Source: Crassaminicella profunda (GTDB lineage Bacteria; Bacillota; Clostridia; Peptostreptococcales; Thermotaleaceae). From it: 64,000 bases of DNA. This document shows positions 1 through 64,000 of this stretch, in pieces (within the stretch, counting starts at the first letter, position 1; the number at the start of each line of letters is the position of its first letter). The notes under the pieces are model-generated. The model saw nothing but the letters and a program-made list of their open reading frames with translations. It had not been told where the DNA came from and made no database searches. The translations under genes were made by a program, and so were the position numbers. The stretch covers positions 861,355 through 925,354 of the forward strand of contig NZ_CP082326.1 in the NCBI RefSeq assembly GCF_019884785.1, given 5' to 3'.

Positions 1-1
1 C

Positions 2-823
2 AGAACGTACACAGGAAAGATTCAATTAGCAGTTTTAGATACTGCTGGAACATTTTGTGATGGACCACAGGACTTAAGAAATCGTTGGCCAGAGGATGAC
101 TTAAGAGGATGTAAAGCACCTGTAGTACCTTTTTATGAAGTATTAAAGAATCACGGTATTGTTTGTGGTTGGAAAGAAATCAGAAAGCCTATGGGTAATT
201 ATAAACCAGTTCATTTACGTAAATTATTTGAGTTACCTGAAGTTACTGAACAATTCAGAAAAATATATGGGCGTGAGTGGACACAAGAAGATGTAGATGC
301 ATATTATGAGGAATTCAAACCTTTAATGAGCAAAGTGATTGTAGATCCAGATTTGGCAAAACCAATTAAAGGTGCTGTTGAATGTATTCAAAAATTAAGA
401 GATGCAGGTATTTATGTTGGATGTGACACAGGGTATGTAGATAAGGATTCAAAGGCGTTAAATAAAGTATTACAAGATACATATGGAATAAAATTTGATG
501 TAGCTACGAACTCAGAGATTGTTCAAGGTCGTCCTAGTCCATTTATGGTATATGATTGTATGGCTAAAGTAAATGTACATAATATTCATTCAGTAGTAAA
601 AATAGATGATACAGCTCCAGGAATGAAATGCGGAAATAATGCAGGATGTTGGACAATAGGTCTTTATGCAACTGGAAGTAATAATTATGATATGTTAGCA
701 GCTTCAAAACCAGATTTCTTAGTTCCTTCAGTAGAATATGTTCCAGATATTATTTTCTATGAAATTGAACCAAGATTGAGAAGAGGCATAAGACCAGGCC
801 AAGGGATTATAGAAACCATTTAA
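2..823 (+). CDS. phnX: Phosphonoacetaldehyde hydrolase, 5' partial
   Basis: HAD-superfamily phosphonatase, which splits phosphonoacetaldehyde into acetaldehyde and phosphate, the second step of AEP breakdown. The reading frame is open from the left edge of the window. The nucleophile motif DTAGT is encoded near base 40, and RKPMG, carrying the Schiff-base lysine of the phosphonatase cap, follows near base 185. Later come TGYVDKDS (motif II region) and KIDDTAPGMK (motif IV acids). An ATG at 191 is in frame, but starting there would remove both catalytic elements, so the true start lies upstream of the window. The nucleophile loop (DTAGTFCDGPQD) is divergent from the classical DWAGT form, so on sequence alone it could be a phosphonatase-like HAD enzyme. 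PhnW 1.6 kb downstream favours PhnX. Confidence 0.85.
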   Translation, partial: RTYTGKIQLAVLDTAGTFCDGPQDLRNRWPEDDLRGCKAPVVPFYEVLKNHGIVCGWKEIRKPMGNYKPVHLRKLFELPEVTEQFRKIYGREWTQEDVDAYYEEFKPLMSKVIVDPDLAKPIKGAVECIQKLRDAGIYVGCDTGYVDKDSKALNKVLQDTYGIKFDVATNSEIVQGRPSPFMVYDCMAKVNVHNIHSVVKIDDTAPGMKCGNNAGCWTIGLYATGSNNYDMLAASKPDFLVPSVEYVPDIIFYEIEPRLRRGIRPGQGIIETI

Positions 824-945
824 GAGCAAGAGACGCATCTATATATTGGAGAAATCAGTTAATAGTGTTTAAAGATTGATAATAGAATCAATTGGTGTTA
901 GGATCATCTCTTATTTATAATAATGATTTTCATAAAATATGTGAG

Positions 946-1014
946 AAAACTCCAGTATCTGTTGTATGAATAACCTAGTGTATAGGTTCATTAAACATAG
1001 TACTGGAGTTTTTT
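946..1014 (+). terminator. Nested hairpin with T-tract after phnX, upstream of the MFS gene
   Basis: A 12-bp stem, AAAACTCCAGTA pairing with TACTGGAGTTTT, encloses a second hairpin, AACCTA with TAGGTT, and runs into a T-tract. It fits an intrinsic terminator. It ends only about 40 bp before the MFS start codon, so it could also be an attenuator in that gene's leader rather than a plain phnX terminator. Confidence 0.7.
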
Positions 1015-1056
1015 AGATATTTTACCCACCATGTTAATGATTAAAGGGGGTATTCT

Positions 1057-2367
1057 ATGTCAAAGGGATTTTTAGGATATACAGAGCAAGAAGCAAAAAA
1101 ATTTAAAAAATATGCTTGGATGGCACTTTTAGGTTTTTCTATTTTATATGCATTTTTGTATAACGGTAGATTGAATATGGGTTTAGCATTACCTATGATG
1201 ATGGAAGAAATGGGATGGACCAAAACACAAGCAGGTTTGCTTTCATCTGTATTATTTTGGACTTATGGATTAGGACATTTGGTGAATGGCCGTTTAGGGG
1301 AGATTTTTGGACCTAAAAAGATTATTTTAGTAGGATTATTATTATCTGCAGGTGCAAATTTAATCATTAGTTTTCAGTCTTCTATTGGTTTGATTGCATT
1401 TTTATGGGCTCTTAATGGATATTTTCAATCTATGCTTTGGTCTCCTGGAATTAGTTTGATTACTAAGTGGTGGCCTAGTCATAAAAGAGGATTTGCTACT
1501 GGATTTGCAAATGGGTTTTCAGGAGTCGCCCAAATTATTGTTTGGTTTAGCGTGCTAGCCTCTATTTCTGCGTTTTCTGATTTAGGTTGGAGAGCGGCTT
1601 TTAGAATCCCTTTGATTAGTATGGTTGCTATGGGGGCTGTATATTGGGTTATGGTTAAAGCAAAACCCAGTGATGTAGGGCTTAAAGATTATGAAGAGGA
1701 AGATGAGGGAACGAAAGAACAAGAAGCAGAGTTACAAAGAATCGTACAAGAACGGGGAAAATTATATCCATATATTCATTTATTTAGTCAATGGAGATTT
1801 ATCATTTGGTGCTTTATCATTGCTATATCCAATATTTCAAGGTATGGGTTACTTACATGGATTCCAACTTATTATGTACAAGAATTAAATATGAATGTAA
1901 AATCAGGAATTTTTAGTTCTGTTGTATTGCCTGTAGGGATGGCCCTAGGAACCTTTATTGTTCCTTGGGCATCAGATAAATTTGGTAAAAATGGACGTTT
2001 ACCAGCAGTGGTAATTTGTGCAATTGTTTCAGCTGTATCTGTATTTATATTTCCAAGTTTAAAAACTTTAGGAACTGCGTCCATTGGATTATTTATTGCA
2101 GGATTCTTTGTGTATGCTATAAATGGTGTAGTTTGGGCTTATTCTACTGATGTAGGAGGGCGTGTATTTGCAGGAACAGCAGCTGGTGTATTAGATTGGG
2201 CAGCTTATATGGGCGCAGCACTACAAGCAATCATATTTGGTAGAGTATTAGATAAAACAGGAAATTGGAATATTGTATTTACTTCTATTGCAGTTATTTG
2301 TGTTTTAATGATGGTTTTGGCATTGATTGCGAATATTAAGCCTAAGAATAAAATAAAAAAAGCTTAA
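1057..2367 (+). CDS. MFS transporter, organophosphate:phosphate antiporter type (probable AEP/phosphonate importer)
   Basis: A 436-residue integral membrane protein with about 12 hydrophobic segments and a charged central loop (about residues 208-230, rich in Glu) between the two six-helix halves. The N-terminal half, with LYAFLYNGRLNMGLALP, GWTKTQAGLLSS and YGLGHLVNGRLGE, resembles the GlpT/UhpT/PgtP organophosphate antiporter family. A good ribosome site (AAAGGGGG) lies 7 bases before the ATG. It sits between phnX and phnW in the same direction, so its likely substrate is 2-aminoethylphosphonate or a related phosphonate. The family is clear. The substrate is inferred from neighbours only. 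Confidence 0.85.
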   Translation: MSKGFLGYTEQEAKKFKKYAWMALLGFSILYAFLYNGRLNMGLALPMMMEEMGWTKTQAGLLSSVLFWTYGLGHLVNGRLGEIFGPKKIILVGLLLSAGANLIISFQSSIGLIAFLWALNGYFQSMLWSPGISLITKWWPSHKRGFATGFANGFSGVAQIIVWFSVLASISAFSDLGWRAAFRIPLISMVAMGAVYWVMVKAKPSDVGLKDYEEEDEGTKEQEAELQRIVQERGKLYPYIHLFSQWRFIIWCFIIAISNISRYGLLTWIPTYYVQELNMNVKSGIFSSVVLPVGMALGTFIVPWASDKFGKNGRLPAVVICAIVSAVSVFIFPSLKTLGTASIGLFIAGFFVYAINGVVWAYSTDVGGRVFAGTAAGVLDWAAYMGAALQAIIFGRVLDKTGNWNIVFTSIAVICVLMMVLALIANIKPKNKIKKA

Positions 2368-2428
2368 ATTACCTTATTCCTTAAGGTAAAGAATAAATAA
2401 TCAAACAATCAAAAAGGGGGATGTTTGA

Positions 2429-3556
2429 ATGTATAAGGTAAAGAGAAATGTATTGTTAAATCCAGGACCTGCAACCACAACAGATACAGTGAAATTTGCT
2501 CAAATTGTACCAGATATTTGTCCTAGGGAAAAAGAATTTGGGGATATTATGTTGAAGATGAGAAATGAGTTAGTGAAAATTGTTCATGGAGATCTTGATA
2601 AGTATACTTCTGTATTATTCTGTGGATCAGGGACTATCAATATTGATGCTTGTGTGAATTCCTTATTGCCAGCAAATAAAAAGATGTTAGTAATCAATAA
2701 TGGTTCTTATAGTGCAAGAGCTGCTGAAGTATGTGAATACTATCATTTACCTCATATTAACCTAAAGTTTCCTATAGATGAAGCATTAGATTTAGAAAAA
2801 GTGAAAAAGGCGTTGAGTGAGGAAAAAGATATTGCAGTAGTATATGCATGTCATCATGAAACAGGTACAGGATTATTAAATCCTATTAGAGAAATAGGAA
2901 AGATTGCTCATGAGTATGGATGTACGTTCATCGTAGATACTACATCAACATATGCTATGATTCCAATTGATATAGAAAAAGACAATGTTGATTTTCTTAT
3001 GGCATCAGCTCAAAAAGGATTAATGTCTATGACAGGACTTTCCTATGTAGTTGGGAATAGAGCATTATTAGAAAAATCTAAGGATTATCCTACTCGTTCT
3101 TATTATACAAATCTTTATATGCAATATAAATTCTTTGAGAAAAAAGGTCAAATGCATTTTACACCACCAGTACAAACGGTTTATGCAACAAATCAAGCCA
3201 TTAAAGAGTATTGGGAAGAAGGAGAAGCGACTAAATGGACTCGTCATAGCAGTGTTTGGAAGGCGCTACATAAGGGATTAGAAAAATTAGGATTCAAAGA
3301 TTTGATTCAACGAGATTTACAGTCAAAGCTTGTGATTTCTGTAAAATATCCCAATGATTCTAAATGGAGCTTTGAAAAAATACATGATTATTTATTTGAA
3401 AGAGGCTTTACCATTTATCCTGGAAAGGTTACGGATACTGAAACATTTAGATTATGTAGTTTAGGAGCAATCAATACATCTGATATTGAAGACTTCTTTG
3501 TGGTACTAGAAGAAGGGCTTAAAGAAATGGGCGTAGTAGTACCTATTCAATATTAA
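2429..3556 (+). CDS. phnW: 2-aminoethylphosphonate:pyruvate aminotransferase
   Basis: A class V PLP-dependent transaminase that converts AEP and pyruvate into phosphonoacetaldehyde and alanine, feeding PhnX. The 375-residue length is normal for PhnW. Visible signatures are the N-terminal LLNPGPATTTDTVK, GSGTINIDACVNSLLP near residue 66, HHETGTGLLNPI near 142, the cofactor-anchoring Asp170 in FIVDTTSTY, and the Schiff-base Lys196 in ASAQKGLMSMTGLS. The start is preceded by AAAGGGGGATG. It is the last gene of the AEP island and is followed by a convergent regulator gene. Confidence is high because both the active-site pattern and the phnX neighbour agree. Confidence 0.93.
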   Translation: MYKVKRNVLLNPGPATTTDTVKFAQIVPDICPREKEFGDIMLKMRNELVKIVHGDLDKYTSVLFCGSGTINIDACVNSLLPANKKMLVINNGSYSARAAEVCEYYHLPHINLKFPIDEALDLEKVKKALSEEKDIAVVYACHHETGTGLLNPIREIGKIAHEYGCTFIVDTTSTYAMIPIDIEKDNVDFLMASAQKGLMSMTGLSYVVGNRALLEKSKDYPTRSYYTNLYMQYKFFEKKGQMHFTPPVQTVYATNQAIKEYWEEGEATKWTRHSSVWKALHKGLEKLGFKDLIQRDLQSKLVISVKYPNDSKWSFEKIHDYLFERGFTIYPGKVTDTETFRLCSLGAINTSDIEDFFVVLEEGLKEMGVVVPIQY

Positions 3557-3584
3557 TCATCTTACAAAGATATCTGAGATAGAT

Positions 3585-3612
3585 AAAAAGCAGGAGATTT
3601 AATTCTCCTGCT
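3585..3612 (-). terminator. Terminator of the response regulator gene
   Basis: A 9-bp perfect stem (AGCAGGAGA with TCTCCTGCT) with a 6-base loop. Read on the minus strand it is followed by a run of T, so it serves the minus-strand regulator gene. There is no T-tract on the plus side. Confidence 0.7.
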
Positions 3613-3616
3613 CATA

Positions 3617-4375
3617 TCATTGATAATGACATGAAGCACAATTCTTATATAGGGGTGTATAGTTTTGCATAGATGAAAAAGAACCACCAAATTTATAGCC
3701 AACCCCTCTGACTGTAATGATATATTGAGGCTTTGTAGGATTTTTTTCTATTTTTTTTCGCAAATTACTAATATGTACCATAACCGTTCGTGCATCTTTT
3801 TCAAAGCTGTGATCATCCCAAATTTTTTCGAAAATTTGGCTTGTATAAAAGACTCTATTTGGGTGTTTTGCTAAAAAAACAAGAAGATCGAATTCTTTTG
3901 TAGTCAAAGAAATTAAAGCATGATTGACGAATACAGAATGACTAGCTATGTCAATTTCAAGTCCTGGATACCTTAAGAATTGTTTTTCAACTTTATTTTC
4001 AGATAATAGACGATTTCGACGAAGATGTGCTTTTACTCGTGCAATGAGTACACTAGGGCTAAAGGGCTTGGTTACATAATCATCTCCCCCAACGCTAAGA
4101 CCTAATATTTTATCAATATCTTGATTTTTGCAACTAAGAAAAAGGATAGGTACATCTGTAGTTTTTCTTAATTTGGTACAGGTTTCTAGCCCATCTAGTT
4201 CAGGCATAAGAATATCCAAAATAATTAAGTCTGGTTTTTCTTGTAAGGCCAATAGACAGGCTTCGTTGCCATTAGAAGCACAAATCACCTCGAAATCTTC
4301 TTTTATGAGATACATACGAATCAATTCTTGTATTTGTAGCTCATCATCAACGATTAGAATTTTTTCTTTAGCCAT
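3617..4375 (-). CDS. Orphan OmpR/PhoB-type response regulator with C-terminal tail
   Basis: A two-component regulator: receiver domain (about residues 4-118; acidic pocket Asp10-Asp11, phospho-acceptor Asp54, conserved Lys103) followed by a winged-helix DNA-binding domain (about 135-232, ending in the usual GVGYKF). About 20 residues continue past the normal end of the family and contain the string CASCH. No histidine kinase gene is next to it, so its partner is elsewhere. It converges on the AEP genes, and three perfect 26-bp repeats lie 86-163 bp upstream of its start. Those repeats could be its own operators. Control of the AEP genes is possible by proximity but nothing in the sequence proves it. 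Confidence 0.88.
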   Translation of the reverse strand: MAKEKILIVDDELQIQELIRMYLIKEDFEVICASNGNEACLLALQEKPDLIILDILMPELDGLETCTKLRKTTDVPILFLSCKNQDIDKILGLSVGGDDYVTKPFSPSVLIARVKAHLRRNRLLSENKVEKQFLRYPGLEIDIASHSVFVNHALISLTTKEFDLLVFLAKHPNRVFYTSQIFEKIWDDHSFEKDARTVMVHISNLRKKIEKNPTKPQYIITVRGVGYKFGGSFSSMQNYTPLYKNCASCHYQ

Positions 4376-4460
4376 CTATAATCCCCCTTTATTTTATATA
4401 CAAAGGTATATAATTGTACATTATAGTCTATGCAAGATAATTGATTTTTTGTACAACTTT

Positions 4461-4538
4461 ATTTGTCAGTTATGATATAGACATTTATTTGTCAGTTATG
4501 ATATAGACATTTATTTGTCAGTTATGATATAGACATTT
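4461..4538. repeat. Three perfect 26-bp tandem repeats upstream of the response regulator gene
   Basis: Three head-to-tail copies of a 26-bp unit with no mismatches. Each contains TGTC and GACA separated by 12 bases, a spaced inverted half-site. The array lies in the promoter-side region of the minus-strand regulator gene. Iterated operator sites or replication slippage are the two obvious explanations. There are no spacers, so it is not a CRISPR array. Confidence 0.9.
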
Positions 4539-4578
4539 AAAGGGGAATATGATTAGAAGTGTAGAAGCGAAAAAGAAA

Positions 4579-5199
4579 TCATTCTTTTCTTATAATGTTA
4601 ACAAAGTTTTTAATAATCCTTGCTGTTATACCCCATATAACATACCCTTTATATTCATAAAATAAAACAGGATATTTTCCTGTTCGCCAATGATAATCTT
4701 TTCCACTTGGAATCATATGAAATGGAAAAGTTTCTGGAATATGTGCCTCAAGGTCTATATAATGCTTTGTTGGTTCATTTTCTAGAAAGAAGTTCAGTGG
4801 AACAGTAAAAATTTCTGATACTTCATCTTCATTAAAATCTAAATTTTTAAGATCTATTTGAGAGATAGTTCCTAAGAATGGATAAAGTATTAGATTATAA
4901 GGTAAAACTAAAAAATCTAAGGGATTAAAAATCTCTACATGATTTGGTGAAATATTCAATTCTTCACAAGTTTCTCGAATGGCACACATTTCTTTAGATT
5001 CTTTGTTTTCTAGTTTTCCTCCTGGAAAGCATATTTCTTTTGGCTGTACCTTTAGATTACTTGAACGAACTTCAAATAAAAGTTCAAGTTGTTCTTTTAC
5101 TTTAACAATAGGTACTAGAACTGAAAATTGTTCATAATTTCCTTCTGGATTATATTCTCTACCCTTAAAAATTTTTTGAATTGTATCAAGACGCATCAT
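4579..5199 (-). CDS. Nudix hydrolase, CoA-pyrophosphatase (NudL/YeaB) type
   Basis: A Nudix-fold hydrolase that probably cleaves CoA or CoA derivatives at the pyrophosphate. The Nudix box region reads FPGGKLENKESKEMCAIRET followed by CEELNI. It keeps the metal-binding Glu residues, but Asn replaces the usual final Gly. The preceding LLFEVRSS...FPGG stretch matches the CoA-specific extension of this subfamily. A GTG six bases upstream also opens the frame, but AGGTGA is better spaced to the ATG used here (another ATG follows directly). Length is about 206 residues. It is transcribed alone and has no functional link to its neighbours that can be seen. Confidence 0.8.
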   Translation of the reverse strand: MMRLDTIQKIFKGREYNPEGNYEQFSVLVPIVKVKEQLELLFEVRSSNLKVQPKEICFPGGKLENKESKEMCAIRETCEELNISPNHVEIFNPLDFLVLPYNLILYPFLGTISQIDLKNLDFNEDEVSEIFTVPLNFFLENEPTKHYIDLEAHIPETFPFHMIPSGKDYHWRTGKYPVLFYEYKGYVIWGITARIIKNFVNIIRKE

Positions 5200-5334
5200 T
5201 ATCACCTAACCCATCATAAAGTTAATGTTTAAGTTACTGTTCATGTTTAACAATAGTTATCTAAATTTAAGATATTTTATTAATAAAAAATTTAAAAACA
5301 AAGTAGCATAAATCATATAATTTCTTAGTAATTC

Positions 5335-5365
5335 CTATGAAAATGATAAAAGGTTATTTTCATAG
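5335..5365. other. Perfect 10-bp inverted repeat in the 5206-5506 intergenic region
   Basis: CTATGAAAAT and ATTTTCATAG are perfectly complementary across an 11-base loop, without a T-tract. The rest of this roughly 300-bp AT-rich gap shows no gene. The inverted repeat could be an operator or a leader hairpin of the downstream small regulator gene. Confidence 0.4.
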
Positions 5366-5506
5366 TTTATAAATTTTAACAAGTACATAAATATCTCTAA
5401 TATTAGTATACGATACTTTATCTAATTTAAAAACCATTTTTAAGAGGTATATAATTTTGTAATCTTGTTTAAAATACTTAAAGAAAAAGATATAGGAGGG
5501 CTAGAG

Positions 5507-5749
5507 ATGGATTATTTAAGTGTTATGAGTATAAGAGTAGACCATAGAAAAGATTCTGCTCCTCGCATGCAGGAGATTTTAACCCAAAACGGAGATATTA
5601 TTGTTGGTAGATTAGGTATTCATGATCCAGATGAAGTCAATCATGGTTTGATTACATTAAATTTAAGATCAGATATGGGTAGAATAAACAATATGATGGA
5701 TCAACTAAGTGGACTTGAAGGAATAAAAGTAAATCATATGCAAGCATAG
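5507..5749 (+). CDS. TM1266-type iron-only hydrogenase system regulator (ACT-like small protein)
   Basis: An 80-residue protein of the TM1266/TIGR03959 family, small ferredoxin-fold (NikR C-terminal/ACT-like) proteins found with [FeFe]-hydrogenase genes and thought to be regulatory. The diagnostic block is NGDIIVGRLGI at about residues 23-33, followed by a compact beta-alpha-beta ending in LEGIKVNHM. The ATG used here has a strong AGGAGG at 7-8 bases. An upstream in-frame start at 5465 lacks one and adds a tail unlike the family. No hydrogenase maturation genes are adjacent, so the target cannot be read from context. Confidence 0.85.
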   Translation: MDYLSVMSIRVDHRKDSAPRMQEILTQNGDIIVGRLGIHDPDEVNHGLITLNLRSDMGRINNMMDQLSGLEGIKVNHMQA

Positions 5750-5750
5750 T

Positions 5751-5785
5751 AAAAGGCAGATGTTTTTTCATCTGCCTTTATTTTG
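5751..5785. terminator. Bidirectional terminator
   Basis: An 11-bp perfect stem (AAAGGCAGATG with CATCTGCCTTT) with A-rich and T-rich flanks on both sides. It serves the small regulator on the plus strand and the convergent PFL-family gene. Confidence 0.85.
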
Positions 5786-5787
5786 TC

Positions 5788-7155
5788 TTAATTTTTGAAG
5801 CTATGAACAGGGGCAGGGATTCTTCCTCCCCTATTGATAAAATCAGCACTACTAAATTTACTTACACGCATAATAGGAGCACTTCCTAAAAGACCTCCGA
5901 ATTCTACTTCATCTCCTAGGGTCTTTCCATAAACAGGAATAATCCTTACAGCAGTAGTTTTGTGGTTGATCACCCCAATGGCTGCTTCATCAGCAATCAT
6001 TCCGGAGATAGTAGTATCAGGTGTGTCTCCAGGAATTGCAATCATATCAAGACCTACAGAGCATACACATGTCATGGCTTCTAGTTTTTCGATATTTAGT
6101 GAACCTGTCTTTACAGCATGAATCATTCCTTCATCTTCGCTGACAGGAATAAATGCACCACTAAGACCTCCTACATGAGAGGATGCCATAATACCGCCCT
6201 TTTTAACTGCATCGTTTAAAAGAGCTAAAGCTGCTGTTGTACCATGTCCTCCACATCTTTCAATTCCCATTTCTTCAAAAATTCTTGCTACACTATCGCC
6301 TACAGCAGGAGTTGGGGCAAGGGATAAATCCAAAATTCCAAAGGGAACGTTTAGTCTATTTGAAGCTTCCTTAGCTACTAATTGACCAACTCTTGTTATT
6401 TTAAATGCAGTTTTCTTAATGGTTTCAGCAACTACATCAAAGGGGGCACCTTGTACTTTTTCAAGGGCTGATTTTATAACACCAGGACCACTTACACCTA
6501 CATTTATAACAGATTCTCCTTCTCCAACCCCGTGGAAAGCTCCGGCCATAAAAGGATTGTCTTCTACAGCATTGGCAAAAACAACTAGTTTTGCACATCC
6601 GATGCTTTCTTGATCTTTTGTAAGGAAAGCTGTCTGTTTAATGATTTTTCCCATATCACGAACTGCATCCATATTAATTCCAGATTTGGTATCTCCAATA
6701 TTTACGGAAGAGCATACTCTTTCTGTAACAGATAGAGCTTCAGGAATGGAATTGATTAAAATTTTGTCTCCTTTTGAATAGCCTTTTTGAACAAGGGCTG
6801 AAAAACCACCAATAAAGTTAACCCCTACGGCTTTTGCGGCTGCATCAAGTGTTTTTGCAAATTCAACATAGTTTTGATCGTTACTTGTTTGTGCAATTAA
6901 AGAAATAGGTGTTACAGAAATTCTTTTATTGATAATAGGAATGCCTAGTTCTGCTTCAATATCTTCTCCTACCTTTACAAGATTTTCTGCATATCTTGTG
7001 ATTTTATCGTAAATTTTAATTCTTGATTGTTTTCCATCTGTGTGAGCACAGTCTAATAAGGATATACCCATGGTGATAGTTCGAATATCTAATTTTTCTT
7101 TTTCAATCATTTGAATAGTTTCCATTATATTTTTAAATTTACTCAAAGGAATCAT
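5788..7155 (-). CDS. PFL (DUF711/UPF0210) family protein
   Basis: A 455-residue member of the DUF711/UPF0210 family, proteins with a pyruvate-formate-lyase-like fold and no settled function. Recognisable blocks are [52 protein letters not shown] and [20 protein letters not shown]. It lies 6 bp downstream of a small ACT-domain gene; together they are a conserved UPF0237/UPF0210 pair. A glycine riboswitch stands in front of the pair. That makes a role tied to glycine or one-carbon flux likely for this copy, but the reaction is unknown. The start ATG follows GGAGATGATTC. Confidence 0.92.
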
Positions 7156-7161
7156 CTCCTA

Positions 7162-7443
7162 CTATGAAATTTTGTGCATAGAATCAAATATATCTTCATG
7201 TTGTATTTTGATAGAAAGGCCTATGTCTTTACCAACTTTTTCAAGTTCCTTTTTTATATCATTGAAGCTACTTTTCATTTTAGATAAATCCACAATCATG
7301 ATCATGGTAAAGTAATCCTGTAAAATAGTTTGGCTAATATCTAGGATATTCATACTATTTTCCGCTAAAGTACAAGTAACTTTTGCGATGATTCCTATTT
7401 GATCCTTTCCTATTACTGTGACAACTGCTTTCATAAAATTCAT
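7162..7443 (-). CDS. ACT domain protein (UPF0237)
   Basis: A 93-residue single ACT domain. The beta-alpha-beta core starts with AVVTVIGKDQIGIIAKVT and continues NSMNILDISQTILQDYFTM, the typical amino-acid-binding ACT pattern as in GcvR-like proteins. The start has a GAGGAGATG context. It is the first gene behind the glycine riboswitch and is followed at 6 bp by the PFL-family gene. It may sense an amino acid, probably glycine, and regulate its PFL-family partner. That role is inference from family and riboswitch. Confidence 0.9.
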   Translation of the reverse strand: MNFMKAVVTVIGKDQIGIIAKVTCTLAENSMNILDISQTILQDYFTMIMIVDLSKMKSSFNDIKKELEKVGKDIGLSIKIQHEDIFDSMHKIS

Positions 7444-7496
7444 CTCCTCTTTTAATTCGTGTTTGCATATGAAATATTGATTATTTTAATATAAAT

Positions 7497-7528
7497 AAAA
7501 AAGAGACTAAATCGATTGATTTGTCTCT
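7497..7528 (-). terminator. Terminator hairpin of the glycine riboswitch expression platform
   Basis: Minus-strand hairpin AGAGACAAATC...GATTTAGTCTCT followed by six or more T, placed between the glycine aptamer and the ACT gene. The position fits transcription termination when glycine is low and read-through when it is bound. Confidence 0.8.
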
Positions 7529-7618
7529 GGAAAGCAAGATTATAAATGAAAGAAAATCTTATATTTTTATTATGCGTCCATAACAAAAAATAAATAGTCT
7601 TTTGCAATCAATAATCCC

Positions 7619-7699
7619 CTGTCCTTTTACCTGAGAGTTTCACCACGTAAGTGGCTTTCCCCTTCGGTGCTCTTTAGAGTCTCTCCAGAGGCCCGTCCA
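7619..7699 (-). promoter_or_regulatory. Glycine riboswitch (single aptamer seen)
   Basis: On the minus strand the conserved elements occur in order: GGACGGGCCTCTGGAGAG, then GAGCACCGAAGGGG, then ACTCTCAGGTAAAAGGACAG. These are the glycine aptamer consensus blocks (CUGGAGAG, CACCGAAGG, CUCAGGUAAAAGGAC). Only one complete aptamer is visible; the second half of the usual tandem is absent or reduced to flanking stem sequence. It controls the downstream ACT and PFL genes through the terminator at 7497-7528. Confidence 0.93.
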
Positions 7700-7757
7700 A
7701 TAACAGTCGAAAAAATCTTCCACTATCTTCAACCGGCACTATGAAATTATGTAAAAC

Positions 7758-7787
7758 ATTGTAACATAATTATAGGATAAAAAGCAA
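7758..7787 (-). promoter_or_regulatory. Probable sigma-A promoter of the riboswitch transcript
   Basis: Minus-strand TTGCTT and TACAAT separated by 18 bases, roughly 60 bases upstream of the aptamer. Position and spacing fit, but the -35 element is imperfect. Confidence 0.5.
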
Positions 7788-7871
7788 CTAAAAATCCGAA
7801 ATATTTTTAGGATTAGTTAGTATTTTCCATAAGTACAGATAGAGAAATCTATCCAACAAGCTATTTTTGCA

Positions 7872-7880
7872 TGATATAAT
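7872..7880 (+). promoter_or_regulatory. Extended -10 promoter of the second orphan response regulator
   Basis: TGATATAAT forms an extended -10 (TGnTATAAT), 20 bases before the TTG start. No clear -35 element is seen. The predicted transcript start would leave a very short leader containing the GGGGGTGG ribosome site. Confidence 0.5.
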
Positions 7881-7900
7881 ACAAGTGTGGGGGTGGTAGA

Positions 7901-8584
7901 TTGAAGCATATTTTTATAGTAGATGATGAAGCAAATATTAGAGAATTAATAAAAAAGTACCTTCAGAAGGAAGGTTATGAAACAACACTTTTTGACAATG
8001 GTAAAAATTTAGTTTCGGAAGTAAGACGACTTCATCCAGATTTGATTGTATTAGATATTATGATGCCAGAAATAGATGGATTAGAATTATGTAGGGAAAT
8101 CAGAAAGATAAGTGATCTGCCAATCATATTTGTATCTGCAAGAGATGAAGAATTTGATAGGATATTAGGATTAGAATTAGGGGCAGATGATTATCTTTCC
8201 AAACCATTTAGTCCAAGGGAATTGGTTGTGAGAATCAAAACAATCCTAAGAAGAGTTGATAAAGGCAATAACCAATATGAATATGACGAAAAAATAGTAT
8301 TAAAGGATATGACCCTATATTGTGATCGAAGATACATAGAAATAAATGATCAAGAAATAAAACTTACAACAAAGGAATACGAATTATTTGAAATGCTGGT
8401 GAAAAACAAAAACATGCCCTTTAAAAGAGAACAGCTATTAGATAAAATATGGGGGTATGATTACATAGGAGATACGAGAGTTGTTGATGATTTAGTAAAA
8501 AGAATAAGAAAAAAGCTAAAGATTCTAAATTCAGAATTAGAAATCACAACAGTTTGGGGATATGGATATAAAATTGATAGCTAA
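7901..8584 (+). CDS. Orphan OmpR/PhoB-type response regulator
   Basis: A 227-residue two-component regulator. The receiver has Asp8-Asp9, phospho-acceptor Asp52 (LIVLDIMMPEIDG) and the KPFSPREL Lys. The winged-helix domain occupies about residues 130-226 and ends in TTVWGYGYKI. The start is a TTG behind GGGGGTGG. No kinase gene is adjacent. It is about 400 bp upstream of the long VWA/ABC operon and is separated from it by a terminator, so control of that operon is possible but not shown. The receiver is similar in wording to the other orphan regulator near 4 kb. Confidence 0.9.
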   Translation: MKHIFIVDDEANIRELIKKYLQKEGYETTLFDNGKNLVSEVRRLHPDLIVLDIMMPEIDGLELCREIRKISDLPIIFVSARDEEFDRILGLELGADDYLSKPFSPRELVVRIKTILRRVDKGNNQYEYDEKIVLKDMTLYCDRRYIEINDQEIKLTTKEYELFEMLVKNKNMPFKREQLLDKIWGYDYIGDTRVVDDLVKRIRKKLKILNSELEITTVWGYGYKIDS

Positions 8585-8627
8585 ATTTAAAAAATAAGAA
8601 TTAAGTTACAAAGTTTTCAAGGATGTG

Positions 8628-8660
8628 AGACTTATATCAAGTGGATGTAAGTCTTTTTTT
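8628..8660 (+). terminator. Terminator after the response regulator gene
   Basis: An 11-bp stem with one mismatch (AGACTTATATC with GATGTAAGTCT), followed by a run of seven T. Confidence 0.85.
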
Positions 8661-8750
8661 GTGGATATAGTAATATTTGTAAATTGCATAAATAGCAGAT
8701 ATAATAGTTGTGATAAAGAGCATAGAAGGACTTTATTTTCACAAAAAATA

Positions 8751-8791
8751 TTGACGAATACTGAAAAAATAGTGTAATATTACACTATAAT
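8751..8791 (+). promoter_or_regulatory. Promoter with 16-bp palindromic operator for the VWA/MoxR/ABC operon
   Basis: TTGACG and TAATAT are separated by 18 bases. AGTGTAATATTACACT is a perfect 16-bp palindrome at 8771-8786 that covers the -10 element, the usual place for a repressor. The outer GTGTA/TACAC half-sites recall operators of YtrA-type GntR repressors, but no such regulator gene is adjacent. The roughly 190-base leader to the first gene shows no convincing small ORF. Confidence 0.65.
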
Positions 8792-8982
8792 AAAAATTTT
8801 ATATAGAGGAGTGTGGTGAATTAATTATTTCTATCCTATGTGACAAAAATGTAAGGTTAAGATAGGTTTTGTAAGGATAAGAAATGGATGAAAGCTTATA
8901 TAATTTATAAAATAAAAATAGAAGGTGAAGAAGAGGCAAGTGGTGTAGCAATGTATAGAATAAAAAAGGCAGGGGGAGCAGC

Positions 8983-11283
8983 ATGACAAATCATATGAAT
9001 AAAAGAAAACTTTTCATGTTTTTAATGATTTTTATAGTGATGATAGGCTTTACTATGACTAGCTATGGAGAAGAAAAGTTTGAAATAGAAGTGAAAGTAG
9101 GATTTGATGGATATTTTAAACATGGGAAAATGACGCCTATTCGAATAAAGATAAAAAATAATGATTTAGATATCAATGGAAAAGTTCAATTACTTCTTGA
9201 AAATGATTCTGAGCCAATGACACATACTGCATTTAGTAAAAAAATAAATATAGCCAAAGGCACTACTAAAAACTTAGATATAAAGTTTTTTATAGATATG
9301 GATATAAAAACCTATGGAAGTAAAATACGAATTGTTGATGACCAGGGGAAAACAGTTTTTGAAAAATATATCAATATTACTGAAAAAATGAATTCTCCTA
9401 GAGATCAAACCATAGGAATTTTTAGTGATGATATAGAAAGTCTTCGCTATTTAGGGTCTGTGTACAGAACCCTTAATAATGGGAAAAAATCTTTTTATGC
9501 TGTAGCAGAAATAAAGGACGTTTTTTATGATGCCCAAACACTAAATAATTTTAATGTAATTGTTATAAACAATTATCCTACACAAAAACTTACAACAGAA
9601 CAAATAAATGCAATAAAAGAATGGGTAAATGACGGAGGAACTCTTTTTGTAGGAACAGGACCGAATAAAGAGAAAACCTTAAAAGGATTACAAAGTATGA
9701 TAAAGACCAATCCTTTTACTAAAGAAGATGATCATAAAAGAAAAGTAGAAAGCAATTCACTTGGAAAAGGGAAAATTATTTTAGCCAGCTTTGATTTAGG
9801 GATGAAACCATTTATTGATTATAAGGAAAAAGAAACATTTATGAGTGAAATATTGAAAGCGGAGCTAAATATTGATGAAAGAATGGATGGAAAATATGAT
9901 GGACAATTTTCTCACAGATTAAGAAATTTAGTCAATTATATTCCACACAATCGATTACCATCTATTAAGATGATTTTTATCATATTAGGACTATTTATAA
10001 TGATTATAGGACCTATCAATTATCTAGTTCTAAAAAAAATAGACAAAAGGGAAAAATCATGGATGAGTATACCTGTCATTGCAGTGATCTTTTTTATAGG
10101 TATTTATGTATGGGGAATCGATACTACATTCAAAGAAGCTTTTGCAAATAATATTTCTATTCTCAAGATTAATGAAGGTACCCATATAGGAAGGGTAGAT
10201 ACGGTAACTGGAATTATGGCAGCACAAAAAGGAGAGGTGGATATTCATGTGCAAAAGAATGTTCATATGGAACCTTTAGATAGAGCCTATAGATATAATT
10301 TTAAAAATAGAAATGGTGATGTTGTATTGGAATACTTATTTGAAGAGGAACAACATACTATTTTCAAAAACCAAGGTCTTTGGGATATAAAAGTCATGAA
10401 TATGCAAAAAAAATATGATTATGAAAAACCTATAAATGTAAAGATGGCATTAAAAGGAACTGGTATAGTAGGGAAAATAGAAAATTTATCTAACTTAAAG
10501 TTAGAAGATGTTGTAATGATTTATGGAAAAGAATTTAAAAAATTAGGGGATATAGAAAAGGGAACAACCAAGGATGCTCAGCTTATATTCAAGAAAAAAG
10601 TAACGAATAAACCTCAAGCAAAGGGATATTATGAGATCATGGAAGGGATTTATCCAGAAAAGAATCAATCATTAGGAAGCAGAATAAACCATGCAGAAAA
10701 TGAAAAAACATTAACTAATGTGATGAAGAGAGAAATTGTAGAGGATGTTTTTGAAGATTATTTAGAAAATGTAGATAGTAGTACCCTTCATATAGTAGCT
10801 TGGAATCAAGAGCCTATAGCAGAGGATATAAAAATTAATGGAAAAATTGTGGATCGAATAGATAGGACATTAATTCTTATTCCAGTTCAAGTAGATTATG
10901 AGAAAGGAACTAAGATAGAAATTCCAACAGGTATGTGGGAGCCTTCGGTAATAGAAAAAAACAAAATACATTTTGAAAAATCTGAAGGGATGTTATGGGG
11001 AGATGGAGATGCAGTTCTTGTCTTTCAACCAAGAATCAATATAGAACTTCAAGTCATGAATATAAGTTTTAAAAATTACTATGTGAACAAAAATTATGAA
11101 GCCTACGTTTATAACTATCAAACTCAAGAATGGGAAAAATATGATAAAGATTATTTGACCATCAATGATACAAATAAAGGAAAATATTATGATGTTAACA
11201 TTGGAACAAAAATAAAATTGGATGTATTAAAGGATGAAGATATACAGATACCAGATTTCTCTGTAAAGGGGGTTGTGAAATAA
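8983..11283 (+). CDS. Large exported/membrane protein at the head of the VWA/MoxR operon
   Basis: A 766-residue protein of no family I can name with certainty. An N-terminal signal peptide or anchor (about residues 8-28, ending near SYGEE) is followed by a beta-rich extracytoplasmic region. A segment near residues 190-230 (VIVINNYPTQKL, WVNDGGTLFVGTG) resembles the glutamine-amidotransferase-like/DUF4350 fold. Two hydrophobic helices near 335-390 then lead into a long beta-rich C-terminal half. GGGGGAGCAGC before the ATG is a good ribosome site. It abuts the ABC ATPase gene, whose ATG begins immediately after this stop codon, so it is probably an accessory subunit of that exporter or of the VWA complex. 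Confidence 0.8.
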   Translation: MTNHMNKRKLFMFLMIFIVMIGFTMTSYGEEKFEIEVKVGFDGYFKHGKMTPIRIKIKNNDLDINGKVQLLLENDSEPMTHTAFSKKINIAKGTTKNLDIKFFIDMDIKTYGSKIRIVDDQGKTVFEKYINITEKMNSPRDQTIGIFSDDIESLRYLGSVYRTLNNGKKSFYAVAEIKDVFYDAQTLNNFNVIVINNYPTQKLTTEQINAIKEWVNDGGTLFVGTGPNKEKTLKGLQSMIKTNPFTKEDDHKRKVESNSLGKGKIILASFDLGMKPFIDYKEKETFMSEILKAELNIDERMDGKYDGQFSHRLRNLVNYIPHNRLPSIKMIFIILGLFIMIIGPINYLVLKKIDKREKSWMSIPVIAVIFFIGIYVWGIDTTFKEAFANNISILKINEGTHIGRVDTVTGIMAAQKGEVDIHVQKNVHMEPLDRAYRYNFKNRNGDVVLEYLFEEEQHTIFKNQGLWDIKVMNMQKKYDYEKPINVKMALKGTGIVGKIENLSNLKLEDVVMIYGKEFKKLGDIEKGTTKDAQLIFKKKVTNKPQAKGYYEIMEGIYPEKNQSLGSRINHAENEKTLTNVMKREIVEDVFEDYLENVDSSTLHIVAWNQEPIAEDIKINGKIVDRIDRTLILIPVQVDYEKGTKIEIPTGMWEPSVIEKNKIHFEKSEGMLWGDGDAVLVFQPRINIELQVMNISFKNYYVNKNYEAYVYNYQTQEWEKYDKDYLTINDTNKGKYYDVNIGTKIKLDVLKDEDIQIPDFSVKGVVK

Positions 11284-12210
11284 ATGCTAAAGATTGAAAA
11301 TTTAACTAAAAGCTATGGAAAATTTAAAGCAGTCAATAAACTTTCATTAACAATCAATGAAGGCGAAATATTTGGATTTGTAGGGCCAAATGGTGCAGGT
11401 AAAACAACAACCATGAAGATGATTGCAACCCTCTTAAAGCCAGACTCTGGTAAAATCTATCTTGATGAAGTAGATCTTTCAAAGGATTTAAAAGGAATTA
11501 GAGAAAGAACAGGCTATATGCCAGATTTCTTTGGTGTATATGATAATTTAAAGGCCATTGAGTATCTTGAGTTTTATGGGGACGTGGCAGGAATTCCAAA
11601 AGAGGAAAGAAAAGATACCATAGAGGATTTATTAGCCCTCGTAGACCTTACCCATAAAAGAGAAGCTTATGTAGATTCTTTATCGAGAGGAATGAAGCAA
11701 AGACTTTGTCTTGCTAGAAGTCTTATTCATAACCCTAAATTATTAATTCTTGATGAGCCTGCATCAGGAATGGATCCAAGGGCAAGGGTTCAGATGAAAG
11801 AGATCTTAAAGGAACTAAAAAGAATGGGAAAGACTATTTTAATCAGTTCTCATATCTTATCAGAGTTAGCAGAGCTTTGTGATAGTATAGGAATCATTGA
11901 GAATGGAAAAATTGTACAAATCGGTTCCGTAGATAAAATTATGAGAAAAGTTTCAAAAGGTAATTTGATTAAAATAAAAATACTGGATCACATGGAAAGA
12001 GCTGTTACTTTATTAAAAGAAGAACCTTTGGTAAAAGATGTTTTTACAGATGAAAATCATATAGAAATTTCCTTTGATGGGGAAGAGAAGGATACTGCAA
12101 AAATCATAAAAAAACTAATCAATAATGAAATCTTGGTTACTTCTTTTAGTCCTATTGAAAGTAATCTAGAGGAAATATTTATGAAAGTTACCAAGGGGGA
12201 AGAAGAATGA
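11284..12210 (+). CDS. ABC transporter ATP-binding protein (ABC-2 exporter type)
   Basis: A 308-residue ATPase with Walker A GPNGAGKTT (about residue 34), signature LSRGMKQRL, Walker B LLILDEPASGMDP and switch His in ISSHILSE. The 80-residue C-terminal extension is typical of CcmA/DrrA-like ABC-2 exporters. It overlaps the permease gene by 4 bases (ATGA), showing translational coupling. The substrate is unknown. Being inside a MoxR/VWA operon, it may move or assemble an envelope component. Confidence 0.93.
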   Translation: MLKIENLTKSYGKFKAVNKLSLTINEGEIFGFVGPNGAGKTTTMKMIATLLKPDSGKIYLDEVDLSKDLKGIRERTGYMPDFFGVYDNLKAIEYLEFYGDVAGIPKEERKDTIEDLLALVDLTHKREAYVDSLSRGMKQRLCLARSLIHNPKLLILDEPASGMDPRARVQMKEILKELKRMGKTILISSHILSELAELCDSIGIIENGKIVQIGSVDKIMRKVSKGNLIKIKILDHMERAVTLLKEEPLVKDVFTDENHIEISFDGEEKDTAKIIKKLINNEILVTSFSPIESNLEEIFMKVTKGEEE

Positions 12211-13070
12211 GAATGAATCCAGTATTAAAAAAGGAATTAAAAACAAGTATGAGAACTTGGAGAATGCCTGCCATGATAACCGTATATACATTATTGTTAT
12301 CAGGATTATTATTTATTGTATTCATGGAAGCTTTTTCATCCTATAGATACTATAGAGGCTTTAGACCTAGTGCTCTTCAAGGAATCTATTTTGCTATTAC
12401 AATGCTACAATTAGTTTTAATAGGGGTCATTGTTCCAACAGCCACAGCTAGTAGTATATGTGGAGAAAAACAAAGGAGAACCTTTGATTTATTAATATGT
12501 ACAAGATTGTCAAGTATTTCTATTGTTCTTGGAAAGTTATGGGCAGCTCTTTCAAAGATGATATTATTACTGATTGTATCTATTCCTATTATCAGTATTA
12601 TTTCTTTATTTGGAGGGGTAGATCTTTACAATATTATACTCTTATATGGTTTTTATATGATAACAGCTATATTATTTGGGAGTATTGGTCTTTGTGCATC
12701 GTCTATTTTTAAAAGGACCGTTACGGCTATTATTGTAAGTGGATTGATTATTTTGTTTTTAGCTGCAGGAACCTTTATTATTGTTGCATTGTGGTATGAA
12801 TTTCATGATTATAAGATGGCCCATACAACGATTGTGTCTTTATTATATATGAATCCTTTTTCAGGATTGAGTGCTATTTTAGATTATCAGCTTGGAGAAA
12901 GTCTCGATCTATTTAGACGGTTAGGGGTAAAAGGTTCTGTTTTAAAGCCCTTATATATCAATATGAGTTTTGATTTAATTCTTTCATGTATTCTTTTATA
13001 TGTTACATCTTTAAGAATTAATCCAATGAAAAAATGTAGCTGGAGAAAAAAGGATGAAGAAAATGCTTGA
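12207..13070 (+). CDS. ABC-2 type permease
   Basis: A 287-residue membrane protein with six or so hydrophobic segments: N-terminal helix after KTSMRTWRMPAM, a helix around LQLVLIGVIVP, the conserved cytoplasmic turn GEKQRRTFDLLICTRLSS typical of ABC-2 permeases, and C-terminal helices. It is coupled to the ATPase gene by ATGA overlap and overlaps the next gene by 17 bases. It forms the membrane half of the exporter. Confidence 0.88.
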   Translation: MRMNPVLKKELKTSMRTWRMPAMITVYTLLLSGLLFIVFMEAFSSYRYYRGFRPSALQGIYFAITMLQLVLIGVIVPTATASSICGEKQRRTFDLLICTRLSSISIVLGKLWAALSKMILLLIVSIPIISIISLFGGVDLYNIILLYGFYMITAILFGSIGLCASSIFKRTVTAIIVSGLIILFLAAGTFIIVALWYEFHDYKMAHTTIVSLLYMNPFSGLSAILDYQLGESLDLFRRLGVKGSVLKPLYINMSFDLILSCILLYVTSLRINPMKKCSWRKKDEENA

Positions 13071-14280
13071 TAAAAAAATCATTGAACTTTTAAAACCTAT
13101 AAGACTTCGGTTTTGTTTGAACCAAAGTATTTGTTATATATCTTATGGATTCCTAGTAGGAGGAAGTATTTCCTTAATGATGATGATTTTCTCAAGGTTT
13201 TATCCAATAGCTTTTATAGGGGGCAAGTTATTAGGACTCTTAGGTGTTTGTAGTCTATTAAGCTTTCTATGGTCTTTATATAAAATGCCTTCCTATGAGA
13301 AAGTAGCTCTTTTAGTAGATGAAAAGGGACTTGAGGAAAGAACCATTACAGCCCTTACCCTTAAAAATGAAGATACAACTATTGTAAAGCTTCAAAAGGA
13401 AGATGCCATTCATCATCTACAAAAATGGGATTTAAGAAAAAATATTCCTATTATTTTCTCAAAAAAAATACTATTAGTAGTAGCCATCCTCATATTAGGA
13501 ATCCTATTGGTAGGATTTATTCCTACTCAATCGGTGATGAAAGCAAGAGTTATAGAAAAGAATAGAGAAAAAATAGAGGAGCAAGAGAAAAAGATTATTC
13601 AAGTAGAGAAAGAAATAAAAAAAGATCATGTTCTTAGTGAAGAAGATCAAAAAGAAATAGAAAAGAATTTAAAAGAGCTCAGAGAGAAGATGAAAGCACC
13701 GGAGAATACAAAGGAGTTACAAAAACAGATTGTTAAAACAAAAAAGGAAATGGAAAAGATTCAAAAAAATATTCAAGATAAAAAAATAGATGAAATCACA
13801 AAAAAATTATTGAATCATGATTTTACAAAAAAATTAGCAGAAAGTATAAAAAATAAAGATTCAAAAGAGCTTAGACAAGCAATGAATGAGATGAACAAAA
13901 AGCTTAAGAATATGAGCAAAGAAGATTTAGAAAAAAAGGCGAAAGAATTAGAAAAATTAGCTAAAATCTTGAAAAACAATAAAGAATTAGCTAAGAATTT
14001 TAAAGAGTTATCTAATACCATTGCACAAAGCATCAATGAGAATCTTTTGGATGAGCAGTTAAAAGAAAGTTTAAATGCTCTAAATGATACATTCAATGGT
14101 CTTATGAATGATAAAAATGTATCGGGTAGTTTGAATCAATTAGCTAATGAATTAGAGAAACTAGAAAATATCGTATCTCAAAATACAAATCAGAATGAAA
14201 ATCAAGATATAGATCAGAATACAAATCATAAACAGACAGAAAATAATAATCAATCTAGTACCAATTTAGGAGGAACCTGA
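13054..14280 (+). CDS. Membrane-anchored coiled-coil protein, ends at an in-frame TGA
   Basis: 408 residues up to the stop. Two N-terminal transmembrane segments (about residues 26-75) and a third (about 143-165) are followed by a very long charged coiled coil (about 170-360) rich in Lys and Glu, then a Gln/Asn-rich linker. The frame does not really end here: after the TGA at 14278 the same frame runs open to 14709 through a Gly/Ser/Asn linker into a compact C-terminal domain. The gene therefore looks like one 551-codon ORF with an internal nonsense codon, perhaps a mutated GGA Gly codon in the linker. Family unknown. Position between the exporter and MoxR suggests a structural partner of the complex. 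Confidence 0.8.
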   Translation: MKKMLDKKIIELLKPIRLRFCLNQSICYISYGFLVGGSISLMMMIFSRFYPIAFIGGKLLGLLGVCSLLSFLWSLYKMPSYEKVALLVDEKGLEERTITALTLKNEDTTIVKLQKEDAIHHLQKWDLRKNIPIIFSKKILLVVAILILGILLVGFIPTQSVMKARVIEKNREKIEEQEKKIIQVEKEIKKDHVLSEEDQKEIEKNLKELREKMKAPENTKELQKQIVKTKKEMEKIQKNIQDKKIDEITKKLLNHDFTKKLAESIKNKDSKELRQAMNEMNKKLKNMSKEDLEKKAKELEKLAKILKNNKELAKNFKELSNTIAQSINENLLDEQLKESLNALNDTFNGLMNDKNVSGSLNQLANELEKLENIVSQNTNQNENQDIDQNTNHKQTENNNQSSTNLGGT

Positions 14281-14709
14281 AGTAGTAGTGGACAAAGCAC
14301 TGGTCAGTGCGAAAGCAATTCAGGAAATAGAAATGCTCAAGGAATTGGTAGGAATGGAGCAGGAAATGGAAGCTCTTCTAGGGTAGAAAGTGGTGGTGTC
14401 AATGGACAAGCTACAGGAGGGTCTAAGGAAGGCTCCACAAAAGAAATAAAGGAATATGAAAAAATATTGGCTCCAGAAAATATAGGTGGACAAGGAAAAA
14501 ATTCACAAATAAAAGGGACTCTTAATGAGAGGGGAAGTAAGGACTTTATACAAGTAAAAAAAATTGGAGATACACCAGGAGAATCCGTAAATTATGAGGA
14601 GGTATTAAAAACTTATAAAGAAGGAGCCTATGAGGAGCTTCATACGAAAGAAATTCCTGAAAGTATGAAGGCCATTGTGAAGGAGTATTTTACTGAGTTG
14701 GACCAATAA
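14281..14709 (+). pseudogene. Detached C-terminal part of the coiled-coil protein (same frame after the TGA)
   Basis: This stretch is in the same frame as the preceding coding region and has no stop until the TAA at 14707. It encodes about 60 residues of Gly/Ser/Asn-rich linker and then a C-terminal domain with GTLNERGSKDFIQVKK, VNYEEVLKTYKEGAYEEL and IPESMKAIVKEYFTELDQ. The last block looks like a conserved end domain seen in large proteins of Firmicute MoxR/VWA operons. An internal TTG at 14467 opens a separate 80-codon frame but has no good ribosome site. It is expressed only with read-through, after reinitiation, or not at all. A sequencing error is possible. Confidence 0.65.
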
Positions 14710-14739
14710 AAATATTTAAGAATCGTTTGGAGGATAAAA

Positions 14740-15726
14740 ATGGATATTACAGAAAAGGATATCAATCATTTTATTGATAGAATCAATGGAATAAGAGCAG
14801 AAATCAGTAAAGGAATTATAGGACAAAAAGAGATTATTGATCAAATGCTCATTGCCATATTATGTGAAGGAAATGTTCTTTTAGAAGGGGTACCGGGTCT
14901 TGGAAAAACCCAATTGGTAAAGACTATTGGAAAAGTCCTCGATTTAGATTTTTCAAGAATACAATTTACACCAGATTTGATGCCTGCAGATGTGGTAGGA
15001 ACCAACATAATGCAAAATAGTCAATTTACTTTTCAGTCAGGACCTGTATTTAGCAATATGGTTTTAGCAGATGAAATCAATCGTGCTACTCCTAAAACAC
15101 AAAGTGCCATGCTCGAAGCCATGCAGGAAAAGACAGTAACGGTAGGTAATAAAACACATATTTTACCAAAACCATTTTTTGTACTTGCTACTCAAAATCC
15201 TATTGAAATGGAAGGAACCTATCCCCTTCCAGAAGCACAGATGGATAGATTTTTATTTAAATTAGATGTAAAATTTCCGTCTATAGAGGAACTTACAGAT
15301 ATTGTAACCCTTACAACGAATAAAGAACAAGAAGAGATAAAAAAAATAACGGATGGAAAAGAATTGATGAAAATGATGGATATAGCAAAGGAAATTCCTA
15401 TAGCAAAGCCTGTGTTAGATTATGCTATGAAAGTCATCATAAGCACTCATCCTGAAAGTCAAAATTCTCCTGAAATTACAAAAAAATATGTAGCCTTTGG
15501 TGCCAGTCCTAGGGGAGCTCAGGCCATTATTAAAGCTGCTAGGGTAAGGGCACTTATGGAAGGTAGATACAACGTTTCCTTTGAAGATATTAAACAGATG
15601 GCCTATCCAGTTTTAAGACATAGAATCTTATTAAATTTTGAAGCCATGAGTGAGAATATTACTAGTGATCATGTGATAAAGGAAATCATCTTAGATGCAC
15701 AAAGGAAAGATCCTCATGGACAATAA
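14740..15726 (+). CDS. MoxR-family AAA+ ATPase
   Basis: A 328-residue chaperone-like ATPase with Walker A EGVPGLGKTQ (about residue 48), Walker B VLADEINRATPKTQSA, sensor 1 LATQNPIEMEGTYPLPEAQ and arginine-finger region MDRFLF. The C-terminal lid carries the typical GASPRGAQAIIKAARVRAL block. MoxR proteins act with DUF58 and VWA partners to remodel or activate protein complexes. Here DUF58 follows with overlapping codons. The ATG has TTTGGAGG at a good distance. Confidence 0.96.
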   Translation: MDITEKDINHFIDRINGIRAEISKGIIGQKEIIDQMLIAILCEGNVLLEGVPGLGKTQLVKTIGKVLDLDFSRIQFTPDLMPADVVGTNIMQNSQFTFQSGPVFSNMVLADEINRATPKTQSAMLEAMQEKTVTVGNKTHILPKPFFVLATQNPIEMEGTYPLPEAQMDRFLFKLDVKFPSIEELTDIVTLTTNKEQEEIKKITDGKELMKMMDIAKEIPIAKPVLDYAMKVIISTHPESQNSPEITKKYVAFGASPRGAQAIIKAARVRALMEGRYNVSFEDIKQMAYPVLRHRILLNFEAMSENITSDHVIKEIILDAQRKDPHGQ

Positions 15727-16585
15727 AATAATAGATAGTACTCTTTTAAGAAAGCTTGACCGATTAAAGCTAAATACAAATCTATTATTGAATCAAGGAT
15801 ATAATGGAGGACGAAAATCAAATGGGAAGGGTTCCTCCATTGAATTTTCTGATTACAAAGAATATGTTCTAGGAGATGATTTTAGAAAAATTGATTGGAA
15901 TGCTTATGGAAGATTTCAAAAGCTTTATGTAAAACTTTTTGAAGAAGAAAGACAAGCATCTGTGAATATTTTTTTAGACACATCCCTTTCTATGGATTTT
16001 GGGAATCCTAAAAAGTCATTGATTGCTAAAAAAATAGCTTCTGCTCTTTCTTATATAAGCTTATCCAATCTAGATGCAGTAAATATTTATAGTAATGGAG
16101 AGAACGAATTAAAGGAGACAGGTTATTTTAATGGAAAAAATACCTTTCAAGGATTATTGAAAAATATGGAAAAGGCAAGCTTTTTCAGTAAAAATGACTT
16201 ATTTCAATTCATAAAGAAAAAAAATTATAAAAAGGGAATAACCATGATCTTATCTGATTTATATAGTGATTATGTTGAAGAAAGTATTAAGTATCTATCT
16301 TATAAAAATCAGAGGATTATCGTACTACATGTTTTAAGTAAAGAGGAATTAGCACCAGATTTAAAAGGGGATTTGAGGTTTATTGATAGTGAGACAGAAG
16401 AAGAGAAGGATGTATCTGTAACAAATCCTGTTTTGAAAGCTTATGAAAAGACTTTGAAAAATTTTATTAGGGAGCATAAAGAAATTTGTAGAAAATATGG
16501 ATGTAAATATATTCTTGTATCTAATGAGATTTCTATAGAGGAAATATTATTTGATCAATTAGTGAAACATGGAATTTTGAGGTGA
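15716..16585 (+). CDS. DUF58 domain protein (VWA-like MoxR partner)
   Basis: About 289 residues. The DUF58 core is GSSIEFSDYKEYVLGDDFRK followed by IDWNAYGRFQKLYVKLFEEE. The VWA-like metal site is present as LDTSLSMDFG (DxSxS). The start chosen has AAGGAAAG 5-8 bases upstream. An ATG 21 bases earlier is in frame but lacks a good site. The gene overlaps the MoxR gene by 11 bases, so the two are translationally coupled, as usual for this pair. Confidence 0.93.
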   Translation: MDNKIIDSTLLRKLDRLKLNTNLLLNQGYNGGRKSNGKGSSIEFSDYKEYVLGDDFRKIDWNAYGRFQKLYVKLFEEERQASVNIFLDTSLSMDFGNPKKSLIAKKIASALSYISLSNLDAVNIYSNGENELKETGYFNGKNTFQGLLKNMEKASFFSKNDLFQFIKKKNYKKGITMILSDLYSDYVEESIKYLSYKNQRIIVLHVLSKEELAPDLKGDLRFIDSETEEEKDVSVTNPVLKAYEKTLKNFIREHKEICRKYGCKYILVSNEISIEEILFDQLVKHGILR

Positions 16586-16589
16586 TAGG

Positions 16590-18380
16590 ATGAAATTTTA
16601 CTCGCCCTTGTCTTTTTTTTATTTATTGGCAGGTGTACCCATTATATTGATGTATTTATTGAAAAAGCAACATGAAGAGAAAAAAATACCGAGTACTTAT
16701 CTTTGGGAAAAAGCTTTAAGAGATATGGAGGCCAATAAGCCTTGGCAAAAATTAAGGAAAAATATTCTTTTATTTTTACAACTACTGATTACTTTGTGTA
16801 TTGTTTTTTTTCTAAGCAATCCCTATATTTTATCAGATAAAATTGATGGAGAAAATATAATCATTATGCTAGACAAATCTGCAAGTATGCAAAGTACAGA
16901 TGTGGAAAAAAGCAGATTTGATGCTGCGAAAGAGGAAATCAGAAAGCTTATAGATGGTTTAAGTCCAAATACTTATGTAACCCTTATGACTGTAGAAAAT
17001 ACGCCTCAAATTGTTGCAAAGACAAAGGACAAAAGATTATTAAAAAGAAAACTATCTACTATTGATGTTGGAAATGGTAATGATCATGTAGAAGAAGCCA
17101 TAAAAGTAGTAAAAGCTATGATGAAAGATAAAAATCATAAAATACTTTATTATACAGATAAAGGGATAAAAGAATCCATTTCGAACATGGTAGTAAAAAA
17201 TATACATGGAGATGGAAAAAATATAGCGATTGAAAATATAGCCCATCGTATGGAGGAAGATGGAATAAGCGTGTTGATAAACGTGACCAACTTTTCAGAT
17301 GAAGCTTTCAAGGGAGATCTTATTCTTTATACGGATGAAACTGTTTTTGATGTAAAGACCATTGAGATAAAATCAAATGAAAAGAAAAATTATTATTTTA
17401 GAAAAATACCTAAAAAGATCAATCTTATAAAAGGAGAAATAGATATAGAGGATAGTTTTAAGCTAGATAATGAAAGGTATCATATGGTACACAGTAATCC
17501 TTCTAGTAAAGTATTATTAACGAGTAAACAAAATATATTTTTAGAAAAAGCTATTGGCATCAATAAAACTATTAACCTTTACAAAGCGAATGAAATTATG
17601 GAAGATTTATCAGGATATGATCTTTATGTTTATGATGGATTAGTTCCTAAAGTTTTACCTAAAGATGGGAATATCATCCTATTTAATCCTCCAATAGGCA
17701 ATGGAATCATTAAGGTAAAAGGGAAAAGTAAGGCGGGTAGATGGAAACAAAAAAATGATCCTATATTTAATGCTGTAGATATAGATTTTAATGCTGATGA
17801 AGTAAAAAAACTAGTAGTTCCTAAATGGGCAAATCCTACATTATTTTCAGATGATGAACCTGTAATGTTTAAAGGACAAAAGGGAAATCAGAAAATCTTC
17901 GTAGTAGGGTTTGATTTACATCATACAGATTTCCCATTAAAAATAGATTTTCCTATTTTTGTACAAAATCTATTAGAGGATGCTTTAAGCTTAAATAGAC
18001 AAGATCAAATAGAGGTAATAGCAGGAAATCCCATTAAGATTGATGTACTCCCTAAAAGTGAAGAAGTGATTGTGAAAAGTCCTAAAGGAGATGAGTTAAA
18101 AATAGGCCCCCCTTTCCCATTAGCACCTTTTACAGATACTAATGAAGTGGGTGTTTATACAATCAAACAAACATATGGTGGGGAGCAATTAAAAAATTAT
18201 TTTGTATCTAATATAGATACAAAGAAGGAATCCGATATAGGTTTTTTTTATGAGAATAAAAATAATATAGAAGAAAAGAAAGATTCAATAAAGATAGGAA
18301 GAAATCTAAAAAATATCTTTTTATGGATGGTATTGATCTTACTTTTAGTAGAATGGGTGGTGTATCATGGTGACTATTAA
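16590..18380 (+). CDS. BatA-like membrane protein with VWA domain
   Basis: A 596-residue protein. The N-terminal BatA/aerotolerance-type segment has two transmembrane helices (about residues 5-22 and 58-78) around STYLWEKALRDME. A VWA domain from about 85 to 250 has a metal site MLDKSASMQ. A long beta-rich region follows and a C-terminal helix ends the protein (about 572-592). It starts 4 bp after the DUF58 stop and overlaps the next gene by 14 bases. It is probably membrane-anchored, with the VWA domain placed to bind a partner under MoxR control. Confidence 0.9.
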   Translation: MKFYSPLSFFYLLAGVPIILMYLLKKQHEEKKIPSTYLWEKALRDMEANKPWQKLRKNILLFLQLLITLCIVFFLSNPYILSDKIDGENIIIMLDKSASMQSTDVEKSRFDAAKEEIRKLIDGLSPNTYVTLMTVENTPQIVAKTKDKRLLKRKLSTIDVGNGNDHVEEAIKVVKAMMKDKNHKILYYTDKGIKESISNMVVKNIHGDGKNIAIENIAHRMEEDGISVLINVTNFSDEAFKGDLILYTDETVFDVKTIEIKSNEKKNYYFRKIPKKINLIKGEIDIEDSFKLDNERYHMVHSNPSSKVLLTSKQNIFLEKAIGINKTINLYKANEIMEDLSGYDLYVYDGLVPKVLPKDGNIILFNPPIGNGIIKVKGKSKAGRWKQKNDPIFNAVDIDFNADEVKKLVVPKWANPTLFSDDEPVMFKGQKGNQKIFVVGFDLHHTDFPLKIDFPIFVQNLLEDALSLNRQDQIEVIAGNPIKIDVLPKSEEVIVKSPKGDELKIGPPFPLAPFTDTNEVGVYTIKQTYGGEQLKNYFVSNIDTKKESDIGFFYENKNNIEEKKDSIKIGRNLKNIFLWMVLILLLVEWVVYHGDY

Positions 18381-21114
18381 TTTTAATGATCCCATTTTAT
18401 TGTTATTGATTCCATTTTCTTTAATCTTTCTATTCTACTTTGTTAGAAATGGGAAAATGGAAAAAAGAAGAAAAAATAGATTGTTTTTAATGAGAAGTTT
18501 AATCATTATTTTGACAATCCTTTCTTTAAGTGGACTACATATAAAATCTTATGTAGATCAAGTTACTACTATATTTGCAGTTGATTTGTCAGAAAGTACA
18601 TTAAAAAATAAGGATGATTTTAAAGCTTTTATAGAAGAATCCTTAAAATATACTTCTAAGAATGACCAAGTAGGGGTATTGACTTTCGGAAAGGAAATAC
18701 AAATAGAAACTTCCTTATCAGATACTATAAAAAATATAGAATTTCAAACAAATCCAGGGAAAAACTATACCAATATAGAAAATGCTTTGAAGATTTCTAG
18801 AAGTATTATTCCAGAGGAGAGTAGAAAAAGGATTGTTCTTTTGAGTGATGGCGAAGAGAATATAGGCAATAGCATGAATGAAGCCTTTTTGATGAAAGAG
18901 GAGAATATTGATTTTAAAGTGCTAAAATTGAATAAAAATATAGGGAAGGAAGTACAGCTTAGCAGTGTAGAGGTTCCAAAAATCTTGTATGAAAATCAAA
19001 GCTTTGGAATTAAAATCAATATTTGGAGCAACATAGCTACAAATGTTAAAATAAAGCTTTATTCAGGAAGAAGTCTTGTAGGAGAAAAAGAAGTGTTCGT
19101 GCAAAAAGGAGAAAATTCTTTTGTCTTTAAGGATGTAGCAAAAAGTAATGGATTTGGTTCTTATAAGGTAGTGATTGATCCTAAGCAGGATACCAATATG
19201 GAGAATAATACTTATGAGACTTATACAGAGGTACAAGGAAAGCCAAAGATTTTATTAATAGATGGAGAAAGTAATGGGGGAAGAGAACTAAGTAAAATAT
19301 TAAAAAGTGCAGCACTAGATGTAAATACTATAAAAGCACAGCAAGCTCCCCAAAATATAGCTGAACTATCAAAATATAAGACAGTGATTATGTGTGATGT
19401 ATCCTTAGAAAATATCCATAGTGAATTTATAAACGCCTTAAAAGCATATGTGAGAGATTATGGAGGAGGACTTTTCGTTACAGGAGGAGAAAATAGTTTT
19501 GCATTAGGAGGATATTACAAAACTCCTTTAGAAGAAATTTTACCTGTAGATATGGAAATGAAAGTAAAAGGAAAAGTACCTAATTTAGGGCTTATGCTAG
19601 TTATAGATAAATCTGGAAGTATGGAAAGTGGCCAATATGGGTTAAGTAAAATAAATATTGCCAAGGAAGCTGCAATAAAGGCTGTTCATTCATTAAAGTC
19701 AAAGGACAAAATAGGGGTGATTGCCTTTGATGGGGCTGCACAGTGGGTTGTACCATTATCTTCAGTGGATGATGAGGAGAATATAAAAAGGAGTATTGGC
19801 ACCATCAGAGCAGGGGGAGGTACAAGTATTGTTCCAGCATTAGATGAAGCGTATAATGCATTAAAGGATACAGATACAAAATTGAAGCATATTATTTTAT
19901 TAACAGATGGACAGGCTGAAAGATACGGCTATACAAGTTTAATAGAAGAGATGAAAAAGAAAGGGATTACCATATCTACTGTGGCAGTAGGAGAGGGTGC
20001 AGATACCTCGCTTCTTGAAGGAATTGCTAAGAGTGGTCGTGGAAGATATTACTTTGTAGATGAATTTTCAACCATTCCTCAGATTTTTACAAAAGAGACT
20101 TTTCTTGCATCAAAGTCCTATATCAATAATAGGACATTTACCCCTAAAGTTGGTATTTTTCATGATATTTTAAATCCTTTAGCAGGTAATATTCCTGATT
20201 TGGGTGGATATATTGGAAGCTGCGCAAAACCGCGAGCTCGTATCCTTCTTGTGAGTGATAAAGAAGACCCAATCCTTTCAATTTGGCAGTATGGATTAGG
20301 AAAAAGTGTTGCATGGACATCTGATGTAAATGGAAAGTGGACAAAAAACTATCTTCATTCTGATGAAGGGATTAAATTTTTTAAAAATATGGTGGAATGG
20401 ACATTTTCTAAAAATGAAAACAATCGGTTGCAAGTAGATACAAATAGTACAGGAAAAAAGGGTGAAATCATAGTAAAAAATATAGGAAATTTTGAAGAAG
20501 GATATAAAGCAAAAGCAACTATTATTACACCATCCCTTGAAAAGATAGAGATGAAACTTGATCCAATAAGTCCTGGAACCTATAAGAATGAATTTGCTTC
20601 TTTAGAAAAGGGAATTTATATGATCAATGTGAATCAATATAAAGGCGATAAATTAGTGAATACTAAAAAGCAAGGAATGGTTGTAAATTATTCTAAGGAA
20701 TATGATTTTGCAGATAGAAAAAATAATTTGGAAGGACTTGTATATCAAACTGGAGGAATGTTTATTGAAAGGCCAGAAGAAGTTTTTGCAAAAGATTTAG
20801 ATCCTGTATATGGTTCAAAGGATTTATCTAGAATGCTTATGATCATAGCTTTGATATTATTTGTTATAGATATTGCTTTAAGAAGGTTAAATATAAGATG
20901 GAAGAGATTTAAGTTAATAGAAAATAATATTAGCAAAAAGGTAAGTAAAGTTCCTTTCAATGTAAAACCATCGAAAAATAATAGCATAAAAGATCCTATA
21001 GATGAAGATAAGAAAGAAGAGAAAAAAACAGTAAAAATAAAAGAACATGAACGTAAGGGAAAAACAATAGATACATCTAGATTGTTAAAGGCAAAAGATA
21101 AGAGAAAAAGATAA
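18367..21114 (+). CDS. Large membrane protein with two VWA-like domains around a GATase-like domain
   Basis: 915 residues. Two N-terminal helices (about 8-25, 38-55) precede a first VWA-like domain (site AVDLSEST). A glutamine-amidotransferase-like segment (about 295-390, YVRDYGGGLFVTGGENSFAL) leads into a second, classical VWA domain (site LVIDKSGSMES, residues about 410-590). After a beta-rich region, a helix near 825-842 and a basic Lys-rich cytoplasmic tail end the protein. Two intact MIDAS motifs in one chain are notable. It is last in the operon and is followed by a terminator. Confidence 0.9.
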   Translation: MVTINFNDPILLLLIPFSLIFLFYFVRNGKMEKRRKNRLFLMRSLIIILTILSLSGLHIKSYVDQVTTIFAVDLSESTLKNKDDFKAFIEESLKYTSKNDQVGVLTFGKEIQIETSLSDTIKNIEFQTNPGKNYTNIENALKISRSIIPEESRKRIVLLSDGEENIGNSMNEAFLMKEENIDFKVLKLNKNIGKEVQLSSVEVPKILYENQSFGIKINIWSNIATNVKIKLYSGRSLVGEKEVFVQKGENSFVFKDVAKSNGFGSYKVVIDPKQDTNMENNTYETYTEVQGKPKILLIDGESNGGRELSKILKSAALDVNTIKAQQAPQNIAELSKYKTVIMCDVSLENIHSEFINALKAYVRDYGGGLFVTGGENSFALGGYYKTPLEEILPVDMEMKVKGKVPNLGLMLVIDKSGSMESGQYGLSKINIAKEAAIKAVHSLKSKDKIGVIAFDGAAQWVVPLSSVDDEENIKRSIGTIRAGGGTSIVPALDEAYNALKDTDTKLKHIILLTDGQAERYGYTSLIEEMKKKGITISTVAVGEGADTSLLEGIAKSGRGRYYFVDEFSTIPQIFTKETFLASKSYINNRTFTPKVGIFHDILNPLAGNIPDLGGYIGSCAKPRARILLVSDKEDPILSIWQYGLGKSVAWTSDVNGKWTKNYLHSDEGIKFFKNMVEWTFSKNENNRLQVDTNSTGKKGEIIVKNIGNFEEGYKAKATIITPSLEKIEMKLDPISPGTYKNEFASLEKGIYMINVNQYKGDKLVNTKKQGMVVNYSKEYDFADRKNNLEGLVYQTGGMFIERPEEVFAKDLDPVYGSKDLSRMLMIIALILFVIDIALRRLNIRWKRFKLIENNISKKVSKVPFNVKPSKNNSIKDPIDEDKKEEKKTVKIKEHERKGKTIDTSRLLKAKDKRKR

Positions 21115-21123
21115 TAGATGGAT

Positions 21124-21158
21124 AACAGTAAATTAAAATAGATTTACTGTTATTTTTT
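21124..21158 (+). terminator. Terminator of the VWA/MoxR/ABC operon
   Basis: A perfect 10-bp stem (AACAGTAAAT with ATTTACTGTT) followed by ATTTTTT. Confidence 0.85.
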
Positions 21159-21256
21159 GTCGAAAAAACAAAAAACACATTGTTATATATGTAACAAAAG
21201 CGTATACTATTCTAGTATTCATTAGATTTGGGAAAAAAGAGGTGAGGGATGAAAAC

Positions 21257-23614
21257 ATGAAATTTCAAAGGAGTATAAAAACGAAAATATTAATGATGGT
21301 TTTGATAGCCAGTTTAACTATTGCTTCAGTGATCATTTTTATATCAGAAAATATGTCTATAAACACTTTAAAAAACCTACTGGGGGAGCATGAAGTAAAT
21401 AGTGTAGCATTATATGCTGAAATCATTGGAGGCTGGTTTGAAGAAAGAATGGATGAAATAGAAATTTATGCTAATAATCCATTTATAAGAGACATGAATT
21501 GGGAAAAGATAGAACCTTATTTACAAGAAGAGATAAAGAATAAATTAGATATTTATGATACTTTTTTTATTGCAGATAAAACTGGAAAATGTAAGGATTT
21601 ATTATTAGAGAATAGTTCCAATATTAAAGAAAGAGCATATTTTAAAGAGGCCATGGAAGGAAAAACCATAGTCTCTAATCCAATAATTGCAAACTCAACA
21701 GGAAATCAAGTTGTTGTGGTAGTAGCTCCTATTAAAAGTGCAACAGGAGAAGTAATAGGTGTTATGGGGGCCGATGTAAATTTAATAAAACTAAATTATT
21801 TTATAAAAAAATTTAAAATAGAACATCTTGATTCCTATTCTTATTTGGTAACAAAAGATGGATTAAATATTACTCATCCTGATCATGAAAAGATTATGAA
21901 AAGGAATAGTCATCATGTGTTAGATGAAAAGGATATGCAAAAGAAAGGTGATTTACTAAAAATTTTAGAAGATTCAAAAGGGTATATTCATACGGAAGAT
22001 GCTATTCCTAGTATATCTTACTTTCATGAAGTTCCCAATACAGATGGATGGAAAATTATTACCAAAATACCTATACAATATATTAAACAGCCTATTCGTA
22101 AAATCACTAAAATGCTGTTTTTTATAGGTGTGGTAGGGGTTGTTTTAGCAAACATTGTAGGATTTATCATGGCTAATAAAATAGCAAATCCTATTATTCA
22201 GTTAAATCAAGTTTTTAGAAAAGCAGCAAAAGGAGATTTAACAGTTCGAGCAGAAATTGATTCTCAAGATGAAATTGGAAGAGCTGCAAAAAGCTTTAAT
22301 GTAATGATGGAAACCATTCGCTATATGACTTACTATGATCCATTAACAGATTTACCAAATAGAGGTTTCTTTGGCAAACAGCTAAAGTTTGCATTATCCC
22401 ATGCCAAACGAAATAAAGAAAAAATAGGGGTAATGGTTATTGGTTTAGATCGATTTAAAACGATTAATGATACTTTTGGACATAATATAGGAGATCAGCT
22501 GCTGAGAGCAGTTGCTAAAGAACTGAAAAATTGTGTAGAAGAAGAGGATGTTGTTTCTCGAATAGGAGGAGGAGAATTTACTATACTTCTTCCTGAGATT
22601 TGGGAAAATAAAAATCCTGCTAAAATTGCACAAAAAATACTATTTGTAATGAATAAGCCTTGGAAAATAGATGGAAATGAATTTTACATAAGCGCTAGTA
22701 TTGGAATTGCATATTTTCCTGATGATGGAGTAGATGAATTGACCCTATTAAAGAATGCAGATACAGCACTACATCGTGTTAAAGAAAAAGGAGGAAATCA
22801 TTATCAATTTTATGCACCATCTATGAATGAAAATTTGATGGAGAAATTGGATATAGATAAAGACCTACATGATGTGTTAGAAAATGAAGAGCTTTTAGTA
22901 TATTATCAACCTAAAGTGGATACCCATACCAGAAATATTATTGGAATGGAAGCTTTAGTAAGGTGGAAGCATCCTAAAAAGGGAATGATTTCTCCTGCCA
23001 CATTTATTCCGTTAGCTGAAGAGAATGGATGTATCTTATCTATAGGAGAATGGGTACTACATACAGCTTGCAAACAGAACAAATTGTGGCAGGATGAAGG
23101 ATATGAGCCTATAACAGTAGCCGTAAATATTTCTGCTCGTCAGTTTCAGCAGCCAAATTTTGTAGATCTAGTTAGAAAGGTTTTAAAAGAGACAGAATTA
23201 GATCCAAGATATTTAGAATTAGAAATCACAGAAAGTATTGCTGTTGAGGATATAGAATATACTATTGAGATATTAAATCAATTAAAAGAAATGAATATAC
23301 AAATAGCAATGGACGATTTTGGAACGGGTTATTCTTCCCTTAGTTATTTGAAGAGATTTGCAATTGATCATTTAAAAATTGATCAATCCTTTGTGAAAGA
23401 TATTATTTCAAATAAGAATGATCAAGCCATTGCTTCTACAATTATTGCTATGGGGAATCGTTTAAATCTTAAAGTAACTGCAGAAGGAGTAGAAACGAAG
23501 GAGCAACTCGATTTTCTGGAAAAAGAAAATTGTCAGTATATACAAGGATATTTATTTAGCAAGCCTGTACCAGCTAAAGAGTTTGAAAAGATGATAAAAG
23601 TAAAAAAAATCTAG
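21257..23614 (+). CDS. Membrane-bound GGDEF-EAL protein with Cache sensor (probable c-di-GMP phosphodiesterase)
   Basis: About 785 residues: transmembrane helix (about 13-35), extracellular dCache-type sensor (about 45-275), second helix (about 290-312), HAMP (about 313-365), GGDEF domain (about 370-530) and EAL domain (about 545-785). The diguanylate cyclase signature is degenerate, GGGEF, lacking the metal-binding Asp/Glu. The EAL domain keeps EALVRWKHP and DDFGTGYSSL, so hydrolysis of c-di-GMP with a GTP-sensing GGDEF is the likely activity. The ATG start has GAGGTGAGGG upstream; a GTG 15 bases earlier is part of that site. Confidence 0.93.
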   Translation: MKFQRSIKTKILMMVLIASLTIASVIIFISENMSINTLKNLLGEHEVNSVALYAEIIGGWFEERMDEIEIYANNPFIRDMNWEKIEPYLQEEIKNKLDIYDTFFIADKTGKCKDLLLENSSNIKERAYFKEAMEGKTIVSNPIIANSTGNQVVVVVAPIKSATGEVIGVMGADVNLIKLNYFIKKFKIEHLDSYSYLVTKDGLNITHPDHEKIMKRNSHHVLDEKDMQKKGDLLKILEDSKGYIHTEDAIPSISYFHEVPNTDGWKIITKIPIQYIKQPIRKITKMLFFIGVVGVVLANIVGFIMANKIANPIIQLNQVFRKAAKGDLTVRAEIDSQDEIGRAAKSFNVMMETIRYMTYYDPLTDLPNRGFFGKQLKFALSHAKRNKEKIGVMVIGLDRFKTINDTFGHNIGDQLLRAVAKELKNCVEEEDVVSRIGGGEFTILLPEIWENKNPAKIAQKILFVMNKPWKIDGNEFYISASIGIAYFPDDGVDELTLLKNADTALHRVKEKGGNHYQFYAPSMNENLMEKLDIDKDLHDVLENEELLVYYQPKVDTHTRNIIGMEALVRWKHPKKGMISPATFIPLAEENGCILSIGEWVLHTACKQNKLWQDEGYEPITVAVNISARQFQQPNFVDLVRKVLKETELDPRYLELEITESIAVEDIEYTIEILNQLKEMNIQIAMDDFGTGYSSLSYLKRFAIDHLKIDQSFVKDIISNKNDQAIASTIIAMGNRLNLKVTAEGVETKEQLDFLEKENCQYIQGYLFSKPVPAKEFEKMIKVKKI

Positions 23615-23748
23615 GAAAAATAGAATCTAATCATATAGAAAAGCATGTCTGTAATTTTTAATAAGGCATGTTTTTGTTATTTTGTTTGTTATTGAATATA
23701 TTTTATAATAGAAAGAGGGAAAAAATAATAGGGAGAGGAGGGTGAAAA

Positions 23749-24573
23749 ATGGAAAGGTTAAAATTAGGAGTATGTCAAATGAAAGTCGAGGATGATTTGA
23801 ATAAAAATATTCAGCATGCTGAAGAAATGATTCGTAAAGCAGCTGAAAATGGAAGTAATCTTGTTGTGCTTCCAGAGATGTTTAATTGTCCTTATGAAAA
23901 CAAATATTTTCCGATATTTTCTGAAAAGTATCCTGGCAAGACGACAAATATGCTATCAGATTTAGCCAAAGAATTAGGCATATATATTGTTGGTGGTTCA
24001 ATTCCTGAAAAAGATAAAGATGTTTTTTATAATACCTCTTATGTATTTGATGAGCATGGAAATATGATTGGGAAGCATAGAAAGGTTCATTTATTTGATA
24101 TTGATGTTGAAGGGGGAATAAAATTTAAGGAATCTGATACCCTAGGATATGGAGAAAAAGTTACAGTAGTAGATACAAAATATTGTAAAATTGGTGTTGC
24201 CATATGCTATGATATGAGATTTCCAGAGCTGATGAGATTGATGGCTCTAGAAGGTGCACAAATTATTATTGTGCCAGCTGCTTTTAATATGACAACAGGA
24301 CCTGCTCATTGGGAAATTTTATTAAGAGCTAGAGCTTTAGATAATCAAGTATATTTTATTGCTGCTTCTCCATGTAGAAATTTAGATGCATCTTATCATG
24401 CTTATGGATATTCAACCATTGTAGATCCATGGGGAAAAATAGTTAGTCAGGCAGATGAAAAGGAATGTATCCTATATGGAGAGGTTGATTTTGAAAAGAT
24501 AGAAAAGATTAGAAGTGAACTTCCCTTGTTAAAGCATAGAAGGACAGATTTATATGAATTAAGCAAAAAGTAA
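23749..24573 (+). CDS. Nitrilase-superfamily amidohydrolase, omega-amidase (NIT2) like
   Basis: 274 residues with the nitrilase catalytic triad: Glu43 (VVLPEMF), Lys112 (HRKVHLFD) and Cys153 (AICYDMRFPE). The blocks YPGKTTNMLSDLAKE, NMTTGPAHWEILLRARA and DNQVYFIAASPCR fit the omega-amidase branch, which deamidates alpha-ketoglutaramate or alpha-ketosuccinamate left by glutamine/asparagine transaminases. GGAGAGGAGGGTG precedes the ATG. It is a single gene between terminators. Substrate assignment within the superfamily is moderately sure. Confidence 0.87.
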   Translation: MERLKLGVCQMKVEDDLNKNIQHAEEMIRKAAENGSNLVVLPEMFNCPYENKYFPIFSEKYPGKTTNMLSDLAKELGIYIVGGSIPEKDKDVFYNTSYVFDEHGNMIGKHRKVHLFDIDVEGGIKFKESDTLGYGEKVTVVDTKYCKIGVAICYDMRFPELMRLMALEGAQIIIVPAAFNMTTGPAHWEILLRARALDNQVYFIAASPCRNLDASYHAYGYSTIVDPWGKIVSQADEKECILYGEVDFEKIEKIRSELPLLKHRRTDLYELSKK

Positions 24574-24603
24574 AACTGAGGATTTTCCTCAGTTTTATTT
24601 TTT
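24572..24603. terminator. Bidirectional terminator between the nitrilase and PII-like genes
   Basis: An 11-bp perfect stem (AAAACTGAGGA with TCCTCAGTTTT) with a short loop and a T-tract on the plus side. It overlaps the stop region of the convergent PII-like gene. Confidence 0.85.
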
Positions 24604-24963
24604 TACTTCTTCAATTTTAGACCCCGTATGTTTTGAACCATAACATTCTAATACAGGTACAACAAACATAAATCCTACACCAGGTTTGTTGATATGATCT
24701 AATTCTTCTTTAATAAGATCAATTGTTTTTCTTAATTTATCTTCTTCGCGGATAACACTAATAACAGTTTTGTTATAAGGTTTGTTTCCTTCTACAAGTT
24801 TTCGAATACTTGAAAATATTGGAACATCTATTTGGTGTTCTAATAGTACTTTTCCCATGCCGACACTATCAACGGTTGTTGCGCCGACACCAACTTTATA
24901 AAATATATTGTGAATTTGATCTATTTTTTCTATTTCATTTAATATAAGAAATAAGGCATACAT
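24595..24963 (-). CDS. PII-like signalling protein
   Basis: A 122-residue protein of the PII (GlnB-like) fold: YALFLILNEIEKIDQIHNIF for beta1-alpha1, a short T-loop region, then NKTVISVIREEDKLRKTIDL and a tail GVGFMFVVPVLECYG. The canonical uridylylation Tyr of GlnB is not evident. It lies 21 bp downstream of a cation/proton antiporter gene behind AGGAGGGGAATAGG, so the two form an operon. A regulatory subunit for the antiporter, responding to a nucleotide, is the natural inference. Confidence 0.8.
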   Translation of the reverse strand: MYALFLILNEIEKIDQIHNIFYKVGVGATTVDSVGMGKVLLEHQIDVPIFSSIRKLVEGNKPYNKTVISVIREEDKLRKTIDLIKEELDHINKPGVGFMFVVPVLECYGSKHTGSKIEEVKK

Positions 24964-24984
24964 CCTATTCCCCTCCTTTAAAAA

Positions 24985-26157
24985 TTATAAATGAGCTTCT
25001 TCTGCTTTTATTATAGCATTTTTGGTAGCTAATGGGCCTACTATTTCTGTAATAATAGTTGTGGCTAAAAGAATTGTTATTACTAGGGAACCTAGTTCTG
25101 TACCAGGAAATTCTCTGTTTACAACAATTGCAAGTCCTACAGCTACCCCTACTTGAGATAATAATCCAAAACCAATATATTTTTTTACTACCTTAGGTGC
25201 ATCAGAAATGATTCCTCCAACAGAAGCCCCTAATACTTTTCCTATGATTCTAAATAGTAAATAGCAAACCCCAATGATTCCTATATGAGGAAGCAAGGAT
25301 ATATCCAATCTTGCGCCTGCTAATGTAAAAAATGCTGCAATGATTGGTGGTGAAAAACTTTCAACACTTGAGAAGGCTCTTCTACTGTTAGAAGATATAT
25401 TTGCAATAACAATCCCTAAAGCCATTGCACAAAGGAGTGGAGATAAATGAAATTTAGTAGCTACGCCAACAAGTAATATGATCATTCCTGTAATAAAGGG
25501 AAGTAGCTCTCCTTCTTTTTTAGAGATTTTTACTAGATAGGTTAAAATAACCCCAAGTACTGCACCAACTAGAATAGAGAGTACAATCTCCATAATTGGA
25601 TGTACTAAAATTTTATAAAGGGTAACAGTTTCATGTTTGATGAATACTTTTGCTACAGAAGAAGCAATGGCATAAATCATAAGGCATATAGCATCATCTA
25701 TGGCTACAACTCCAAGCAAAGTACTGGTCAAAGGGCCTTTCGCATTGTATTCTCTTAAAACCATGACTGTTGCTGCTGGAGCAGTAGCAGAAGATACAGC
25801 TCCTAAGATTAAAGCTGTAGATATGTTTTTTGTTAATAAATAGGTAATGGCAGTTACGAATAAAAATGCTGCTAAAGCTTCACAAGTTGCAATAATAAAT
25901 ATAGATTTACCTAATTTTTTAATAACGGATAGTTGAAGCTCACTTCCTATGTTAAAAGCAATGATTCCTAAAGCAAAATCACTTAAAAAAGATAATTTTT
26001 CTATCATTTCTCCATTAACAATATTAAAACCAGATGTTCCCAATAAAAGACCTGCTATGATATATCCAGCAACAGCTGGAACCTTAAATCTGTTCATGAG
26101 CTTTCCAAATAAAATACCTACAATAAGAGCAATACCTAAACTGATAAATGGATTCAT
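24985..26157 (-). CDS. Cation:proton antiporter (CPA2/KefB-NapA type membrane domain)
   Basis: 390 residues, nearly all in 12-13 hydrophobic helices. Family blocks: VPAVAGYIIAGLLLGTSGFN near the N-terminus, an extended-helix region ATAPAATVMVLREY and GVVAIDDAICLMIYAI with the ion-binding Asp pair. It lacks the C-terminal RCK/TrkA domain of KefB-type proteins, and the PII-like protein encoded next may fill that regulatory place. It exchanges Na+ or K+ for protons at the cytoplasmic membrane; ion choice is not readable. Confidence 0.88.
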   Translation of the reverse strand: MNPFISLGIALIVGILFGKLMNRFKVPAVAGYIIAGLLLGTSGFNIVNGEMIEKLSFLSDFALGIIAFNIGSELQLSVIKKLGKSIFIIATCEALAAFLFVTAITYLLTKNISTALILGAVSSATAPAATVMVLREYNAKGPLTSTLLGVVAIDDAICLMIYAIASSVAKVFIKHETVTLYKILVHPIMEIVLSILVGAVLGVILTYLVKISKKEGELLPFITGMIILLVGVATKFHLSPLLCAMALGIVIANISSNSRRAFSSVESFSPPIIAAFFTLAGARLDISLLPHIGIIGVCYLLFRIIGKVLGASVGGIISDAPKVVKKYIGFGLLSQVGVAVGLAIVVNREFPGTELGSLVITILLATTIITEIVGPLATKNAIIKAEEAHL

Positions 26158-26408
26158 AAGTTAACACCTCACTTGTTTAATTTTTAGTGCAAGCCATAAT
26201 ACGTAGAAGTACTATAAATTTGCGCCTAACCTATATACTATTCCTAATAATAAAATAAGTAAAATTCTATTTGAATCAAAAAAGCTTTGTATTTTGTCAT
26301 ATTTTCTGTTTATTTAAGTTTTTGTATGTTGTATACAGTGACACGATAGATTTCTCTATCTTTCATAAATGAAAAGCTTTTCAATGAAGAATATAAAGAG
26401 AAAATATA

Positions 26409-26437
26409 AAAAAGCACCCAATTTTGGGTGCTTTTTA
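26409..26437. terminator. Terminator of the NhaC-type gene
   Basis: A perfect 12-bp stem (AAAAAGCACCCA with TGGGTGCTTTTT) with a 4-base loop. The symmetric A/T flanks allow function in both directions. Confidence 0.85.
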
Positions 26438-26439
26438 GA

Positions 26440-27903
26440 TTATGCATTTTTTGATGCAGTTGATTTTCCGTGTTTTTTAAGACTTACTTGTGGCTCTGCT
26501 GGTAATCCAAATAGAGGAATCATTCTATCTAAACCAGTTAATGTTAAGATCAAGATAGAAGCTACAGCAACCATAGCCATTACATTGTATTTGATAATAT
26601 CCATTGCTACGAATTCATGTAGTGGATATACTGCAGAAGCAATACCTACATAGAATCCAATATATACGTGCCATGGAATAAGCTGAGAACCGAATACGCC
26701 TAGTGCATCTCCGAAAGTTGCATTTCTTAGACGAAGCTTGTACATATCTTCTTCACTAGCTTCTACATTCTCATCTGTTAAGTTTTTGATGATAGGTCCG
26801 ATTGTAACGATTTGAGCCATTTCATCAGATAAAGCTGCATTTCCGATAATAGAAAGTAAACCGTTGCAGAACATAAGTTGTCTTACACTTGTAACGATAC
26901 TTGAAATGAAGTTAGATAATGGAGCAAATGCTTTGATTCTGCCCATGATTCCACCAAAGGCACCAACCCACATCATCATAACGATAACCCAACCACCAGC
27001 ATCGCTAAAACCTGTGTACATAAGATCTAAGAAACCATTAACATTGTCAACTGTACCTGCTACAAGTCCTAATACTAAAGATGTAATAATACCTAATCCT
27101 AAACAAGCAAGAGTTGGTAATCCCTTAATTGCTACAGCTAGTACAACCAATAAAGGAATAATCATGTAAGTAGGTACTCCTTCTTTAACTTGGTTAAGTA
27201 ATGCAACTGCTGAAGGTCTAGCTTCATTTAAGTTATCCCATACTTGTTGAGGGATTTGGTTGATTGCATCTGCTGCATTTCCAGCTGTACTTGGTAATCC
27301 CATACTTAAACCGAAAATGATTACCCCAGCTACAACAAGGCAAAGAATAGACCAAACACCTTGGTGTCTAATTCTATGAATAACTTCAACCTTTTGAATA
27401 CCTGAACTAACTACTGTAGTATCAGAAATAAGTCCAATATTGTCTCCGAAACATGCTCCACCTGCGATAGCAGCAGTAGTGATGTAAAGATTTCCACCAA
27501 CAATATGGTTTAACCATAAAAAGATTGGTGCACATGCTGCAAATGTTCCCCATGAAGTACCTGTAGCAACAGATAAAACAGCAGTAACTATAAATCCTGT
27601 AACTGCTACTGTTTTTGCAGTCATACCAAGGCTTAGAGCTACGTTGATGATAGATGCTCCTACACCAGTAGCCATGAAAGCTTCGGCCATAGCATAAGCT
27701 GCCATTAAGATAAAGAATACTAGTTGCATTTCTTTAACGTTCTCAACAGCACAGTCAACGATTTCATTGAATTTAAGTCTTTCAGTAATAATTGCAATAA
27801 GTGCTGCGTATACAGTAGCCAAAGGTGCTGCAAGTAATGCATCAAAACCAGAAATCATAAGTCCTGCCATTACAAAAACAGGTGAAATTTTTAAAAGTCC
27901 CAT
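26440..27903 (-). CDS. Na+/H+ antiporter, NhaC family
   Basis: 487 residues with about 11-12 transmembrane helices. The NhaC-type blocks are AVLSVATGTSWGTFAACAPI and GGACFGDNIGLISDTTVVSS. The second half has MMWVGAFGGIMGRI and GNAALSDEMAQIVTIGPI. AGAGGAGGA is 8 bases from the ATG. It is a single gene with its own terminator and a structured 5' leader. Some NhaC-family members exchange organic solutes (as in malate/lactate antiport), so sodium/proton exchange is likely but not certain. Confidence 0.88.
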   Translation of the reverse strand: MGLLKISPVFVMAGLMISGFDALLAAPLATVYAALIAIITERLKFNEIVDCAVENVKEMQLVFFILMAAYAMAEAFMATGVGASIINVALSLGMTAKTVAVTGFIVTAVLSVATGTSWGTFAACAPIFLWLNHIVGGNLYITTAAIAGGACFGDNIGLISDTTVVSSGIQKVEVIHRIRHQGVWSILCLVVAGVIIFGLSMGLPSTAGNAADAINQIPQQVWDNLNEARPSAVALLNQVKEGVPTYMIIPLLVVLAVAIKGLPTLACLGLGIITSLVLGLVAGTVDNVNGFLDLMYTGFSDAGGWVIVMMMWVGAFGGIMGRIKAFAPLSNFISSIVTSVRQLMFCNGLLSIIGNAALSDEMAQIVTIGPIIKNLTDENVEASEEDMYKLRLRNATFGDALGVFGSQLIPWHVYIGFYVGIASAVYPLHEFVAMDIIKYNVMAMVAVASILILTLTGLDRMIPLFGLPAEPQVSLKKHGKSTASKNA

Positions 27904-27957
27904 TAAAAAAATCCTCCTCTAAGTTTATAATTTGATTTTTAAAGGATGCAACTACAA

Positions 27958-27994
27958 TTTAGGTTTTCCTTGATTGCAAGGCCCCCTTCCTAAA
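27958..27994 (-). promoter_or_regulatory. Two-tier hairpin in the NhaC-gene leader
   Basis: On the minus strand TTTAGG pairs with CCTAAA and, inside an asymmetric loop with a GGGGG run, CCTTG pairs with CAAGG around a CAAT loop. It lies about 55 bases before the start codon. It could be a small ion or metabolite sensor or a protein site. I do not recognise it as a named riboswitch. Confidence 0.45.
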
Positions 27995-28466
27995 ATAAGT
28001 GTATAACGTGAAAGGTGTGTGTGATGATAAACTTTTAACAATACTAGTATAACATCTTTTGCAGGCATTCTTTGAAAATAGAGTATTTAGAATATTCCAA
28101 CATAAGACAGAAATTCAATGGATATAGGTATTGAAATTACTGTATTTGGAAGAAATTGAAAGGTGAAAGGAAAAGGAAAAGGTTTGCATATGTTAACAAA
28201 TCTTAATAAAACTAATTGTTTTAAAAATTAAGAATAATAAAATAACAATGACTGAGCTATGTCTTTTTCTAAAAAAGAAAGTGAGGAAAGATGCTTGTTT
28301 GAAGTATTGACTTTTCTTTATATATAGAATGTTGATTGTAAAAAAATAATATTTTTGTTTTAAGGAATATTCACAAGATAAAAAATGTTCTTTCACGAAG
28401 TTATGCTTTTTATACATAAGCGCATGAGACTTATGTCTTATATGGTATAAAGAGGAAAGAAGAATG
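27995..28466. other. Gene-poor divergent intergenic region
   Basis: About 470 AT-rich bases between the divergent NhaC-type and histidine kinase genes. It must hold the NhaC-gene promoter. A 74-codon open frame on the minus strand here has no ribosome site and a low-complexity Phe/Lys/Tyr composition, so I do not call it. No other structure stood out. Confidence 0.5.
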
Positions 28467-28524
28467 TTTACAAATTTTTCATATATGATAGAATGATGAA
28501 AAGTACAACTTAGCGGTAGGTAGG
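28467..28524 (+). promoter_or_regulatory. Histidine kinase promoter with shared downstream element
   Basis: TTTACA and TAGAAT are separated by 16 bases. Twenty bases after the -10 comes ACTTAGCGGTAGGTAGG (28508-28524). The chemoreceptor promoter at 32745 has the same layout and the same ACTTAnnGGTAGGTAGG element, suggesting common control. Confidence 0.55.
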
Positions 28525-28546
28525 GGCGGATAAGGAGTATATTCTT

Positions 28547-31048
28547 ATGAAAAAAATTAGTTCCAAAATAATCTTTGTCATTATGACTTGTTCGTTTATT
28601 ATTTCTCTTGGATTAGGGAGTACAAGTACATTTCAAAGTTCTAAAATTATAAAAAAAGAAATACATGATAAGTTGGTATTTATGTCTCAAAGCTATGCCA
28701 ATGAATTTAGTCATATATTTAAAAGTATTGAAGGGAGAACAGAGACTTTATCTGCTACTACATTTGCCATGTTTGACATGAAAAATTTTAAAAAAGATAA
28801 AAATTATATAAAAAACTATCAGAAAACTATAGAACCAATTATAGATAAAGTGGCAAGAACTTCTGATGATATACAAGCTGTTTATTTTACTATTAACCCA
28901 GAGTTGACAGGAGAAGTATATGAAATTTGGTATGCAGATAAAGATGGTAATGGAACATTAGAAAAATTGGATCCAGACCCAGATCCAGATGATCCTTACA
29001 TAGATTGGTTTTATCCAGATAACAAAGAGATGCATTGGTATTATGCGCCTATTCAAAAAGGAAGGGGCGTATGGAGTGAACCTTATGAAGAAACAGATAT
29101 AAATAAAGAGATTATTTCTTATACAGAGCCAATCGTTAAAGATGGTGTTTTGATTGGTGTTGTAGGAATGGATATGGATATAGCAACTATAAAAAATACT
29201 ATTGAAAATATGAAAAGTTATGATACAGGATATGCTTTTTTATTGAATGAACATTATGATCTATTAATTCATCCAAGTTTTATAAATGGGGACAATTTAA
29301 AAACCATAGAGAATGGAAATTTAAAATCTATAGTGGAAGAAATAAATCAACACCATTCGGGTGTGGTAGCCTATCAATTAAAAGGTAAAGATAAACTAAT
29401 GAGTTATGCTCGTTTATCTAATGGCTGGATGTTAGTTTTTACATTATCTATAGGTAAAATATTTGAACCTATAAAAAATTTAACCTTTATTATTCTGGTA
29501 TTGATGGTTTTAGGCATTATGTTATCTATTATTATTGCCATTATATTTTCAAATAGATTTTCAAATCCATTAACGTGTGCTGTTGAGCAGTTGAAATATA
29601 TGGAATTAGGTGATTTTACAAAAAAAATTCCTGAAAAATTATTAAATAGAGAAGATGATTTAGGGACTTTTATAAAATCTGTTAATGCTATGCAACATGT
29701 CATAAAAGATTTAATGGAAAAAGTGAAGGATGAATCAAAACCTGCTAAAAATTCTATAAACTTTTTAGTAGATATAACGGAACAGACACAAACAGCTACT
29801 AGTCAGGTAGCAACAGCTATAGAGCAGATTGTAATAAATACAGAAAATGAAGCCCAAAATAAGAAGTTTATGGAAGAAGCATTAGAAAAGACGAATGAAA
29901 GACTCTTAGAGGCGCAAAGATTAGGACATATTGGAAATTGGGAATGGGATATAGTGAATGATAAATTTTGGTTATCAGAAGAAATGTGTCATATTATGGG
30001 CTTAAAACCAAAACCATTAGATTTTACTCTTGAAATGTTTTTAAAATCTATTCATATAGAAGATCAAGAAATCGTTCAAAAGACCATAGCAGATACTCTT
30101 AAAGGAAAGGGGTATAGTATTGAATTTAGATTGATTGATTTTAATGGACAAGAGAAATGGATTTATCATCGAGGGGATGTTATTTATGATGAGGAAAACA
30201 ATCCTGCGGGCCTATTTGGAATCAGTCAGGATATTACAGAAAAAAAGAAAGCATTGAATGAACTAAAAAAGATGAACGATAACTTAAAGGAAATGGTAAA
30301 AAAAGAAGTACAGGAAAGTAGAAAAAAGGATGCAGTAATGATTTATCAAGCTAGACATGCAAGAATGGGGCAGATGATAGGCAACATAGCTCATCAATGG
30401 AAACAACCATTAAACAGCCTAAATTTAATATTATCTAATTTAAAAGATGCCTATATATATGATGAGTTCAGTAAAGAATATTTAGACAGCTCCATTTATA
30501 GATCTAAGAAAATATTAAATCAAATGTCTCAGACCATCGATGATTTTAGATGTTTTTTTAAACCAAGAAAGGCCAAAGAAAAATTTTCAATAGGAAATAC
30601 TATAGAGTTTGCGTTAGAATTATTAGAAGAAAGTATCAAACGCAATCATATAGAAATAAAAATGCAATTATTAGAAGATGTGATGATTTATGGCTATTCT
30701 AATGAATTTTCTCAAGTGCTCTTTAATGTTTTAAACAATGGGAAGGATGCACTTATTGAAAGAAAAATAAAGAATAAGGAAATAAATATAAAAGTTTATT
30801 CAGAAAAAAATAGGGCCGTAGTAGAAATATCTAACAATGGTGGATGTATAGATGAGAAGATTATGAATAAGATTTTCAATCCCTATTTTACAACAAAATC
30901 AGAAGAAAAGGGTACAGGAATAGGACTTTATATGTCTAAAATGATCATTGAAGAACATATGAATGGCAGAATATGCTTTCAAAATATTAAAGAGGGTATA
31001 TGCTGCAAAATGATTATTCCAAACAATGGAGTGAATAAAGATGGATAA
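28547..31048 (+). CDS. Hybrid-architecture sensor histidine kinase (dCache, HAMP, receptor-like remnant, PAS, kinase)
   Basis: 833 residues. N-terminal helix (about 8-28), dCache sensor (about 35-300, with YEIWYADKDG and WYYAPIQKGRGVW), helix (about 308-335), HAMP, a stretch ITEQTQTATSQVATAIEQIV resembling the start of a chemoreceptor signalling domain, PAS/PAC (about 455-570, with HIGNWEWDIVNDKF), then the kinase core with H-box NIAHQWKQPLN, N-box NVLNNGKDAL and G-box GTGIGLYMSK. The sensor is closely related to that of the chemoreceptor encoded downstream. It overlaps the next response regulator gene by 8 bases, its obvious partner. AAGGAG precedes the ATG. Confidence 0.93.
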   Translation: MKKISSKIIFVIMTCSFIISLGLGSTSTFQSSKIIKKEIHDKLVFMSQSYANEFSHIFKSIEGRTETLSATTFAMFDMKNFKKDKNYIKNYQKTIEPIIDKVARTSDDIQAVYFTINPELTGEVYEIWYADKDGNGTLEKLDPDPDPDDPYIDWFYPDNKEMHWYYAPIQKGRGVWSEPYEETDINKEIISYTEPIVKDGVLIGVVGMDMDIATIKNTIENMKSYDTGYAFLLNEHYDLLIHPSFINGDNLKTIENGNLKSIVEEINQHHSGVVAYQLKGKDKLMSYARLSNGWMLVFTLSIGKIFEPIKNLTFIILVLMVLGIMLSIIIAIIFSNRFSNPLTCAVEQLKYMELGDFTKKIPEKLLNREDDLGTFIKSVNAMQHVIKDLMEKVKDESKPAKNSINFLVDITEQTQTATSQVATAIEQIVINTENEAQNKKFMEEALEKTNERLLEAQRLGHIGNWEWDIVNDKFWLSEEMCHIMGLKPKPLDFTLEMFLKSIHIEDQEIVQKTIADTLKGKGYSIEFRLIDFNGQEKWIYHRGDVIYDEENNPAGLFGISQDITEKKKALNELKKMNDNLKEMVKKEVQESRKKDAVMIYQARHARMGQMIGNIAHQWKQPLNSLNLILSNLKDAYIYDEFSKEYLDSSIYRSKKILNQMSQTIDDFRCFFKPRKAKEKFSIGNTIEFALELLEESIKRNHIEIKMQLLEDVMIYGYSNEFSQVLFNVLNNGKDALIERKIKNKEINIKVYSEKNRAVVEISNNGGCIDEKIMNKIFNPYFTTKSEEKGTGIGLYMSKMIIEEHMNGRICFQNIKEGICCKMIIPNNGVNKDG

Positions 31049-31796
31049 AAAAAATATGCTCTATAACATGAAGTTATTATATGTTGAAGATGAAGAAGTA
31101 ACCAGAAATGAGATGGGGCAGTTTTTGAAAAGAAGAATTGAAAAAGTATATTTAGCTGAAAATGGAGTAGAAGGATTAAAAATGTATAAAAAGCACAAAC
31201 CAGATATAATCATTGCAGACTTGATTATGCCTGAGATGGGCGGAATGGAAATGATAGAACATATACGTAAAGAAAATAACGATGCGTTTATTATTGTAAC
31301 TTCTGCTCTAGATGATATAGATTCTATTTTAGAAACTGTAGATATTGGGATTAATAAATACATTATTAAGCCAATCAATACAGATGAGTTGATCGATGCA
31401 CTAGAGAATATGACTTTAAAAATGTTCAATACAAAAGACCATTCAGTATGGATAGAACTATCTGAAAAAAAAGAGATAGAGGATAAAATAAGAAAAGAGT
31501 TTTCTCATTTTATCAAAAAAAATACTGGAAAAGGACCTAGAAATATTTTTGTATCCATTCAAGGAAATACCATAGAGATTCAAGCCCACGAAGTACTTAC
31601 ACCTTTTGAACAAAGTTTATTAGATCATAAAAAGAATAATATTTTGGTAGATCAAAACAGAAAGCTTTTTTATTCTATTAAAAGGAAAAATATTGAACTA
31701 TTTGTATCAAAGATCGTAAAGACGGAAGTTAAAATGAATGATACAATCGTAAATTCTTTGGTCAATATGGATAAAGTATATTTTTCCATTTTATAG
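31041..31796 (+). CDS. Response regulator fused to a DUF2294 (YbcI-like) domain
   Basis: 251 residues. The receiver occupies about 8-125 (Asp16-Asp18 pocket region VEDEE, phospho-acceptor Asp60 in IIADLIMPEMGG, Lys in YIIKPIN). A C-terminal domain (about 145-250) begins KKEIEDKIRKEFSHFIKKNT, then GKGPRNIFVSIQ and IEIQAHEVLTPFEQSLL, matching the DUF2294/YbcI pattern. There is no DNA-binding or enzymatic output domain. It is translationally coupled to the histidine kinase gene upstream, so the pair is a two-component system with an unusual output of unknown function. Confidence 0.82.
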   Translation: MDKKNMLYNMKLLYVEDEEVTRNEMGQFLKRRIEKVYLAENGVEGLKMYKKHKPDIIIADLIMPEMGGMEMIEHIRKENNDAFIIVTSALDDIDSILETVDIGINKYIIKPINTDELIDALENMTLKMFNTKDHSVWIELSEKKEIEDKIRKEFSHFIKKNTGKGPRNIFVSIQGNTIEIQAHEVLTPFEQSLLDHKKNNILVDQNRKLFYSIKRKNIELFVSKIVKTEVKMNDTIVNSLVNMDKVYFSIL

Positions 31797-31944
31797 CTTG
31801 ATAGAATATACTATTTATGACATAATAAAATTGATATAGGTTTCACAGATAGGTTATTCCCTAAGCTGATGAAAAAATTTTAATTATAAAAATCGAATAA
31901 AGTACTGGTAGGATGGAAAGAAAACAAGTTTGTTCGCTTAAAGT

Positions 31945-31990
31945 AGACCAGCATAAAAAAGTATAGGCTTTTTTGTGCTGGTCTTTTTTG
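31945..31990 (+). terminator. Terminator of the kinase/regulator operon
   Basis: A long stem, AGACCAGCA with TGCTGGTCT, extended by an A-run pairing a T-run, followed by six T. It ends 25 bp before the TetR start, so it separates that gene's transcript unless read through. Confidence 0.85.
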
Positions 31991-32014
31991 TAGATATTTA
32001 AGAGGAGGAAGTTT

Positions 32015-32590
32015 ATGACATCAAAAAAAATAAAAGAAGCTGCATTTCAATTAGTTGCTCAAAAGGGGTATGAAGGAACAACACTAGCTGAGATTGCAAA
32101 AATGGTTGGCATAAAAAAGCCTTCTATTTATGCCCATTTTTCAAGTAAAGAAGAGATTTTTGTTACAGTTTTACAGGAAGAAGTAAATATTTTTTGTCAT
32201 TATATTGATAGGATTCAAGTGGATGTTCAAAGTAATCATATAGAAAAAATATTTATGGAGTTATTAAAAAAAGGTATGGATTATTTTTATCAGGATCCAA
32301 TGAAAAAAGGATTTTGGAGGAATATATTATTCTGTACATGTTGTATGCTAAAGGATCAAATAAAAACAAGTATGATTCCTCTTAAGGAAAAAATTCATGA
32401 TACCCTTCTTCTTATTATAAAAGGAAAAGTAGATAATGGAGAGATTCAGGAACAAAATTTAGAGGATTTGGTTTATTCTTTTGAATGTGCCATGCATGGG
32501 AATTTTACAATGCTTTTGTATGATAAATTTGACTACGAAAAACTAAAAAAAAGTTGTCATATTTATTGGGGTGGAATAAGAAAAAAATAA
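32015..32590 (+). CDS. TetR/AcrR family repressor
   Basis: 191 residues. The N-terminal helix-turn-helix is typical of the family (KIKEAAFQLVAQKGYEGTTL, EIAKMVGIKKPSIYAHF). A ligand-binding region follows with several Cys residues (FCTCCML at about 108-114), which could bind a thiol-reactive or metal ligand. AAGAGGAGG lies before the ATG. It sits between the kinase/regulator pair and a chemoreceptor with a related sensor. An inverted repeat at the receptor promoter is a plausible operator. Confidence 0.9.
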   Translation: MTSKKIKEAAFQLVAQKGYEGTTLAEIAKMVGIKKPSIYAHFSSKEEIFVTVLQEEVNIFCHYIDRIQVDVQSNHIEKIFMELLKKGMDYFYQDPMKKGFWRNILFCTCCMLKDQIKTSMIPLKEKIHDTLLLIIKGKVDNGEIQEQNLEDLVYSFECAMHGNFTMLLYDKFDYEKLKKSCHIYWGGIRKK

Positions 32591-32598
32591 TAAGGTGA

Positions 32599-32628
32599 GC
32601 AGGGATGATTAAATCTCTGTTTTTTTTT
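32599..32628 (+). terminator. Terminator after the TetR gene
   Basis: A 7-bp stem (CAGGGAT with ATCTCTG, one G-U pair) followed by nine T. Confidence 0.75.
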
Positions 32629-32744
32629 ATGCCTAAATCATATAATAATATTTTTCAATACATTCATTTGAGAATCTAAAATTTATGATGATCGATTTAT
32701 ATAGAAATAGGAATGATACAAATTAATACAAAATATGAAATATA

Positions 32745-32801
32745 TTTACAATTTAGAAAAATATGCTATACTTAGAGTAAACCTACTTATTGGTAGGTAG
32801 G
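32745..32801 (+). promoter_or_regulatory. Chemoreceptor promoter with inverted repeat
   Basis: TTTACA and TATACT are separated by 16 bases. ACCTAC and GTAGGT form a perfect 6-bp inverted repeat (32781-32798) just downstream of the -10, around the expected transcript start, a usual TetR-type operator position. The element ACTTAnnGGTAGGTAGG is shared with the kinase promoter. Confidence 0.6.
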
Positions 32802-32825
32802 AAGATTACATCTAGGAGGGGGCAT

Positions 32826-34904
32826 ATGAAAAAGATAGGTTTAAAAATAACAATTGGGATTATAGCATGTTGTATGGCCATATCTATCTTAGTAGGAAGT
32901 GTAAGTGTTTTTGAAAGTACTAAATATATAAAAGACGAAGCAAATAATTCATTATTGTTTAGGGCGCAAAGTTATGCCAATGATTTTAGTAACAATCTAA
33001 AAGAAGTAGAAGGGCAAGTAGATGGTTTAAGTGCAAGTATGCGTGCTGTATTTGATATAGAGCAATTTAAAAATGATCCTAATTATATAAAAGAATATGA
33101 AAAATCAGTAGATGGAATCATTGGAAATTTTACAGAAAAAACTAATGCTGTAACAGCAGTTTATTTTACTTTTGATCCTCAATTAATAGGAAGAGCTTGT
33201 GAGATTTGGTATGCTAAAGAAGAAAATAAGGATTTTGAAAGGATCAATTCTGATCCAGAGGGTACATATATAGAGGATTTTTATCCTGATAATGAAGAAA
33301 TGAGTTGGTTTTATGGACCAATTAAGAAGAGGACAGGAATATGGAGTGATCCTTATGTAGAAGTAGATCTTGATAATAGTACCATTGTTTCATATACAGA
33401 AGCAGTATTTAAAGATAATAACTTAATTGGGGTAGTAGGTATAGACATAAAAATTGATCATATAAAAAATATACTTGACAAATTAAAGGTATATGATACA
33501 GGATATGCTTTTTTATTAAATAAAAATTATGATGTATTAGTCCATCCTACTTTTAAAGAAGGAGAGCATTTGAAAAATCTTGAGGATGAAAGCTATCAAT
33601 TTATAATAGAAGAGATGGATAAAAATCAATCAAAAATTATAGAATATAAGTTCAAAGGTAAAGATAAAATAATGAGTTATGCTCGCTTGTCTAATGATTG
33701 GGTTTTAGGGATCGCTCCACCTATAGATGAAATATTTAAACCAGTAAATAATTTGAAATTTATGATTATTATATTTGTTTTCGTGGGAATTATATTGTCA
33801 ATTTTTATTGGATTATACATAGGAAAGTCTATTTCAAAACCTATTGAAGTATTAAAAGAAAATCTAGAAGACGTTAGTAATGGAGATTTGAGAAAAGATG
33901 TGAATATGAATAGGAAAGATGAATTAGGTGATTTATCTATGTCGCTGAATAAGGCAATGGAAAATACAAAAATATTGATTAAAGGAATCATTAATAACTC
34001 TAAGGAATTAAGTATATCTAGTCAAGAAATTGTTTCTACTACAGAAGAGATTTCTGCACAATCTGAAAATGCAAGTGGTACAACACAAGAAATTGCAGCT
34101 GGGATGGAAGAAAGCAGTGCGGCTATAGAACAAATTAATGCATCTATTCAAGAAATGTCAAAGGCCACAAGTCAGCTTGCTCAAGAAGCTAAAGAAGGAA
34201 ATGCTATCTCAAAAGAAATAAGCAATAGAGCTAATAAAATGAAAGAACATGCTGAAATATCTAGTGAAATTACCAATCGTATGTATGAAGAAAAGCAAAA
34301 GAATATAGTAGAAGCCATTGAGAAAAGTAAGATTGTTGATGAAATAGAAAATATGTCTAATACGATTTCTCAAATTGCGCAACAAACAAATTTATTAGCT
34401 TTAAATGCAGCCATTGAAGCAGCAAGGGCAGGGGATGCAGGAAAGGGATTTGCTGTTGTTGCAGAAGAAGTAAGGACATTAGCAGAGCAGTCTACAAAAG
34501 CGGTATCTAATATTCAGTTTGTGGTTGGAGAAGTTCAGAATGCATTTAAAGATCTTTCAGAAAATGCAGGAGGGTTACTTAAATTTATTAATGAGAAAAT
34601 ACAACCTGATTATAAGGATTTACTTAAAGCTGGAGATCAATATATGGAAGATGCAAAGACGTTTAGCAATTTAGTTCAAGATTTTTCTGCTAGTACAGAA
34701 GATATTGTATCTTTCATGGGAGGAGTAAGTATGGCTGTAGAATCAGTAGCTAGTTCAATAGAACAAGGAGCTTCTGGTTCACAAGATATAGTTACTGGAA
34801 TTGTAGAAGTAGCTCAAGCAATAGAAGAAGTAGTAAAAACAACTGAAAATCAAGCAACTTTAGCACAACAATTGGATGAGATGGTACAAAAATTTAAAGT
34901 ATGA
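32826..34904 (+). CDS. Methyl-accepting chemotaxis protein with dCache sensor
   Basis: 692 residues from the ATG behind AGGAGGGGGC. A TTG 36 bases upstream also opens the frame but lies in the operator region. Signal-anchor helix (about 8-30), dCache sensor (about 35-295, with [14 protein letters not shown] and [17 protein letters not shown]), second helix (about 300-325), HAMP, and a cytoplasmic signalling domain with the conserved tip [20 protein letters not shown] followed by [20 protein letters not shown]. The sensor is paralogous to that of the histidine kinase near 28.5 kb, so both probably detect the same or related small molecules. Confidence 0.95.
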
Positions 34905-34908
34905 TTAG

Positions 34909-34946
34909 AGCCACTATTCTTTAAAGGATAGTGGCTTAGCTTTTTT
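34909..34946 (+). terminator. Terminator after the chemoreceptor gene
   Basis: A 9-bp perfect stem (AGCCACTAT with ATAGTGGCT) with T-run downstream. Confidence 0.85.
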
Positions 34947-35052
34947 ATAAAAAGCATAGTATATTTAAAAGGAGAGGAGGAATAATGTAAAAATATATAT
35001 AATAATTTTAGGGGATAAATACTTTGAGAAAATTAAATAAGGAAGGTTTTAT

Positions 35053-36162
35053 ATGAAAAGAGTATGGATTTTATTGATTTTACTATTCATAGGCGGATAT
35101 TTTATTTTTGAAAGAACACCAGAATTTAGTATTTCTGATGACCTTACTAAGGAATATAAAAAAGAATGGAAAGAAGAAACCATATGCTTAGATTTTATAA
35201 AGAATAAATTATCTTCAGAAAGTGGAGGAATCTATACTAACTATTTAGATACAAAAAAACTAGGGGTGTCTGCTAGAGGGCATGAAATTCTTTCTGAATC
35301 GGAAGGTCTTATGATGCTGTATTTTGTAAAAAAAAGAGATAAAAAATATTTTGATGTACATTTAGATTTTGTTGAAAAGAAAATGATGGAAAAACAAGGA
35401 TGGATCAAATGGAGGATTCGAGAAGAAAATGAGAATATATCCAATAGTTCAGCTTCTCTAGATGATATAAGGATTGCTCGTTGTTTAGCCTATGCTCATA
35501 ATCTTTGGAAGGATGAGAGATACTATAAAATACTGAAAAAAATTAGTAGAGGATTGTTAAAATATAATTTACATAAAGAGGTATTAACAAACTATTATGA
35601 TTTTGAAAATCATGACACTTCAGTAGAAGTAGACCTTTCTTATATAGATTTATACACAATGCATTTACTAAGTGAAGATCATAAAAAATGGAAAATGGTT
35701 TATAAAAATGGATTGAGTATTATTGAAGCTGGATATATATCTGATCGTTTACCATTATATAAAAAATCTTTTAATATACCCTTAGAAGCATACTCAAATG
35801 ATGAAAATATAAACATGATTGATAGTCTTTTAGTAGTTTTACATCTTAGTGAGATCAATAGGGTAAAAAAGCAAACTATAAAATGGATAAGGGAGCAGGT
35901 TTTTGTTAAAAAAATCATTTTTACAGGATATAATCGTAAAACTTTAAGACCTATAAGTAAGGATGAATCAACTGCTGTATATGCTATTGTTGCAAGGATT
36001 GCAAAGAATATTGGAGATGAAGATCTCTATAATGAAGCCATAAAAAAAATGCTTAAGCTTCAAATTCAAGATCAGAAGAGTTCTCTTTATGGTGCTTTTG
36101 GAAACATAGAGAATAATGAAGTTTTTTCATTTGATAATTTACAAGCACTATTGGCCTTTTAA
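35053..36162 (+). CDS. Glycoside hydrolase family 8-like protein, membrane-anchored
   Basis: 369 residues with an N-terminal signal/anchor (about 3-20) and an alpha/alpha-toroid type region. Blocks resembling the GH8 clan are SARGHEILSESEGLMMLYFV (about residues 73-92) and SASLDDIRIARCLAYAHNLW, where the Glu and Asp are candidates for the catalytic acid and base. It is followed at 34 bp by a processive glycosyltransferase, as GH8 enzymes are in bacterial cellulose and other exopolysaccharide loci. Trimming or release of the polymer is the likely job. Family assignment is moderately sure. Confidence 0.7.
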   Translation: MKRVWILLILLFIGGYFIFERTPEFSISDDLTKEYKKEWKEETICLDFIKNKLSSESGGIYTNYLDTKKLGVSARGHEILSESEGLMMLYFVKKRDKKYFDVHLDFVEKKMMEKQGWIKWRIREENENISNSSASLDDIRIARCLAYAHNLWKDERYYKILKKISRGLLKYNLHKEVLTNYYDFENHDTSVEVDLSYIDLYTMHLLSEDHKKWKMVYKNGLSIIEAGYISDRLPLYKKSFNIPLEAYSNDENINMIDSLLVVLHLSEINRVKKQTIKWIREQVFVKKIIFTGYNRKTLRPISKDESTAVYAIVARIAKNIGDEDLYNEAIKKMLKLQIQDQKSSLYGAFGNIENNEVFSFDNLQALLAF

Positions 36163-36196
36163 TGATAAAAAATAAAAAGTAATTTAGGTGAAGAAT

Positions 36197-37453
36197 ATGA
36201 CTTTTGTGGATTACTTATTTTTATATGCATTAGTTTGTACTTGGGGGCTATTGCTTTTAAATATTATTTTAACCTTAGGGGGATACGCTTATTATCTTCA
36301 TATTTCTAAAATAAATATAAACATACTTAGAAAGATAAAAAAATATCCTTTTGTATCCATATTAATCCCTGCTCATAATGAGGAGAAAGTCATTGGAAGG
36401 ACATTAAAGGCGGTTTTGTCTTTAGATTATCCTATTGAAAAAATAGAAATTATTGTCATTAATGATTGTTCTACAGATGATACAGAAAAAGTTTTAAGGA
36501 AAGTGGTAGCAGAAAATCCCAATAGAAAAATAACAATTATAAATACAGACCCTTTAACAGGTGGAAAAGGGAAATCAAATGCATTAAATATTGGTTTTAA
36601 AAGATCAAAGGGGGAATTACTTGTTGTCTATGATGCAGATAATACTCCCGAAAAAGTATCTTTACGTTATTTAGTACATACGATTATGAGTACTGATGAA
36701 TATGGAGCTGTCATTGGAAAATTTAGAACAAGAAATAAAGAAAGGAATATGCTCACAAGGTTTATCAATATTGAAACCTTAAGTTTTCAATGGATGGCAC
36801 AGGCGGGAAGATGGAAACTTTTTAAAATAGCCACTATTCCTGGTACGAATTTTATTATTAGAAGAAGTATATTACAAGGTCTTGGAGGATGGGATGAAAG
36901 AGCAGTAGCTGAAGACACAGAAATCAGTTTTCGAATTTATCGTATGGGCTATAAAATTGCTTTTATGCCATTGGCTGTTACATGGGAACAAGAACCAGAA
37001 ACTTTAAGGGTTTGGTTTAAGCAGAGAACAAGATGGGCAAATGGAAATATTTATGTCTTAATAAAATATTTTAAAAAGATATTTGAACAGAAAAATACCA
37101 GTGTTTTATTTGATTTGTATTATTTTTTTTCTGTTTACATTTTATTTTTATCGTCTATATTGATTTCTGATATTGTTTTTATTTTAGGATTATTGACAGA
37201 TTATAAAATTTCTTTGGTAGGAAATTTTATAATCATTTGGATTTTGTCATATATTTTGTTTGTTTTAGAAGTGAGTATTACTTTGACCCTAGAAAAAGGA
37301 GAAAGTAATTATAAAAATATTTTATTAGTAGCTATTATGTATTTTACTTATTGTCAGCTTTGGATGGTAGTTGCTATAAGAGGAATAGCTGTTTACCTTA
37401 AAAACAGTATATTGAATCGTGAAGCAAAATGGAATAAAACAGAGAGATTCTAA
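36197..37453 (+). CDS. Family 2 glycosyltransferase, processive membrane type
   Basis: About 418 residues. An N-terminal helix (about 8-32), GT2 catalytic domain with PFVSILIPAHNEEKVIGRTL, INDCSTDD, DADNTPE, a TED-like AEDTEISFRIY, and the processivity motif QRTRW, then several C-terminal helices (about 310-405). This is the layout of hyaluronan/poly-GlcNAc/cellulose synthase-like enzymes. The ATG chosen is 7 bases after TTAGGTG; a GTG inside that site opens the frame slightly earlier. Together with the GH8-like gene it forms a minimal two-gene exopolysaccharide unit; the sugar is unknown. No PilZ domain is seen. Confidence 0.88.
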   Translation: MTFVDYLFLYALVCTWGLLLLNIILTLGGYAYYLHISKININILRKIKKYPFVSILIPAHNEEKVIGRTLKAVLSLDYPIEKIEIIVINDCSTDDTEKVLRKVVAENPNRKITIINTDPLTGGKGKSNALNIGFKRSKGELLVVYDADNTPEKVSLRYLVHTIMSTDEYGAVIGKFRTRNKERNMLTRFINIETLSFQWMAQAGRWKLFKIATIPGTNFIIRRSILQGLGGWDERAVAEDTEISFRIYRMGYKIAFMPLAVTWEQEPETLRVWFKQRTRWANGNIYVLIKYFKKIFEQKNTSVLFDLYYFFSVYILFLSSILISDIVFILGLLTDYKISLVGNFIIIWILSYILFVLEVSITLTLEKGESNYKNILLVAIMYFTYCQLWMVVAIRGIAVYLKNSILNREAKWNKTERF

Positions 37454-37454
37454 A

Positions 37455-37488
37455 TAAAAAAAGATGCAAAAATTTTGCATCTTTTTTA
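37455..37488. terminator. Bidirectional terminator
   Basis: An almost perfect AT-rich stem (AAAAAAGATGCAAAA with TTTTGCATCTTTTTT) that serves the glycosyltransferase gene and the convergent small gene. Confidence 0.85.
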
Positions 37489-37495
37489 ATGAACG

Positions 37496-37687
37496 CTATT
37501 CAACAAAGCTATCATAATAAGTTTTACAATCTGCGTGGAAATGGGTACAAGAATTTTCTACTGTTTCCATATGATACATATGAGCCAATTCTTTTATAAA
37601 ATCTTCAGGAACAACACCAGAATGATTAATTAATTCTACAACTTGTTGCTTTGCTGCTTCAGGACTTAAAATAGCATTTTTATTCAT
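37496..37687 (-). CDS. Small Cys/His-containing protein of unknown function
   Basis: 63 residues, not recognised. A helical, hydrophobic first half (EAAKQQVVELINHSGVVPED) is followed by HMYHMETVENSCTHFHADCK, with His and Cys residues spaced in a way that could bind a metal. The ATG has AAAGGGGTG at a good distance; a TTG nine bases upstream is less likely. It lies downstream of the DeoR gene and the tandem hairpin element on the same strand, and may be controlled by that element. Confidence 0.65.
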   Translation of the reverse strand: MNKNAILSPEAAKQQVVELINHSGVVPEDFIKELAHMYHMETVENSCTHFHADCKTYYDSFVE

Positions 37688-37857
37688 GAACAACACCCCT
37701 TTGATTTATTTAAATGAAAAATTATGATCTTCTCACTATATATATATATGATACGGGAGATAAAATGTATCGTTTTTACAACAATAGTATAGCACAATAA
37801 TAAAAATAAATCAATAAATGCTATACAAAATGAAAAATAGTTGGAATAAAAAAATAT

Positions 37858-37940
37858 CCCTACTATCACGCCCAAAAGGTAACGCTAGTAGGGTATTTAT
37901 TAATCTACCATCACGCCCAAAAGGTAACGCTAGTAGGTTG
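37858..37940 (-). repeat. Tandem pair of near-identical RNA-like hairpins downstream of the DeoR gene
   Basis: Two units (37858-37893 and about 37905-37940) share a 27-base identical core. Each is closed by a stem: in one unit CCCTACTA with TAGTAGGG, in the other CTACTA with TGGTAG read on the minus strand. The single difference in the stem keeps pairing as U-G on the minus-strand RNA but would break it on the plus strand. The second hairpin on the minus strand is followed by ATATTTTTTT. It could be a doubled terminator or a structured regulatory RNA between the DeoR gene and the small Cys/His gene. Confidence 0.8.
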
Positions 37941-37941
37941 C

Positions 37942-38700
37942 TTATTTTGTTAGCATAACACTTATTTCATAATGATTCAAAACATCCATTAATGATGGAT
38001 TAGGTAGTTGATCTGTAATGACTATGTCAATTTGTGACAAATCAGCAGCTTTGAAAAAGCCTTTTTTATCAAACTTTGAATGATCTACTAACAAAATCAC
38101 TTGATCTGCTTGTTCAATCATTTTTTTCATGATAAAACCATCTTCTTCAAAAGCAACCATGACCCCTTCTTTTGAAAGACCACAAGTACCGATAAAGGTT
38201 TTATCTACATAATAATTAGAAAGCATTGAGATCACTGATGGACCATATAAAAAACGCTGTTCTTGGTTGAGTTGACCTCCTAACAAGTGAATATGGACTT
38301 GTGGTTTATTTGAAAGTATATCTGCCTGATTGATGGAATTTGTAATAATAGTACAATGATCTACCTGTAAAAATTCTGAACATGCTTGTACAGTGGTAGA
38401 GGTATCCATAATGATTTTGTCACCATTTTTAATGAGTGAAGCGGCTAATTTTCCAATGGCTTTTTTTTCTTTGGAGTCATTATAAAGGCGATCTTTATAG
38501 CTTTTTATTTCTTTGATTAGAGTGGGTAATAGAGCACCGCCACGTGTTCGGAGAATAGCACCTCTTTCTTCTAATTTTACTAAATCTCTTCTTGCTGTAT
38601 CTCTTGAAATATTACATAGATTACAAATTTCTTCTACATTAATTCGTTTATGTTCACCTAAATAATTTAGAATTACTTGAAGTCTCTCTTCTTGATACAC
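37942..38700 (-). CDS. DeoR/GlpR family transcriptional regulator
   Basis: 252 residues. The N-terminal helix-turn-helix has RINVEEICNLCNISRDTARR and then DLVKLEERGAILRTRGGALL. The sensor domain is DeoR-type (KLAASLIKNGDKIIMDTSTT, HLLGGQLN, DKTFIGTCGLSKEG, ILLVDHSKFDKKGFFKAADL) and binds phosphosugars in relatives. The start is a GTG behind GAGGTGA. No sugar transport or kinase gene is next to it, so its regulon is elsewhere or lies among the neighbouring small genes. Confidence 0.92.
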   Translation of the reverse strand: MYQEERLQVILNYLGEHKRINVEEICNLCNISRDTARRDLVKLEERGAILRTRGGALLPTLIKEIKSYKDRLYNDSKEKKAIGKLAASLIKNGDKIIMDTSTTVQACSEFLQVDHCTIITNSINQADILSNKPQVHIHLLGGQLNQEQRFLYGPSVISMLSNYYVDKTFIGTCGLSKEGVMVAFEEDGFIMKKMIEQADQVILLVDHSKFDKKGFFKAADLSQIDIVITDQLPNPSLMDVLNHYEISVMLTK

Positions 38701-39113
38701 ATGTATTCACCTCAGAGTTATTTATATTTAATATAATTATAAGTAAAATCAAGTTAAAAGTCAATTGAATATAAGGAAATTTAAGTAAAGATATGTTTTT
38801 AAGTAAAAAAAGAAAAGGATTTACGTAAATGATGTAAATCGTCAATCTATTTTGTAAAGATGTGGATGAGGCGTATCATAGATATCAATTTCTTTTTTTG
38901 TACAGGGTTTAAGTTGAATGTTAGATATGGAACGTTTATTATAAATATAAAAGCTATTGTACTTTCTTATGGTATTTTATGATGAAAGGAATTATATATT
39001 TTACTACAAACCATAATTTGAAAAAGGTGAATATTGTATTTTATAGAATGAATATATTAAGTATATTTAAAGTAAGGCAACAATGATTTTAGAGTAAAAA
39101 AAGAGGGTGGTAG
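38701..39113. other. Divergent intergenic region between DeoR and AraC regulator genes
   Basis: About 410 very AT-rich bases. One short inverted repeat stands out, GATTTAC with GTAAATC (about 38818-38840). It should contain promoters for both regulators, but no clear -35/-10 pair was accepted. No gene seen. Confidence 0.5.
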
Positions 39114-40097
39114 ATGAAAATGACAATTAAAAAAAATATAATGGATGATTATTACAAATATGTTGAAGATAAATACTGTTCTGAAACATTAGATGAAGTA
39201 TTAGGGAAAAAATATTTTATCAAAGATCAATTTGGTACAGGAAATTTTTTCAGAATAAAGATAGAAGAGGGATTAGAAATATCAGGATTTGATATCTCAA
39301 AAATGGAAATGGATTTTGATAATAGAGTTCCTCATGAGGACATTTTAGAAGTAGGATATTGTTATGGTGGAGAGACAAAAATTTTATCCTTACCAGATGG
39401 TAAAGAATATACCTTTAAGAAAGATGACATTTGTATTTATAATACATTAAATAAATTAGATTATTTCAAATTTAAATATAGAAATTGTAAAGCCATGTCT
39501 ATTCATATGAATTTTAATAGTATTAAAAATGCCATGAATTCTATTTGGGAAGATGAGATCCTCAGGGATTGGCAAGAAAACATTAATAATATATTTAAAG
39601 AAAATATATTAATAGTTGAAAAAGCTAGCTATGATTTGAGAAAAATAGCACAAGAGATAGATACAATCTCTAGTAATAATATGATGGGGTATATGAAATT
39701 AAAATTAAAAACGATCGAGTTTTTAGCTACTTTTCTTGAAGAAAAATCAAAGGAAAATTTTAAAAATATTAAAAATAAAGAAGTACAAATCATCACGAAG
39801 GCGAAAGAAATTATCAATGAAAATATTGAAAATACACCTTCTGTTAAAGAATTAGCTAATCAATTAAATACAAGTGTCTACAAATTACAAAAAGGATTTA
39901 AAGATATCACAGGGGATACTGTCTATGAGTATATAAAAAAAGCAAAAATAGAAAAAGCAAAATATTTATTAAAAAATAGCAATTTATCCATTTTAGAGAT
40001 TGCAAATGAAATAGGCTATGAGAATCCAAGTAAATTTGCAAATGTATTTAAACGATATAATGATATAACACCTTTAAAATATAGAAAATCAAAATAA
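39114..40097 (+). CDS. AraC family regulator, PchR/YbtA-like
   Basis: 327 residues. An N-terminal ligand domain (about 40-150, with MEMDFDNRVPHEDILEVGYC) is joined to a C-terminal double helix-turn-helix (about 225-327: TPSVKELANQLNTSVYKLQK, ILEIANEIGYENPSKFANVF). Regulators of this type commonly activate siderophore or metal-uptake genes. That fits its position directly upstream of Fur-boxed feo genes and a siderophore-type ABC pair. GAGGGTGG precedes the ATG. Confidence 0.88.
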   Translation: MKMTIKKNIMDDYYKYVEDKYCSETLDEVLGKKYFIKDQFGTGNFFRIKIEEGLEISGFDISKMEMDFDNRVPHEDILEVGYCYGGETKILSLPDGKEYTFKKDDICIYNTLNKLDYFKFKYRNCKAMSIHMNFNSIKNAMNSIWEDEILRDWQENINNIFKENILIVEKASYDLRKIAQEIDTISSNNMMGYMKLKLKTIEFLATFLEEKSKENFKNIKNKEVQIITKAKEIINENIENTPSVKELANQLNTSVYKLQKGFKDITGDTVYEYIKKAKIEKAKYLLKNSNLSILEIANEIGYENPSKFANVFKRYNDITPLKYRKSK

Positions 40098-40138
40098 AAA
40101 GGTTGGACCATATTTTAAAAATTAAATGAAGAAAAGAT

Positions 40139-40197
40139 AAATGCTCTAAGTAAAATAAAAATCATAAAATGGATTTTTGTTTTTTGGAGCATTTTTT
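40139..40197 (+). terminator. Terminator after the AraC gene
   Basis: AAATGCTC pairs with GAGCATTT, enclosing a second hairpin (AAAATC with GATTTT), and is followed by a run of T. Confidence 0.75.
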
Positions 40198-40217
40198 ATT
40201 TGCTTTGGAGTGGAAAA

Positions 40218-40232
40218 TGATAATCATTATCA
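40218..40232. promoter_or_regulatory. Fur box 1 upstream of feoABC
   Basis: A perfect 7-1-7 Fur site, TGATAATCATTATCA, about 175 bp upstream of feoA. It may mark the promoter region of the feo operon. Confidence 0.85.
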
Positions 40233-40329
40233 ATATAATGTTAATAGAAAAAAAGTAACAAGTATGATACATAAGAAAAGGAGATAAGGGTAAATGAAAG
40301 TATAAAAAAGACAAAATGCGTCCATTTAT

Positions 40330-40344
40330 TGATAATGATTATTA
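40330..40344. promoter_or_regulatory. Fur box 2 upstream of feoABC
   Basis: TGATAATGATTATTA, one mismatch from the 7-1-7 Fur consensus, 62 bp before feoA. Two sites suggest tight iron repression. Confidence 0.75.
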
Positions 40345-40406
40345 ATTTAAAATGGAATGAATGAAAGACAAATTAAAAAAACAGCTTAACTAAAAGAGGT
40401 GATGAG

Positions 40407-40634
40407 ATGACTCGTTTAAATTTACAAAAAGAAAATACCATATGTAAAATTATAGAATTAGAAGGATCCAATAAGTTTATAAGCAAAATAACAGCCATGG
40501 GTCTAACGAACGGAACATTTATAGAAGTGATTCAAAATAATAAAAAGTTTCCAGTTTTATTATTTGCTAGAGATACAATGATTGCTGTAAGTAAAGAGGA
40601 AGCTAAAAAAATCCTTGTAAAGGAGGTATCCTAA
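40407..40634 (+). CDS. feoA: Ferrous iron transport protein A
   Basis: A 75-residue SH3-like FeoA protein, a cytoplasmic partner of FeoB. The family core is KITAMGLTNGTFIEVIQNN followed by LLFARDTMIAVSKEEAKKI. AGAGGTGATGAG precedes the ATG. Its stop codon directly abuts the FeoB start, and two Fur boxes lie upstream. Confidence 0.93.
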   Translation: MTRLNLQKENTICKIIELEGSNKFISKITAMGLTNGTFIEVIQNNKKFPVLLFARDTMIAVSKEEAKKILVKEVS

Positions 40635-42695
40635 ATGGATAGTATAGCTGCAGTAAACTCTGTAACAATAGGATTAGCAGGACAGCCTAATACAGGGAAA
40701 TCAACACTTTTTAATAAACTTACTGGTGCAAAGCAGCATGTAGGAAATTGGCCAGGAAAAACGGTTGAGCAAAAACAAGGGATATTTTATTTTAATGATA
40801 AAAAATATAGTCTTGTAGATTTACCAGGAACCTATAGCTTGACAGCTAATTCATCGGAAGAGCTTATTGCTAGAGATTTTATCATTTCTGATGATGTAGA
40901 TATGATTATTACAATGGTAGATACATCACAACTAGAGAGAAGTATGTATTTACTTTCAGAAATAGTAGGGATGAATGTTCCTGTAATTGCAGTATTGAAT
41001 ATGATCGATGTTGCCAAAGAACAAGGGAAAAGCATTGACATTCAAAAGCTACAAGAAAAATTAGGCATCCCTATTGTACCTATGGTTGCTGCAAAAGGAG
41101 AAGGTGTTGAAGGTCTTTTAGAAAAAGTTCAAATAATAGAAGAAGATCAAAAAATTCTTCATACAGATGATATGGTTAAAATATATGAGGATGTTTTTAA
41201 AGAAGAATTTAATGAGCTTATAAAAATTCTACCAGATGTAGGAATCGGAAATTGTAGTAGTAGCTGGATTAGTGTAAGATTGCTTGAAAATGATGAACAA
41301 ATTGTTAATCTTGTTAAACAAGAAGTTACAGAAAACGAATGGGAAGTAGTCCGTTCTATTATTAAAAAAAATACAGATGGACCTTTAAAAGCAGCTAATT
41401 GTAGGTATGCATGGATAGAAAGTGTCTTAAAGGATGTGTTGACAAAAAAACAAGAGTACTCTTTAAAAAGAATGGGATTTGATAGATTATCTACCCATAG
41501 AATTTTTGGAAAACCTATTGCAGTCTTGATGATAATATTAGGATTTATTGCAAGTATGGCAATTGCTATGCCATTTATGATGGGGATAGGTAGTATACTT
41601 CCACGGATTTCTTTAACCTTACGAGATATTTTATTAGATAAGGGAGTTTCCTATTGGATTATTTCTTTAGTAACAGAAGCTGTTATTCCTGGATTATCAA
41701 TGGCAATAATTATGGGAGGTTTTATTGCAGGAGTTGTATTTGTTTTCGGATTTATGGAAGATGTGGGATATATGGCGAGAGTTGCTTATGTATTTGATAC
41801 AACTATGAGTAAGATTGGTTTACATGGAAAGTCTATTATGCCATTTATTACAAGTTTTGGTTGCAATATGGCGGGGATCACTGGATCGAGAGTAATAGAA
41901 TCATGGCAACAAAGACTCCTTACCATTACTACGAGTATGGTTGTACCGTGTGCAGCCATGTGGGGGGTTATAGGATTAATAGGAAGTTTATTTTTTGGCG
42001 TAAATGCCATATGGGTGATTGCAGCTTTATTTATATGTTCTATTTTCTATGTCATTTTTACCTCTTGGATTTTCAGAACAAAATTTATAAAAGAAGAAGA
42101 TGGGATGGGACTCATTATGGAGTTACCACCTTATCATAAACCCAATTGGAAAGGAATTTTCGTTCATGTTTGGAGTAAAATGAAAGATGTTATGAAAAAA
42201 GCCTTTGTTGTGATTGTTGGGGTATCTGTTGTAATGTGGATATTATCTTATACAGCTGATGGAAATATTGAAAATAGTCCAATATATGCCATTGGAAAAA
42301 CAGTAGAGCCTATAGCTACTTTTTTAGGACTAGATTGGAGATTGTTGATTGCATTACTTGTTTCTGTAATGAGTAGGGAAGGTGCTTTAGGTGTATTATC
42401 CATGTTGTTTGGAGTAGGATCAGGAACATCAAGTTTTTCTGGAATTATGATTTCAGGGGCTGTTCAGTTTGATCAATCTGCTTTGTCAACAGTTATGTTA
42501 GCTTCTATTTCAAAACCTTCGGCACTTGCTTTTATGTTTGCTTATTATTTCAATGTTCCGTGTATGGCAGCTATTGCATGTGTTCATGCTGAAACCCATT
42601 CTTTAAAATGGACTGTAAAAATTGTGAGCTACTATATGTTGAGTGCTCTTGTTATAGGTGCTGTTGCCTATCGAATAGGAATAATACTATTTTAG
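40635..42695 (+). CDS. feoB: Ferrous iron transport GTPase/permease B
   Basis: 686 residues. The N-terminal G domain has G1 GQPNTGKST (residues 16-24), G3 DLPGTYSL and G4 NMID. A helical GDI-like segment follows, then the FeoB membrane core with GFMEDVGYMARVAYVFD, FGCNMAGITGSRVIE, VPCAAM and two Gate-type repeats. AAAGGAGGTATCC precedes the ATG. It imports Fe(II) across the cytoplasmic membrane. It lies between feoA and a FeoC-like gene in a Fur-boxed operon. The length is normal for clostridial FeoB. Confidence 0.97.
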   Translation: MDSIAAVNSVTIGLAGQPNTGKSTLFNKLTGAKQHVGNWPGKTVEQKQGIFYFNDKKYSLVDLPGTYSLTANSSEELIARDFIISDDVDMIITMVDTSQLERSMYLLSEIVGMNVPVIAVLNMIDVAKEQGKSIDIQKLQEKLGIPIVPMVAAKGEGVEGLLEKVQIIEEDQKILHTDDMVKIYEDVFKEEFNELIKILPDVGIGNCSSSWISVRLLENDEQIVNLVKQEVTENEWEVVRSIIKKNTDGPLKAANCRYAWIESVLKDVLTKKQEYSLKRMGFDRLSTHRIFGKPIAVLMIILGFIASMAIAMPFMMGIGSILPRISLTLRDILLDKGVSYWIISLVTEAVIPGLSMAIIMGGFIAGVVFVFGFMEDVGYMARVAYVFDTTMSKIGLHGKSIMPFITSFGCNMAGITGSRVIESWQQRLLTITTSMVVPCAAMWGVIGLIGSLFFGVNAIWVIAALFICSIFYVIFTSWIFRTKFIKEEDGMGLIMELPPYHKPNWKGIFVHVWSKMKDVMKKAFVVIVGVSVVMWILSYTADGNIENSPIYAIGKTVEPIATFLGLDWRLLIALLVSVMSREGALGVLSMLFGVGSGTSSFSGIMISGAVQFDQSALSTVMLASISKPSALAFMFAYYFNVPCMAAIACVHAETHSLKWTVKIVSYYMLSALVIGAVAYRIGIILF

Positions 42696-42706
42696 AGGTG
42701 AGTGGA

Positions 42707-42973
42707 TTGTTATTAGATAAAATATTAGTTGCATTAAAGACAAGAAGGATTTTATCCTATAAAGATTTAGCACAAAATTTAAAAGTAGATCAAACACTTA
42801 TTAAAGCAGCAATAAATCAGCTTGATCATATGGGGTATTTACAAAAGGTGAATACAGGCTGTAATATGTGCAAAGAATGCAGTAAAAGCAATATAAAAAT
42901 AAATGAAATGCATGTATGGGTTCTTTCTAAAGAAGGTAAAGATTATTTGAAAGGTATGAAAAATCCTTCTTGA
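42707..42973 (+). CDS. feoC: FeoC-like winged-helix protein with CxxCxxC
   Basis: 88 residues starting at a TTG well spaced from GAGGTG. A longer frame reaching into feoB has no ribosome site and is rejected. A winged helix (KTRRILSYKDLAQNLKVDQT, LIKAAINQLDHMGYL) is followed by Cys52, Cys55 and Cys58 (CNMCKEC), probably an iron-sulfur or iron site as in FeoC proteins. It lies 11 bp after feoB. A terminator hairpin overlaps its stop codon. It may regulate the stability of FeoB or transcription in response to iron or oxygen. Confidence 0.8.
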   Translation: MLLDKILVALKTRRILSYKDLAQNLKVDQTLIKAAINQLDHMGYLQKVNTGCNMCKECSKSNIKINEMHVWVLSKEGKDYLKGMKNPS

Positions 42974-42998
42974 TCAATTGTTCAAGAAGGATTTTGAT
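42961..42998 (+). terminator. Terminator of the feoABC operon
   Basis: A perfect 12-bp stem, AATCCTTCTTGA with TCAAGAAGGATT, with a T-rich tail. The stop codon of the last gene is part of the stem. Confidence 0.8.
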
Positions 42999-43049
42999 TT
43001 AAAGAAGTTGTATATAGATAGGCTTAGCAATTGGATAAAAGGATGGTGA

Positions 43050-44849
43050 ATGATAAAAATGGAATCAAAACAAAAATCAACCCTTTCGAAATTATTAAAA
43101 TTTGCAGGGAAACATCGAATTTTGATTATATTTGCAATTGTGTTATCTGGAATGAGTGCAATTTTATCTTTATTTCCATTTGTTTGCATATGGTTTGTTG
43201 TAAAAGATATTTTTAAAGCGTTACCAGATGTTACGCAAGCTACAGAAAGTATAAGATATGGATGGATGGCAGTTGGATTTTCTCTCTTAAGTATTGTATT
43301 TTATTTTGCAAGTTTAATATGCTCTCATTTGGCAGCTTTTCGTGTTGAAAAGAATATGAGAAAAGAAGCAATGCATAAAATTGTTACACTTCCTTTAGGT
43401 TTTTTTACAAAAAATACGAGTGGGAAGCTTAGAAAAGTAATTGATGATAATGCAAGTTTAACTCATAGTTTTTTAGCACATCAATTGCCAGATCTATCAG
43501 GGGTTATGATCATGCCTATTGCCATAATCATTATACTATTTGTCTTTGATTGGCGCTTGGGACTTGTTTGTTTAGCACCTATATTTTTAAGTTTATTGAT
43601 TTTAAAACAGATGATGGGCGGTAACAATGAAAAAATCATGAAAAGATATATGGATTCATTGGAAGATATGAATGGATCTGCTGTTGAGTATGTTAGAGGA
43701 ATTCCTGTAGTGAAGGTATTTCAGCAAACCGTATATTCCTTTAAGAATTTTCATAAATCCATTAAGGGGTATAGTGATTTTGTTTCAGAATATGCTATCA
43801 ATTGTCGTGTTCCCATGATTGGATTTACGATTACGATTCATGCTCCAGCGTTACTTCTAATTCCCATTGGAATTCTTTTTATATTGAATGGATCAGATTA
43901 TAATGCATTTTTATTAGACTTGATTTTTTATATGTTGTTTTCCCCACTTGTTGCAGTCATGATGACGAAGATTATGTTTTCAAGTGAAAATGTTATGGCG
44001 GCAAAGGAAGCTTTAATTAGAATAGATGAAATACTAGAAGCTAAGAGTTTAGAAGAAACAGATCAGATAAAGGAAACCAATGAAAATGATATTGTATTTA
44101 AAAATATTGGTTTTACTTATCCAGAGAATGACAAAGTTGCTATTGAAAATGTGAGCTTTACCATTCCTTCGGGAAAAACTTTTGCATTAGTAGGCCCTTC
44201 TGGTGGTGGGAAGAGTACTTTGGCAAGTCTTGTAGCAAGATTTTGGGATGTAGACTGTGGAAGCATTGAAATTGGAGGAGTTGATGTAAAAGATTTTAAT
44301 GAAAAAGACTTAATGGAAAAAATTGCTTTTGTCTTTCAAAATAGTAAATTATTTAAAACGAGCTTACTTGAAAATATCAGACTAGCCAATAAAGAAGCTA
44401 GTCGTGAAGAAGTACTTAGAGCAGCACATTTAGCACAGTGTGATGATATCATAGAAAAAATGCCTCAAGGCATAGATACAGTGGTAGGGACAGAAGGGGT
44501 ATATCTTTCTGGAGGAGAACAACAAAGAATCGCTTTAGCTCGAGCTATTTTAAAAGATGCGCCAATTATTATATTAGATGAAGCAACAGCTTTTGCAGAT
44601 CCAGAGAATGAATATCAAATACAAAAAGCTTTTGAATCTCTTGTTCAAGATAAGACTGTTTTAATGATTGCTCATAGACTTTCTTCTATAAAAGATGTTG
44701 ACTGTATTCTTGTTATAAAGGATGGAAAAATTGTAGAAAGTGGAGATCATGAAAAACTTTTACACAAAAATGGAACATACAAAAAAATGTGGAAAGAATA
44801 CCAAACATCTATTTCATGGAAAGTTGGAAAGGAGGCGGCTTATGTTTAG
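43050..44849 (+). CDS. ABC transporter permease/ATPase, siderophore type (YbtP/IrtA-like half)
   Basis: 599 residues. Six N-terminal helices (exporter fold, about 20-310) are followed by an ATPase domain with Walker A GPSGGGKST, signature LSGGEQQ and Walker B IIILDEA. The D-loop region reads DEATAFADPENEYQIQKA, a form characteristic of the YbtP/YbtQ and IrtA/IrtB siderophore importers, unlike the usual DEATSALD. GGATGGTGA precedes the ATG. It overlaps the partner gene by 8 bases. The iron-siderophore role is inferred from this motif and from the adjacent feo and AraC genes. Confidence 0.88.
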   Translation: MIKMESKQKSTLSKLLKFAGKHRILIIFAIVLSGMSAILSLFPFVCIWFVVKDIFKALPDVTQATESIRYGWMAVGFSLLSIVFYFASLICSHLAAFRVEKNMRKEAMHKIVTLPLGFFTKNTSGKLRKVIDDNASLTHSFLAHQLPDLSGVMIMPIAIIIILFVFDWRLGLVCLAPIFLSLLILKQMMGGNNEKIMKRYMDSLEDMNGSAVEYVRGIPVVKVFQQTVYSFKNFHKSIKGYSDFVSEYAINCRVPMIGFTITIHAPALLLIPIGILFILNGSDYNAFLLDLIFYMLFSPLVAVMMTKIMFSSENVMAAKEALIRIDEILEAKSLEETDQIKETNENDIVFKNIGFTYPENDKVAIENVSFTIPSGKTFALVGPSGGGKSTLASLVARFWDVDCGSIEIGGVDVKDFNEKDLMEKIAFVFQNSKLFKTSLLENIRLANKEASREEVLRAAHLAQCDDIIEKMPQGIDTVVGTEGVYLSGGEQQRIALARAILKDAPIIILDEATAFADPENEYQIQKAFESLVQDKTVLMIAHRLSSIKDVDCILVIKDGKIVESGDHEKLLHKNGTYKKMWKEYQTSISWKVGKEAAYV

Positions 44850-46584
44850 TTACGTTCAAAATAAATTTGCTCTTAGTAAACAAGGAACAACAGATCTTTT
44901 TAAAGGAAGTATTTATAGTGCTCTTGTAAATTTGAGTATGATGGTTCCTGTAGGAATTTTTATTCTTATGTTAGATGAACTATTAAGACCTGTTCTTGGA
45001 AAACAAGCTGATACCCCAAACCTATTAAAGTATATAGGACTTGTTTTTGTGGCAGTAGTTATCATGTATTTTTTCCATCATCTTCAATATTCAAATGTTT
45101 ATCTTTCAACTTATAAAGAAAGTGCAAAAAGAAGAATTGTTTTAGGGGAAAAGTTAAGAGAACTTCCCTTATCCTTCTTTGGGAAGAGAGATTTATCAGA
45201 TTTGACAAATATTATTATGGGAGATTGTGCAATTTTAGAACACGCTTTTTCTCATGCAGTACCTCAGTTATTTGGATCTATTATATCTACTATTATTATC
45301 GTTATTTCTTTGCTAATAATGGATTGGCGTATGGGATTAGCAGTTCTTTGGGTGGTTCCAGTATCCTTTACAATGATTTTTCTTTGTAAACAGATGCAAC
45401 AAAAATCCAAAGAAAAACATTATCAATCTAAATATGCGTGTGCAGAGGGTATTCAAGAATGTCTTGAAAATATTCAAGATATAAAAGCTTATCATATTGA
45501 AAAATCTTATATGGAAGAGTTAGATCAAAAGCTTGATGATTCAGAAAAAGCACAAATAAGATCAGAACTTACAACAGGAGCAATTGTAACGAGTGCACAA
45601 GCTATATTAAGACTAGGACTTGCAACAGTTATTTTAGTGGGAAGTTCTCTTTTAATAAAAGGGCAAACTGATTTATTAACTTATTTCATATTTTTAGTAA
45701 CGGCATCAAGATTATATGATCCTCTTTCTGGAAATCTTACGAATATAGCGGAGATTTTCAATACAGAAATGCCAATTAAAAGAATGAATGAAATAAAAAA
45801 TTATAAGGTGCAAACGGGTAAAAAAGATTATGAACCAAATAGTTATGACATTGATTTTAACCATGTGGGCTTTTCATACAATCATGATGAAACGGTTTTA
45901 AAGGATGTTTCATTTACAGCAAAACAAGGAGAAGTAACTGCACTCATTGGACCATCAGGAAGTGGTAAGAGTACGGCTGCAAAATTGGCTGCTAGATTTT
46001 GGGATGTAAATAAAGGAAGTATCACTATTGGGGGAGTAGACATTACAAAAGTTGAACCAGAAATGTTGCTAGAAAATTATACCATTGTTTTTCAAGATGT
46101 TACATTATTTAATGATACAGTCATGGAAAATATAAGATTAGGCAAAAGGGAAGCTAGTGATAAGGAAGTGCTAAAAGCTGCAAAGCTTGCTATGTGTGAC
46201 GACTTTGTTTCGAGTATGCCTAAAGGATATGAAACCATTATTGGTGAAAATGGTTCAACACTATCAGGAGGGGAACGTCAAAGAATTTCTATTGCAAGAG
46301 CTTTATTAAAGGATTCTCCAATTATTCTATTAGATGAAGCTACAGCTTCTCTTGATGTTGAAAATGAAACAAAAATTCAAAGTGCCATCTCTGAATTGAT
46401 AAAAAATAAAACGGTAATTGTAGTTGCTCACCGTATGAGAACTGTTGAAAATGCAGATAAGGTTGTTGTTCTTGCTGATGGTTATGTAGCAGAGCAAGGA
46501 AAACCAAAGAATTTATTAAAAAAAGAAGGCTTGTATAAGCATATGGTACAGCTTCAATCAGAAAGTATGAATTGGTCATTATAG
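44842..46584 (+). CDS. ABC transporter permease/ATPase, partner half (YbtQ/IrtB-like)
   Basis: 580 residues from the ATG behind GGAGGCGGC. An in-frame ATG about 100 bases earlier lies inside the preceding gene and has no such site. Six helices (about 25-310) and an ATPase domain with Walker A GPSGSGKST, signature LSGGERQ and Walker B IILLDEATASLD. It is translationally coupled to the first half, so the two form a heterodimer. Together they probably move an iron chelate or related compound. Direction (import or export) cannot be read from the fold alone. Confidence 0.88.
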   Translation: MFSYVQNKFALSKQGTTDLFKGSIYSALVNLSMMVPVGIFILMLDELLRPVLGKQADTPNLLKYIGLVFVAVVIMYFFHHLQYSNVYLSTYKESAKRRIVLGEKLRELPLSFFGKRDLSDLTNIIMGDCAILEHAFSHAVPQLFGSIISTIIIVISLLIMDWRMGLAVLWVVPVSFTMIFLCKQMQQKSKEKHYQSKYACAEGIQECLENIQDIKAYHIEKSYMEELDQKLDDSEKAQIRSELTTGAIVTSAQAILRLGLATVILVGSSLLIKGQTDLLTYFIFLVTASRLYDPLSGNLTNIAEIFNTEMPIKRMNEIKNYKVQTGKKDYEPNSYDIDFNHVGFSYNHDETVLKDVSFTAKQGEVTALIGPSGSGKSTAAKLAARFWDVNKGSITIGGVDITKVEPEMLLENYTIVFQDVTLFNDTVMENIRLGKREASDKEVLKAAKLAMCDDFVSSMPKGYETIIGENGSTLSGGERQRISIARALLKDSPIILLDEATASLDVENETKIQSAISELIKNKTVIVVAHRMRTVENADKVVVLADGYVAEQGKPKNLLKKEGLYKHMVQLQSESMNWSL

Positions 46585-46624
46585 AGAATAGACTAAGTTA
46601 ATTTATAAATGAGGAGGAATGAAG

Positions 46625-47980
46625 ATGGATGAAAAAAGAGAAGAGTTATTGAATGACAGTATTTTTAAATTAATGATAAAGTTATCTATACCTGCTATTA
46701 TTGGTATGTTTGTCATAGGGTTGTATAGCTTTGTAGATGCCATATTTGTAGGTAGATGGGTAGGAGCGAAAGCTTTAGCGGCTGTATCCGTTACTTATCC
46801 ATTGACACTTATAAACAATGGAATTGCTGTACTTATAGGAATAGGCTCAGCATCTGTATTGTCACGAGCAATAGGAAGTAAAGATCAAAAAAAGATTAAT
46901 GATATTATGAGCAATATGGGCATGTGTAATATTGTATTATCCTTGTTGGTTACATTTATAGGAATCACTTTTACAGACTCTTTAATAGGACTTACAGGAT
47001 TAAGTGGAGATATATTTATTTTAGCTAAGAGTTATTTGAGAATCATTTTTGTAGGATCATTATTTGTTAATTTTGTACAAAGTGCAAATATGATTATTCG
47101 TGGAGAAGGAAAGATGAAGGAAGCCATGATTATTATGGGAGTAGGTGCAATACTGAATATTATTCTAGACCCTATTTTCATAAAAGTATTAAATTTAGGG
47201 ATTGAGGGAGCTGCATATGCAACTGTATTATCTCAAATCGTACAGACCATAATGACATTAGTATATTTTAAAAAATATAGCCAATTGGTTCAGCTCAAAA
47301 AACCTGCACTTAAAAAGGATATTCTTCCAGATGTTTTTTCAGTAGGGGTTTCAGCAATGCTTATGCAGGTTATGAGTTTAGTGCAACAAACTATATTATA
47401 TAAAATGGTAACCATCTATGGAAATGATCAACAACTAGTTATTATGGGGATCACTATGAGAGTAATGATGTTTGCATTTATTCCTATTTGGGGAATGTCC
47501 CAAGGACTACAACCACTCGCTGGAATAAATTATGGTGCAAAGAAATTAGATAGAGTAAGAAAGAGTGTGAAGATATTTATGCTAGGATCAACTGTCTTAT
47601 GCTTAGCTTTTTGGTTACCGATGGAATTAGCACCAAAGTTTATATTAAGTTTATTTACAAAAGATCAAGAGCTTATAGCATATGGTTTTGAATATTTTAG
47701 ATTAGGAAATATGGCATTTTTTGTGTCGGGTATATTCATCATGAGTGTTACATTTTTTCAAGCCATTGGAAAAGCAGGAAATGCAGGCTTGATTATTATG
47801 TTAAGACAAATTGCTTTATTTATACCATTTATTCTTATATTCGCAAAATTTTTTGGTGGAATAGGAGTTTGGTATAGTCTACCTATTACAGATATAACTG
47901 TATTTATTGTGGCAATGAGTCTTGTAATTGTTGAATTTAAGAAAATGTTGAAGGTAAAAGGAGCTTTTGTTCAAAGATAG
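46625..47980 (+). CDS. MATE family efflux protein
   Basis: About 451 residues with 12 hydrophobic helices arranged as two halves. MATE blocks: IPAIIGMFVIGLYSFVDAIF, VGAKALAAVSVTYPLTLINN and GMSQGLQPLAGINYGAKKLD. The ATG used has GAGGAGGAATGAAG upstream; an ATG six bases earlier is too near that site. It lies 40 bp after the ABC pair, probably the same operon. It is a Na+- or H+-driven exporter; in this context it may export a siderophore or metal-linked compound. Confidence 0.9.
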   Translation: MDEKREELLNDSIFKLMIKLSIPAIIGMFVIGLYSFVDAIFVGRWVGAKALAAVSVTYPLTLINNGIAVLIGIGSASVLSRAIGSKDQKKINDIMSNMGMCNIVLSLLVTFIGITFTDSLIGLTGLSGDIFILAKSYLRIIFVGSLFVNFVQSANMIIRGEGKMKEAMIIMGVGAILNIILDPIFIKVLNLGIEGAAYATVLSQIVQTIMTLVYFKKYSQLVQLKKPALKKDILPDVFSVGVSAMLMQVMSLVQQTILYKMVTIYGNDQQLVIMGITMRVMMFAFIPIWGMSQGLQPLAGINYGAKKLDRVRKSVKIFMLGSTVLCLAFWLPMELAPKFILSLFTKDQELIAYGFEYFRLGNMAFFVSGIFIMSVTFFQAIGKAGNAGLIIMLRQIALFIPFILIFAKFFGGIGVWYSLPITDITVFIVAMSLVIVEFKKMLKVKGAFVQR

Positions 47981-47991
47981 AGGAGATAGCT

Positions 47992-48092
47992 TTAAAGTAT
48001 TGAAAATCTGAAAATGGAAAAGTATTCATGATTCGAAGGTAGTGTGAGTAAGAAAAAGGAAACTACGTATAAGTGGTTTTCTTTTTCTTCAA
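47992..48092 (+). repeat. Intergenic repeat element, copy A, ending in a terminator hairpin
   Basis: About 100 bases beginning TAAAGTATTGAAAAT and ending in a hairpin with a GTGGTTTTCTTTTTCTT arm. Copy B at 55719-55821 aligns over its whole length, at roughly two-thirds identity by eye. The hairpin at about 48051-48090 is a terminator for the ABC/MATE operon. Confidence 0.65.
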
Positions 48093-48237
48093 CAACACTA
48101 GTAAAATATCATCGAAAAAACAGTAAAAAGAAAATTTTGTGGTAGACAGCCATATTCTTTTTACCTGTTTCAACTTATTTTAGAGTTCATAAAAAAGAAT
48201 TAAAGGGAGATTTTAAATTTTTTTTTTGAGGAATAAA

Positions 48238-48252
48238 TGATAATGATTATCG
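48238..48252. promoter_or_regulatory. Fur box upstream of the RND efflux genes
   Basis: TGATAATGATTATCG, one mismatch from the 7-1-7 consensus, immediately followed by another GATAAT half-site. It lies about 100 bp before the membrane fusion protein gene. Confidence 0.75.
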
Positions 48253-48351
48253 ATGATAATCTAATTTGTTAAAACGATCTACGACTATGTATTTTTATTT
48301 TTAAAAAGGATCAAGGGGATGATTTTATAAATTTTAAGTAAGGAGGAGTAA

Positions 48352-49461
48352 ATGATGAAGATAAAAAAGAAAGTAATTGTACTTATCATGATAGGGATTA
48401 TGGGTGTTTATGGATATTCCCAAAAAGATAGTTTGTTTGTAGGAAATGCGGAAAATGAGGAAAGGATTTCACAAAAGGTTATGAATATCCAGGGAGAAAA
48501 GGTTAAGGAAAGAAAAATGGAAGAAATTATTCACCTTACAGGAAGTTTGGAAGAAAACGAAAAGGCTTTTGTAAGTAGTAAAATTTCAGGAAAGGTTCAT
48601 GTAATAAAAGGAAAAGAGGGGGATTTAGTTAAAAAGGGACAGTTGCTGTTAGGCTTAGAAAGTCAAGATTATCAAAATAAAATGGAATTAGCTAAAGCTA
48701 CTTTAGAAAAAGCAAAAGCTAATTTTGATTCTTCAAAGATCAATTATGAGAGAGTAAAAGCATTATATGATGAGGGTGTAGCTTCTAAAAGTGAATATGA
48801 TAAAGTAAATACTTTGTATTTAGTGGCAAAGGCAGATTTAAGTAGCGCCGAAGCAAGTATTTCAATTGCAAAGGAAGCTATTGATAATACATCTATTTTT
48901 TCCCCTATGAATGGTTTTATTACCAAAAAAGATGTATCTATAGGGCAAGTTTTATCACCAGGAATGCAGTTGATGGAAATCAGAGATCTTTCTTCTATTT
49001 ATATGATTATAGATATTAAACAATCTAATCTATCAAAGATAAAATTAAATCAAGAGGTGAAAATAACGCTAGACACTTATAAAGATAAAGCTTTTAAAGG
49101 ATATATAAAAGAAATAGCTCCCCTAGCAAATGAGTCATCTCGTACTTTTAAGACGAAGATTCTTATCAAAAATAAAGACTTTCTTTTGAAGCCTGGTATG
49201 TTTGCTAGTTGTAATATTCAAACAGGAATTCAAAAAAATATCTTATATATACCAGTTACATCTCTTCTTGGAAAAGAAGGAGCATATTATACGTATGTGA
49301 TAGATGAAAATGTAGTAAAGCGTGTGCCTGTAAAAATAGGAGAAATTATCAATGATACGGTAGCGATAGAATCAGGATTAGAAAAGGATGAAGTGGTTGC
49401 AGTTACAAATTTAAATCAATTAAAAGATAAGGACCCAGTGAAATTAGTAGCAAAGAAATAG
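48352..49461 (+). CDS. RND efflux periplasmic-type adaptor (membrane fusion protein)
   Basis: 369 residues. An N-terminal hydrophobic anchor (about 7-22), lipoyl/barrel-sandwich region (VSSKISGKVHVIKGKEGDLV), coiled-coil hairpin (about 108-175), a second lipoyl half (IFSPMNGFITKKDVSIGQVL) and beta-barrel domain (LKPGMFASCNIQTG). AAGGAGGAG precedes the ATG. It is the partner of the RND pump 17 bp downstream. No TolC-like gene is seen, as expected if the organism has a single membrane. Confidence 0.92.
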   Translation: MMKIKKKVIVLIMIGIMGVYGYSQKDSLFVGNAENEERISQKVMNIQGEKVKERKMEEIIHLTGSLEENEKAFVSSKISGKVHVIKGKEGDLVKKGQLLLGLESQDYQNKMELAKATLEKAKANFDSSKINYERVKALYDEGVASKSEYDKVNTLYLVAKADLSSAEASISIAKEAIDNTSIFSPMNGFITKKDVSIGQVLSPGMQLMEIRDLSSIYMIIDIKQSNLSKIKLNQEVKITLDTYKDKAFKGYIKEIAPLANESSRTFKTKILIKNKDFLLKPGMFASCNIQTGIQKNILYIPVTSLLGKEGAYYTYVIDENVVKRVPVKIGEIINDTVAIESGLEKDEVVAVTNLNQLKDKDPVKLVAKK

Positions 49462-49478
49462 AAAAGGGGGTGAGATAG

Positions 49479-52400
49479 ATGTATATATCTAATGTTAGTA
49501 TAAAAAGACCAGTATTTGCAATTGTTTTAATATTAGGGCTAGTAACCCTTGGGGTCCTTAGCTACTTTGATTTAAGTGTCAATGAATATCCAGATATGGA
49601 GTTTCCTTATGTATCTATAACTATTGTAGAACAAGGAGCATCTGCTGAGCAGATTGAAAACAACATCTCTCAAAAGGTGGAAGAAGCTGTAGCACAGGTA
49701 GCCGGTGTTAAGCATATTTATACAATCGTTCGAGAAGGGGTTTCTATTATTTGGGCAGAATTTACCCTAGAGACATCAGCACCTGTTGCAGCACAAGATG
49801 TTAGGGACAAAATAAGTTCTATTAGAGGACAGCTACCTAGTAGTATAGAAGAGCCTATTATTGAAAGGTTTGATCCAAGTGCGACCCCTATTGTAACTAT
49901 AGGTGTTACAGGAGATGTAGCAATGAGAGATCTTACACAAATAGTAGATGATGAAGTAAAGGAAAGATTAACCTCTATAGATGGTGTTGGAGCTGTAAAT
50001 ATATATGGTAGAGCCGAAAGAGAAATTCAGATAAAATTAAACAAAGAGAAAATGGCTGCATATGGGTTGACTACGGGAGAGATTGTAAACAGCTTAAAGG
50101 GCGAAAATATGGATGTGCCCGTAGGAAAGCTTACAATGGATGATAACCAAATATTTTTGCGTACAGATGGGAATTTGAAAAATATATGGGAGTTTAACAA
50201 TATAGTAGTAGGGAAAAAAGAGGGCGTTCCAATCTATGTAAAAGATATGGCTATCCTAGTAGATGGTATAAAGGAACAAGATAGTTTATCTAGTTATAAT
50301 AGTAGAGCATCTATTGGGATTGATATGATCAAGCAGGCAAAAACAAATACCGTTGAAATAGCAGATAAAATAAAGAAAACCATCAAAAAAATAGAAAAAG
50401 ATTTACCTGAAGGAGTCAAAATAGAAATTGTTATGGACAATTCTATCAATATTAGAAATTCAGTAGATGATGTGGTTCAAACTATTTTCTTAGGAAGTGT
50501 TTTAGCCATATTTGTCATATTCATATTCTTAAAGGATTGGAGAAGCACACTTATTAGTGCTATAACCCTTCCAGCTTCAATCATAACAACTTTCTTTGTT
50601 ATGAAGCTATTAAAATTTTCATTAAATACCATGTCCCTCATGGCACTTTCTCTTTCTGTGGGAATGTTAATTGATGATACCATCGTCGTTATAGAAAATA
50701 TATCAAGACATATAAACATGGGAAAAGAGCCTATACAAGCAGCAAAAGAATCCATGGAAGAAATCGGTTTTGCCATTATTGCCACAACCCTTGCCATCGT
50801 TGCAGCATTTTTACCTGTTGGGCTTATGGACGGAATCATAGGAAGGTTTTTTCAACAGTTTGGAATAACTGTAGCGTGTAGTGTTTTAGTTTCAACGCTA
50901 GTTGCATTTACCCTTACCCCCATGCTTTCCTCAAGAGTTTTGAAAATAGAGAATAGAACAATGAAGAGAAATATTATTTATAGATTATTAGATGTATTTA
51001 ATAATCAATTTGATAGATTGATCAAAGTATATTTAGGGGTTCTTAAAATATCATTAAAGCACAGAATCATTACCATGATTTTAGCCGTACTATTATTTGT
51101 AGGAAGTCTTATGGTAGTTCCTTATTTAGGATCTAGTTTTATAACCACTGCGGATATAGGAGAATTCATGATTGCAGTGGAATTAGATTCAGGAATGAGT
51201 CTGGATGCAGCTAAGAAAAAGGCAATAAAAATAGAAAAAATATTAAAGGATTCACCGAATGTTTTAAAAACATATACAACCATAAAATCAGACAAAATAG
51301 ATATATTTGTAAAATTAAAGGATAAAAACAATAGAGAACTTCCTATAGAAGGAGTAATTCAACAATTTAGAAACAAATTTAAAGAGATTCCAGGTATTCA
51401 AAGTGCTTTTAATATAAAAGCATTTGATACGGATAAAAAGATACAAATTTATGTTTTAGGGGAAGATCCTAAAGTACTTCAAGATTTAGGAGAAAAAACA
51501 GCAAAACTTATGAATAATATTAATGGGGTTGTGGATATTTCTAGTAGTTATAAACCTGGAAGTCCACAGGCAAATATAAAAATTGATCACAAAAAAGCCA
51601 ATGATCTTGGTATATCAACAGCTCAGATTGCAGATACGCTTCATACTTTATTCAGTGGAAAGGTAGTTAGCAAATATTCAGTAGATGAAGATCGGTTTGA
51701 TGTAAAATTAATGCTTGAGGATGAAGCTAGAAAAAATATGAGAGACTTAGACAATATATATCTATATAGCATATCTAATCAAGAATTAGTTCCATTAGAT
51801 CAAGTGACTAAGATTGCATTTGATACAACTTCTAATGAATTACGCAGGTTTGACCGAAAGAAGGAAGTTTTGATATCAGCCAATGTAGATGGTATTTCAG
51901 TTGGAGAATTTAATAAAATATTTTTTGATCAATTAGAAAAGGAAATTAAAATTCCAGAAGGATATGCAGTCCAGGCAAAGGGAGATGCTGAGATGATGGA
52001 GGAAACATTTATCAATATGATCAAAGCATTAATTACAGCCGTGTTATTTATCTTTTTCATATTGGCAGCTCAATTTGAAAGCTTTATAGATCCTTTTGCC
52101 ATTATGCTGTCATTGCCATTGGCGATTATTGGAACAATTATGGGGCTATTTGTTTTAAAGAGTGATCTAAATATGATGTCTATGGTAGGTGTGATCATGC
52201 TCATGGGATTAGTTACAAAAAATGCTATACTCCTGATTGATTACATCAAGCAACAGAGGGAAGCTAAAGTGGAAAGAACTGAAGCTATTATGCAAGCTGG
52301 AAATACAAGATTTAGACCTATTATGATGACTTCTCTATCAACTATATTTGGTATGCTTCCCCTAGCACTTGCATTAGGACCTGGAGCAGAAGCTAGATCA

Positions 52401-52550
52401 CCTATGGCACACGCTATCATAGGAGGAATGATTACATCTACAATACTTACCCTTGTGATTGTTCCAGTGGTTTATACCATATTAGATGATATGAAGGGAT
52501 TTTTTATGAGAGTGTTTAAGAAGAATAAAGGGGTTAGTATAGAAATGTAA
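49479..52550 (+). CDS. RND (HAE-1/AcrB family) efflux pump
   Basis: 1023 residues with the RND layout: helix 1, large extracytoplasmic domain with porter repeats, helices 2-6, second large domain, helices 8-12. Helix 4 carries the proton-relay Asp pair in LSVGMLIDDTIVVIENI. GVIMLMGLVTKNAILLIDYI in the second half and FRPIMMTSLSTIFGMLPLAL near the end are also typical. Length is normal. It forms an operon with the adaptor gene behind a Fur box, so export of a siderophore or metal-stress compound is more likely than general drug efflux. That is inference. Confidence 0.94.
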   Translation: MYISNVSIKRPVFAIVLILGLVTLGVLSYFDLSVNEYPDMEFPYVSITIVEQGASAEQIENNISQKVEEAVAQVAGVKHIYTIVREGVSIIWAEFTLETSAPVAAQDVRDKISSIRGQLPSSIEEPIIERFDPSATPIVTIGVTGDVAMRDLTQIVDDEVKERLTSIDGVGAVNIYGRAEREIQIKLNKEKMAAYGLTTGEIVNSLKGENMDVPVGKLTMDDNQIFLRTDGNLKNIWEFNNIVVGKKEGVPIYVKDMAILVDGIKEQDSLSSYNSRASIGIDMIKQAKTNTVEIADKIKKTIKKIEKDLPEGVKIEIVMDNSINIRNSVDDVVQTIFLGSVLAIFVIFIFLKDWRSTLISAITLPASIITTFFVMKLLKFSLNTMSLMALSLSVGMLIDDTIVVIENISRHINMGKEPIQAAKESMEEIGFAIIATTLAIVAAFLPVGLMDGIIGRFFQQFGITVACSVLVSTLVAFTLTPMLSSRVLKIENRTMKRNIIYRLLDVFNNQFDRLIKVYLGVLKISLKHRIITMILAVLLFVGSLMVVPYLGSSFITTADIGEFMIAVELDSGMSLDAAKKKAIKIEKILKDSPNVLKTYTTIKSDKIDIFVKLKDKNNRELPIEGVIQQFRNKFKEIPGIQSAFNIKAFDTDKKIQIYVLGEDPKVLQDLGEKTAKLMNNINGVVDISSSYKPGSPQANIKIDHKKANDLGISTAQIADTLHTLFSGKVVSKYSVDEDRFDVKLMLEDEARKNMRDLDNIYLYSISNQELVPLDQVTKIAFDTTSNELRRFDRKKEVLISANVDGISVGEFNKIFFDQLEKEIKIPEGYAVQAKGDAEMMEETFINMIKALITAVLFIFFILAAQFESFIDPFAIMLSLPLAIIGTIMGLFVLKSDLNMMSMVGVIMLMGLVTKNAILLIDYIKQQREAKVERTEAIMQAGNTRFRPIMMTSLSTIFGMLPLALALGPGAEARSPMAHAIIGGMITSTILTLVIVPVVYTILDDMKGFFMRVFKKNKGVSIEM

Positions 52551-52655
52551 TGGGAACATTGAAAGAAAAATCAGAGGAGGTAGTATAATGTATTTTTCAT
52601 TATAGTGTTGCCTATTGGGCTAGAGAAGTTCGAAATGAATATTTATTGTAAACAA

Positions 52656-52695
52656 AGCATCTACATTTTAATAAGTGTAGGTGTTTCTTTTTATT
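52656..52695 (+). terminator. Terminator after the RND operon
   Basis: AGCATCTACA pairs with TGTAGGTGTT (two G-U pairs), followed by a T-rich stretch. Confidence 0.65.
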
Positions 52696-52763
52696 TTTTG
52701 AACGAAAAAGCAGTACTGAGATAATTGGTAAAAATAGATTTATCTGATGATAATAGTGAAATA

Positions 52764-53279
52764 TTAAAAGGTTTGATTTTTCAAATCTTTTTTTATTGCA
52801 ATCAAAGGTTCTATGAAAACTTTTTCAAATGTAATCATTTCAATTAGTAAAAAATTAATCATTGTATCCCAATCATCTTGATTGTATACATTCACACCGG
52901 TTAATTCTGATTTGATCCTACAAGCTTTTTTATTGTTAAGTCTTTTCCAAATCAAAGCTTTTTCGAAGGATTTTTCAATATGATTCTTTTGTTGCATCAA
53001 ATTGTCAAAAACAAATTTATTAAATTCAGCTTTGCTATTGGACATATAAAGTTCTACTCTTGCAGAGTTTCTTCCGATGACAAAATTATATGCAATAGAA
53101 CCAAATCCTGCACCAGCACCAATCCAATTATCTTTTGAAGGACTGATGTTTGAAAATAAAGTGAAATTTTCATGTTGGTTGACTTCATTTAATAATTTGG
53201 TCCAAAATTCAATGCGAGTTTTATGGCGGTCTTTGAATTCATTTTTTGTACTATTGTCTTCTTCTGTTTTTTCTGCCAT
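52764..53279 (-). CDS. DUF4268 domain protein
   Basis: 171 residues. After a charged N-terminus the DUF4268 pattern runs from about residue 20: RIEFWTKLLNEVNQ, DNWIGAGAGFGSIAYNFVIG, RVELYMSNSKAEFNKFVFD, FEKALIWKRL. DUF4268 is often the C-terminal part of nuclease-like proteins in restriction or defence settings; here it stands alone. It is divergent from an AAA-type ATPase gene 123 bp away. No catalytic motif could be assigned. Confidence 0.8.
   Translation of the reverse strand: MAEKTEEDNSTKNEFKDRHKTRIEFWTKLLNEVNQHENFTLFSNISPSKDNWIGAGAGFGSIAYNFVIGRNSARVELYMSNSKAEFNKFVFDNLMQQKNHIEKSFEKALIWKRLNNKKACRIKSELTGVNVYNQDDWDTMINFLLIEMITFEKVFIEPLIAIKKDLKNQTF
52768..52794 (+). terminator. Possible terminator at the 3' end of the DUF4268 gene
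   Basis: AGGTTTGA with TCAAATCT (one G-U pair on the plus-strand RNA) followed by seven T on the plus strand. It overlaps the end of the minus-strand gene and may act in both directions. Confidence 0.45.
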
Positions 53280-53402
53280 TTTGATTATTAGTCAGAGAAT
53301 GATATTTTTGTATTATTTTATGTTAAACTTGTTTTAAGTAGGGTATTAACGACCAGTGAATATTCTTCAGATAGCTAAAATCAATAGTAAGGAGACCAAC
53401 TT

Positions 53403-54266
53403 ATGATTTATTTAAAAAATTTCAAATTACCTTCTTGGGAACAGGAAGAATATAATAATTTAACGCCTCGTGCCTATCCTTATGGTATATTTCCTTTCAA
53501 AAAAATTGAAGAGTTTAGATTTGAACCTATTACTATTTTTTATGGGAGCAATGGTTCAGGAAAATCTACCCTTTTGAATTTGATTTCAGAAAAATTAAAT
53601 TTGCCACGAACAACACCTTTTAATTCGAGTCAGCTTTTTAGGCAATATGTAGAAACGAAATGTGATTATATAAGTGGCTATGATGAAGAGGGATTTCCTT
53701 TAGAGATACCACTTAAGAGCAAAACAATTACAAGTGAGGATGTTTTTAATCATATTCTTACAGTGAGAAATGAAAATTCACGTATAAATAAAGAGAAAAA
53801 TCTTGAGAAGCAACGTTATTATGAAACAAAGTATGATGGATTTCAATTCAAGTCCATGAATGATTATGATCAATTAAAAATAAAAAATGCAGCTAGAAAA
53901 CAAACGGTGAGTCGCTTTGTAAGAGATCGTACAAATCCTAATATAGAGCAATTTTCAAATGGTGAAACAGCACTTTCGTATTTTGATAGTAATTTTGAAT
54001 CAGATAGCTTATATCTGTTAGATGAGCCAGAAAACAGCTTATCTCCTCAATTCCAATTACAACTTATGAAATTAATTATGGATTGTGCATATTATTGTAA
54101 TTGCCAATTTATTATTGCTACCCATTCACCATTTATCTTGTCCATCGATGATGCGCAGATTTATGATTTAGATAGCATACCTGCTAGCGTTAGAAAATGG
54201 TATGAATTAGAAAATGTTAAAGCTTATTATGAATTTTTTAAACAATACAAGGAGCTTTTTAAGTAA
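53403..54266 (+). CDS. AAA family ATPase, ABC/SMC-like single-domain protein
   Basis: 287 residues. Walker A YGSNGSGKST at about residue 49, a signature-like FSNGETALSYF near 187, Walker B LYLLDEPENSLSP near 206 and switch His in FIIATHSPFILS. There is no membrane segment or partner permease, so it belongs to the soluble AAA_21/SMC-like group, often found in overcoming-lysogenization-defect or toxin-type systems. TAAGGAGACC precedes the ATG. It is divergent from the DUF4268 gene; whether the two work together is unknown. Confidence 0.85.
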   Translation: MIYLKNFKLPSWEQEEYNNLTPRAYPYGIFPFKKIEEFRFEPITIFYGSNGSGKSTLLNLISEKLNLPRTTPFNSSQLFRQYVETKCDYISGYDEEGFPLEIPLKSKTITSEDVFNHILTVRNENSRINKEKNLEKQRYYETKYDGFQFKSMNDYDQLKIKNAARKQTVSRFVRDRTNPNIEQFSNGETALSYFDSNFESDSLYLLDEPENSLSPQFQLQLMKLIMDCAYYCNCQFIIATHSPFILSIDDAQIYDLDSIPASVRKWYELENVKAYYEFFKQYKELFK

Positions 54267-54403
54267 GATTGTAAAAGCTAAAAGTTTGACTCTACTATCC
54301 ATTTTTCTATTGCTTGATAGGCAAGATCGATACGCTAATGATTTCCTATGTGAATAGTGGATACTATTGTGTGAGATTGTGTGGGTAAAAAATCATTAAT
54401 AAG

Positions 54404-54432
54404 TTGACGGTTTTGTTAACTAGGTATATAAT
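54404..54432 (+). promoter_or_regulatory. MarR gene promoter with internal operator
   Basis: TTGACG and TATAAT with ideal 17-base spacing. GTTAACTAGGT (54415-54425) lies between the two boxes, and the identical 11-mer recurs upstream of the next gene, suggesting a MarR operator. Confidence 0.75.
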
Positions 54433-54447
54433 TTAATTGGTGATAAA

Positions 54448-54900
54448 ATGAAAAACTATGAAAGAATAATTAAATCATATTTTAGATCAGTAAGGGAATT
54501 TAATGAATTTGAAAGTGTTCCAAGGGATTTTGGAACAGGCGATTTACTTTATAGTTCTGAAATACACACGCTTCAAGTTATAGGAAATAATGCTAATATT
54601 AATCTTACTGAACTAGCAGCGAAATTAGATATTTCAAAAAGTGGTGCTTCAAAATTTACAAAAAAGCTCATTGAAAAGAATTTAATAACAAAAAGTAAAC
54701 ATTTGAGCAATAAGAAGGAAGTAGTTTTCAATTTGACAGAAAAGGGATTAATAGCATATTTAGGACATGAAAAGTTTGACAAAGAAGTATTTGCTTCAAT
54801 ATATAAAATTCTATCTAGGTTTGATGAGAAAGAAAAAGAGTTTTTAGAATCATTTTTAGATGAATTGGTTTTAGAGGTCAAAAAATTAAATAGAAAGTAA
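54448..54900 (+). CDS. MarR family transcriptional regulator
   Basis: 150 residues with a winged helix: LYSSEIHTLQVIGNN, then NLTELAAKLDISKSGASKFT, KKLIEKNLITKSKHLSNKKE and VVFNLTEKGLIAYLGHEKF. The C-terminal helices would form the dimer interface. The ATG follows TTGGTGATAAA. Its own promoter contains an 11-mer repeated in front of the following ATC-hydrolase-like gene, so autoregulation plus control of that gene is the likely arrangement. Confidence 0.9.
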   Translation: MKNYERIIKSYFRSVREFNEFESVPRDFGTGDLLYSSEIHTLQVIGNNANINLTELAAKLDISKSGASKFTKKLIEKNLITKSKHLSNKKEVVFNLTEKGLIAYLGHEKFDKEVFASIYKILSRFDEKEKEFLESFLDELVLEVKKLNRK

Positions 54901-54917
54901 GGATTTGATACGATATT

Positions 54918-54955
54918 AAATATTAAACAGCATTAAAGAGGCTGTTTAATATTTA
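54918..54955 (+). terminator. Perfect 14-bp stem-loop after the MarR gene
   Basis: AAATATTAAACAGC pairs perfectly with GCTGTTTAATATTT. The trailing T-run is part of the stem and the following tail is not T-rich, so termination may be partial. Confidence 0.65.
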
Positions 54956-54962
54956 GTAAATA

Positions 54963-54973
54963 GTTAACTAGGT
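54963..54973. promoter_or_regulatory. Second copy of the putative MarR operator
   Basis: GTTAACTAGGT, identical to the 11-mer inside the MarR promoter, about 90 bp before the ATC-hydrolase-like gene and extended by TTAA to AGTTAACTAGGTTAA. Confidence 0.55.
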
Positions 54974-55053
54974 TAATAAAAATAGAACTGTATATATTTA
55001 AGAAGGAGGATTTTAGGAGAAAAAAATAAATAATTAAAGAGAGGATAATGATT

Positions 55054-55671
55054 ATGTTAAAAACTAATATTGACAACATTGCAAAGCCTTCAAATGCTAT
55101 GATTATAATAGGTGTATTAAAAGGATATATTCATCATCCAATATTGTTTTTTCTAAAAGCAATACTAACTTTTAGAAATTTCAAAAAAACTATTAAAATA
55201 GATTTACCAACAGAATTTATTAATTCAAGTGGACTGATTGCATGGTTATATATTAGGCTAAAGAAAGAAATCGGAAAAGAAAAGGCCTATGAAATAATTA
55301 GAGCGACAATTTTGTGTTCAGGATTGGCAATTCAACAAGCTAATTTCAGAAATGTAGAGGTAGAAAGAACTTTTGAAAATTTGGTAAAATATCAGAAACG
55401 TGTTAAAAACGAAGGGACAACAAAACTTAATAAGATGGAAATTATTGAGCAAACCAGTAATAGATATGTGTATAAAGTTACCAAATGTATGTTTTATGAA
55501 CTTTTTAAATATTTAGAGGTGCCTGAATTAACAAGAATAATGTGTAGCATTGATAATGCAATATTTAATTCGTATTTGCCAGAAAAAATTATTTTTCACC
55601 GCAATGGAATTAATAATAGGATGGTAGATGGAGCTTCTGAATGTATGTTTATAATGGAAAAACATGAATAG
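55054..55671 (+). CDS. L-2-amino-thiazoline-4-carboxylate (ATC) hydrolase-like protein
   Basis: About 205 residues. The C-terminal half matches the ATC_hydrolase family pattern: YKVTKCMFYELFKYLEVPEL, CSIDNAIFNSYLPEKIIFHR and GASECMFIME. The family is named for an enzyme that opens a thiazoline ring on the way to L-cysteine, but most members are uncharacterised. The ATG has GAGAGG at a better distance than the ATG six bases earlier. It is preceded by the MarR gene and a shared operator. The cysteine-desulfurase-like gene downstream may be a thematic link to sulfur metabolism. Confidence 0.78.
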   Translation: MLKTNIDNIAKPSNAMIIIGVLKGYIHHPILFFLKAILTFRNFKKTIKIDLPTEFINSSGLIAWLYIRLKKEIGKEKAYEIIRATILCSGLAIQQANFRNVEVERTFENLVKYQKRVKNEGTTKLNKMEIIEQTSNRYVYKVTKCMFYELFKYLEVPELTRIMCSIDNAIFNSYLPEKIIFHRNGINNRMVDGASECMFIMEKHE

Positions 55672-55718
55672 GATAAAGACACTTTTTTTAATAATAAGGA
55701 ATGTTTTTGCACAAGATC

Positions 55719-55821
55719 TAAAGTATTGAAAATATTATAATAGAAAAGTATTTACTATCAAAATGTAATGAAACGAAGAAGAAGGGAACTGCTTATATAA
55801 AGTGGTTCTCTTTTTCTTTAA
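55719..55821 (+). repeat. Intergenic repeat element, copy B, ending in a terminator hairpin
   Basis: Diverged second copy of the element at 47992-48092, starting TAAAGTATTGAAAAT and ending AGTGGTTCTCTTTTTCTTTA. The hairpin between GAAGAAGAAGGGAACT and its complement (about 55775-55820) can terminate the preceding transcript. The remaining 220 bp to the next gene show nothing else. Confidence 0.65.
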
Positions 55822-56041
55822 TAATGGTTGTGAAATATGGATAAAAACAACCTAAAGGATAAGAAACAATCATATCTAAAGAAAAGTGGAAAGTTATATA
55901 ATCTTGCTAAGATGAATATATTGATGTAGATGAAAGATGAAGATTATGTTTTGAAGCTTGAATAAAGAAGCTAGGAGGGGTGAAAAGGTATGTTTTTATA
56001 AGCACATTGATTCTGAATTATAACTTATAGGGAGGAATTAA

Positions 56042-57403
56042 ATGTATAATCAAATTATGAATAATCCATTTAGAAAATTAGTAGTTGGAGTAGATATGCA
56101 AGTTCCACTATCAAATGGTGCTTATACAACAGCTATAAACCTTGATAATGCTGCCACTACACCACCATTTTTGTCAGTTATGGGAGAAATAAATAAATTT
56201 GCACCATGGTATTCTTCTATCCATAGAGGAAAAGGATATAAGTCTATGTTGTCAACGGATATATATGAAAATGGAAGAGATATTATAAAGAAATTTGTAA
56301 AGGCAGACAAAGAAAAAGATATAGTCATTTATACGAAAAACACAACAGATTCCATAAATATACTCTCATATGTTTTGAGTCAGAAAAAAGAGGATAAGAA
56401 TGTGGTTCTTTCTTCATGGATGGAGCATGCAGCAAATGACCTTCCCTGGAGGAATAAATTTATTGTAGATTATATAGATATTGATCAGTCCGGTAGGCTA
56501 TTACTTGATGATCTAGAAACAAAACTTCGTAAGTATAAAGGAAAAGTAAAACTTGTTACAGTGACAGCAGCGGCTAATGTTACAGGGTATATAAACCCTA
56601 TACATGAGATAGCAAAACTTGCTCATAAATACAAAACAAAGGTACTTATTGATGCAGCACAGTTAGTACCACATGATCGTATAGATATGAAACCTTTTGG
56701 TTCAGATGAACATATTGATTATTTAGTATTTTCTGCTCATAAAATGTATGCGCCATTTGGTTCAGGGGTACTAATTGGGGCGAAGGATGATTTTGAATAT
56801 GGACTTCCATATGCTCAAGGGGGGAGTGCTATAAGACTGGTTACACATGCAAAAGTAGCTTGGGATGAGCCTCCAGCAAAAGACGAAGCGGGTACTCCTA
56901 ATCTAATGGGGATTGTTGCTTTAATAGAGGCAATAAAAACCTTTAATTTTCTTGGATTCCGTAATATAGATGAGTACGAAAAACTATTACATCAATATGC
57001 TTACGCTAAGATAAAGTGTATTCCAGGAATCAAAATATACAATGATTTTCGAAAAGATGATACGATCAGTATTATACCTTTTAATATTGAAGGGATGCAT
57101 CATCAAATTATATCTAAAATTCTTTCTTTTGAGTTTGGTATAGCTGTTCGAAATGGTTTCTTTTGTGCTCATCCATATTGTGAAAGATTGTTAGGATATA
57201 GTGAAAAAGATATGGCGTATTATTTTGACAATCCAAAAGCTTTACTACCAGGAATGGTGAGGGTAAGTATAGGGATGTATAATACTTTTGAAGAGATGGA
57301 TCGATTTGTTTACAGTTTGAATACAATAGCTATGAACAAAAATTATTATATAAAGAAATATGAAAGTAATAGAGATTACTATAAAATTAAAAACCAAGTT
57401 TAG
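56042..57403 (+). CDS. Class V aminotransferase, cysteine desulfurase-like
   Basis: 453 residues. INLDNAATTPP at 32-42 is the family start. HxxxND-type block WMEHAANDLPW lies near 126-136, DAAQ (Asp204) holds the PLP nitrogen, and FSAHKMYAPFG gives the Schiff-base Lys234. Cys375 in VRNGFFCAHPYC corresponds to the persulfide Cys of SufS/CsdA enzymes. GGGAGGAATTAA precedes the ATG. It is not beside sufU, sufBCD or iscU genes, so it is likely a specialised or stand-alone enzyme. Selenocysteine lyase-like or cysteine lyase activity are alternatives. Confidence 0.85.
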   Translation: MYNQIMNNPFRKLVVGVDMQVPLSNGAYTTAINLDNAATTPPFLSVMGEINKFAPWYSSIHRGKGYKSMLSTDIYENGRDIIKKFVKADKEKDIVIYTKNTTDSINILSYVLSQKKEDKNVVLSSWMEHAANDLPWRNKFIVDYIDIDQSGRLLLDDLETKLRKYKGKVKLVTVTAAANVTGYINPIHEIAKLAHKYKTKVLIDAAQLVPHDRIDMKPFGSDEHIDYLVFSAHKMYAPFGSGVLIGAKDDFEYGLPYAQGGSAIRLVTHAKVAWDEPPAKDEAGTPNLMGIVALIEAIKTFNFLGFRNIDEYEKLLHQYAYAKIKCIPGIKIYNDFRKDDTISIIPFNIEGMHHQIISKILSFEFGIAVRNGFFCAHPYCERLLGYSEKDMAYYFDNPKALLPGMVRVSIGMYNTFEEMDRFVYSLNTIAMNKNYYIKKYESNRDYYKIKNQV

Positions 57404-57407
57404 TATA

Positions 57408-57443
57408 TAAAGAGCATCTATTGTATAGATAGATGCTCTTTAT
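57408..57443 (+). terminator. Terminator after the desulfurase-like gene
   Basis: AAAGAGCATCTA pairs with TAGATGCTCTTT, a 12-bp stem with a T-containing tail. Confidence 0.8.
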
Positions 57444-57583
57444 AATGTCTAAATAAATGGTTTTCAAATAAAGATTGTCATCAAAATTATAGGGCGAAAA
57501 AGAGGACATTGGCGATTGTTGTAGAAATAAAAGAAAAAGTGATTTTGAATGATATAGTATACAGAGTAGAGAAAGGAATTTAT

Positions 57584-59074
57584 ATGATGAAATTATTAAG
57601 AAAGTATAATTATTTGATAATTATTATTGTTTTTACTGTAATACTTTGTATGTCTTATAATAGTTACAAAAGAACAAAAGAGATTATTAAGTGTAAATAT
57701 AAAGCCCAAAGTCATTTAGTAGAAAACAGTGTGACTCATGCTTTAGAGAGTGCTAATGGAGCGTATAGTATATCTGAGAATATACTAAATGAGGAAATGG
57801 AAAAATATTCAAAAATTCTATTGAAGGAATATAAAAGTAATCCTCAAATCGAAACTTGGAATGTAGATGAAATTAAAAAGCAAATGGATAATTATGATAT
57901 TTATATAATAGATAGGAATTTAAAAGTAATCAAGACGACTTTTGAGAAGGACCTAGGTATGGATTTTTCTAAATATCCATCATTTTCAAAATTATTAAAA
58001 AGTCGGTTGGAGGCTAATTGCTTTACTGCTGATAAAATGGACATTTCCAGTAATACGGGTGAAATAAAAAAATATAGTTACATGCCTACATCTGATCAAA
58101 AATACCTAATAGAATTAAGTATTAATATACTTGATAGATATCCTGTGCTAAAAGAACTAAATGCATTTTCATTGGCTAGAAATTTAGTAGACAAATATCC
58201 CTATGTAGAGGATATTTCTTTTTACAAATTTAATAAACAAGCAAATAATGTGGGAATGATAAAAGATAAAAAGAATCCTATAGATATCAACATTCCTAAA
58301 AACGATAAAGCATTAGTGAAAGAGGCAGTTTTATGGAATACCATTCAATCTAGAGTTGTTAAGCATTCAAACTTCACTACAACTATCAAATACATTCCAA
58401 TTTTAACAAAAAATCAAGAGGGTGAAAATGATTGGTGGAATTCTTTTGCTATTGGGATTGCTTATAGCAATAAAGAAATGTTAAGGGAAATAAATAAAGA
58501 GACAAATATGTTTTTCATTCATATTTTTACGATTGCTACAGTTTTTATAATATTCATAACCTCAATCATATATCTTTTGAAGAAAACAGAATATATGGCT
58601 TACCATGATCATTTGACAGGGTTAGCAAATCGTAAAGCTTTTGAAGAATATTTTAATGAAATAATAAATAAAAGAAAGAGTAAAAGCAAAGTTGCAATAT
58701 TGTATCTAGATTTGGATGATTTTAAATATATAAATGATCATTATGGACATGAAATGGGAGATAAGTTATTGATAGAAGTTGCAATGAGGCTGAAAAATAT
58801 AGTAAGAGATCAGGATAAAGTATCACGAGTGGGTGGAGATGAATTCATCATTTTGCTAACAGACATTCAATCAGAAAATCATGTTTCTCGAGTGAGAGAA
58901 AAGTTAGAAAATAGCATTAAAAGACCTTTTTATTTAGATGGGAGAAGGATTATGATTCATTGCAGTATTGGTTTAAGTATTTCTTCTGATAAAGATTTTT
59001 CCCTTGAAGGTCTTATCAATAAAGCAGATGTCTCAATGTATAGTGTAAAGAATGAAAAAGGTACCCCTAGTTGA
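57584..59074 (+). CDS. Membrane-bound diguanylate cyclase (GGDEF)
   Basis: About 496 residues from the ATG behind AAAGGAA; an upstream TTG frame has no membrane-protein start and a weaker site. First helix (about 8-24), a large extracytoplasmic sensor (about 40-315, Cache-like but diverged), second helix (about 320-345) and a GGDEF domain starting at DHLTGLANRKAFEEYF with an intact SRVGGDEFIILL site and ALYLDLDDFKYIND-type core. It should make c-di-GMP. It complements the EAL protein near 22 kb. Single gene, followed by a terminator. Confidence 0.9.
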   Translation: MMKLLRKYNYLIIIIVFTVILCMSYNSYKRTKEIIKCKYKAQSHLVENSVTHALESANGAYSISENILNEEMEKYSKILLKEYKSNPQIETWNVDEIKKQMDNYDIYIIDRNLKVIKTTFEKDLGMDFSKYPSFSKLLKSRLEANCFTADKMDISSNTGEIKKYSYMPTSDQKYLIELSINILDRYPVLKELNAFSLARNLVDKYPYVEDISFYKFNKQANNVGMIKDKKNPIDINIPKNDKALVKEAVLWNTIQSRVVKHSNFTTTIKYIPILTKNQEGENDWWNSFAIGIAYSNKEMLREINKETNMFFIHIFTIATVFIIFITSIIYLLKKTEYMAYHDHLTGLANRKAFEEYFNEIINKRKSKSKVAILYLDLDDFKYINDHYGHEMGDKLLIEVAMRLKNIVRDQDKVSRVGGDEFIILLTDIQSENHVSRVREKLENSIKRPFYLDGRRIMIHCSIGLSISSDKDFSLEGLINKADVSMYSVKNEKGTPS

Positions 59075-59099
59075 TTGTACGGGAGTTAAATTATACAAT

Positions 59100-59142
59100 T
59101 TATAAAAAAATCCCCAATTATTTATATGGGATCTTTTTATAA
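59100..59142. terminator. Terminator after the GGDEF gene
   Basis: TTTATAAAAA...TCCC pairs with GGGATCTTTTTATAAA around a 13-base loop, with T-runs that can serve both strands. Confidence 0.7.
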
Positions 59143-59212
59143 ATTGATTATAGGAGATATTTTTAACAATTAAGTTATTAAGCTTGGTGTTTTTATGATA
59201 CTTAGCATATAA

Positions 59213-59968
59213 TTATAGGTCTGTGATTGTAAATTTATATGTATCAGGATTATAAACATATGCTTTTTTTTCTGTTTTTTCAGATGAACCAGTTGTGATA
59301 ACTTCATGTACAAAGCTACTATAGTCACCCTCTACATCAAATAGGGTATTACTTGTTGTTTCTGTCATATAACCATCAGGGTAGTTTGAAGTAGGCGGTT
59401 GAGCTTCATATCCTTCTAGTATGAACTCAGCTCCTGTATTCATTATTGTATCACCATTATAAGCATATAGTCTTTTTAATGTGACGCTAATGCCTGTACC
59501 CCCACCTGTAATTGTATAATGAATAAACTTTCCATCAAATGCAATATTATGTGTATATATAGTTTCTTTGTCTATTTCACTAGGAATAAGAGAGAGCTCT
59601 CCATGATCTACTGTTATAAAAGCAACTTCATAAAAACTATTTCGATTTGGTGAATAACAAGCTACATCATCATTTCCATCACCATTAAAATCTCCGTATA
59701 CGGTCTGTATATCATCAATCAGCATAGATTTATCCATTCCTATATGGAAATTTTCACATAGAAAATCAAGTAGCAAATTTTTATCTTTGAGATCTATAGA
59801 TATTTTTTCAACCTCGGTAGCATTTTTTTCTTTTTCGGCCTCAGCTTCTAGTTCTGCTCTAATTTCTGCTTTTAACTCTTCCTCTGTTTTAGTGGTTTCT
59901 TTTGCTCCACAACCAACAAAGCTTAATACAATTAATACTACTATTGTAAAACTTATTATTTTTTTCAT
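59213..59968 (-). CDS. Lipoprotein with FG-GAP-like calcium loop
   Basis: 251 residues, not recognised as a whole. A lipoprotein signal ends in LSFVGC, with Cys20 as the lipidated residue. A short Glu/Ala/Lys helix follows (about 28-55). After that comes a beta-rich domain containing DFNGDGNDDVA near residue 95, a Ca2+-binding loop of FG-GAP/integrin or EF-hand type. GGAGGATAAAC precedes the ATG. It is anchored outside the cytoplasmic membrane. Single gene; function unknown. Confidence 0.82.
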   Translation of the reverse strand: MKKIISFTIVVLIVLSFVGCGAKETTKTEEELKAEIRAELEAEAEKEKNATEVEKISIDLKDKNLLLDFLCENFHIGMDKSMLIDDIQTVYGDFNGDGNDDVACYSPNRNSFYEVAFITVDHGELSLIPSEIDKETIYTHNIAFDGKFIHYTITGGGTGISVTLKRLYAYNGDTIMNTGAEFILEGYEAQPPTSNYPDGYMTETTSNTLFDVEGDYSSFVHEVITTGSSEKTEKKAYVYNPDTYKFTITDL

Positions 59969-60137
59969 GTTTATCCTCCTAAAATAAGTAATAGAATTTT
60001 TTATATTTTAACATATGACCTAAAATATAGCAAAATTCTTTAATTTTATATAAACCATTATAGTATCATAGTAAATTTATTTTTCACTTTCTACATATAT
60101 GCATGTAGTTGATTTATTTTAAAATAATATTTTAGGA

Positions 60138-60329
60138 TTGTGTATAATTCCAGCGGCTATTATAAATTTGCGCCCATGCGGAGGGGTACATAAAAAAGCC
60201 GTTATTGATGTGACAGTTTGGGAAGGTAACCAGTTAGAGAACAAGTTAAATGAAGTTTTAAATCTTTATATTAAAAGAGAGCAATCCCATATTACAAAAA
60301 AGGAGTTGCCCTTAAATATTTTAATTTAA
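60138..60329 (+). pseudogene. Possible gene remnant of unknown origin
   Basis: A 63-codon frame opened only by TTG, with no ribosome site. Its first part includes INLRPCGGVHKKAV, coded by bases noticeably richer in G and C than the surroundings. The second half is helical (ENKLNEVLNLYIKREQ). It ends where the convergent cyclase gene ends. It may be the tail of a decayed or transferred gene, or not coding at all. I cannot assign a family. Confidence 0.25.
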
Positions 60330-60941
60330 TTAAAATTCAACTAATATTCTAGCAGGAAATGCGTCTAGACCTTCTATTTTCATAGGTAAACAATATACTC
60401 TGAAATTTTTTTTGGGTATTTTATCAAGATTAGTTAAGTTTTCAATTGCATAGATACCACTTTTTCCAAGGAAAACATCTATAAGTCCATGATTTTTACT
60501 ATGACCAAGTCCTAAAGTATCTATTCCAATCATATTAACCTTCTTATTTACTAAATACTTGATAACATCCATAGAAATTTCAGGATGCATATTATACTTT
60601 TCTTCATCATCTAAGTATTTATCCCAATTTGTTTGAAAAAATATAAAATGCCCTTCTTTAATCTGTGAAACATCTAAATCATCCAGTTCAACGGGTCTAT
60701 CAGTTATATGAGAAACATCAAATTTTATCCCTAGTGATATTAATCTTTCATTTTCCAATACTACATCTGCACTCATAACATCTATGTGAGTTCCCATATT
60801 ATGAACGGCACAAGAGAACAAGGTCGTAGTATATTCCTTTTTAGTTCCTTCAAAACACTTTATTTTTTTTACTTTTAAAGAGGGTGAACCTGGTCTATAA
60901 ATTCTATCTAATTTAGTAACTTGTGTAATATCAATTATCAT
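60330..60941 (-). CDS. Cyclase family protein (kynurenine formamidase-like fold), diverged metal site
   Basis: 203 residues of the metal-dependent cyclase/kynurenine formamidase-like family. MIIDITQVTKLDRIYRPG at the start and HNMGTHIDVMSAD (His47, His52, Asp54) match the family signature HxGTHxDxPxH, but the final Pro and His are replaced. Later GIDTLGLGH is also family-like. AGGTGTTTTC precedes the ATG. It may still bind metal with an altered ligand set or may have lost activity. No kynurenine or similar pathway gene is adjacent. Confidence 0.75.
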   Translation of the reverse strand: MIIDITQVTKLDRIYRPGSPSLKVKKIKCFEGTKKEYTTTLFSCAVHNMGTHIDVMSADVVLENERLISLGIKFDVSHITDRPVELDDLDVSQIKEGHFIFFQTNWDKYLDDEEKYNMHPEISMDVIKYLVNKKVNMIGIDTLGLGHSKNHGLIDVFLGKSGIYAIENLTNLDKIPKKNFRVYCLPMKIEGLDAFPARILVEF

Positions 60942-61075
60942 GAAAACACCTCCAATTATATATGTTGTATTATACAGAAACCTACTTGTACAATCAACTA
61001 ATTATATAATAAGAAAATAACAAATTTAATGTTTAAATTTATATTAACTGTATTTTTGAAATAAATGTATTATAC

Positions 61076-61104
61076 TTGTTTTAATAAGAACTATGTGGTA
61101 CAAT
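61076..61104 (+). promoter_or_regulatory. Probable PadR operon promoter
   Basis: TTGTTT and TACAAT with 17-base spacing, 36 bp upstream of the PadR start. Two GTGGTAC copies flank the -10 (about 61095 and 61109) and could be PadR half-sites. Confidence 0.5.
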
Positions 61105-61139
61105 GTAGTGGTACTAGGCAGAACAAAGTAGGTGAAGAA

Positions 61140-61469
61140 ATGTATGATAAATCTCAATTGAGGCGAGGAACTTTGGAAGGATGCATTTTGAAAATTATTA
61201 AATTAGAGGAAACATACGGTTATGAAATAATGAATAAACTATCCTCTTATGGATTCGAGGAACTTAGTGAAGGTACCATTTATCCATTATTAATTAGGCT
61301 AGAAAAAAAGAAACTGATATGTTCAAACTATAAAGCATCTCCATTAGGTCCTAGAAGGAAATATTTTTCAATAACGGAGCTTGGTATTAATATGCTAAAT
61401 TCATTTGAAGAACATTGGGACAGTATTTCTACAACTGTAAACAAAATTTTGTCTTTGGGGGAAAAGTAA
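61140..61469 (+). CDS. PadR family transcriptional regulator
   Basis: 109 residues with the PadR winged helix: SQLRRGTLEGCILKIIKLEE, TYGYEIMNKLSSYGFEELSE, GTIYPLLIRLEKKKLICSNY and GPRRKYFSITELG. The ATG is 4-5 bases after TAGGTGA. An upstream in-frame start would add 25 residues unlike the family. It is followed after a single base by a membrane protein of DUF1048 type, the usual partner of this short PadR subgroup. It probably represses its own two-gene operon. Confidence 0.93.
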   Translation: MYDKSQLRRGTLEGCILKIIKLEETYGYEIMNKLSSYGFEELSEGTIYPLLIRLEKKKLICSNYKASPLGPRRKYFSITELGINMLNSFEEHWDSISTTVNKILSLGEK

Positions 61470-61470
61470 T

Positions 61471-62124
61471 ATGAAAGATTTGAAATTAATAAGAAAGGAT
61501 AATTGTGAACAAGAAAAATCATTGTTTATAGATAACTTAACTATTATAACAGATATGGTTGTATATTTACAGTCATCGGATTTATGTGAATATGATATTG
61601 AAATCATGCGAAAAGATTTAATTGGTATGGCGTTAGAAGCACAGCTTAGAGGCGAAAAACTTAGTAATGTAATTGGAGAAGACTATAAAAGCTTTTGTAA
61701 TGAATTAATATTAAGTGGTGATATAAAGTCCACTAAGAAAAAAATATTGAACTGTTTATTTGGTGTTACTGTAGTTATAGGTTTTATGTTTATTTTAGAA
61801 ATTTTTATGTATTCATGTACATCTCCAAAAGATACATTGAAATTTCATATGCCTATAACATGGGGATTTATTTTATCTACTCTGTTAATAATAGTAGCAG
61901 GGTATGGAATATTAAAATTTATAGCAAAGAATTCTTTTAAGCTTTCAGATAAGTATTCTACAAGAGCCATTAATTTATTTGGGATATCATTCATTATGAC
62001 GTTTTGTATAATAGGCCTTGTAAAGTATTTTTTAAGGAACTCTGTTATTGGGACCATCAATTATTTGTATGCTTTAATTATATTATTAGTTACTCTTGCT
62101 GTTATAAAATGGGTTAATAAATAA
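61471..62124 (+). CDS. DUF1048-like membrane protein, PadR partner
   Basis: 217 residues. A soluble N-terminal part (about 1-85) with DIEIMRKDLIGMALEAQLRG followed by EKLSNVIGEDYKSFCNEL resembles the DUF1048/HAAS helical domains encoded next to PadR regulators. Four hydrophobic helices follow (about 92-112, 128-150, 165-185, 192-212). The ATG lies one base after the PadR stop. It is probably a membrane sensor or transporter-like protein under PadR control; its activity is unknown. Confidence 0.75.
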   Translation: MKDLKLIRKDNCEQEKSLFIDNLTIITDMVVYLQSSDLCEYDIEIMRKDLIGMALEAQLRGEKLSNVIGEDYKSFCNELILSGDIKSTKKKILNCLFGVTVVIGFMFILEIFMYSCTSPKDTLKFHMPITWGFILSTLLIIVAGYGILKFIAKNSFKLSDKYSTRAINLFGISFIMTFCIIGLVKYFLRNSVIGTINYLYALIILLVTLAVIKWVNK

Positions 62125-62219
62125 TAAATAGATTCATTTAGTACTAGATAATTTAGTTTAGATAAAACAATATTTAAAAGATAATAAACTTAAAAAAGTT
62201 AACTAAGGAGGAGTAAAAT

Positions 62220-62624
62220 ATGGAAATATTTGATGTAATAGGTGCGTTTTTAAATAACCCTAAAGAGATAGAGGCTGGGTTTAAGGAAGTTTTCGGTCTT
62301 AATAATAAATATCTGTTAGTAAAAGACAAAGAAGACAATTTGATATGTGTATCATATGAAGGGGATTATTGTAGAGCATTAGCGGAAGAATATTTAAAAC
62401 GCCAAGGTTTAGATAAAACTTTAGTGAAATTTGAGACTAAATCAATTAAAAATAAGGATGAACAACTGAAAGAAATCATTAAATATAAAATAGTTGCATT
62501 AGATAAAGAACTTGTACTATACAAAGATGTTGAGAAAAAAGCTGAAGAATATGTTATTAAGGGTTATACTGGCAAGTTTCCTAAATATGGGACTAATGAC
62601 TACACAACTGTTTCAAAAAAGTAA
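62220..62624 (+). CDS. Hypothetical soluble protein
   Basis: 134 residues, not recognised. A charged, mixed alpha/beta sequence: NPKEIEAGFKEVFGL near the start, LICVSYEGDYCRALAEEYLK near residue 41 and a Lys/Glu-rich helix around 88-110, without signal peptide, membrane helix or visible catalytic motif. AAGGAGGAG precedes the ATG at good spacing, which supports translation. It lies about 95 bp after the DUF1048-like gene and is followed by its own terminator. Confidence 0.7.
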   Translation: MEIFDVIGAFLNNPKEIEAGFKEVFGLNNKYLLVKDKEDNLICVSYEGDYCRALAEEYLKRQGLDKTLVKFETKSIKNKDEQLKEIIKYKIVALDKELVLYKDVEKKAEEYVIKGYTGKFPKYGTNDYTTVSKK

Positions 62625-62653
62625 GTAGATATAAAAAGAATAATTTTATAATA

Positions 62654-62684
62654 AAAGCACTAGGAACAATTCCTAGTGTTTTTG
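62654..62684 (+). terminator. Terminator after the hypothetical gene
   Basis: A 10-bp stem, GCACTAGGAA with TTCCTAGTGT (one G-U pair), followed by five T. Confidence 0.85.
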
Positions 62685-62753
62685 CATTTAAGTGAATAGT
62701 AAGGGTTCCCTAGTGGCAAACTATACAAAAACAATAATAAGGAAGTTGATAAT

Positions 62754-63321
62754 ATGCCAGTGATTATGCAAAGAAAACCAAATAGGTTGGCAAATGAAAA
62801 GTCACCGTATCTTCTGCAGCATAAGATAAACCCGATAGATTGGTTTCCGTGGTGTGAGGAGGCTTTTTCTAAATCTAAAAGGGAGCATAAACCTATATTT
62901 CTAAGTATTGGTTATAGTTGTTGCCATTGATGTCATGTAATGGAAAGAGAAAGTTTTGAAGAGCAACAGCTTAGTGACATTCTTAATAAATACTTTGTTT
63001 CAATAAAAGTAGACCGAGAAGAAATACCTGATATTGATTCTATATACATGTCATTTTGTTAGGCTTTGATAGGAAGTGGAGGATGGCCTCTTACGATTAT
63101 TATGATACCAGATAAAAAGCCATCCTATGGAGGCACCTATTTTCCTAAAACTAGTAAAACATATTTAGAAGTATATCAATTAACAAAAAAACCTACGATA
63201 TAGAGAAATTGTAGATAAAATATTTACTTATGTTCTTCGAGATATGACTTCAAATATAGAAGGATCTTATTCTACTGAGGATGCAGATTCAGAAGGGATA
63301 GAAGGAAAATTTCGCTTGTAA
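62754..63321 (+). pseudogene. Decayed thioredoxin-domain/YyaL (DUF255) gene
   Basis: The frame starts [32 protein letters not shown] and GYSCCH, clearly the YyaL/spermatogenesis-associated protein 20 family. A TGA at 62928 replaces the Trp codon of the conserved CHWCHVM motif. A TAG at 63060 replaces Gln before [11 protein letters not shown]. After [12 protein letters not shown] the frame collapses, and only a far-downstream block, YVLRDMTS...YSTEDADSEGIEGKF, remains before the TAA. Most of the usual protein of over 600 residues is missing. The gene is dead by at least two stops and a large internal deletion. Confidence 0.9.
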
Positions 63322-63366
63322 TATGCCAACTACAGATATAAAATATTTTATAAAGTACCTTGAAAG

Positions 63367-63395
63367 TGAAAAGTCCCTAAGCTAGGGACTTTTGT
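63367..63395. terminator. Bidirectional terminator
   Basis: A perfect 11-bp stem (AAAAGTCCCTA with TAGGGACTTTT) and a short loop between the YyaL remnant and the convergent small gene. Confidence 0.75.
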
Positions 63396-63396
63396 T

Positions 63397-63600
63397 TTAG
63401 GATTCTAGTTCATAGGTAAAAGGATAGACTTCTTCAGGGTTTTTACCTAATTTATGGGCAAAAGCTTCTGCGTCGATTTCTTCTATAACATGATTTTCTT
63501 TAAAAATTCTCACATTCCATACTTCACCATCATGGATTAAAAGTTCAGCAGGATATATTGTACCATCGTCTAATGTTACATTACCACGCTTCCAACTCAT
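63397..63600 (-). CDS. Small hypothetical protein
   Basis: 67 residues starting MSWKRGNVTLDDGTIYPAEL, then VWNVRIFKENHVIEEIDAEA and a tail with GKNPEEVYPFTYELES. It is a compact, probably soluble beta-alpha protein without Cys or a membrane segment. I do not recognise it. AAAGGAGAG lies 6 bases before the ATG; the longer open frame upstream has no such site. It is divergent from the manganese riboswitch and MntR-like gene, with no clear functional link. Confidence 0.65.
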   Translation of the reverse strand: MSWKRGNVTLDDGTIYPAELLIHDGEVWNVRIFKENHVIEEIDAEAFAHKLGKNPEEVYPFTYELES

Positions 63601-63741
63601 AAAAATCTCTCCTTTCATGAACCTAATTTTAGTATGTGTAAGGGTATGAAAATTATGATTGTAAATATAAGTTAAAAAGCAACAAAAAATTTGTGAACCA
63701 TTTTTGTAAAACTGCATATGATAAAAGTAAAATGAGAATCT

Positions 63742-63850
63742 AAATAAAGGGGAGTAGTTCGCAAAGCTTTTGCTTTGAACACTGGTTGCGACATACTGGT
63801 GGAAACACCCGCTTCAGTGCAAGAATAATCTTGGAATGAGACCTTTATTT
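63742..63850 (+). promoter_or_regulatory. yybP-ykoY manganese riboswitch
   Basis: The conserved 5' block AAAGGGGAGTAG and the 3' closing block GAGACCTTTATT pair as the P1 stem (AATAAAGG with CCTTTATT). Internal elements GCGACATACTGGTG and ACACCCGCTTCAGTG fit the multi-stem yybP-ykoY core. It sits directly in front of a metalloregulator gene, which fits Mn2+ sensing. Binding of Mn2+ would stabilise P1 and free the downstream gene from the terminator that competes for the same ACCTTTATT strand. Confidence 0.85.
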
Positions 63851-63896
63851 TAAGAATACTATTTTAGTGTTCTTAGAATAAAGGTCTTATTTACTT
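63839..63896 (+). terminator. Terminator of the manganese riboswitch expression platform
   Basis: AGACCTTTATTTTAAGAA pairs with TTCTTAGAATAAAGGTCT (nearly 18 bp), followed by a T-rich tail. Its 5' arm is the 3' strand of the aptamer P1 stem, so aptamer and terminator are mutually exclusive. Confidence 0.85.
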
Positions 63897-63916
63897 TACA
63901 AAAAGGAGGAAAACGG

Positions 63917-64000
63917 ATGCTATCACCAAGTTTAGAAGATTATTTAGAAGAAATTTATCGATTATCCTTAATAAAAAGTGAAATAAGAGTTAGAGATATT
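63917..64000 (+). CDS. DtxR/MntR family metalloregulator, 3' partial
   Basis: Only 28 codons are inside the window. MLSPSLEDYLEEIYRLSLIK followed by SEIRVRDI is the typical N-terminus of DtxR/MntR/IdeR repressors (sLEDYLEaIy, then the first helix-turn-helix). AAAGGAGGAAAAC precedes the ATG. The manganese riboswitch directly upstream suggests a manganese-responsive regulator. The metal ligands lie beyond the window, so MntR versus iron-type cannot be decided. Confidence 0.85.
   Translation, partial: MLSPSLEDYLEEIYRLSLIKSEIRVRDI

Follow-up and report, generated by a model that had tools for sequence, protein, structure and literature searches.

A glycine riboswitch of the type-2 singlet class, probably an OFF switch, precedes the UPF0237 (ACT)–UPF0210 gene pair in Crassaminicella profunda and related bacteria

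Survey passages place glycine riboswitches upstream of genes for glycine metabolism, transport and serine (PMC3766115, PMC2211319, PMC6944388), and a passage on Clostridioides difficile describes the same distribution (PMC11477304). Single-aptamer cases preceding another uncharacterized family, COG4198, are mentioned in the text of Kazanov 2007 (PMC2211319). A ghost aptamer on the 5′ side is given as the defining trait of type-2 singlets in the relevant section of PMC6944388. For one Streptococcus pyogenes symporter riboswitch, the corresponding account reports measurements in which high glycine represses (PMC5829553). Our literature search found no report linking glycine riboswitches to UPF0210 or UPF0237, an entry in a survey's supplementary table being possible; the kind of element described here is already known, and what appears new is the genes under its control and the sign predicted for it. 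In a phylum-wide sample, 234 of 398 genomes contained a DUF711/UPF0210 protein, as did 5 of 14 controls; three of these five are archaea, and Lactococcus lactis is also among them. The 2HA9 structure has been public since 2006, and Pfam and NCBIfam still name the UPF0210 family as uncharacterised only. We propose that in C. profunda a type-2 singlet glycine riboswitch is likely to act as a transcriptional OFF switch of a two-gene operon composed of UPF0237 (ACT) and UPF0210.

In the window, the 64-kb stretch of C. profunda DNA that was analysed, the pair and its leader lie on the minus strand. The UPF0210/DUF711 gene ("PFL family"; 5788–7155, 455 aa from its ATG) passed the family models DUF711 (PF05167, 667.4 bits) and NF003700 (782.3 bits). 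Upstream of it, the ACT/UPF0237 gene (7162–7443, 93 aa from the first ATG) scored 129.3 bits against NF001220 (cut-off 74), which places it in UPF0237, and 55.5 bits against Pfam ACT_6. Judged by eye from ribosome-site spacing, the likelier starts are an ATG at 7434 for the ACT gene (90 aa) and a TTG at 7146 for UPF0210. The leader contains a glycine riboswitch aptamer at 7698–7609, ligand-binding by family, which matched RF00504 over its full length (model positions 1–94) with 65.3 bits and an E-value of 2.7e-11, above the gathering score of 32, and was the sole Rfam match at the gathering threshold in the window. An intrinsic terminator hairpin is located at 7502–7528, with a T run at 7501–7497; the stock terminator scan listed nothing at 7528–7502, probably because the stem is imperfect. 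A sequence-only reading of this DNA had claimed a glycine aptamer and a terminator in front of an ACT/UPF0210 pair, and the aptamer score, the hairpin and the family models bear this out. A promoter-like TTGCTT-18-TACAAT at 7758–7787 was recognized by eye only and was not reported by the promoter scan. The genome as a whole carries one DUF711 gene and six glycine aptamers. Convergent with UPF0210 lies a gene for a TM1266/CPF_0552-like small protein (5507–5785), and the hairpin between the two, with T runs on both sides, resembles by eye a shared bidirectional terminator. Elsewhere in the window (191–3556), genes for a phosphonatase-like HAD protein (below the family cut-off), an MFS transporter and a 2-aminoethylphosphonate aminotransferase stand in a row, and probably serve 2-aminoethylphosphonate use.

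With respect to ligand-binding domains, the earlier remark that only one aptamer is visible is correct; a ghost aptamer with covarying helices is also present on the 5′ side of that domain. The ghost, consisting of an outer CCG/CGG helix and an inner stem, occupies 7693–7736. In an alignment of 21 leaders, the three pairs of the outer helix were UA in 11 and CG in 8, CG in 17 and UA in 3, and GC in 19 and CG in 2, respectively; compensated changes were also observed in the inner stem, and double changes were found at 11 of the 34 predicted ghost pairs. With this ghost on the 5′ side of a single aptamer, and with no second RF00504 match adjoining, the element is by its sequence a type-2 singlet glycine riboswitch. 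Set beside the tandem riboswitch of the symporter gene in the same genome, the ghost resembles in sequence the basal part of a first aptamer that has collapsed. A model of ghost plus aptamer (R2) scored 166.4 bits on the window (7763–7609), whose copy was among the rows used to build the model, 109.2 bits on the C. profunda symporter leader and 46.6–80.3 bits on grd/gcvT leaders. When the window aptamer was compared with the five other aptamers of the genome, the second aptamer of the symporter was the closest (0.76 vs 0.49–0.68).

The strand predicted to switch, composed of the 5′ strand of P1 and the glycine-binding junction J1/2 (CTCTGGAGA, 7682–7690), has its best complementary site in the downstream leader at 7525–7533 (TTTCCAGAG), a candidate antiterminator site that overlaps the 5′ arm of the terminator. 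In the minimum free energy fold of the pre-terminator leader (7736–7511), 7525–7533 pairs with 7682–7690 (z −4.12). We gathered 38 leaders and removed two second copies from the same genomes, which left 36 ACT leaders. In 31 of these, the best downstream site complementary to the P1 5′ strand and J1/2 overlapped the 5′ arm of the terminator, in L162 at the loop edge only; in L031 the site lies at the true hairpin, the script having taken another, and in L016, L153 and L180 the best site lay elsewhere than the terminator arm. Of 100 shuffled versions, five at most equalled the energy of the best site in 27 of the 36 leaders. When the pairing was scored as a register of ten pairs, with starts set by hand for L031, L050 and L026 (the script had picked another hairpin in the first two), 307 of 360 pairs could form over the 36 leaders, compared with 53–62% at slid positions treated alike. 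Pairing was poor in L153 and L179 (6/10) and in L020, L045, L162, L164 and L180 (7/10). In Clostridium frigoris (L088), the aptamer strand reads CCCTTGG and the site co-varies with it at two pairs, so that the changes are compensated. The base-pair probability of the antiterminator was at least 0.5 in 30 of the 36 leaders and lower in L031 and L050, for which the script took another hairpin, and in L088, L164, L179 and L180; with a second terminator finder, which chose different hairpins in several leaders, 22 of the 36 reached 0.5. L016 has another site, upstream of the terminator (L016:1043–1054), whose complementarity to the aptamer strand is stronger.

Both GcvR and PurU are glycine-responsive, and acetohydroxyacid synthase is an example of an enzyme under the control of a small ACT subunit. 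The closest solved structure for the ACT protein was 1ZPV (E 1.8e-19). A profile of seven ACT proteins matched, after its own family and 2NYI, SerB and GcvR (1U8S) with E-values of about 2.5e-6 and, weakly, the ACT domain of the RelA/SpoT GTP pyrophosphokinase and PurU (E 0.006–0.04); the GcvR model itself gave 23.8 bits on the window ACT protein, below its cut-off of 267. For UPF0210, the only solved homologue found by sequence was SP0239 (2HA9, E 3.5e-202). The predicted structure (pLDDT 89.4) has a barrel of the ribonucleotide reductase (RNR) type and matched 2HA9 with a Z score of 55.1; among the matches listed, RNR chains scored Z 12.9–15.4 over 324–371 residues and class III RNR had an E-value of 3.6e-4. 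The model thus points to the ten-stranded barrel fold of RNR and PFL, PFL itself not being among the matches listed, and the structural grouping described in a passage of PMC4390871 agrees with the RNR-barrel match. Over 55 UPF0210 proteins, 129 columns were invariant and mean column identity was 80%. Glycyl radical enzymes carry the motif RVxG[FWY], and these enzymes and RNR have a catalytic cysteine in a central finger loop. The motif was found in 0 of the 55 proteins, and none of the 55 had a cysteine in the central loop (195–214), which was equated with the finger loop by order of elements only; Cys148 and Cys365 were invariant in 55/55. Therefore, PFL-type radical chemistry is unlikely, and UPF0210 as a glycyl radical enzyme was dropped as a candidate. 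In the part of PMC4390871 that treats SP0239, no radical glycine was found either. The Corynebacterium diphtheriae UPF0210 protein is described as S-mycothiolated at Cys324 (passage in PMC5504048); among the UPF0210 proteins analysed here, no cysteine is conserved at the corresponding position.

These protein data bear on an alternative in which the pair is regulatory, with the ACT protein sensing glycine as GcvR does and UPF0210, as the effector, tuning the uptake of glycine or the flow of one-carbon units. The profile match to GcvR and the lack of both the radical motif and the central-loop cysteine in 55/55 UPF0210 proteins would fit such a pair, but the conservation of UPF0210, on a barrel shared with RNR, resembles that of an active site, and we regard this alternative as possible but doubtful. 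The ACT gene lay directly before the DUF711 gene, or in the fetched upstream stretch, at 176 of 177 loci with or without the switch: of the 140 loci whose stretch included DUF711, tblastn placed it directly upstream at 139, the exception being L079, and it was found in 37/37 upstream stretches. In the neighbour analysis, for which the script found DUF711 at 103 of 110 loci and a simple gene caller saw the ACT gene directly upstream at 76 of these 103, the largest recurrent cluster of operon neighbours comprised only 5 of the 103 loci; therefore, the context names no pathway, and a role in glycine supply draws no support from the neighbourhood. At L091 and L113, aspartate kinase and homoserine genes, named by eye, were located upstream.

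To what extent the riboswitch accompanies the pair was surveyed in 148 genomes of the order, of which 115 had glycine aptamers and 68 had DUF711 above the cut-off; setting aside one truncated gene (G032), we obtained 67 DUF711 loci that were complete and had upstream sequence. An aptamer was located upstream of the ACT gene at 30 of the 67, namely at 10/10, 7/8, 8/9, 3/3 and 2/2 loci in families f1, f2, f3, f6 and f12 (30/32 in these five), and at 0 of 35 loci in f4, f5, f9, f10 and f11. In named genomes, 8 of the 80 best-matching relatives had the aptamer: Maledivibacter and Anaerophilus, which are also counted among the order's 30, Clostridium akagii DSM 12554 and three other Clostridium species, Alkalibaculum and one Bacillota genome; weak matches of model R1 at L063 (E 0.4) and L114 (E 0.63) were left uncounted. 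The sequence-only reading had named a riboswitch unique to this genome as something that would count against it; the arrangement recurs, at 30/67 loci of the order and 8/80 named loci, so this objection falls away. No aptamer preceded the pair at the 30 best-scoring loci of the phylum-wide sample, and together with 0/35 in five families and 72 of 80 named loci lacking the switch, this indicates that control by glycine is not a built-in property of the UPF0210 family. A comparison of 49 switch-less loci (9 + 20 + 20) with Rfam revealed neither a riboswitch nor a leader element on the sense strand ahead of the pair; two TPP elements and one THF element were seen on the opposite strand, and 6S RNA was seen downstream at L021 and L028. 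The THF riboswitch at L121:538–638 lies on the strand opposite ACT–UPF0210, before a possible divergent one-carbon gene. Separately, the 2.0-Mb genome G143 contained 15 glycine aptamer matches (C27:125622–126462 and elsewhere), three of them within 850 bases.

On a tree of 55 DUF711 proteins, 20 of them from loci with the switch, presence of the switch required 4 changes, compared with 16.5 for shuffled labels. This reads as an association that arose early in one clade and was later lost in places, with perhaps one separate gain, in C. frigoris. Confinement to a part of the tree is also what would be expected if the switch had been recruited from a symporter leader and served one clade, the substrate of the pair being unrelated to glycine. 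The likeness of the window aptamer to the second aptamer of the symporter, and the many UPF0210 loci, most of those examined, without a switch, agree with recruitment. On the other hand, the switch is kept at nearly all loci of the five families with a covarying ghost and antiterminator, and in the Alkalibaculum genome no glycine aptamer other than the one before the pair was found. Recruitment with an unrelated substrate is therefore judged unlikely.

Returning to the proposed OFF switch, its sign was compared with a calibration set of 20 hand-picked leaders plus the grd and symporter leaders of C. profunda. Among the grd/gcvT leaders of this set, 12 of 17 were analysable, and in 12/12 of these the 3′ strand of P1 lay inside the terminator (ON layout), as against 0/5 symporter and 0/36 ACT leaders. 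Conversely, an antiterminator probability of at least 0.5 was obtained for 4/5 symporter leaders and 0/12 grd/gcvT leaders. The window leader has a separate terminator whose 5′ arm is able to pair with the P1 5′ strand, as expected of an OFF-type switch. That the switch is instead turned on by glycine, inducing a pair that breaks down or detoxifies it, is very unlikely: operons for glycine catabolism in the same genomes, among them the GrdX-led operon of C. profunda, do have glycine riboswitches, but the ON layout was seen in the 12 analysed grd/gcvT leaders and in none of the 36 ACT leaders, and the pairing of the aptamer strand with the terminator arm predicts OFF. The parts of the leader, their conservation, the complementarity and the contrast with ON-type leaders can be read from the sequences directly. 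A further glycine riboswitch with the P1 3′ strand inside the terminator, judged by eye, was noticed in C. profunda (L009:856–1246) and at L208:1250–1590; it is followed only by a 28-aa ORF, hydrophobic and with a ribosome site, and a second terminator. One congener shows the same arrangement, with a peptide 68% identical, and among 40 genomes searched matches occurred in C. profunda and one other.

Considering the pairing with the terminator arm, the contrast within the calibration set and the repression measured in S. pyogenes, an OFF-type switch is the best reading of the window leader. The leader folds carry no glycine-binding term, the sign being taken from sequence; from it we infer that the RNA binds glycine and that the switch has this sign in the cell. 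When glycine is scarce, the P1 5′ strand and J1/2 would pair with the site at the terminator 5′ arm, and this antiterminator would block formation of the terminator and allow the operon to be transcribed. When glycine is plentiful, the aptamer would fold, the terminator arm would be freed and transcription would end early. The ACT protein may supply extra feedback at the protein level.

The OFF sign suggests that the function of the pair is needed when glycine is scarce, which argues against glycine catabolism; likewise, because the layout resembles that of symporter and not of catabolism leaders, a glycine-consuming protein is unlikely, and supply or sparing fits better. The sequence-only reading had the PFL-family protein working on glycine or a compound derived from it. 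The link to glycine is strengthened by the recurrence and by the ACT relatives SerB and GcvR, but not a role in using glycine up, given the symporter-type layout. We tentatively suggest a role in supplying or sparing glycine in which UPF0210 would be the catalytic partner and the ACT protein its glycine-responsive subunit, the end product exerting control on both RNA and protein. The more specific form, in which a non-radical RNR-barrel UPF0210 makes, recovers or spares glycine and UPF0237 is its glycine-sensing subunit, so that glycine would shut a supply route at both levels, is rather doubtful. As a whole, a recurring glycine switch of predicted OFF type and an ACT partner would connect the widespread UPF0210 family with glycine homeostasis and indicate the direction of control, and the glycine link offers a concrete lead to the function of this uncharacterised family.

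Among known systems, the type-2 singlets of transporter genes, as presented in part of Crum et al. 2019 (PMC6944388), likewise consist of one aptamer and a 5′ ghost, and the window aptamer resembles the second aptamer of a symporter; those singlets precede transporters, whereas the window element precedes ACT/UPF0237 and UPF0210. The glycine-responsive regulator GcvR has an ACT domain related to that of UPF0237, but UPF0237 is a single short ACT protein paired with UPF0210. SP0239, the UPF0210 protein of Streptococcus pneumoniae (2HA9), has the same fold and is 66–69% identical in structural alignments; in contrast to the window, the two Streptococcus loci examined (L097 and L117) lack a glycine aptamer upstream of the pair. 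In the agcS symporter leader of the same genome (L008; TIGR00835), the terminator flank TTTCTAGAGGCC is likewise complementary to the P1 strand and P1 lies outside the terminator, as in the window leader, but that leader has two ligand-binding aptamers and serves a transporter gene.
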